Part shown: in pieces, positions 1 to 26,580 of the stretch | How the letters are laid out: each line of letters starts with the position of its first letter | Numbering within the stretch: the first letter of the stretch is position 1 | Source of the DNA: a virus | Length of the DNA: 26,580 bases | Strand: one strand, 5' to 3' | Virus record (IMG/VR): IMGVR_UViG_3300029327_000054 | Coordinates: 1 to 26,580 of that record | Notes under the pieces: generated by a model | Told to the model about the DNA's origin: nothing | The model's input: the letters and a program-made list of their open reading frames with translations, nothing else | Databases searched by the model: none | Program-made: the position numbers and the translations under genes

Positions 1-558
1 TCAATTTTTATTAATTTTTTTCTTGCTGCTGATTTTATTGGACTTTTTGTGCGCAGTTTTGTTCGATTGTTTGCTTTTGGATTTTTCGGGGCTTCTGGAT
101 GAAATTTTGGTCGTTTTTGTAGTCTTTGACTCGGATAATTTCAAGCTTTTTGCGTTCCTAACCCTTGTGCCATCGGCAGTTGATGCAGCTTTGGTCGCCG
201 ACCTTCCATTGGCCTTGGCCACTTTCATTCCGCGCTTTGATTTTTTTGCGGTAACCGCGCCCTTCCCATGCTTCTTTTTAGCCGTTTTAGAGCGCAGCTT
301 TGATTTCGATTTCTTTTTGCCCGATTTTTGTGAACTCTTCATCCAGGTCTTCTCAGAACCGAATGAAGGAGAACCGTTTGTTTTGGGTTGGATAGCCGAA
401 GGATTGTATTCATCCTTCATTATGCGGTTCCACTGGTCCTGAAGTTCGCGGACTTTTTCGTTGACTTTCTGCTCTTCCTGCTGAGCCATGGCGCCGAATG
501 AGAGAACTGCCGAAATAGAAACAACGACGGGCAGCATGAGTAATTTTCGAATCTTCAT
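1..558 (-). CDS. Lys/Ser-rich secreted protein, unknown function
   Basis: A 185-residue protein read from the ATG at 558, where GGAG lies 9 bases upstream; an ATG at 579 in the same frame has no good ribosome site. Residues 1 to about 25 form a classic Sec signal peptide (MKIRKLL, a hydrophobic stretch, then AMA before QQEE). Residues 26-50 look helical and acidic/basic mixed, and from about residue 70 the chain is almost wholly Lys, Ser, Thr and Ala in KKK/KSK/TAKK patterns, resembling histone H1 tails. Such composition usually means low-complexity, nucleic-acid- or polyanion-binding or surface-associated protein, but no family is recognised. The DNA is clearly more AT-rich than the phage genes to its right, and it has its own promoter, so I take it for a host gene or a terminal moron and not a virion gene. 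The stop codon is the first triplet of the window. Confidence 0.7.
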   Translation of the reverse strand: MKIRKLLMLPVVVSISAVLSFGAMAQQEEQKVNEKVRELQDQWNRIMKDEYNPSAIQPKTNGSPSFGSEKTWMKSSQKSGKKKSKSKLRSKTAKKKHGKGAVTAKKSKRGMKVAKANGRSATKAASTADGTRVRNAKSLKLSESKTTKTTKISSRSPEKSKSKQSNKTAHKKSNKISSKKKINKN

Positions 559-677
559 AGATGAGCACTCCACTAGCATTAGCTCGGGGCAAGCCCGGCA
601 GCTTTCAAAAATAGGCCGGCCGTGAATCTCAATTTTGCCGGCGTACCGCGTTTATTGTTAAGCGGGAAGTTAGAAAC

Positions 678-708
678 AATATAACATAGTCCGAGATTTC
701 ATTGTCAA
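678..708 (-). promoter_or_regulatory. Putative sigma70 promoter for the Lys-rich secreted protein gene
   Basis: On the minus strand a perfect -35 box TTGACA (703-708) is followed after 19 bases by TATATT (678-683); TTATAT at a spacing of 18 overlaps it. The start codon at 558 lies about 110 bases downstream. The rest of the 580-796 spacer shows only the hairpin at 763-787 and no further gene. Confidence 0.5.
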
Positions 709-762
709 CCTTTACGAGCGGGACGGCCTGACGATGCGGGGGTGAAAATCTTTGGAGAGGAA

Positions 763-787
763 CGGGGTAACCCGCTGGGCTACCCCG
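763..787 (-). terminator. Hairpin after the last tail gene, possible terminator
   Basis: An 11-bp stem (CGGGGTAGCCC pairing with GGGTTACCCCG, one G-U pair) with a 3-base loop begins about 10 bases after the stop codon of the fibre-like gene. The following bases on the minus strand (TTCCTCTCC) are only weakly T-rich, so intrinsic termination is plausible but not certain. Its place at the end of the late operon supports the call. Confidence 0.45.
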
Positions 788-796
788 CATTTCAGT

Positions 797-2014
797 CTAC
801 AGGAGGGCGGAATAGGCCACTACCCGGCCGATGATATAACCTCCGATAGAGCTGCCGCTTAGTATTCCGAAGTTGCAGCCCCTTGCGCTGACAGCGCCCT
901 CGGTGACGATGGATGCATTGGATATGGTTCCGGCGGTGATAGGAATAACCGCGCCCGGCGTTGCTCGCATCGTGGTGGGAAAGGGGATCGGGACGATGGT
1001 GTAGCCAGCTGGCGTGGGCACCTGGGCGCATTCATCTATCACCACATACTGCCTCTGGCAGCGCAGAATCGCCCTCTCGGGCGGCAGAAGCTCAAAAAGG
1101 GATGGATGGGACCCGGACTCGATTTGCGCTCCGGTTATGGTCCAGGTACCGGCGGCGAATGTTCCGATCGAGAACTCGATCTGTACGCCGTTGTATGCAT
1201 TTGCAGGCATCGTGAGATCGGCGGTGAATATCTGCTGTGAGGCGGTGGTCACAAAGGTTCCGGTTGCAAATTGCGTGACCGCCGAAAAGTTATTGGACGC
1301 ATCCGCCGAGTAGGCCTTCCAGGTTACCATCAGAGATCCGCTGGAGCACAGGTTGACCTGGAGCTTGGCCGGCAGATTGACCAGGTCCGCAACATCCTCG
1401 CCAGGTATCCTCTGTATGAAGTAAACTCCGGTACACCCGGCCCCTCCAGTAAACCTGTAGGCGTTCCTGTAGAGTGCGCCCGATGGGGCCGATACCTGCT
1501 GGCCGGTGATGTTCCCGCCGGTGCATTTGGCCTGCCAGAGGTCGACCGCGTGATTGTAAACGGCGCCGGCGGTGAATGTCTGGGCAGCACCAGACGCATG
1601 TGTGATTTTGGCCTGGTCGACAAACATATCGCCGTTTCCCAACCGATTTCTAAAATGATCCGCGTTTGCGGCATAAGCACCGATATACGGAATATGGATG
1701 TTGTTGGCCGGATCGATTTTGGCCTCAATGATCCAATCGGCGCCGTCCCATCGCTTGAGGGTCCAGGGGGTTGCGTTTGTATCCAGCCAGGTCATGCCCT
1801 GATATTTGGTGGACGGTGCGGTTGTGCCAAGATTGTGGCCGGCAAGGGCCTGGAATGCGGAGGTCATGTCAGCAAGGACCGCGGCCCCCGAGTCATCCGA
1901 GATGACGTAGTCGTTTTGAGAGGCGTTGGCGGAATGAAGTGCTTGACCGGCAAACAATGCCAACAGGACCGCAAAGACCAAAAAGAGCATAAAGTCGGCT
2001 TTGGCTGTTTTCAT
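797..2014 (-). CDS. Tail-fibre-like protein with carbohydrate-binding jelly roll and N-terminal signal/TM segment
   Basis: A 405-residue protein; ATG at 2014 is preceded by GGAGGGG at good spacing. Residues 60-98 carry a pattern seen at the start of many phage fibre proteins (TTAPST..YQGMTWLDT....LKRWDGADW). Residues 123-325 match the common fibre lectin-like fold: an N-R-L-x-N-G-D-M opening, a GAQIE...FE segment near 296-309 and the RAILRCQRQY signature at 314-323. It is the last gene of the late operon, 23 bases after the gpJ-like gene, where siphophages keep side or tip fibres, so host-surface binding is the likely role. Odd: residues 9-31 (MLFLVFAVLLALFAG...HSANA) look like a Sec signal peptide or membrane anchor, which virion fibres normally lack. 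The fibre call is by motif recognition only. Confidence 0.7.
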   Translation of the reverse strand: MKTAKADFMLFLVFAVLLALFAGQALHSANASQNDYVISDDSGAAVLADMTSAFQALAGHNLGTTAPSTKYQGMTWLDTNATPWTLKRWDGADWIIEAKIDPANNIHIPYIGAYAANADHFRNRLGNGDMFVDQAKITHASGAAQTFTAGAVYNHAVDLWQAKCTGGNITGQQVSAPSGALYRNAYRFTGGAGCTGVYFIQRIPGEDVADLVNLPAKLQVNLCSSGSLMVTWKAYSADASNNFSAVTQFATGTFVTTASQQIFTADLTMPANAYNGVQIEFSIGTFAAGTWTITGAQIESGSHPSLFELLPPERAILRCQRQYVVIDECAQVPTPAGYTIVPIPFPTTMRATPGAVIPITAGTISNASIVTEGAVSARGCNFGILSGSSIGGYIIGRVVAYSALL

Positions 2015-2037
2015 GATTCCCCTCCCGATGACCGGCT

Positions 2038-5000
2038 CTAAGCCGGCAGATATGCATTAAAAGTTACGCTCTTAACCACCGGGGTCGTGTTGTACTCGGT
2101 GGTGCTGAGAACGATTTTAAACTCGAAATACCTTCCGAGAAAATCACCAGCGGTAAACTGCGTGTAGTCGGACCAGGCGTCTCCGGCCAGGCTCTTGCGG
2201 CGGATAAATGCCTTAACGTCCACGTTTTCGATATCTCCTCCGGAAAAAGACGACCGGTCCGCAACGGATTTCCACTGGCTCATCTTGTCGAGGTAGTTTC
2301 TGGCGGTGGAATCGATCGTTGCCATTATGCGGTAGGTGGCAACCGAGCCGCAGTCGAGGGTCCCCGAGAGCACATAGGCGCCGATCGAGTGCAGGCTGTC
2401 GTCGAGGGTTGCGAAGTCCTTTAGCTGTGACACCAGGGAAATGTCGCTCAAATGCGACGGGACGGAGATTATCAGGAATCCCGACTCATCGGTTGTGACA
2501 TTGGTCATCGCGCCGGCAAAGGCAGGGCTGTTGGAAAGGGACCCAGCCGGGGTTAGCCCCGTTATGGCCGAGATCGTGGTTACGGCTTTGGCAGCGCTTG
2601 CCGACTGCCGTCCGTTTTTGTCCCCGGCCTTAATGAGGTATGTCCCCACCCTTGCCGGGGTCTGAAACATAGTGGTTCTCGGGGGAACGTAATTGGCAAC
2701 AATTGTTGCCTGTTCCCATATCGCCCCCGAGGTAGCCGGAGAGTACTTGATCACGTAGAAGGCGAGGTCACGGTCCGCCACCTCATCCCAGGTAAGAGAG
2801 GCTATGCCTCCTATGACGTTTACGTGGAAATTGGACACATTGGATGGCGGAGTCAGTTTTCCGTAAATCTGTTTCAGAATATATGCCGTAACGCTTACCT
2901 GGCCAGTGCCGGCCTCTGATCTTACAAAAAAATCATACAGGCCCGGATCGAACGACTTGAACACATGGGATGTGCCGTATACAACTCCGAGCTCTTTCCA
3001 TCCTATGACCTTATTATGTATCCATACTCGGTATCGGCCGATCCTGGCATCTTTCGGACGCTGCCAGGTAAAGACCGCCCTTGTGTATGAAACTCCGTAT
3101 TCATATTCGGTGAATTCTTCCACCTTGAGGCCAGTTGGAGGAGCAAGTGGGGGAAGACCATGCAGGTAATCGTTTAGGCCGGGGTCTATTGTCTCGAATT
3201 CGTAGATTTCATCGCGGTATTCGACAAGGGTGAGGGTGGCCTTCTGGTCGTCCTGCTTTAGCGACATCTCGGTAATGCGAAACTTTTTAACTAGTGAGTT
3301 TACCTCTCCAAAAGCATAGACGTCGTATTTTTCAGGAACGGGGCAGTCGCCTGTAAGGCTCCAGAAAGCCGCATCCGGCGGGCTTGGCGGGATCGGCGGC
3401 GTGTTTTGGATGCAGACAAATATCTTTCCCCCGAACCTTACCGTGTTTCCGACAAAATACGGACCCCCGGCGTTGAAAGGGGCGCTGTCATCGAATGCCG
3501 AGCCGGGCTGCGCCGTATCGGTTGTGAGCGTGTAGGGAGAAATATCTCCTAACTCGAACTGAGCACCCCAGGCATATACCGCCCTGGCGGTATCTCCGGC
3601 GTAAGTTGGATACCAGCCGGAGTTAGCGTCCTGGCAAAAGGCCAGGGCTATTCTTGCCCAGTCACCGGCAGCAGATGAGGTCCCCTTGATCCAGCATCTC
3701 AGCCAACCGCCGATTCCCCACTCCATTCCACAGTCAACGGCCGTGGCATTCCCGTTCGCCGAGACATATTTTGCGACGGCGCCGGCCTGCAGATCAAATA
3801 TCGCATGGATTCCGTTCGCGCCCCCGTCGTCCAAAATCAGAGATATGTACTTTCTTCCGGCGTATTTCAAAAAAATAGAGAAGGTATAGGTCTCGTCAAT
3901 CGAGATGTTGACGGGAGATCTTCCGAGGCAGTGAATCCCGTCCACGGCGGTTTCCGTTATCTTCTCGGCCGCGCCAAGTCCGTTCGGGGCTGCCATCTCC
4001 AGCGTGTCGGCGCTTATTCCCTCGTTTAAATTTATATTCCAGTACGGGTTATTGAGTTGCTCGGACCACAGGAGCAAATTGGAGGATTTTACAACCAGGA
4101 CAGAACCCGAGACCCTGTTCAAAACAGCTTTTTCATGGACGACGTCTTCCGCGAGCCGAAGCATCAGCTTGTAATTCGATCCGCCTGCGATCGTCACCGT
4201 TTTGTCAACGGTTGCGGCGTTGGCGCTTGCCCCCGTAAGTCTCCCGCCTTCGCCCCATTTGGGAATGTCATGCTGGATGTAGACAACGTCGCCTATCTGG
4301 GCGTTCAACGCCTCGAGGTCCACGTCTATTTCGGCGGTTCGGATCAGGTACTTGTTGCAGTTAAGCCGATACATCCCGGCCCGCCAAACCTCGGAGGGCT
4401 TGGTTATGCCGAATAGGTCAAGGGTTGCCCGGTACTGGTTCCCGGCGAGGTCGGGATGGTATACGGTAAGCTTGTCTCGCTGATAGCCGTTTTCGGAATT
4501 TACATAATCGACTTCGATCTCTGTTGCCCGCTCCTCAATGGGCAGAAAGGTTTCCCTGAATTTGGTTTCATTGATATTTCCAACGCTGTAAAGATTAACG
4601 GGGTCCGCTGGTTTGTCGATTGCAATCGTAAGGTGCACACCGGTCCAAATCGGGACGGAGCGCCCAACCTGGCAGACCCGCAGGGCCGCCTCCCACATCG
4701 TGCAGTCGAAATCGAATCCGCCATTAAAGGTGATTCTCTTCTCGACACCCCCCTTGCCGTCAGGAACGTAGTCGTCGCAAAAGTCCGCCCATTCTTTGAA
4801 TTTGGAGAGATCCATGCGGCTTGGGTCTATGCCGTCAAACCTTACGGCCTTCCAAGGCGAGTCGGCGGTGCCGTCTCCCTGGATTAGCGGCTGGGTGAAG
4901 ATGTCGAATGCCACCCAGGCCGGGTTGTCCGACCACTGGATTGACCACTCCGATCCGTTCCATACTTGAACGATTGACATCTTCCCGGCGCACGAGAACT

Positions 5001-6537
5001 TGAAAGAGCCCGATATCTGCTCGCTGGCCTTGATTCTCACAGCAACCACCGCCTGGCGGGGGTACTGGAAGGGATCGAAAAATACTTCGCGCACGCAGCT
5101 GAGAAAGGACCGGTCCCCCATCATATTGGAATCAGCATTGGGGCCGCACCTGGTAATCAATATCTCGTACTGGCCCTTTTGACCGCTTGGGACCGTGTAC
5201 TTATACGTGTATGTAACCGGCTCGCTCTTCGAGCCGACATGCCTTACCCAATTGGGGGTCACGCTGCTGTAGTTTTCAACTACCTGCTCGGTCCAGTTAT
5301 AAATAGTCGTGCCGTATCCTGCCGGAGGAGGACCCATCCAGTGCCAGGTAATAGTGGGATCCGAGCCGGAAACTTCGCCTTCCATGTGAGCCAGGTAATC
5401 ATCAGAGGGATGGCCGGTGATGTTCCACCAGTAAGTGGTGGAACCGATGGTTATTTTCTTGCCCTCCGACCACCGGGACCAATTCCCGTACTGATCGCCG
5501 TATTCGACCAGGGAATAGGTTTCCTGTTCAGCTCCCTTGGTCACGTCGATCCAGGTGGGGTCGCCGAATTTTCGGACCTGGATGGCCATGTCGACCGCCA
5601 TCTCCTGGAGCGTGGAAGATGTCTCTGAAGCCTTCCAGAGACCGTAAGGAAAAGAAAGGTCCACCTCGATCCCGTCAAAATCGTTTCCGACCGTAACGAA
5701 GGTGTACGTGGTCTGGAAGCGGATTTCCACCGAACTGGCATACTCTGTCTTGGTGTCGGTAAATCCGCTCATGGCCGCCTGGCCCAGAGTCCCGTACTTG
5801 CACTGGATTGAGACGTCTTTGAAGTTTGCAGCCGGCTGGTCGTTTATGTGGAAGTCGCCCAAGCCGGCAACCGGCCCGAGGCCTATGCAGATGATTGCAT
5901 TGAGAAACTGGTCGTAGCCCAGCGTCTCGATAAACGAGGAGATGATATTGCCGTAGACCTTATGGAAGCCGTACCACCTGGCAAGCGGGATTCCCTGTTG
6001 CTCGGTATTCTGGGGAGACCAGGCATAAGCCTGGGAATCCTTGGATGAATCAGAAGAACTGGTAGAGCCGGCAGTAGTGGGCGGAAGCAGGGCGTTTACG
6101 ACCAGGCCGCCGGCTAGCATCAAGGCGCCGGTAAGAAGTCCGGTCAAAAGTGTATTGCCCCAGAATATGGTAAAACCCATGAGCCAGGGAGCGACAAACA
6201 TTGCGACGGCCGCGACGGCGATCATGAGAACTGCTCGAAGGATACCCTTAGCCCCGCCGCCGCCCCCGGAAAGGGCCGCAACTATCATTACATAATCGCC
6301 AGCCCTCGGATAGGTGAACGCCAGCCTGTCCTCCGGCGCCAGGACCCCGTTTAGATAGACGATTGCCGGCAGATCGGAAGGAAAGTGTTTGAGCCGCAAA
6401 TCCAGAAGCGACATCGGCTCGGCAAGCGGCACAAGGACCGTGTCGCGCAGATCCCGGCGAAAGGGGTGCTCCATTACGGCTAAAGACAGTTGCGGGTTGC
6501 GCGTTGCGAGCGATGGTTCAGGGAGAAGACGGTCCAT
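2038..6537 (-). CDS. Tip attachment / central tail hub protein, lambda gpJ-like
   Basis: A 1499-residue protein, the size and position of the siphophage tail-tip hub that determines host specificity. The ATG at 6537 directly follows the preceding TAA and has AGGAG 9 bases upstream. Residues 97-150 contain two hydrophobic segments after a GGGGG stretch, as in lambda gpI-type assembly proteins, suggesting a gpI-gpJ fusion. Residues 170-820 and 1066-1120 are the hub core (for example EKYDVYAFGEVNSLVKKFRI at 1069-1088). Residues 820-1005 are a jelly-roll carbohydrate-binding-like insert (NLLLWSEQ at the start, YAWGAQFE near the end), followed at 1019-1063 by a CBM5/12-like stretch (YFVGNTVRFGGKIFVC...FWS). 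Residues 1131-1225 and 1229-1322 look like two fibronectin type III domains. Residues 8-21 are encoded partly by a GTTGCGGG-type repeat, so the extreme N-terminus is probably not conserved; Met22 is a possible alternative start but has a poor ribosome site. Confidence 0.85.
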   Translation of the reverse strand: MDRLLPEPSLATRNPQLSLAVMEHPFRRDLRDTVLVPLAEPMSLLDLRLKHFPSDLPAIVYLNGVLAPEDRLAFTYPRAGDYVMIVAALSGGGGGAKGILRAVLMIAVAAVAMFVAPWLMGFTIFWGNTLLTGLLTGALMLAGGLVVNALLPPTTAGSTSSSDSSKDSQAYAWSPQNTEQQGIPLARWYGFHKVYGNIISSFIETLGYDQFLNAIICIGLGPVAGLGDFHINDQPAANFKDVSIQCKYGTLGQAAMSGFTDTKTEYASSVEIRFQTTYTFVTVGNDFDGIEVDLSFPYGLWKASETSSTLQEMAVDMAIQVRKFGDPTWIDVTKGAEQETYSLVEYGDQYGNWSRWSEGKKITIGSTTYWWNITGHPSDDYLAHMEGEVSGSDPTITWHWMGPPPAGYGTTIYNWTEQVVENYSSVTPNWVRHVGSKSEPVTYTYKYTVPSGQKGQYEILITRCGPNADSNMMGDRSFLSCVREVFFDPFQYPRQAVVAVRIKASEQISGSFKFSCAGKMSIVQVWNGSEWSIQWSDNPAWVAFDIFTQPLIQGDGTADSPWKAVRFDGIDPSRMDLSKFKEWADFCDDYVPDGKGGVEKRITFNGGFDFDCTMWEAALRVCQVGRSVPIWTGVHLTIAIDKPADPVNLYSVGNINETKFRETFLPIEERATEIEVDYVNSENGYQRDKLTVYHPDLAGNQYRATLDLFGITKPSEVWRAGMYRLNCNKYLIRTAEIDVDLEALNAQIGDVVYIQHDIPKWGEGGRLTGASANAATVDKTVTIAGGSNYKLMLRLAEDVVHEKAVLNRVSGSVLVVKSSNLLLWSEQLNNPYWNINLNEGISADTLEMAAPNGLGAAEKITETAVDGIHCLGRSPVNISIDETYTFSIFLKYAGRKYISLILDDGGANGIHAIFDLQAGAVAKYVSANGNATAVDCGMEWGIGGWLRCWIKGTSSAAGDWARIALAFCQDANSGWYPTYAGDTARAVYAWGAQFELGDISPYTLTTDTAQPGSAFDDSAPFNAGGPYFVGNTVRFGGKIFVCIQNTPPIPPSPPDAAFWSLTGDCPVPEKYDVYAFGEVNSLVKKFRITEMSLKQDDQKATLTLVEYRDEIYEFETIDPGLNDYLHGLPPLAPPTGLKVEEFTEYEYGVSYTRAVFTWQRPKDARIGRYRVWIHNKVIGWKELGVVYGTSHVFKSFDPGLYDFFVRSEAGTGQVSVTAYILKQIYGKLTPPSNVSNFHVNVIGGIASLTWDEVADRDLAFYVIKYSPATSGAIWEQATIVANYVPPRTTMFQTPARVGTYLIKAGDKNGRQSASAAKAVTTISAITGLTPAGSLSNSPAFAGAMTNVTTDESGFLIISVPSHLSDISLVSQLKDFATLDDSLHSIGAYVLSGTLDCGSVATYRIMATIDSTARNYLDKMSQWKSVADRSSFSGGDIENVDVKAFIRRKSLAGDAWSDYTQFTAGDFLGRYFEFKIVLSTTEYNTTPVVKSVTFNAYLPA
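6489..6510 (+). repeat. GTTGCGGG-type degenerate repeat inside the gpJ-like gene start
   Basis: Three tandem copies of a GTTGCG(G/C)G unit, read on the plus strand. The same unit appears in either orientation at 6975-7005, 18032-18042, 18162-18186 and loosely near 18650-18671 and 17085-17095, always at or beside gene junctions. Here it encodes residues ATRNPQL of the gpJ-like protein. Confidence 0.6.
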
Positions 6538-7011
6538 TTATCTTATCTCCTCTGCGCTCTTTGCGTTCTCTGTGGTGAAATCAGCCTCCCAGAAGCCGGT
6601 TATCCTGTGCGACCAGGCGGGGGAGTCGAGCCGCTCTATTCCGACCCTCATTTTTGGAAGAATGTGAATGAACCGGGTATTGTAGCCGTCCGGAACCACC
6701 ATGCCAATGTGGGTGGTGTAGCGCGGATGGAGCTTGAAAGTTGCAAAGCTGTAGGGCAGCGGGCCCGGAAGCAGCGCAAATGGGCAGTTTAGCCTTGCGT
6801 GTTCGAGGGAGTCGTGCATCACCTCGGGCAGATCTGTCGAGGCGTATCCTTCGGGGACATAGAGCCCGGCCCTCTTCCGAAGCTCGATCATAAGCCCATA
6901 GCAGTCATAGGCATCAGGCCCGCGACCGCCGTAGCGAAATTCCTTGCCGAGAAGATCTGAGTAGATGAACGGCGAACCCGCAACCGGCAACCCGCAGCCC
7001 GCAACAGTCAT
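6538..7011 (-). CDS. NlpC/P60 cysteine peptidase, lambda gpK-like tail-tip protein
   Basis: A 157-residue protein of the NlpC/P60 (C40) fold, which cleaves peptidoglycan stem peptides; in siphophages it sits in the tail tip and helps DNA cross the cell wall. Visible catalytic elements are the DCYGL motif with Cys37, THIGMVV with His101 and FIHILP with His116. The start chosen is the ATG at 7011, which overlaps the upstream stop as TGATG and has GGAGG 8 bases before it; a GTG at 7014 is the alternative. Codons 2-13 are derived from a GTTGCGGG-type repeat and the last dozen codons (TTENAKSAEEIR) from another degenerate repeat, so both termini look like recent junction DNA. The order gpL-like, gpK-like, gpJ-like is as in lambda. 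Confidence 0.85.
   Translation of the reverse strand: MTVAGCGLPVAGSPFIYSDLLGKEFRYGGRGPDAYDCYGLMIELRKRAGLYVPEGYASTDLPEVMHDSLEHARLNCPFALLPGPLPYSFATFKLHPRYTTHIGMVVPDGYNTRFIHILPKMRVGIERLDSPAWSHRITGFWEADFTTENAKSAEEIR
6547..6580 (+). repeat. CTCTGCG...GGTGAAA degenerate repeat, copy 1
   Basis: About 31 bases beginning CTCTGCG and ending GTGGTGAAA on the plus strand, related (23 of 31 positions by eye) to a copy on the minus strand at 13577-13607. It codes for the C-terminus of the NlpC/P60 protein and its complement supplies the AGGAG ribosome site of the gpJ-like gene. Confidence 0.55.
6975..7005 (-). repeat. GTTGCGGG-type degenerate repeat at the gpL/gpK junction
   Basis: Four tandem variants of GTTGCGGG on the minus strand, encoding VAGCGLPVAG at the N-terminus of the NlpC/P60 protein. 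Opposite orientation to the copy at 6489-6510. Confidence 0.6.
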
Positions 7012-7622
7012 CACATCACCCTCCAGCCCTTCTGGTTGAGCCCCCGATAGCCGCCGAATCTGGCGGTATTATTGAGGGCTTCGCAGCGCTTGAATGTGCG
7101 GTTGCATTGGGTTTCGGCGCCCGAATAGGCACACTCGAAACTCTTGAAGTCCCAGTTGCAGTGAAGGGCGATGAAGCGGTAGGGAGGATACCTCCTTCGA
7201 AGTGGGCTTGCCGCGCCAAGGTTAAAGGTCACCCACTCGGCGTCCGCCTCGGTTGAGAGAACCGAGAAGGTCATATCGAGCTCGGTGAAGTCTTCGGAAA
7301 GATGCCCGGCGTTTACCACTTGGACCTGCACCTCGGCCCCGACCGCTCCATCGAGCTGCTCGAGGTATGCGTGAACGAGCTGCGTCACATTGCACACCCG
7401 AAGCGATATGGTCGGAATCTCCCCCTTGCTCGTCTGTTTTGTCGCATCGAGATAGAAGGGGAACGCCGTATAGACCTGGCCGCCAAACGTCACATCCTCG
7501 TTATTCGAGCAAAAATAGAGATGCACCCCGGCTGAGAGCGTAATGTGCAGGAGCACAACCCACGGATCTGGCGTGTAGAGTTTGTTCTTTTCGCGGACAA
7601 TTGTTGTTGGAAGGGTTTTCAC
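7011..7622 (-). CDS. Minor tail protein L-like (DUF2163/BR0599-type)
   Basis: A 203-residue tail-tip protein. It starts at a GTG whose last bases overlap the stop of the preceding gene (GTGA), with AGGA about 9 bases upstream. The N-terminal two thirds are beta-rich; the C-terminal third (residues 136-195) has the hallmark pattern P-L-R-R-R-Y, then four cysteines at 155, 164, 173 and 180 within HCNWDFKSFEC...C......C and a closing FGGYRG. In lambda gpL four C-terminal cysteines bind an iron-sulphur cluster, so the same is likely here. Location immediately before an NlpC/P60 gene and a gpJ-like gene agrees with the lambda L-K-J order. Assignment to DUF2163 rather than to the gpL family proper is uncertain; the role is secure. 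Confidence 0.8.
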   Translation of the reverse strand: MKTLPTTIVREKNKLYTPDPWVVLLHITLSAGVHLYFCSNNEDVTFGGQVYTAFPFYLDATKQTSKGEIPTISLRVCNVTQLVHAYLEQLDGAVGAEVQVQVVNAGHLSEDFTELDMTFSVLSTEADAEWVTFNLGAASPLRRRYPPYRFIALHCNWDFKSFECAYSGAETQCNRTFKRCEALNNTARFGGYRGLNQKGWRVM

Positions 7623-7957
7623 TGCGTCACGTCCTGAACGAAAATCAATTGCCCGTAGAGAATCGTGCGTTTCTTGCCGGAGTCGGTCATCTGGACGTCG
7701 TAGTCGAAGACGCCGGTGCTTGCAGCCATCTGGTCGGTCAAGGCAAAATCGATGATGCCGGCGGCGGGGGATCCGACTGCCGTGCCGTCAACCTGAAAGG
7801 CATAGTCGGATGTGCCTTTTTTTGCCGGCATGATGGCTGAGAGCTTGAATGTCTTGCCGGTAAGGTCCAATGGCATGCTGTTCTGGGTAAGCCGCAGGGT
7901 CAGGCCGTATGTATCGCCGCGAAACCGTTTAATTTCCAGCTTGGTTGGCATTATCAT
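7619..7957 (-). CDS. Small Ig-like baseplate/tail protein (BppU N-terminal-like)
   Basis: A 112-residue, mostly beta-strand protein. The pattern IKRFRGDTYGLTLRLTQN....LDLTGKTFKLSA, then GIIDFALT...G.FDYDVQMTDSGKKRTILYGQLIFVQDVT, is that of the immunoglobulin-like N-terminal domain of phage baseplate upper proteins (BppU type), which links receptor-binding parts to the tail tip. The ATG at 7957 overlaps the previous gene's stop as ATGA and has GGAGG 7 bases upstream. No membrane segment or signal is seen. The resemblance is by pattern only; it could equally be another small adaptor of the tip. Confidence 0.7.
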   Translation of the reverse strand: MIMPTKLEIKRFRGDTYGLTLRLTQNSMPLDLTGKTFKLSAIMPAKKGTSDYAFQVDGTAVGSPAAGIIDFALTDQMAASTGVFDYDVQMTDSGKKRTILYGQLIFVQDVTQ

Positions 7958-8124
7958 TCTATTACCTCCACGCGGATTTGCGCGTCATCGACCTTGATCT
8001 CTACGGCGCCGGGCTCCTGGACGTCCACCGCGATCGCGCCGTCAACTACGGCCACATCGAATGCAGAAATCATTATGACCTCACCTTCATCGCCTGCGAG
8101 CCAATCGGGGAACATGCCGCTCAT
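7954..8124 (-). CDS. Small acidic tail-region protein, 56 aa
   Basis: A short ORF of 56 codons plus stop that exactly fills the gap between its neighbours: its ATG at 8124 overlaps the upstream stop as ATGA, and its own TGA at 7954-7956 overlaps the downstream ATG at 7957. It begins MSGMFPDWLAGDEGEVIMIS and ends QIRVEVIE. It is acidic, rich in Val, Ala, Asp and Glu, with alternating hydrophobic residues that suggest beta-strands and no membrane segment. The double ATGA overlap in an operon whose genes overlap the same way is the main evidence that it is real. No family is recognised; a small structural or adaptor role in the tail tip is inferred only from position. Confidence 0.7.
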   Translation of the reverse strand: MSGMFPDWLAGDEGEVIMISAFDVAVVDGAIAVDVQEPGAVEIKVDDAQIRVEVIE

Positions 8125-8687
8125 TGCGGGGTCCTGGAGAGCTTGTCGGCCGAGATGTCAAACTCATGCAAGACTGTCACGCCATCATCGTCGTAGACCG
8201 TGACATGGGCCTTATCCGCCGACACCACCGCTTTGTTGGTGAGCATCTTCCTGGCTCTGTTCGCCTCATTTGCGGCTGCATAGAGTGCATCTTCCTGGGC
8301 CTGGGTAAGAGCCCCGACAGCCCCGCCGCCTCCGGTTGCAACGACTGTTGATGCCGCGCTCTGGATCAGCAGGACCTGGACCCCGGCCGAGTAGGCGATT
8401 GGGTCACCTCCAGGGCCTCCGACGAGATTTCCTCCGGCAACTTTTGCGATATAGTTTCCGGGCCAGAAATGTAGCTGCCAGTCCCCCAGTAGTTCGACGG
8501 TGATACCGACGCTAACGTCAGCGCCGAGGGACTCTTTTCCGCTGGCTCTTGCGATCTGCCCATAGGTTATCCCCTGCTCTGAAGACTCCGCATCCCTGAT
8601 GGCGTCAATTAGGTCCTGCATCGCCACCTCGGCCCGCGGGTAAGTTACTTCGATGAGGCTGCTTGCGAAATCGACTGAGTAGGCCAT
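8121..8687 (-). CDS. Tail-tip/appendage protein, unknown
   Basis: A 188-residue protein between the 1043-aa appendage gene and the 56-aa gene. Residues 1-60 are helical at first (DLIDAIRDAESSEQG), residues 68-110 hold a Gly-rich beta region (LGDWQLHFWPGNYIAKVAGGNLVGGPGG), residues 118-125 are a Gly-rich linker, and residues 127-180 (ALTQAQEDALYAAANEANRARKMLTNKAVV....VTVYDDDGVTVLHEFDI) match a C-terminal pattern I associate with many phage structural proteins. It starts at ATG 8687 just after the stop of the previous gene. The function is not recognised; operon position argues for a virion component made in the same cassette as the two large appendage proteins. Confidence 0.7.
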   Translation of the reverse strand: MAYSVDFASSLIEVTYPRAEVAMQDLIDAIRDAESSEQGITYGQIARASGKESLGADVSVGITVELLGDWQLHFWPGNYIAKVAGGNLVGGPGGDPIAYSAGVQVLLIQSAASTVVATGGGGAVGALTQAQEDALYAAANEANRARKMLTNKAVVSADKAHVTVYDDDGVTVLHEFDISADKLSRTPQ

Positions 8688-8689
8688 AA

Positions 8690-11600
8690 CTAAGCCGCCA
8701 CCGTGTCGAGGACCTGGGTTACAACAACGGATAATCCATTGCTGGTAATCGTTCCGAATGTTTCGAAAGGCAGGTACTTGGGGGCGCCACTGGCTTTACG
8801 CACCCGAATCGTGACATCAATATCGCTGGTGTGGTTGTAATTGACGGCAACGGTCGATCCGGAAGCCTCGACGTTCATGATCTCCGTCCCATCAGAGGTT
8901 TTAAAAACCCTGCATCTGGAGCCTGCCACAACGCCGGTGAGTGCTACGGCGACAAGCGTCCCATCCTTATCAGTGATCTTTGCCGTGCAGGAACCGCCGT
9001 TAACGGCCTGAAAGTCTTTTGAGCCAAGGCTAATTGCCTTGCCCGCCCCTGAGAGAATGCAGCCGTCAACACTCAGGTCGTATGCGCAGACGAAGTTTAC
9101 TCCGTCGATTGTCGAGAAAAAGTCAACTTTATCGAGGTTCGCTTCCAATGCCAGGTTGTACTGGCAGTAGTCGTAGAGTTCCTGGATAGTATGGTTTTCG
9201 GAGACGGTTATCAGGGCAGATGCATGATTAATTGTGATGCCCGTATAGGCTGCGACTGTTGCCTCGGTGGGCTGGGTTATGAACGGATTGGGCGATAGTG
9301 TTGGGATTTCACCGTAAATGTAGGTCAAAATTTCGGTGACGAGCTTGGTCAATTCAAAGAAGATGTAGCCGTATTTCCTAGACCGAAGAATTAGGGTATC
9401 CCAAGTCACACTCGCATTCGCCCCGGTAGCATCGGTTCTCTGGCTGAGACTGAAGGTTATCTGGTTGTTGGAGGTAAGCGAAGTGAACGCGTTCACCAGC
9501 TTTTGTATTCCGGTGTTTGCCGCAGCCTGGACAGAACTTGTCGAGCCGTCGTCAAACGAGACGACCATCGCCGGAAGATCGTTGGCCCCTCCGTAGTACG
9601 CTGCATTGTTGATCTGACAGTTAATAATTGCCGCGCACTTCGCATTGGCTACTGCTCCAGTCAAAAACGAATACCTATTGACCAATGAGCCTGCTGCCTG
9701 GAGCGTCTGCGCGACCAACTTTCCGGCTGAAGACCAGAACTTTCCCGCTGTAGTCCACGACTTGTGATCCCCGGCCACGCCGCCGCAGTTTCTAAACCTT
9801 AATGACGCCCCCTCGACTGTTTTAGTGTCCCACTGTCCGTTCACCTGAATCGTTCCGGCGGGGTGGTTCTCCTCCCAGTCAAAGATAGCACCGATTGGAA
9901 GGTTGTGCGTGTCTCCAATATTGGGCATGACCATACCGTAACTGTTGCCGGATGCAATCACCTTAACGGCGCCAGGCGTGGGGCCAGCCCCAACTTGATT
10001 AGAGACAGAGCAAAGGTCGAAGGTGTTGTTCTTTAGGCTGAGGTTAAAAACAGTGTTATATAGGATGGCCGGGTAGGTGGCACTGCCGTAGTTCCCCCAG
10101 AACCTATTCCCCTCGATTATCCAGTAGGAACCGCAAGCACCGTTTACCACGGTGCCTCCACACTCGAAGATATTATTGGTAATGACGAACTTATTCAGGG
10201 TGCTTGAGTATGAGACGCTGAGCGGCAGATGCCCAATATTCGAATATGGGCACAAGGCCCAACAGCGGTCGATGGTGACCACATGCGATTTAAAATTAAC
10301 GTCAGCATTGAATGGAGTCGCGGCGGAATAGGCAATTGTTCCCCACCTACCAAAGTCTATATAGCTTATCTCGATGCCCTCCGGCGGGGGGTCAAAGCAG
10401 CCTGAAATTAGGTAAGATGGCGCACTCGCCGCAAGAGAGTTTCTGACTAGGCAGTGGGTGTGGACGTGTTTGCTCCGGTTAGTCGGGTCGTCATAGCTGC
10501 CGGCAAAGCCCAGGTAGTTCGGCTGGATGCCGTTAAAAACATCGAACTCAACACCATCTATAACAAGGTTCGAGGGGCCGGCTAGAAAGAACCTCGGTAT
10601 GGTCGTCGTGTTCCCGACGATCTTCACGCCATAGGTCGAGTATTTAACTATAGGCGCTCCCGCTTTGCGTGTCCTCCCGAGGTTAGTCTTGAGCGTAACG
10701 ACCGTGCCGGCAACGTAGTCAACCTGGTAGGTGGTCGCCTGCTCTGCGTAGTCGAAAGCTGTGCTCGAACCTCCTATTATTATGTTGTCGTTCTGGGCCC
10801 ACCCCATTGGAGATACAGTGGTAATTACCTTCTGCCCGGATGGGGCGTCTGCGGCAAGCACGGCCCTATTATCGGTCGGGCGTTCGCCGTAGAGGAAGAG
10901 GCTCATCTTTCGAGTGGTAAAGCTCCCGTTATACGAGTTAACGTAAATGCCGCTATATGTTCCAACGGTCGGGTTTACAAACGAGACCACCGCCTGATTA
11001 GCCGCTGGGATCCTGTTTGCGGCCGTCCCTATCCTGAAGCCGGAATGGCAGTTGAGGGCGATGGTGCCGTTTACTGTCAAAGTGTGAGGTGCCGCTGGAG
11101 GATTTTGCCAGACTATATTGGCCACATTATCGGGGGTCGGAGTAGCGGAAGAAAGAGCCATCATGCCAATGCCGAAGGCGCCATTACCCGTGCTCAATAC
11201 ACCCCTGACCGTCGCAGTCCTGTCGATGGTAAGAATGTCTTTGGCAATAACGCAGTCATTGTCGGAAAAAGACTTCTGCACGTCACACCAGACCAAAAAT
11301 GACCAACTCGTCCCGCTGGAAGCTCCAAGAGAAAAGTCATTGGCCCTGTTCATCGTCCCCCTCGAAACCCTGAGCTGCCATTTGTAATGGCCAGAACTAA
11401 CAGTGGCGCTTGCCACTTGATAAGGGGCAGTGAAGGTGAAAGGGACGAACCACCCCCACCCCGAGGCGTAGGTGGTGTTGTTGGTTATCTGCACCCCGGT
11501 AAGTTGCTTGCTCGCCCTGGTGACCCACACATCGGGGCCTCCGGGATAGCCAGTATTTTCCTGCAACTCGACAAGAACGTCGTTGTAGAGGGAACCGGCC

Positions 11601-11821
11601 GGCATATTGCCTGATACCGAAGTATTGGTTGTCTGCAATGAAATTGCCGCACCAATACAATTAGCGGGGGAGGCAAGACTAAGAAACTGGAGGGGAATAG
11701 TCCTTGGCGTGGAGATTGAATTGCCACTAGTATTCAGGGCCGCAAGATTGTACTCCTCGACATTATAGAAGCCGTTGACTGTCGAAAGCCCCACGTTTCC
11801 ATTTGTGATGATGACAGCCAT
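8690..11821 (-). CDS. Large tail appendage / spike-like protein with G8-like and parallel beta-helix regions
   Basis: A 1043-residue protein. Residues 1-185 look like a beta-sandwich. Residues 193-350 contain a G8-like stretch (VIAKDILTIDRTATV) followed by W341AQNDNIIIGG, and residues 359-390 read AEQATTY......GTVVTLKTNLGRTRKAGAP, the kind of linker that follows G8 domains in CEMIP/PKHD1L-type proteins. Residues 395-680 have the short repeated strands, Asn ladders and NN(I/T)F turns of a right-handed parallel beta-helix. Residues 860-1043 resemble parts of the adjacent 459-aa protein: an ELYDY motif (881-885), LTGVVAGSRCRVF (961-973) and RVRK...LPFE...ITS.GLSV (1006-1033). Beta-helix proteins of phage tails are often receptor-binding spikes or polysaccharide depolymerases; no catalytic residues could be assigned. 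Confidence 0.75.
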   Translation of the reverse strand: MAVIITNGNVGLSTVNGFYNVEEYNLAALNTSGNSISTPRTIPLQFLSLASPANCIGAAISLQTTNTSVSGNMPAGSLYNDVLVELQENTGYPGGPDVWVTRASKQLTGVQITNNTTYASGWGWFVPFTFTAPYQVASATVSSGHYKWQLRVSRGTMNRANDFSLGASSGTSWSFLVWCDVQKSFSDNDCVIAKDILTIDRTATVRGVLSTGNGAFGIGMMALSSATPTPDNVANIVWQNPPAAPHTLTVNGTIALNCHSGFRIGTAANRIPAANQAVVSFVNPTVGTYSGIYVNSYNGSFTTRKMSLFLYGERPTDNRAVLAADAPSGQKVITTVSPMGWAQNDNIIIGGSSTAFDYAEQATTYQVDYVAGTVVTLKTNLGRTRKAGAPIVKYSTYGVKIVGNTTTIPRFFLAGPSNLVIDGVEFDVFNGIQPNYLGFAGSYDDPTNRSKHVHTHCLVRNSLAASAPSYLISGCFDPPPEGIEISYIDFGRWGTIAYSAATPFNADVNFKSHVVTIDRCWALCPYSNIGHLPLSVSYSSTLNKFVITNNIFECGGTVVNGACGSYWIIEGNRFWGNYGSATYPAILYNTVFNLSLKNNTFDLCSVSNQVGAGPTPGAVKVIASGNSYGMVMPNIGDTHNLPIGAIFDWEENHPAGTIQVNGQWDTKTVEGASLRFRNCGGVAGDHKSWTTAGKFWSSAGKLVAQTLQAAGSLVNRYSFLTGAVANAKCAAIINCQINNAAYYGGANDLPAMVVSFDDGSTSSVQAAANTGIQKLVNAFTSLTSNNQITFSLSQRTDATGANASVTWDTLILRSRKYGYIFFELTKLVTEILTYIYGEIPTLSPNPFITQPTEATVAAYTGITINHASALITVSENHTIQELYDYCQYNLALEANLDKVDFFSTIDGVNFVCAYDLSVDGCILSGAGKAISLGSKDFQAVNGGSCTAKITDKDGTLVAVALTGVVAGSRCRVFKTSDGTEIMNVEASGSTVAVNYNHTSDIDVTIRVRKASGAPKYLPFETFGTITSNGLSVVVTQVLDTVAA

Positions 11822-11823
11822 GA

Positions 11824-13203
11824 TTAGCTCACTATCGAGTCAACGGTTCGGATCGCCGCGACGGAAAGGCCGGTAGAAGTGATCGCCGACTCGACCTCGA
11901 AAGGCAAAATGCCCTTCTTTCGCACCCGCACAAGAACCGGGACATCGGCGGCATAAGTGATCGTGGTCTGGGAGGTAGTTCCGGTTGCCTGCTCGTCAAC
12001 GAAGGGCGAGTAGGCGTCATCGCCCAGGGCGTAGCTCTTGGAGAGCGTCACGCCCGTATGCAAGGTGAAGGTGCTCCCAGCCCAGAAGTCGTATTGATAC
12101 CGATCATCGCCAATGCGAATAAATCCGCTCGATGGCGTGTCGTTGGTGATGGCCTCCTGGATGGTTACCGAGCCGTTCCCTATGTTATTCCCTGCGGTCA
12201 GGTTGTACTGAGCCTTGTTGATCGAGCCGCCCGCGCCGGTCAGCCTGGCAACGAGAATCCTGTCGCCTGCAAGTACGCCCGTTACCTTTACCGGCACCAC
12301 ATTGGGAGGAGATACAACCGTGTTATCGGCCGAAATGAGCTGGAAATTCTTGGCATCATTGCCGTCGTAATTTTCGATCCAGATCCCGCGAGCGCCGAAG
12401 AACTTGCCACCGGCGAATGTTCCGAAGGGGGATTTAACCTCGTCTGCGTAAACTCCGGGGCTTGCACTGCGATAGCGCCAGCCTTCAATGCCATTTAAGA
12501 CCACCGCCGATGCGCCCCGTGTGATGTATTTAAGATACTCGTAGACCTGGGAGAGCGTGCGCCCGGAGCAATTGATGACCACATCGTAATTCTTTGTCAC
12601 CCCGCCGAGGGCCTTACTGACCGTACCGAAGGTGAGCGTGATGTCGTTCCAGGTCGCAATGGTTCCCGCTGCTGTCTGGTTGTTCAGATCATCGTCTGTT
12701 GCAAGCGGGACGGCATTACGTCCACCCGTAGACAGGTCGATCTCGAAGTGGGAAAAGGTGTCGGACAGTTCGCGGGCCATAACCAAGACTTTGCCTGCAT
12801 CGATCAGGGCTCCGGCCGCTTTCACCTTTATCAGCACATCTATATGCCCGGCAGCCCACCAGGACGTTATTTTCGCCCCGTTTTGCACGACGTAGACATT
12901 GGCGCCCGCCTGGATCGAGCCGAGCGAGTAGATGTTCGACCACAGGTTGTTGTTGTCACTGGTCTTTACCGCGCCACCCTTAAGATACTGGAAAGAGGCA
13001 TCCGGAATGGTCCAGCCGCTTATGAGCGTATATTCGGTGGGAGTCTGCGCCGACATTGGAACCGTGTCGTCGAGTTGGGCCAGCTCGTCAAATACGTCCA
13101 TGAGCCATGAATAGAGCTGGTTGACCGTATACACCGTTGCCCCGCTTGTGTGCGTGATCGTCTTGGCGCCGTAATCGATTGTGAAATCGTCCTGGATAGC
13201 CAT
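11824..13203 (-). CDS. Virion appendage protein, paralogous C-terminus to its neighbour
   Basis: A 459-residue protein, ATG at 13203 with GAGGGG 5 bases upstream. Its N-terminus (FTIDYGAKTITHTSGATVYTV, then LYSWLMDVFDE, DDTVPMSAQTPTEYTLISGW up to residue 64) matches a conserved opening I associate with phage structural proteins. Residues 85-300 are beta-rich. The C-terminal part holds VTGVLAGDRILVARLTG (307-323) and VRVRKKGILPFE...ITSTGLSV (424-448), both mirrored in the C-terminus of the next gene product. There is no signal peptide or membrane segment. It lies between the gpM-like and gpL-like genes, so it should be a tail-tip or side appendage. The exact function is unknown. Confidence 0.75.
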   Translation of the reverse strand: MAIQDDFTIDYGAKTITHTSGATVYTVNQLYSWLMDVFDELAQLDDTVPMSAQTPTEYTLISGWTIPDASFQYLKGGAVKTSDNNNLWSNIYSLGSIQAGANVYVVQNGAKITSWWAAGHIDVLIKVKAAGALIDAGKVLVMARELSDTFSHFEIDLSTGGRNAVPLATDDDLNNQTAAGTIATWNDITLTFGTVSKALGGVTKNYDVVINCSGRTLSQVYEYLKYITRGASAVVLNGIEGWRYRSASPGVYADEVKSPFGTFAGGKFFGARGIWIENYDGNDAKNFQLISADNTVVSPPNVVPVKVTGVLAGDRILVARLTGAGGSINKAQYNLTAGNNIGNGSVTIQEAITNDTPSSGFIRIGDDRYQYDFWAGSTFTLHTGVTLSKSYALGDDAYSPFVDEQATGTTSQTTITYAADVPVLVRVRKKGILPFEVESAITSTGLSVAAIRTVDSIVS

Positions 13204-13215
13204 TTGTGCCCCTCT

Positions 13216-13566
13216 CTATACCTCTTCCAACGTCATCTCAGCCCGCCATCTGAGCTTGTAGCCTACTGGTGCGAATTTTATCGGCTCCTTGAACCGCACG
13301 TTATAGACCAAGCCGCTGCCCAGATTCGTCCAGCTGAAAGCGTCGCAGCCGACCTTTACCGCAGCCTCGAAATTCTGGAGGTTCACCTTGTCGGCCTCGG
13401 ACAAGAACGAGTACTTCAGCTTCCACATCATTGGAACGCGGGTACAGCGCGGCCTTGTCTTGGTATAGCCGGCCTCCGACCTTACTCGGATAGTCGGGTC
13501 GAACGCCCGCTGCTCCTCCCAGGAATCGACGTCAGGGTTGTCGGAAAGGGTTGGGAAATCAGACAT
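13216..13566 (-). CDS. Minor tail protein M-like
   Basis: A 116-residue protein directly after the tape measure gene, the position of lambda gpM, which joins the initiator complex at the tail tip. It has the small-beta-barrel pattern of this group: RVRSEAGYTKTRPRCTRVP, WKLKYSFLSEADKVNLQNF, AFSWTNLG, then YNVRFKEPIKFAPVGYKLRW and a final EMTLEEV. I chose the ATG at 13566, with AAGG 8 bases upstream; a GTG one codon earlier is possible. The ribosome site lies at the edge of the degenerate repeat at 13577-13607. Confidence 0.75.
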   Translation of the reverse strand: MSDFPTLSDNPDVDSWEEQRAFDPTIRVRSEAGYTKTRPRCTRVPMMWKLKYSFLSEADKVNLQNFEAAVKVGCDAFSWTNLGSGLVYNVRFKEPIKFAPVGYKLRWRAEMTLEEV

Positions 13567-13576
13567 CACAAGAACC

Positions 13577-13607
13577 TTTCACCGCGGAGGTCGCGGGGAT
13601 CGCAGAG
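13577..13607 (-). repeat. CTCTGCG...GGTGAAA degenerate repeat, copy 2
   Basis: A 31-base stretch on the minus strand beginning CTCTGCG and ending GCGGTGAAA, lying exactly between the tape measure stop codon and the ribosome site of the gpM-like gene. Related to the copy at 6547-6580, which is in the opposite orientation. Confidence 0.55.
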
Positions 13608-14477
13608 CTATTTTCGGTTTCGGAGCATCTGTCCGAGGACGCCGTATTCATTTATGTCCTTGGCCACGACCCCGATAATCATCTTGTCGAAGCTGTGGGT
13701 AATCGATCCCTGTTCGAGCTTGAGTGGCATGCTGGACTGATTATCGATTTTGACCTCTACGTTCATCGCCTGGGCTGATTGCCCCGACTTCGTGTCGCCA
13801 TGGCTCCACCCGCCTCTTGGAATTACAACCTCGCCTTTTTGGAGGATGGCCGGAAATTCGTCGGAGGCCAACCCCGAGTGTAGTCGCGGAGCACCGGCCA
13901 TCAGGAGCGGGCTTGCCGCCCTACGGGTACCGTCAAGCCCAACGATCCCTCCCGAGTGGAAATTGAGAAACCAATCCGGAGTTTCGCTCCACTGAAAATA
14001 GCCTTCGCTGGCCCCGCTGCTCCCGCCGGCCCCGCCGCCAAACCCGCCAAAAAGATTCCCGAGCAGATCCTCGAATCCGCGGGTGGCCATTTTAGAGATC
14101 GCTTTGGACCATGCATTGATTAGAAAATTGCAGAAGGCGCTAAAGAAGTCCTCGGCAGAGGAGATTTCGCCCTTGAAAAGGCTGCTGAAGAGGCTTTTAA
14201 AACTCGAACCGGCCGAGCCGACGAATTTTTGGGTGCTGGAATTCACTTCGCTCAGGGCTTTTTGGGTTGACTTGAGGCTTATTTCCGCTTCCCGGCCGAC
14301 CAGTTTCTGCTGCTCACGCGTCTTTTCCAGAGCCAGTTGACGCTCACGCTCGACCGAGGCGATTTCGCTTTGAATCCGGAGCTGTTCTTCCATGGACTTG
14401 ACCGTCTGGTCGAAATCCCGGCTCGAACCGGTCTCACTCGAGTTGATTAAGCTTATGCTCCGCCTGTTTTCTGCCAT
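13608..14477 (-). CDS. Tail tape measure protein, unusually short
   Basis: About 289 residues from the ATG at 14477; an in-frame GTG at 14525 would give 305 and overlap the frameshift extension by 20 bases. Neither start has an ideal ribosome site. Counting from the GTG, residues 38-95 form a charged coiled coil, 122-160 hydrophobic helices (AFCNFLINAWSKAISKM), 156-172 a Gly-rich linker, and 190-243 the segment FHSGGIVG....AGAPRLHSGLASDEFPAILQKGEVVIPRGG that is typical of the C-terminus of lambda-type tape measure proteins. In lambda the tape measure is several times longer (853 aa) and its length sets tail length, so this gene predicts a very short tail or an internal deletion. It follows the G/GT chaperone genes, as in lambda. 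Confidence 0.75.
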   Translation of the reverse strand: MAENRRSISLINSSETGSSRDFDQTVKSMEEQLRIQSEIASVERERQLALEKTREQQKLVGREAEISLKSTQKALSEVNSSTQKFVGSAGSSFKSLFSSLFKGEISSAEDFFSAFCNFLINAWSKAISKMATRGFEDLLGNLFGGFGGGAGGSSGASEGYFQWSETPDWFLNFHSGGIVGLDGTRRAASPLLMAGAPRLHSGLASDEFPAILQKGEVVIPRGGWSHGDTKSGQSAQAMNVEVKIDNQSSMPLKLEQGSITHSFDKMIIGVVAKDINEYGVLGQMLRNRK

Positions 14478-14505
14478 TTTGGTGGAAATCCTTTTTTCAG
14501 CGACA

Positions 14506-15203
14506 TTACTCCGTCGTCTTTTCACGTAGTGATCGGATTCCCTTTAATTTTTGCTTCAGGAATCCCAAATCCTGCCAAAACTGCAACTCCAGTGAATCAT
14601 TTTCCAACCTGAACCCGGCTTCCTGAAGCAAATGGACCCGGAGAAGGGAAAGCGCGTAAGGGCCGGCCTGTTCCCGTCGTGCAGGATTTTTTTCGCAGGC
14701 GCGGCAAAGGTTTCGGATTGTCTTTCCTTCGCAATTTTGGGCAGAATCAGGATCACAGGCCGCGGAGAGAAGAAGGTCTATCTCCCGTTCGAGATCGATT
14801 TTCTCCGGGCCTATTCCTCCAAAGGGCTTTCCGGTTCGGCCTCCCTGCTGGCCCCGGTCGCCTCGAAAACACTTGCAGCAACACTTGCCACGATGTCTCC
14901 GGCGTAGCGTGTCAATAGATCTTTCCAGTCCTGGCGGTACTCCGGGTCGCTCGGGTCCGACGAGAAGAGCTTGCCGTCTATTCCAAGCGTCCCCTTGGTA
15001 AACCCGCTGATTATGCGGGAGCCGAATTTGAGCCGGTTTTCAAAAACCCTGCTCTTCAGCTTTTGGCCACGCCGCTCGAAGACACCATTCTGGTAGGCTG
15101 CCCGTTCCTCGTTGGTCGGCATGCGGTAATAGATTTCGTGTACGTCGCCGGTAATTCCGTCCTGGATATCCAGAATGTTTCGCTCTGCAGCAAAATCGCG
15201 CAT
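14506..15203 (-). CDS. Tail assembly chaperone fusion GT, made by -1 ribosomal frameshift
   Basis: Predicted 232-residue product: residues 1-128 of the G-like chaperone, then 104 residues read in the -1 frame from 14820 down to the TAA at 14506-14508. The -1 frame is open across this whole stretch but lacks an ATG, so it is invisible to a start-based search. It begins GGIGPEKIDLEREIDLLLSA, contains four cysteines including a C-x-x-C pair (LCRAC), a helix ALSLLRVHLLQEAGF and ends KGIRSLREKTTE. In lambda and many siphophages G and GT act together to load tail tube protein onto the tape measure, with GT made by -1 slippage just before the tape measure gene; gene order here is the same. The slippage itself is inferred from sequence. 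Confidence 0.75.
14811..15203 (-). CDS. Tail assembly chaperone, lambda gpG-like (unshifted product)
   Basis: A 130-residue mainly helical protein between the tail tube gene and the tape measure gene. ATG at 15203 is preceded by AAAGGAG with a 5-base spacer. Visible pattern: MRDFAAERNILDIQDGITGD, then YRMPTNEERAAYQNGVFERRG, FGSRIISGFTKG.......SS, DWKDLLTRYAGDIVASVAASVFE, ending in a Glu-rich tail SPLEE. Position, size and the overlapping -1 frame with a slippery heptamer three codons before the stop mark it as the G-type chaperone that coats the tape measure during tail assembly. It is not packaged in lambda, and the same can be expected here. Confidence 0.8.
   Translation of the reverse strand: MRDFAAERNILDIQDGITGDVHEIYYRMPTNEERAAYQNGVFERRGQKLKSRVFENRLKFGSRIISGFTKGTLGIDGKLFSSDPSDPEYRQDWKDLLTRYAGDIVASVAASVFEATGASREAEPESPLEE
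14820..14826 (-). promoter_or_regulatory. Slippery heptamer C CCT TTG for -1 frameshift
   Basis: On the minus strand the reading frame of the G-like gene passes through AGC CCT TTG GAG GAA TAG. CCCTTTG fits the X XXY YYZ rule, allowing both tRNAs to re-pair on CCC TTT. A short hairpin (ATCTC...GAGAT) lies some 30 bases downstream and could stimulate slippage, though it is weak. Confidence 0.7.
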
Positions 15204-15228
15204 CGGTTCTCCTTTGGGTGCCTGGCGC

Positions 15229-16158
15229 TCATGAAAACCTTATCAACAACTCATCGTCCCCGCTGCTCATCGCCAGGGAAAAGGAAGCCTTGTAGATCGC
15301 CCTTCCATCCCGGTCACCCGAGCCTAGTTCGCTGTACTGGAGGGCGGGAGACTCGATTGAAAACCTGTTTCCGTCGATGCTCCCGACGGCGAGGTTCAGG
15401 GCCAGTGTGGCGGCGGTTTGCCAGTTGCTCCAGAATGGGTGGGAGGAAACCGCCACGGCCTCAGGATCGAAACTCCCCCGAGGTTTGCGGCCAGTGATCT
15501 CGAAGCCGACGATCCCATCCGCCGCGGCGATGCTTTTGCGTTCAACCACGCTGTTGTTGATCTCGATCTCGAATTTTTCAGATACCGGTCCGAAGCCGTC
15601 GATGGTAAAACCTGCCCCGAGCGCGACCGGTGGAAGGATGCCGCTGAAGGTCTGGGCTGCTGGCGATGCATCCACGGGGGAGTTGTAGAACCCCTTGAAC
15701 TTCCACTCGGCCAGGGCTGGTTTCCCCACTTCGACGCTGATTCTGAAAGATCCACGACATCCGGTAATTTTGTGGAAAAGCCTGTCGAGGTACACATAAA
15801 GAGTGCAAGATTCGAAATTCGTCGAAACCGGCGCGTAGAGCAGGTCTGTTCCGGAATTTACCGTCTGGGCCATGCCGCATGCCCTGAAAAGGACCCCTTC
15901 CCAGCCAAAGGCTGGAAGCGCCCCTTTGGCCCCGGTCCCCTTCATCTCGGTCTTGAAAGCTACCTCGACGCTCCTGGTCCCGCGCAAAAACCTTAGCGGC
16001 GAAAGAGATCCGCGCAGGATATTGCGCTCGACCGCTTCCCCCGCCGGCGAGATATCGAGGTCGCGGACCGCGATCGCATTCGAGGCGGGAGTTGGAATGG
16101 GGTCGATCCCGTATTCTGTTTCGATTTCTGCGAGCACCACCGTGTTTCGAGTGAGCAT
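15229..16158 (-). CDS. Major tail tube protein
   Basis: A 309-residue protein starting at ATG 16158, which has GGGGAG 7 bases upstream; a longer frame begins at 16206 without such a site. It is beta-rich, opens with LTRNTVVLAEIETEYGIDPIPTPASNAIAVRDLDISP, a pattern common to tail tube proteins of Mu-like siphophages, and later holds LRGTRSVEVAFKTEMKGTG, FKGFYNSPVD and a second domain with GFEITGRKPRGSFDPEAV. It sits between the DUF1834 gene and the tail chaperone genes, exactly where the tube gene belongs. The tube is a polymer of this protein around the tape measure. No membrane or signal segments are present. Confidence 0.8.
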   Translation of the reverse strand: MLTRNTVVLAEIETEYGIDPIPTPASNAIAVRDLDISPAGEAVERNILRGSLSPLRFLRGTRSVEVAFKTEMKGTGAKGALPAFGWEGVLFRACGMAQTVNSGTDLLYAPVSTNFESCTLYVYLDRLFHKITGCRGSFRISVEVGKPALAEWKFKGFYNSPVDASPAAQTFSGILPPVALGAGFTIDGFGPVSEKFEIEINNSVVERKSIAAADGIVGFEITGRKPRGSFDPEAVAVSSHPFWSNWQTAATLALNLAVGSIDGNRFSIESPALQYSELGSGDRDGRAIYKASFSLAMSSGDDELLIRFS

Positions 16159-16187
16159 TTTCTCTCTCCCCTGGGCATCTGCCGGCA

Positions 16188-16637
16188 TCAGGCGGCAAAC
16201 CGGCACCGGGTTTTGAAAAGAATCTGGTAGAGCGCGAAGTCGCTGCTGCCGGCCATCGCTTCCTCGGAAACCGGGGAGAGCGGCTCCATGTCGATGCCGC
16301 AGGATTGGCCGGACAAGGCTACGCGTATGTCTTCAAGCACTTGGTAAACTCCTCTTTCCCCCCCCGCCCCATGCCGCACGGCCGAATCTCCCCTCAAATT
16401 GCGTACGGCCGCTATCACGCCGAAAAACATCTCCCGGTCCTGGCAGCCCGAAATCTTTTGGGAGTACTTGCCCCGCTCGTAGATGACGAACAGCGCGGGG
16501 CAAATGGGCGCCATCTCCTCGATTGCATCGATATCCCTGCCAAGGAACTCGGAAATCGATCCGAGCGTCCGGATATATGGAAGCTCGCTCGAAAGGCGCC
16601 CGATTATGGCCTGTTCAACGTCGGCTACGGTCGGCAT
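16188..16637 (-). CDS. DUF1834 protein, Mu gp37-like neck/tail connector
   Basis: A 149-residue protein. I place the start at the ATG at 16637, with AAGGA 8 bases upstream; a TTG two codons earlier is too close to that site. The N-terminal pattern VADVEQAIIGRLSSELPYIRTLGS, then ICPALFVIYERGKY and EMFFGVIAAVRNLRG, with the later YQVLEDIRVALSGQSCG, is typical of DUF1834 proteins encoded next to DUF1320 genes in Mu-like phages. They are thought to act at the head-tail junction, by position. Its 3' end runs into the upstream region of the tube gene. Confidence 0.8.
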   Translation of the reverse strand: MPTVADVEQAIIGRLSSELPYIRTLGSISEFLGRDIDAIEEMAPICPALFVIYERGKYSQKISGCQDREMFFGVIAAVRNLRGDSAVRHGAGGERGVYQVLEDIRVALSGQSCGIDMEPLSPVSEEAMAGSSDFALYQILFKTRCRFAA

Positions 16638-16639
16638 GG

Positions 16640-17071
16640 TCAAAATCCTTCGAGGCTCGATCGAGAGAAAGCTCGCCTGGGATTCTCCGCTGCCGTTTGG
16701 GGAGACTCGGGTTCGAGCGGATTCCCCTCGGGATCACTCTGGCCGAGGGAAACCACGCCCTGCGACACCTGTTCCAGAAAACGGACAGCGCCACGGTAGC
16801 GCTCTATGCGGTGCTCGGGGACCCTCTCCCTTCTCGAGTAGAGGTTGTAGACCGCGATATCCACCGACAGACGCCGAAGCGATTCGGGGACGGGAGCAAC
16901 GGGCACGGCCAGCCGCGCACCGAGATACCCATTTATCTCCTCGCAGGCGTCGCTGATGGCCTGTTCCACCCTGGCCGCCACCACCTCGCCGGTCCCCTCG
17001 TCATCGGTCAACTGAACGAGCACGCCCTCCTGGAGCTGATTCCTGATCTGGTCAATAGTGCAGTATGACAA
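16640..17071 (-). CDS. DUF1320 protein, Mu gp36-like connector
   Basis: A 143-residue protein starting with a TTG at 17071 that has AAAGGA 6 bases upstream. It carries the DUF1320 pattern: YCTIDQIRNQLQEGVLVQLTDDEGTGEV, then RVEQAISDACEEINGYLGARLAVPV, LRRLSVDIAVYNLYSRRERVPEH and YRGAVRFLEQVSQGVVSLG. In Mu-like phages this family lies directly after the capsid gene and resembles head-completion/adaptor proteins of other tailed phages. The stop overlaps the ribosome region of the DUF1834 gene. Confidence 0.85.
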   Translation of the reverse strand: MSYCTIDQIRNQLQEGVLVQLTDDEGTGEVVAARVEQAISDACEEINGYLGARLAVPVAPVPESLRRLSVDIAVYNLYSRRERVPEHRIERYRGAVRFLEQVSQGVVSLGQSDPEGNPLEPESPQTAAENPRRAFSRSSLEGF

Positions 17072-17135
17072 TGCCTGTCCTTTCGCTGCCGGTTGCGGGC
17101 TATTACACCGTTTCCGAGATCCGATCAGATATCCA

Positions 17136-18014
17136 CTACGCCAGCCACGGAACTACAATCAGTTCGGCGCTGTTGAACCAGGGGTTTCCCGCGCCGGCAG
17201 CGTCGTTCGGAACCTTGAGGATGGATCTGCCGGCGCTTTCCAGGGTTGGCGGGACGACGAGGTGAGTGGGATTTATACCCAGGGGTGCGCCTTCCTCGCT
17301 TTTGAACGCCATCATTGCGGCACGGGCGGCGGCATAGTTGGTGGCACTGAGTGTGGACTTGCTGCCGTAGGCAAGCTGCCAGAGGCCGAATCCCACGTTT
17401 TTGCGATCATCCACGCCGTAGAGGAATTTTTTGCGCATGAAGACATTTTCATCGTCAGGGCGGTCCACCGCTACAAATTCGGGGCGTTTTCTGGTTTGCA
17501 GGATGATGGGTTTTATCGGCCTGGAAAGATCGAGCAGAAACCAGGGGTCGCCTGTGCCGCCGCCCGAGTTCGAGACGCTTGCGCCGCCCACGGAATGATC
17601 GGTATCGAAGAAATACTGGCTGTCGTAGCACGCGGTCGTAAAGCCGGCCTTGAGCAGCGCAAAGACCAACATGTCGGGGTGCTGTTTGGCCGCCCAGGCC
17701 AATCCCTGGATCATCGGCGTGTAGACGCCGATCTGGTCGTCTTCTATGTCGTTTCTGTCCACTTCGATCGTGGATTCATAATCCTTGTTCAATATCTCGT
17801 ATTTGAAGGCTGAAAGGTCGCGGATCGCGCGGTCTCCAACCCATTCGCGAAGCATCGGAAAGTCGCCCAGCCACTTGTAATCGACCGACCTTCCTTCAGA
17901 TGGCACCTGCATGGCAACAACGGGCCACTGAGAAGGCGCACCGTCGAACGCCTCGTTGAAAACGGTCTTAAACGATTTATAAATTCCGGAAAGATTTGCC
18001 TGGTCTATTATCAT
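17136..18014 (-). CDS. Major capsid protein, Mu gpT-like
   Basis: A 292-residue HK97-fold capsid protein of the Mu gpT group. ATG at 18014 has GGGAG 6 bases upstream. Recognisable: LSGIYKSFKTVFNEAFDGA at the N-terminus, YKWLGDFPMLREWVGDRAIRDL, YEILNKDYESTIEVDRNDIEDDQIGVY (the E-loop to P-domain region), FFDTDHSVGG and the C-terminal LGINPTHLVVPPTLE with NPWFNSAELIVVPWL. Length is near the usual 300 for the family. It is preceded by protease/scaffold and a DUF2190 gene and followed by DUF1320, the standard Mu-like order. Confidence 0.93.
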   Translation of the reverse strand: MIIDQANLSGIYKSFKTVFNEAFDGAPSQWPVVAMQVPSEGRSVDYKWLGDFPMLREWVGDRAIRDLSAFKYEILNKDYESTIEVDRNDIEDDQIGVYTPMIQGLAWAAKQHPDMLVFALLKAGFTTACYDSQYFFDTDHSVGGASVSNSGGGTGDPWFLLDLSRPIKPIILQTRKRPEFVAVDRPDDENVFMRKKFLYGVDDRKNVGFGLWQLAYGSKSTLSATNYAAARAAMMAFKSEEGAPLGINPTHLVVPPTLESAGRSILKVPNDAAGAGNPWFNSAELIVVPWLA

Positions 18015-18161
18015 TGCGTGCTCCCTTCAGCGTTGCGGGCTGTGAACTCCCGGTCCCGTGCCTGTTGCCTGTTGTCTTATTTCGATTGATCTCTTCCACT
18101 GTGAGTTCCGGGTCGGATTGAGTTGGGTGCTTGTTGCGTGGCCATCGGTCGTCGAGAATTC

Positions 18162-18186
18162 CAACTTGCAACCCGCAACCCGCAAC
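18162..18186 (-). repeat. GTTGCGGG-type degenerate repeat after the DUF2190 gene
   Basis: Three units of GTTGCGG(G/A) on the minus strand, touching the TAG stop of the DUF2190 gene. A further single unit lies at 18032-18042 just before the capsid gene. The 171-base spacer between the two genes holds nothing else recognisable. Confidence 0.55.
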
Positions 18187-18590
18187 TACCTCATGTCGAT
18201 GTCCACGCCCACCTCGGTTACGCTTATGAATTCGGCGATAGTGCCGCATGCGACCGAGTTGCTGGTTGTTTTGGCAACCGTCTGGTCGTCCGATACATTA
18301 ACGACCGTCCCGATGTCGGTTATGGCCAGCCCCGAGGCAGCCAGGCGGAAAACGCCTTTGCGCCTGACCCGGACGGTGATGTCACCGTTTGCGCCGGCGG
18401 AGTTATCCGCCTGCTCGCCCGCGATGCCGACGAACTTTAAGTTGGCGGTGTCCGCGCCCGGCACCGCAAAACCCGACGTATTCAAACAAACGATGGACCC
18501 GGCATGAATCTTCGCTCCGGCGGCCACCTTGTATTCGATCTCGAGTCCCTGACGGTATGTTGTCTTTCTGTCCGCAGTTAAAGCAGCCAT
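18186..18590 (-). CDS. DUF2190 protein, probable capsid decoration protein
   Basis: A 134-residue, small, beta-rich protein starting at ATG 18590 with AAGGAG 8 bases upstream. The sequence shows the family pattern: YRQGLEIEYKVAAGAKIHAGSIVCLNTSGFAVPG, FVGIAGEQADNSAGANGDITVRVRRKGVFRLAASG, and TDIGTVVNVSDDQTV with a final CGTIAEFISVTEVGVDID. DUF2190 proteins are encoded next to capsid genes in many tailed phages and are thought to stabilise the capsid surface. Position between scaffold and capsid gene fits. Confidence 0.85.
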   Translation of the reverse strand: MAALTADRKTTYRQGLEIEYKVAAGAKIHAGSIVCLNTSGFAVPGADTANLKFVGIAGEQADNSAGANGDITVRVRRKGVFRLAASGLAITDIGTVVNVSDDQTVAKTTSNSVACGTIAEFISVTEVGVDIDMR

Positions 18591-18691
18591 CTATTGTTCT
18601 CCTTTTCCGGTCGCCCATTTCCGGTTACCGTTGCATGTTCAATGTTGACCGTGCGAGTTTCGAGTTGCGGAAAGTCTCGTCCGTCTTCCGT

Positions 18692-19204
18692 TCATCCGTT
18701 GTACTTGCTCCACGTTTCCTCGGAGATGTTGAGAAGCTTGTTTATGTGGAGCTGGTGGTCTTCGAGGCGCGGGATCTGCCCGGGATCGATAAGTTGCGCG
18801 TCAATCCTGTCGAGAGGAACCACGCGCGGGGTCTTGGCGACGAAGAGGCGAAATCCTTCGAGGTCACCCAGGGCGTACTTTTCCGCCCATTCACGCTGGG
18901 CGGGGGTGATCTTGCCCTCCTTGAGCGCCGCTGCGACGAGGTCATCTCTATCTCGCTCGGCGAGCATGCGTTTGAGCGCTGCAACTTCAAGCGTCAGGTC
19001 CGGCCTTTGCCGAAGGGCGTGGATGGTTGCAACCGCCTCGCTTCTTCCCGTCCCAGAGGCAAGCCCGAGTGCATCGAGCACTTCCTTGCAGGCAACCACC
19101 GCCTCGGCTCTTTCCTTGAGCTTTCCCACAGCCCCCGAAACTTCTTCGGCAGATGCCGTATCGGGAAGCCCGACCTGTTTTGCTATTAATTCGAGAAATT
19201 CCAT
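18692..19204 (-). CDS. Nested scaffold protein, Mu gpZ-like (internal start in the protease gene)
   Basis: A 170-residue product in the same frame as the protease, from the ATG at 19204 (codon 166). A near-perfect ribosome site, GGGAGGAAAGAAATG, immediately precedes this ATG inside the coding sequence. The product is the scaffold domain alone: MEFLELIAKQVGLPDTASAEEV, charged helices, and the ITPAQREWAEKYALGD segment near residue 120. This mirrors the Mu I/Z arrangement, in which the separate scaffold guides capsid assembly and is later degraded. Expression is inferred from the ribosome site. Confidence 0.7.
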   Translation of the reverse strand: MEFLELIAKQVGLPDTASAEEVSGAVGKLKERAEAVVACKEVLDALGLASGTGRSEAVATIHALRQRPDLTLEVAALKRMLAERDRDDLVAAALKEGKITPAQREWAEKYALGDLEGFRLFVAKTPRVVPLDRIDAQLIDPGQIPRLEDHQLHINKLLNISEETWSKYNG

Positions 19205-19699
19205 TTCTTTCCTCCCATCTGAGTTGTCATTGCCGTTGATCGGAGATTTCCCGGATATCGGTTTTATCCAGTTAAGGCGCGGTGCGTTGGTGAGAGCAAC
19301 CCGGAGCAGTTCGGAAAGCCTTCGGCCATCTTTGGACACCAGGAATACGGGCGAAAAGTAGCGGTACTCCTTTTTCGCCAGGTACTCCCGCGCGCTGTCC
19401 GTCCATTCAACCACTGCCCATAATCCCTCATTTCCTCTGTTTTCCAGCCGCTTGATCCACCCGGCGGCCGGTGCTCGACTTCCAGCTTCGGTCTGGTGTT
19501 CGTAGTCGATCACCATGTCGAGACCCCGGGCGCGGAAGCGCTCGACCACCTGCGACATTGCTTCCGCATCCACCACGAATGGTTCCGCCCCCTCGATCTC
19601 GACCGCTCCCCATGGAAAAACCTGGAATTGGGCTGGAACCGGGGCACCGTCCGGCAAGCCCGCAAAAAAGCCGAGTCTTTGATTGTCTTTGTTCTGCAA
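18692..19699 (-). CDS. Head maturation protease with scaffold domain, Mu gpI-like
   Basis: A 335-residue protein beginning at a TTG at 19699 with AAGGAG 7 bases upstream. Residues 1-150 are the protease domain of the Mu I protein group: FFAGLPDGAPVPAQFQVFPWG, MVIDYEHQT (His68 a likely catalytic residue), AAGWIKRLENRG, GLWAVVEWT, YRYFSPVFLV and VALTNAPRLNW. From residue 166 a Glu/Lys/Ala-rich helical scaffold follows, with a conserved ITPAQREWAEKYALGD. In Mu this protein cleaves the scaffold during procapsid maturation, and the C-terminal part is also made alone from an internal start, here at 19204. It directly follows the portal gene, with no gp30/MuF-type gene between them, which is unusual. 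Confidence 0.88.
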   Translation of the reverse strand: MQNKDNQRLGFFAGLPDGAPVPAQFQVFPWGAVEIEGAEPFVVDAEAMSQVVERFRARGLDMVIDYEHQTEAGSRAPAAGWIKRLENRGNEGLWAVVEWTDSAREYLAKKEYRYFSPVFLVSKDGRRLSELLRVALTNAPRLNWIKPISGKSPINGNDNSDGRKEMEFLELIAKQVGLPDTASAEEVSGAVGKLKERAEAVVACKEVLDALGLASGTGRSEAVATIHALRQRPDLTLEVAALKRMLAERDRDDLVAAALKEGKITPAQREWAEKYALGDLEGFRLFVAKTPRVVPLDRIDAQLIDPGQIPRLEDHQLHINKLLNISEETWSKYNG

Positions 19700-19716
19700 T
19701 TACAGACTCCTTTTTC

Positions 19717-20952
19717 TCAGTCCGTCGTTCCGGTTGAAGCCAGTTTGAAGCGTTCGGCAAGCTGATCGCGGCTAAATTGAAAGCCTATCTCCGACAGAAT
19801 CTTGTAGACTTCCGCAATGGATTTCATGTCCTCGGGCGGCTCGCACAGGAAGTGGAAACGAGGCACGGGCGCATCCCAGCCGAAGTTGAAGCCGACGAGA
19901 GGGCGCAGGATCTGCTGGGTTATCGTTTTGGAGAGCGCCTTGCAGTCGGCCTCCACGATGTCCTGCCGGACTTCGGAATGCACTCGCCCAAGCGCATACG
20001 ATCCAGCAGCCTTGCCTCCCGGCTCCGATGTGAGGGTCTGTCCGAGGACAGCTTTTGACATTTGTGCATCGCAAAAAGAGGCCAGGCTCTCGTAGACATT
20101 GAGCGATGAACCCTTCTGGGCCTCGATGAATTCGATCTCCGTGGACTTCGATATGATGCCCGCAGCATCCGACCCGAGCGAGCGAACGGCATGGATCAGC
20201 GCCTCCCGGTCCGCCCTGGTCGCACCCGGCTCATATTTGCCGATCCGAAGCGGCATGCCGTACACTTCCGCAAACCCGATCCAGTCTTTCAGGGCGTAGT
20301 TTTTGAACAGGTACATCCAGGCGCACACCCTCATAATCCCCGCGCGGGTGTCGTAGCCGGATCGGGAGCGGCACCGGTGATAGGCAAACTTGAACGACGG
20401 AGGCTCAATACCCTGGATGGGGTCCTGTTCGGTGAGGATTCTTGGGGTAAGAGAATTCCAGAAAGTGATTTTCTTAGGGTGCACCCACCGAAGGCCTCGG
20501 ATACCGACCTGGCCCTCCGATGCCTCCCAGAGGATTTCCAAAATCGAATACCCTTTGCCAAGTGCATCGAGCAGGTCCAGGACGTTTTCGTCGAAATCTG
20601 AAAGCCCCTGAATGGACGAGCGGCAAAACTCCGCCATTTCAACGCTCGGGCCGCTGCTGTCGTAAGGGGCCACTTCCCAGTCGAGCCCCTGGACGGCCAT
20701 CTTTCGCGTCTGGAAAAGGCTTGCAAGGTGTGCGTCCTTTTCCTCCATTTCTTCGAAAAGCTCCGCCTGGCTCAAAACATCACCGCCGTCGGCCTGCCTG
20801 AAGATCCGAGCCAGCCGCTCGGGTGTTAGCCCGCTCGAAGGATAGCCGCTCCACCGGTCGCGAAGCGTCGCCGTGGCGATTTCCCGCATGTCGGGTTTTA
20901 AGGACCGGCTTACCGGTATGGGCTGGCTGAACTGGTCATAGAGAACTGTCAT
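19717..20952 (-). CDS. Portal protein, DUF935 / Mu gp29-like
   Basis: A 411-residue protein, ATG at 20952 with AGGA 8 bases upstream. It is a clear DUF935 portal: LTPERLARIFRQADGGDV, EMEEKDAHLASLFQTRKMAVQGLDWEV, LLDALGKGYSILEILW, RWVHPKKITFW, KNYALKDWIGFAEVYGMPLRIGKY, DAAGIISKSTEIEFIEAQKG, MSKAVLGQTLTSEPGGKAAGSYALGRVHSEVRQDIVEADC and PRFHFLCEPPEDMKSIAEVY. Twelve copies should form the DNA gate at the capsid vertex and dock the terminase. The family is often about 480-530 residues; this one stops soon after QFSRDQLAERFKLAS, so the usual C-terminal extension is absent. It is separated from the terminase gene by the divergent cargo island. Confidence 0.92.
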   Translation of the reverse strand: MTVLYDQFSQPIPVSRSLKPDMREIATATLRDRWSGYPSSGLTPERLARIFRQADGGDVLSQAELFEEMEEKDAHLASLFQTRKMAVQGLDWEVAPYDSSGPSVEMAEFCRSSIQGLSDFDENVLDLLDALGKGYSILEILWEASEGQVGIRGLRWVHPKKITFWNSLTPRILTEQDPIQGIEPPSFKFAYHRCRSRSGYDTRAGIMRVCAWMYLFKNYALKDWIGFAEVYGMPLRIGKYEPGATRADREALIHAVRSLGSDAAGIISKSTEIEFIEAQKGSSLNVYESLASFCDAQMSKAVLGQTLTSEPGGKAAGSYALGRVHSEVRQDIVEADCKALSKTITQQILRPLVGFNFGWDAPVPRFHFLCEPPEDMKSIAEVYKILSEIGFQFSRDQLAERFKLASTGTTD

Positions 20953-21260
20953 TTTATTGATCCTGAAGTTTCTTTGATCGTGAAATCCGATTAATGCCCT
21001 CGCTCAATTCGGTATCTCTTTAAAGCAGCGAAGCCGGCCCACCGCGCCTCTTTCCAAACGGGATTGCAGCAGGCTGGGGGCTTAATAACAGGAGGTCTTT
21101 TCAGGTAGGGATAAATAGAATTAGAGGAATTTTGTGCGTGACTATTTGAATGAAATTTCGGGTTGGGGATAAACCGGTTTGAGATGCCCTGCGCGAATCC
21201 AACGGGCTTGAAGTGTGTCAGCATAAAATGAGTATGCCGGGCATCAAACAGGCCTGCCAT
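20953..21260. other. Junction between portal gene and cargo island, no convincing gene
   Basis: About 300 bases upstream of the portal ATG and of the first cargo promoter. A 94-codon minus-strand frame starting with GTG crosses it, but it overlaps the cargo promoter on the other strand, has low-complexity His/Asn/Pro-rich content and matches no family I know. I treat the stretch as non-coding junction DNA. No terminator facing either way is evident. Confidence 0.5.
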
Positions 21261-21304
21261 CTCCTTGATTGACACTCGTCCATTGCCTAAAGTATATTCA
21301 CAAC
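21261..21304 (+). promoter_or_regulatory. Cargo promoter 1 (sigma70), one copy of a 44-base direct repeat
   Basis: TTGACA at 21269-21274, an 18-base spacer and TATATT at 21293-21298. The whole 44-base block is 40/44 identical to the one at 21872-21915. It points at the two coupled small genes, whose first start codon lies about 80 bases downstream. Confidence 0.75.
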
Positions 21305-21382
21305 CACATCAAATGATTGAAAATTCGCTTATTGCCGGCATCGCTTACCACGAATAATTATCCTCTGGACAGGGGAAAAGGA

Positions 21383-21625
21383 TTGATAACCACAGAGTAT
21401 TTCAAGTACATGCGGAAAAGGCCTGATAGGGCTATAATATTGGATGAGTGGATAGATCGAGCAATCAAGTCACCACAAAAAACGGAAGTCCAGTCCGACG
21501 GCAGAATACGGAAATGGGCATGGATATTGGAGGAGAAGAAGTTCCTTCGGGTCATTCTCCTGGAGGACGGGGAAACCATCCATAACGCCTTTTTTGACAG
21601 ATCCTTCAAGGAGAGTCGGCAATGA
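21383..21625 (+). CDS. Small DUF4258-like protein, first gene of a coupled pair
   Basis: An 80-residue protein from a TTG at 21383, which has AGGGGAAAAGGA just upstream; an upstream TTG at 21317 in the same frame lacks a ribosome site. The sequence ITTEYFKYMRKRPDRAIILDEWIDRAI...KTEVQSDGRIRKWAWI, then KFLRVILLEDGETIHNAFFDRSFK, resembles the small compact alpha/beta proteins (DUF4258-like or similar) that are often encoded directly before DUF2283 genes. Its stop overlaps the next ATG (ATGA), so the two are translationally coupled. Such pairs have toxin-antitoxin-like architecture, but I know of no proof of activity and the family label is tentative. Confidence 0.7.
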   Translation: MITTEYFKYMRKRPDRAIILDEWIDRAIKSPQKTEVQSDGRIRKWAWILEEKKFLRVILLEDGETIHNAFFDRSFKESRQ

Positions 21626-21843
21626 GGGTCAAATATTTTTCAGATACCGATACTGCACTGGTTGAATTTACGGATCACGAGGTAGCGGAGACAAGAGAGA
21701 TTAGCGAAAACATATATGTTGACCTGGACAAACAGGGAAACTTGGTGAGCATGACTATTGAGCATGCACGGACAAATGCCCGGCTCGATGAATTCGCATA
21801 CATGGAAATCGGCATCTCGCAAGAGGAAGGTCGAACCGCATGA
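21622..21843 (+). CDS. DUF2283 family small protein
   Basis: A 73-residue protein, ATG at 21622 with AAGGAG 8 bases upstream inside the preceding gene. It has the full DUF2283 pattern: MRVKYFSDTDTALVEFTDHEVAETREISENIYVDLDKQGNLVSMTIEHAR and a short tail. DUF2283 proteins are small, widespread, acidic, of unknown function, and are commonly paired with a partner gene such as the one overlapping here. It is transcribed opposite to the phage late genes. Confidence 0.85.
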   Translation: MRVKYFSDTDTALVEFTDHEVAETREISENIYVDLDKQGNLVSMTIEHARTNARLDEFAYMEIGISQEEGRTA

Positions 21844-21871
21844 GCCAACCCACCTCGAATTAGCCTTCCGT

Positions 21872-21915
21872 CTCGTTGATTGACACCCGTTCATTGCCTA
21901 AAGTATATTCTCAAC
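21872..21915 (+). promoter_or_regulatory. Cargo promoter 2 (sigma70), second copy of the 44-base direct repeat
   Basis: TTGACA at 21880-21885, 18-base spacer, TATATT at 21904-21909, in a block 40/44 identical to 21261-21304. It lies just after the DUF2283 gene and about 205 bases before the BBP7 start codon, giving that gene its own promoter and a long leader. Confidence 0.75.
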
Positions 21916-22120
21916 ATTCCCAGAGATTAAAAACAGATTAATTGCCGGTCCTGAAGGCTGCTCCACCTCAGAGTGCTCGTATAGAGTAGTTTTGGAAGCT
22001 CGTCGTATTCGGTTGTGGATGGTTCGGGGGGGTGTCTCAGAAGCTATTTCGGCGGTTCTGGTGCATAGCACAACTCATTTCTTATTCCTGTTCTTGTTCT
22101 TTTATGGAGGGGGCTCCGTT

Positions 22121-23278
22121 ATGAAAAAGGCAGTTTTGTGCAGTCTCGCTTACGTGCTCATATGGGCAGGCCTATCATTGGCTCAGACGGTCAACACTCC
22201 TTCAACCGCACCGGCTGCCAACTCCACGGCCAGCCCATTTTACGTAAGCGCGGAAGCGCTCCTGTGGTGGATGAAGGATGGTCCGGCCCCACCGCCGCTC
22301 GTTAGCACCGGAATCATCGGTGAAGCTGGAACGGAAGTGGTATTGGGCGGAAAATCGCTCGATACCGATATGCACCCCGGCTTCCGTGTTACGGTTGGTT
22401 ATTGGGAAAAGGAAAGATGGGGCGTTGAGGCGGGGTTTTTCTATTTGACATCACAATCGACCGGACGGAGCGTGAGTTCTTCCGGCCAGGCCGATTCCCA
22501 ATTATTCGCTGTCCCCTTCTATAACGTCCTTCGCCATGAAGAGGACTTCTCATTCCTATCTTTGCCCGGCGTCTTCTCGGGACAGGCGCATGAAGAGATG
22601 AGCTCCCGAATGTTCGGCGCCGAGCTAATGGGCGGGACCACTCTGGTTTCGACCGGTGCATGCAAGGTGGATTTCCTTGGAGGTTTTCGGTACCTGAACC
22701 TGCGCGAAAAATTCTCATTTGCGACAAGCAGCCCCTTTATCGATGTTCCAAATGATATCTACCAGACGCTGGATCAGTTCAATACCGCCAACCACTTCTA
22801 TGGAGTTCAGGCGGGCTTGCGCGCCAGTTCCGGATGGGGTCCCCTGACGGTCAAAGGCACGTTTAAGCTTGGCCTGGGCGCCGTGGTCCAAACCGTCGAT
22901 ATAGACGGATACCTTCTAACCAACGAATTTAACGCCCTCGGCTCCGCCCTTAAGTATCCCGGCGGCTACTTCGCCCTGCCCACCAATATTGGCGAACATA
23001 CCCAGACTGACCTCGCGGTGATCCCGGAGATCGGGCTAAACCTCGGCTACAAAATCACCGACCGAATCAATGTTTTCGCCGGCTATACATTCCTTTATGC
23101 GAACAACGTGGTTCGACCCGGCGACCAGATTGACCGCGGCATCAACCCGTCGCAGGGCTCCACATTCACCGGCATCCCGGCTCCGGAACTAACAGGGGTG
23201 GCCAGACCGGCGTTCTCGTTTCAGCAATCGGAGTTCTGGGCACAGGGTGTCAACATGGGGGTCGAGTACCGATTTTAG
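22121..23278 (+). CDS. BBP7-family outer-membrane beta-barrel protein
   Basis: A 385-residue exported barrel. The frame is open from a TTG at 21992, but the real start is the ATG at 22121, with GGAGGGGG upstream and an ideal Sec signal peptide (MKKAVLCSLAYVLIWAGLSLA, cleaved before QTVN). The mature protein opens with FYVSAEALLWWMKDGPAPPPLVS and GFRVTVGYW, later FLGGFRYLNLRE, FYGVQAGLRAS, LAVIPEIGLNLGYKITDRINVFAGYTFLYANNVVRPGDQIDR and ends ...MGVEYRF, a C-terminal Phe as outer-membrane proteins require. These are the marks of the putative beta-barrel porin 7 family, known from Planctomycetes and some deltaproteobacteria. It is the main cargo of the island and has its own promoter and terminator. 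Inserted in a prophage, it may change the cell surface of the lysogen, for example to block superinfection, but that is inference. Confidence 0.9.
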   Translation: MKKAVLCSLAYVLIWAGLSLAQTVNTPSTAPAANSTASPFYVSAEALLWWMKDGPAPPPLVSTGIIGEAGTEVVLGGKSLDTDMHPGFRVTVGYWEKERWGVEAGFFYLTSQSTGRSVSSSGQADSQLFAVPFYNVLRHEEDFSFLSLPGVFSGQAHEEMSSRMFGAELMGGTTLVSTGACKVDFLGGFRYLNLREKFSFATSSPFIDVPNDIYQTLDQFNTANHFYGVQAGLRASSGWGPLTVKGTFKLGLGAVVQTVDIDGYLLTNEFNALGSALKYPGGYFALPTNIGEHTQTDLAVIPEIGLNLGYKITDRINVFAGYTFLYANNVVRPGDQIDRGINPSQGSTFTGIPAPELTGVARPAFSFQQSEFWAQGVNMGVEYRF

Positions 23279-23333
23279 GCGCCTGCCACGCGAAAAAGAT
23301 AAAGAACTTATACGAAGTTACCTAGAAAATGCT

Positions 23334-23379
23334 CAATTTTCATGCTTCGCGGGGCGAGGCGCAGCATCATGGAAAATTG
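23334..23379. repeat. Imperfect palindrome after the BBP7 gene
   Basis: CAATTTTCATGCTTCGC pairs with a following GGCGCAGCATCATGGAAAATTG with one mismatch and a 3-base bulge, so it can fold as a hairpin. It is the first of two adjacent palindromic units between the BBP7 and terminase genes. Confidence 0.6.
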
Positions 23380-23512
23380 CGTTCAAGATTGAGCTGATGG
23401 GTTGCGCTCCGCTCCACCCATCCTACATGTCGCGGACCGGGCGGGGGAGTCGTAGGATGGGTGGAGAGGAGCGCAACCCATCGATTGCAAGCTAGTGCAA
23501 TCTTGGACGCAA
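23377..23512. repeat. Nested inverted repeat, REP/MITE-like element
   Basis: Outer arms of 15 bases (TTGCGTTCAAGATTG at 23377-23391 against 23498-23512, one mismatch) enclose inner arms of 31 bases (23396-23426 against 23452-23482, 30 of 31 paired). The inner arms have the core GATGGGTTGCG...CACCCATCCTAC; as I recall, palindromes of this kind are dispersed in many bacterial genomes. There is no ORF inside. It looks like a small non-autonomous repeat that landed between cargo and terminase. Confidence 0.7.
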
Positions 23513-23544
23513 AATCGTATTAGAAGGTGGGTAGGTATGCGGAG

Positions 23545-23580
23545 GGCGGTCTCATCCAGTCGGTGGGACCGCCTTTGTTA
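23545..23580 (+). terminator. Intrinsic terminator closing the cargo island
   Basis: GGCGGTCTC (23545-23553) pairs with GGGACCGCC (23565-23573), one G-U pair, 11-base loop, followed by TTTGTTA on the plus strand. On the minus strand no T-run follows, so it would stop cargo transcription without stopping the late operon. Confidence 0.65.
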
Positions 23581-23591
23581 TAGCCTGTGGA

Positions 23592-25052
23592 TCAGTAGCC
23601 TTTGAAAGAGGCGGTGCGGCGCTCTCCGATAGCCTCATATTCCACCGGGCCGCCATCGCTACGGGAGGCGGCATGCCAGGCGAGTGCGCAGGCTATGGCT
23701 GCGTCGCCGTGGCGCTTGCCGCCGTCCCGGCCTTTTCCGCGGTAATTTTCGGGGACTCTCGCAACGCCTTTTTCCATTCTCACCGAGCGCAGGTCGTCCA
23801 GTATATCGGGGTCTTTGGGGATCAGGATGGTTCTGTCCTCGAAGGCCGCACGGCACGAGGCCATATTTTCGAGGTACCATTTATCGGTCAGCATCACCTG
23901 CTTGATGCGCCGGCTTCCGTAGCGCTGCATGGCGACCTCGGCCAGGTAGTGGCCGTTTCCGCGCGCGTCCATTGCACCTCCCGAGAAGCGCGGAAGCCTG
24001 TCCGCGATATGGAAAAGTACCTGCTCCTGCTGGCGGAACGGAACATTTCGAAGCTCGACGACAAAGGGGGCGCGGTACCTCATCTTTCCGATTTCTTGCA
24101 GAGGGAAGATGACGGTTAGATCGCCGCTTCGGCCAAAATCTTCGCCGAAAAACGAGGGTCGCTCCGGTGGAAGGTCTTCCATGAGCGCAGTGACGTTTTG
24201 GTTCAGCCAATCGTTCATTTCGGCCCACCGCCGCTCTTCGGGCAATTCCGCGAACTCGGGCCTGCATGCCTTGCGAATTACTGGAATATCTTCATCCATG
24301 CACGATTCGATGAGGGCTCGTGGAATCCATGCGCCAGACCCACGGCTCGGAACGCAGAAAAGTTCCTCGTCCGCAAACTCGCCGTAGAAATCGACTAGTT
24401 CCTTCCTCCAGGCCGATTCGGACCCTTCCGACCAGGGCTTCCCGGTCCGCAGGCAAATGCGCCTGAAAAGCCCTTGTTGCAGTGCATCATCGAGGGTTAT
24501 CCGGTGGATCGAGTAAGGCTTTTTACCCGAACGCACATCATTTACGAGTTCATTAAAAGGATTTTCATCGCCGTTGTGGGTGCTTATGACGGCCAGCCTG
24601 CCGCCCCACATGAGCAGGGCGACGGCGGCCTTGAGGAGCTGAGGCAGGTCGTTGTGGAATGCGGCTTCATCAATTACCACCTTGCCCTGCTTGCCCCGGA
24701 GATTGCTCGGGCGGCTCGATAGGGCAGTTACCCTGAAATTTGACGCAAAACGTATTCGATAGCCGAGGATATCCTTCTCCTCGTCCCGGATCATCGCCTC
24801 TTCCATCCGGTCGGCGGCGATGCCCAGGTTTCGCGCCCAAAATGCCGTGTCGTTTATGAACTCGATTGCCATTTCGCGGCTGTATCCAATGTACCAGACG
24901 TTCATTCCGCCGGTGGAAGCCGCCGTTAGGGCTGAATCCGCCGCTTCGCACCAGCTCAGCCCCACCCGTCGTGACTTTTCGCAAACTTTCACCGGCGCGG
25001 GATCGTAAATCCACCTTTGCTGGTAGGGGAGAAGGGCGTAAGGCGATATCAT
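23592..25052 (-). CDS. Terminase large subunit, Mu gp28-like
   Basis: A 486-residue packaging motor and nuclease. ATPase part: a Walker A variant CEKSRRVGLSW at 24-34, Walker B VVIDE at 125-129 and the coupling motif ISTHNG at 156-161. Nuclease part: the acidic residues Asp305 in EDFGRSGD, Asp362 in MDARGNGHYLAE and Asp450 in KRHGDAAIACALA, the usual RNase H-like triad. Length and motifs are those of Mu gp28-type terminases. The ATG at 25052 overlaps the small-subunit stop as ATGA. In Mu-like phages the portal follows immediately; here the 2.6-kb divergent island intervenes. Confidence 0.93.
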   Translation of the reverse strand: MISPYALLPYQQRWIYDPAPVKVCEKSRRVGLSWCEAADSALTAASTGGMNVWYIGYSREMAIEFINDTAFWARNLGIAADRMEEAMIRDEEKDILGYRIRFASNFRVTALSSRPSNLRGKQGKVVIDEAAFHNDLPQLLKAAVALLMWGGRLAVISTHNGDENPFNELVNDVRSGKKPYSIHRITLDDALQQGLFRRICLRTGKPWSEGSESAWRKELVDFYGEFADEELFCVPSRGSGAWIPRALIESCMDEDIPVIRKACRPEFAELPEERRWAEMNDWLNQNVTALMEDLPPERPSFFGEDFGRSGDLTVIFPLQEIGKMRYRAPFVVELRNVPFRQQEQVLFHIADRLPRFSGGAMDARGNGHYLAEVAMQRYGSRRIKQVMLTDKWYLENMASCRAAFEDRTILIPKDPDILDDLRSVRMEKGVARVPENYRGKGRDGGKRHGDAAIACALAWHAASRSDGGPVEYEAIGERRTASFKGY

Positions 25053-25570
25053 TCGGCAATCCCGAGTATCTTTCGCCGGATCTCCTCGGCGGCTTCTTCC
25101 GACAGGCCGTTTTTGCGGGTTTTCTGTCCGACCTCTTCGGCAGCCTTTTCCACCCGCGCCCGGAATTCCAGCCGAAGCCTCTCGCGCTGCACGTTGGATG
25201 ACTGGAGCCTCGCGAAATCGGAGAGGAGCTTTGGCAGGATATCGATCTTTATTTCTCCCTTGAGCTGCGACTCGATTATCATCTGCGCGAAAAGGCGGGA
25301 TGCCGCCTCGCCAAGCACCAGGCCGTCCTCGTTATCGGATGCCAGCGCCCGAGATTTTTCCTCGATTACACGCAGCCGCCTGTAGCATTCGAGAAAGTCA
25401 TTGCCGTAGCGTCCGATGGTCGTCTTTTCAATATCGTGTCCCTGCTCGGCAAGAAAGCTCCCTATCTCCTCGAAGCTCGAACCCTCAACGAGCAGCCTGT
25501 CCACCTGTTCGGCGACATGGGGGGGAAGCTCTTTTGCTTTCCCTCTTCTTTTCCGGACTGTCCCGGCCAT
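25049..25570 (-). CDS. Terminase small subunit, DUF3486 / Mu gp27-like
   Basis: A 173-residue protein. I chose the ATG at 25570, which overlaps the upstream stop as TGATG and has GGGAG 8 bases upstream; the frame is open from 25609. The N-terminus AGTVRKRRGKAKELPPHVAEQVDRLLVEGSSFEEIGSFLAEQGHDIEKTTIGRYGND carries the helix-turn-helix of the DUF3486 group, followed by long charged helices (FLECYRRLRVIEEKSRALA, VQRERLRLEFRARVEKAAEEV). It should recognise phage DNA and hand it to the large subunit. Confidence 0.85.
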   Translation of the reverse strand: MAGTVRKRRGKAKELPPHVAEQVDRLLVEGSSFEEIGSFLAEQGHDIEKTTIGRYGNDFLECYRRLRVIEEKSRALASDNEDGLVLGEAASRLFAQMIIESQLKGEIKIDILPKLLSDFARLQSSNVQRERLRLEFRARVEKAAEEVGQKTRKNGLSEEAAEEIRRKILGIAE

Positions 25571-25815
25571 CAGGCAAGCTCCCGCTCGATTTCCCGGATC
25601 TCTTCGCACAGCGGCAGGTATGATTCGCGCAGCCGATGGAGGTCGGATATAAGCTCAAGGGCCTCGTCGGTTCGCAGCTCCTTTAGGGGTATGACCGAGG
25701 CGGGCTGAATGATCTGCTTTATGGCCGAAATAAGGCCCTGGGCCCGCGCCGCCAGACGCATCCGCTCCATCTTCTTTTCCTGAAGAGCCCCTTTGAGGAT
25801 CAGCCGCTCGCTCAT
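25570..25815 (-). CDS. Small coiled-coil protein upstream of terminase, unknown
   Basis: An 81-residue, highly charged, predicted all-helical protein: MSERLILKGALQEKKMERMRLAARAQGL, a short loop IIQPASVIPL, then TDEALELISDLHRLRESYLPLCEEIREIERELA. No membrane segment. Its ATG overlaps the upstream stop (ATGA) and its TGA overlaps the terminase small subunit ATG (TGATG), with GGAGG repeats upstream. Mu-like phages carry small genes at this position (Mu gp25/gp26 region); no exact family is recognised and no function is claimed. Confidence 0.7.
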   Translation of the reverse strand: MSERLILKGALQEKKMERMRLAARAQGLISAIKQIIQPASVIPLKELRTDEALELISDLHRLRESYLPLCEEIREIERELA

Positions 25816-26177
25816 CCCTCCTCCCTCCCCGTAGCCTGTTTTTTGAGCCGCACCATCGGACAGAACTGGTTCAAACCTATCTGGTCACTCAGCTTCGCAA
25901 ATCCCTGGGCGTTCATAATGAGGACGTCCTTCTGGTCGGATGCCAGGCTGGCGTAAACCTTTACCAATTCAACGTTGTCCTCGTACATGCGGCGCACCTC
26001 GGAAAGACCGTCCTCGAAGACCTTCTGCTGTCTCAGGGTATCTTCGCGGTATGCCCGAAGCGTTCTGTCGTGGCTCCTCTCGCTGAAGTACCAGACCACG
26101 AAGATTATTCCCGGAATGCCAAATGAGGAGACAATCTTTACGGCAAGATCCAATGCAATCTGGTCCATTCCGGGCAT
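25812..26177 (-). CDS. Membrane-anchored coiled-coil protein in the lysis region
   Basis: A 121-residue protein with one transmembrane helix at about 12-31 (AVKIVSSFGIPGIIFVVWYF) and a charged, probably coiled-coil body (ERSHDRTLRAYREDTLRQQKVFEDGLSEVRRMYEDNVELV). It starts one base after the holin stop (TAGGATG), with GGAAG 7 bases upstream. In Mu-like phages a small single-TM coiled-coil gene (DUF2730 or similar) sits between holin and terminase, and this one holds that place, though I cannot assign it to DUF2730. A role in lysis, for example as spanin or holin regulator, is possible but unproved. Confidence 0.7.
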   Translation of the reverse strand: MPGMDQIALDLAVKIVSSFGIPGIIFVVWYFSERSHDRTLRAYREDTLRQQKVFEDGLSEVRRMYEDNVELVKVYASLASDQKDVLIMNAQGFAKLSDQIGLNQFCPMVRLKKQATGREEG

Positions 26178-26178
26178 C

Positions 26179-26580
26179 CTAATTCTTCCAGGCCTTGACG
26201 CTCTTTTCCACCGAGCGGCCGACTATGTAGCCGCCAACACCGAGCTTCAGCAATTCCCACATGTCGGGTGGGACGTCCAGGCGGACAAGCGAGAAGATCG
26301 GGGCGATGATGTAGTTGTGAGCGATAACATAAGTGAAAGTCAGCATCAGGATAGGTCGCCAGTTTCTCTGGAGCCAACTGTTGCCCTCCGCTTCAGCGAC
26401 AATTATCTGCGCCTGCGATTCGATTTCTTTCTGGAAAAGGGAGAAATCCTGGTTGAGCATCTGGATTTCGAGGTCATGCTTCAACTTGTTCGCCAAATCC
26501 TTGTCCTGCACCATCTTGTCGATTACTTCGACAGCCTGGCCGATCAATTTTCCGATAACGGGCAAAGCGCTCAGAAACAT
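26179..26580 (-). CDS. Holin of the 3TM / GTA-holin type
   Basis: A 133-residue protein whose ATG is the last triplet of the window, so the ribosome site is not visible and a longer start cannot be excluded. Residues 20-65 are a charged amphipathic region (LANKLKHDLEIQMLNQDFSLFQKEIESQAQIIVAEAEG), then SWLQRNWRPILMLTFTYVI begins the hydrophobic part at 69, with helices at about 76-98 and 107-121. The N-WRP-motif and layout are typical of the 'holin of 3TMs, for gene-transfer release' family. It would permeabilise the inner membrane at the end of the lytic cycle. Confidence 0.85.
   Translation of the reverse strand: MFLSALPVIGKLIGQAVEVIDKMVQDKDLANKLKHDLEIQMLNQDFSLFQKEIESQAQIIVAEAEGNSWLQRNWRPILMLTFTYVIAHNYIIAPIFSLVRLDVPPDMWELLKLGVGGYIVGRSVEKSVKAWKN

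Follow-up and report, generated by a model that had tools for sequence, protein, structure and literature searches.

A probable lambda-type G/GT tail chaperone pair with a predicted -1 slip site, CCCTTTG, in a Desulfarculales prophage

The window, which is the whole stretch of 26,580 nucleotides analyzed, belongs to a prophage of a Desulfarculales bacterium, in which the head genes are Mu-like and the tail genes lambda-like. Two overlapping ORFs, G and T, lie between its tail tube and tape measure genes. The locus is predicted to be a lambda-type G/GT pair, in which T would be reached by -1 ribosome slippage at the heptamer CCCTTTG; the probability of this reading is put at about 0.92. Judged by sequence comparison, the protein pair is new, and the G/GT arrangement and mechanism are already known.

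Anatomy of the G/T locus

Genes of the locus are encoded on the minus strand, in the order tail tube, G, T, tape measure. The tail tube gene (Phage_tube_2; 15229–16158; PF18906, E 2.9e-19; PHROG 290), whose longest ORF starts at 16206, is followed by G (14811–15203, minus strand), which runs from an ATG at 15203 to a TAG at 14813–14811 and encodes a G-like tail assembly chaperone of 130 aa. The T-like domain (14506–14820, minus strand) would be translated in the -1 frame by ribosomes that have slipped, and spans 104 codons up to a TAA at 14508–14506. The gene after T (13608–14477, minus strand; PHROG 2335, C-terminal part, E 3e-17) encodes a short tape measure protein; its start was set by comparison with the relative L002. 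An earlier sequence-only reading had proposed the order G, GT, tape measure: this order holds, the tail tube gene precedes G, and the same synteny is found in relatives.

CCCTTTG resides at 14820–14826 on the minus strand, 6 nt before the G stop. The X XXY YYZ register was confirmed base by base, since the first C of the heptamer is a third codon base in G (offset 377, 377 mod 3 = 2). The 0 frame reads AGC CCT TTG GAG GAA TAG, the -1 frame CCC TTT GGA GGA ATA. The latter is open from 15039 to the TAA at 14508–14506. An independent start of T, which the sequence-only reading had set against itself, was not encountered: the T frame lacks ATG, as claimed, and its first ATG, GTG or TTG is a TTG at 14631, only ATT, CTG, ATA and ATC codons being found upstream. 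The length of the predicted G-T fusion was recomputed, and is 232 aa as originally given.

Most ribosomes would terminate at 14813–14811 and release G at 130 aa. A minor share would slip back one base on C_CCU_UUG, with the Pro and Leu tRNAs re-pairing with CCC and UUU, and continue to the end of the 232-aa fusion. By analogy with lambda, G would form a coat on the tape measure protein, with GT recruiting tail tube subunits through its T part. In E. coli, C_CC.U_UU.G shifts at >0.10% without stimulators, and it was among the 21 heptamers selected for further work in a survey; the top-efficiency class for U runs is H_HH.U_UU.Y, and C_CC.U_UU.G falls outside it (PMC4066793). Imperfect re-pairing of the A-site Leu tRNA, from UUG to UUU, speaks against slippage. 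A low slip efficiency would fit the biology, because lambda makes G and GT at a ratio of ~30:1 (PMC5009743). When the literature was searched for CCCTTTG as a tail slip site, a search which Xu et al. 2004 lay outside, only the E. coli survey was found. C_CCU_UUG, known in that literature solely through the reporter survey, is an uncommon but legal slip site, and the G/T family provides a natural, repeatedly conserved use of it.

Two elements flanking the heptamer are possible frameshift stimulators. The SD-like CAGGGAGGC (14839–14847, minus strand) ends 12 nt upstream of the heptamer, and its duplex with the anti-SD (-11.1 kcal/mol) is the strongest of the tested places in the G gene. Members of the window clade and those of the AAA type have it in strong form, but not every CCCTTTN user does. 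Downstream, a stem-loop is predicted at 14749–14818 on the minus strand, with the core stem starting ~6 nt past the heptamer (folding z -2.1 in 100 nt, -3.6 in 75 nt); it is partly retained in a relative at 92%. A downstream stem as general stimulator of CCCTTTN users was rejected (mean z -0.57), despite its strength in the window, and is somewhat more general in AAA-type users (mean z -1.24).

Other features of the window were recorded. The tape measure protein, only 289 aa long, matches a profile of 1536 positions at its C-terminal end, and those of many G/T relatives measure ~850–920 aa or more; under the lambda rule, should it apply, 289 aa would correspond to a tail of only ~40 nm. A block on the opposite strand (21317–23278) sits between the Mu-like portal gene (19717–20952) and the terminase gene (23592–25052). 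It includes two small overlapping ORFs (21317–21625 and 21622–21843) and a gene for a BBP7-family outer membrane porin (21992–23278, opposite strand; PF07585, E 2.6e-73), which is unexpected inside a head gene cluster.

Frame and switch site in relatives

A two-sequence T alignment searched against viral contigs retrieved no relatives, and the family was opened by an alignment of four G proteins. From the latter, followed by wider alignments and 296 whole genomes, 52 non-redundant G/T pairs were collected. Each of the 52 has its T in the -1 frame, and the conservation that the sequence-only reading had named as a check is thus found throughout. An in-register X_XXY_YYZ heptamer lies within 20 nt of the G stop in 34/52 pairs; elsewhere in G genes, in-register XXXYYYZ motifs mark 0.3% of codons (10/3221). 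CCCTTTN is in register in 20 of the 52 pairs, as CCCTTTG (18), CCCTTTA (1) and CCCTTTT (1); the remaining heptamers are AAAAAAC (5), GGGAAAG (4), GGGAAAC (3), GGGTTTT (1) and CCCAAAC (1). CCCTTTG does differ from the GGGAAAG of lambda, as had been remarked, but is the commonest slip site of the family and no one-off. Judged from the window sequence alone, the open frame and the heptamer would not settle the matter; chance is ruled out because both are conserved in relatives. Tail tube and tape measure genes flank G and T wherever the neighbours could be identified.

The shift is confined to the heptamer in some relatives. In L029, L042, L088 and L090 the frames share no more than 16 nt, with CCCTTTG inside, and therefore the switch must sit there. 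The Desulfarculales MAG UBA696 includes a contig that carries the locus with a 100% identical G protein. The 92% relative (L002/L004, MAG UBA702) differs from the window at 56 positions in G and 57 in T, and retains the heptamer within 37 identical nt; a relative at 41% (L005) features C_CCT_TTT in the same place. In a tree built from 24 G proteins CCCTTTN users are scattered over separate parts, which makes repeated gain, loss or exchange of the site probable.

Heptamers are missing in 11/52 relatives, which carry at the conserved junction either CCRGGAS or GACCCTAC. Six of these members feature C_CRG_GA[CG]_T[GA]A, mostly as GAC CAG GAC TGA (L037 2995–3753, L040 2995–3714, L041 2334–3068, L106, L113, L117). 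The frames of L041 overlap only 7 nt at the junction (CCAGGACTGA), and the switch must therefore fall within CCAGGAC. In the CCRGGAS members, L113 excepted, translation could re-initiate at the CTG of CTGA. In the other type, GAC_CCT_AC (L030 2935–3591, L046 2995–3702, L099, L104, L131), the junction reads GGA CCC TAC in -1, and would allow one Pro tRNA to slip on C_CCU. For the heptamer-less members, bypassing that takes off at GAC and lands on a GAC or GAT further down was considered and dropped, the landing Asp being no evidence for it because this residue belongs to an EDL motif common to heptamer users. L050 and L112 have a heptamer only further upstream. In a distant clade (L093, L094, L096–L098) T has its own start codon, an ATG or GTG overlapping the G end in L094 and L096–L098 and an ATG further on in L093, and G and T look like separate cistrons.

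Annotated tail chaperone frameshifts are reported to lack an XXXYYY motif commonly (PMC10885494), and the heptamer-less members therefore correspond to a known gap. They are also the part that could prove surprising. It is conceivable, though rather unlikely, that one chaperone family rebuilt the G to T switch in several ways, CCCTTTG being dominant and CCRGGA[CG]T[GA]A, which has no evident tRNA re-pairing logic, being a new -1 recoding signal, and that T is a new adaptor whose four cysteines possibly bind zinc. Because one homologous family includes versions of the AAA type and of the UUU type, versions with no heptamer and versions in which T has its own start, it provides a natural series for the origin and replacement of frame-switch sites.

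Own starts in the distant clade bear on whether T of the window could be a separate protein, made by re-initiation after G from a non-canonical start, ATA 14814 or ATC 14799. GGAGGA (14820–14815), a strong SD-like sequence, is found directly before the T region and ATA 14814, and GGAG precedes ATC 14799. Starts of either kind are very rare, however, no nucleotide separates GGAGGA from ATA, and the window frame offers no ATG, GTG or TTG before 14631. Re-initiation would not require a heptamer, yet 20 relatives, most of them without a nearby start, retain one in register. Translation of T as a separate product is accordingly held to be very improbable, and slippage on CCCTTTG is preferred.

A fusion would likewise arise if RNA polymerase, rather than the ribosome, slipped at the site. 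Transcriptional slippage uses homopolymers far longer than three-base runs, and the runs of identical bases in the window site measure three only; L050, which has a T7 run, and those relatives that use AAAAAAC would suit it better, and for the window this origin of the T frame is scarcely credible. The same holds for a sequencing error or a decayed gene, which might be suspected in a metagenome-derived sequence. The -1 relation recurs in independent assemblies and in the 52 non-redundant relatives, and T is under purifying selection; error and decay are already refuted, because the relation is conserved. Ribosome slippage at CCCTTTG is thus left as by far the most probable route to T.

Properties and identity of the G and T proteins

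Comparison of the window with the 92% relative gave dN/dS values of 0.32 for T and 0.05 for G, indicating at the sequence level that T is under purifying selection and is a real protein-coding frame. A codon-position test on T, restricted to this pair, was not significant (p = 0.065), so that the weight for T coding rests on distant conservation. T proteins share a conserved block, with a pattern like GGYPF..DDL..E.W.DLG, and a four-cysteine motif, C-x7-C...C-x2-C, was identified in 23/24 aligned members, with varying spacing in a few. That the four cysteines bind zinc is conjecture; AlphaFold gave a model of T with a mean pLDDT of 76 that is poor in the cysteine region (54–63). A Foldseek comparison of the model with the PDB was uninformative.

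Profile searches of Pfam, PHROGs and NCBIfam with G, T and all family members gave no credible match, and the search of the -1 frame translation for tail chaperone T families, advised by the sequence-only reading, was equally negative in these collections. No credible match came from PDB sequences searched with G and T, nor from phage records searched by tblastn, whether the query was the fusion of the window or a G or T from distant members; G as query against plasmids gave no match. The predicted G fold (mean pLDDT 85) had no match in the PDB by Foldseek, but among viral models it repeatedly gave weak matches named tail assembly chaperone, the best named one at E ~0.03, with probabilities of 0.82–0.99 for the better of these weak matches. 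The T-like identity originally proposed is hence favoured by position and arrangement, and finds no counterpart among profiles of known T or G families. Since Pfam, PHROGs, NCBIfam and the PDB hold no match, the proteins are regarded as an undescribed G/T family which would use a known lambda-type mechanism. T genes of this kind, missed by Pfam, PHROGs and NCBIfam, may stay unannotated.

Comparison with known systems

The lambda G/GT locus features the same order of tail tube, G, T and tape measure genes, an X_XXY_YYZ heptamer near the G end, and a T in the -1 frame without its own start. The slip sites differ, G_GGA_AAG in lambda and C_CCU_UUG in the window. The window T differs from the lambda system also in its four-cysteine motif and in having no detectable match to known chaperone families of Pfam and PHROGs.

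Ten reference phages whose tail tube belongs to the family of the window tail tube were examined, and all ten have a -1 T, reached at AAAAAAC, GGGAAAC or AAAAAAG. In RcapMu (gp49/gp50), whose entry is annotated 'potential -1 frameshift', as in Rhodobacter RC1, Thiobacimonas ThpS-P1 and Synechococcus S-CBS1/S-CBS3, a homologous tail tube gene adjoins the pair. The -1 T of RcapMu and related phages follows GGGAAAC or AAAAAAC, and RcapMu, RC1 and ThpS-P1 share Mu-like head genes with the window prophage. G/T proteins of the RcapMu type are Phage_TAC_4 (PF08748) and DUF1799 (PF08809). Some reference phages match DUF1799; this does not extend to the window T, in which DUF1799 was not found. The window pair belongs to another family, without a profile match to either (profile comparison probability <2%).

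Alteromonas P24, Agrobacterium JP1 and Rhodobacter RcKickapoo share with the window the tail tube family, a -1 T and four conserved Cys. Their slip sites are AAAAAAC or AAAAAAG, and their T differs from the window T in Cys spacing and has no profile similarity to it. The deposited annotation of P24 and JP1 omits or truncates the T region (L016 5269–5571, L015 5630–5974); the -1 frame after AAAAAAC is nevertheless open in both, with the four conserved Cys.

D3112-like Pseudomonas phages resemble the window prophage in combining a Mu-type genome with a siphophage tail, and in one of them, PaMx73, a -1 shift is predicted in the tail chaperone genes ORF35/36 (PMC4378225). The predicted PaMx73 slip site, T TTT TTC, is located 43 codons before the stop (PMC4378225), whereas CCCTTTG in the window lies 6 nt before the G stop.
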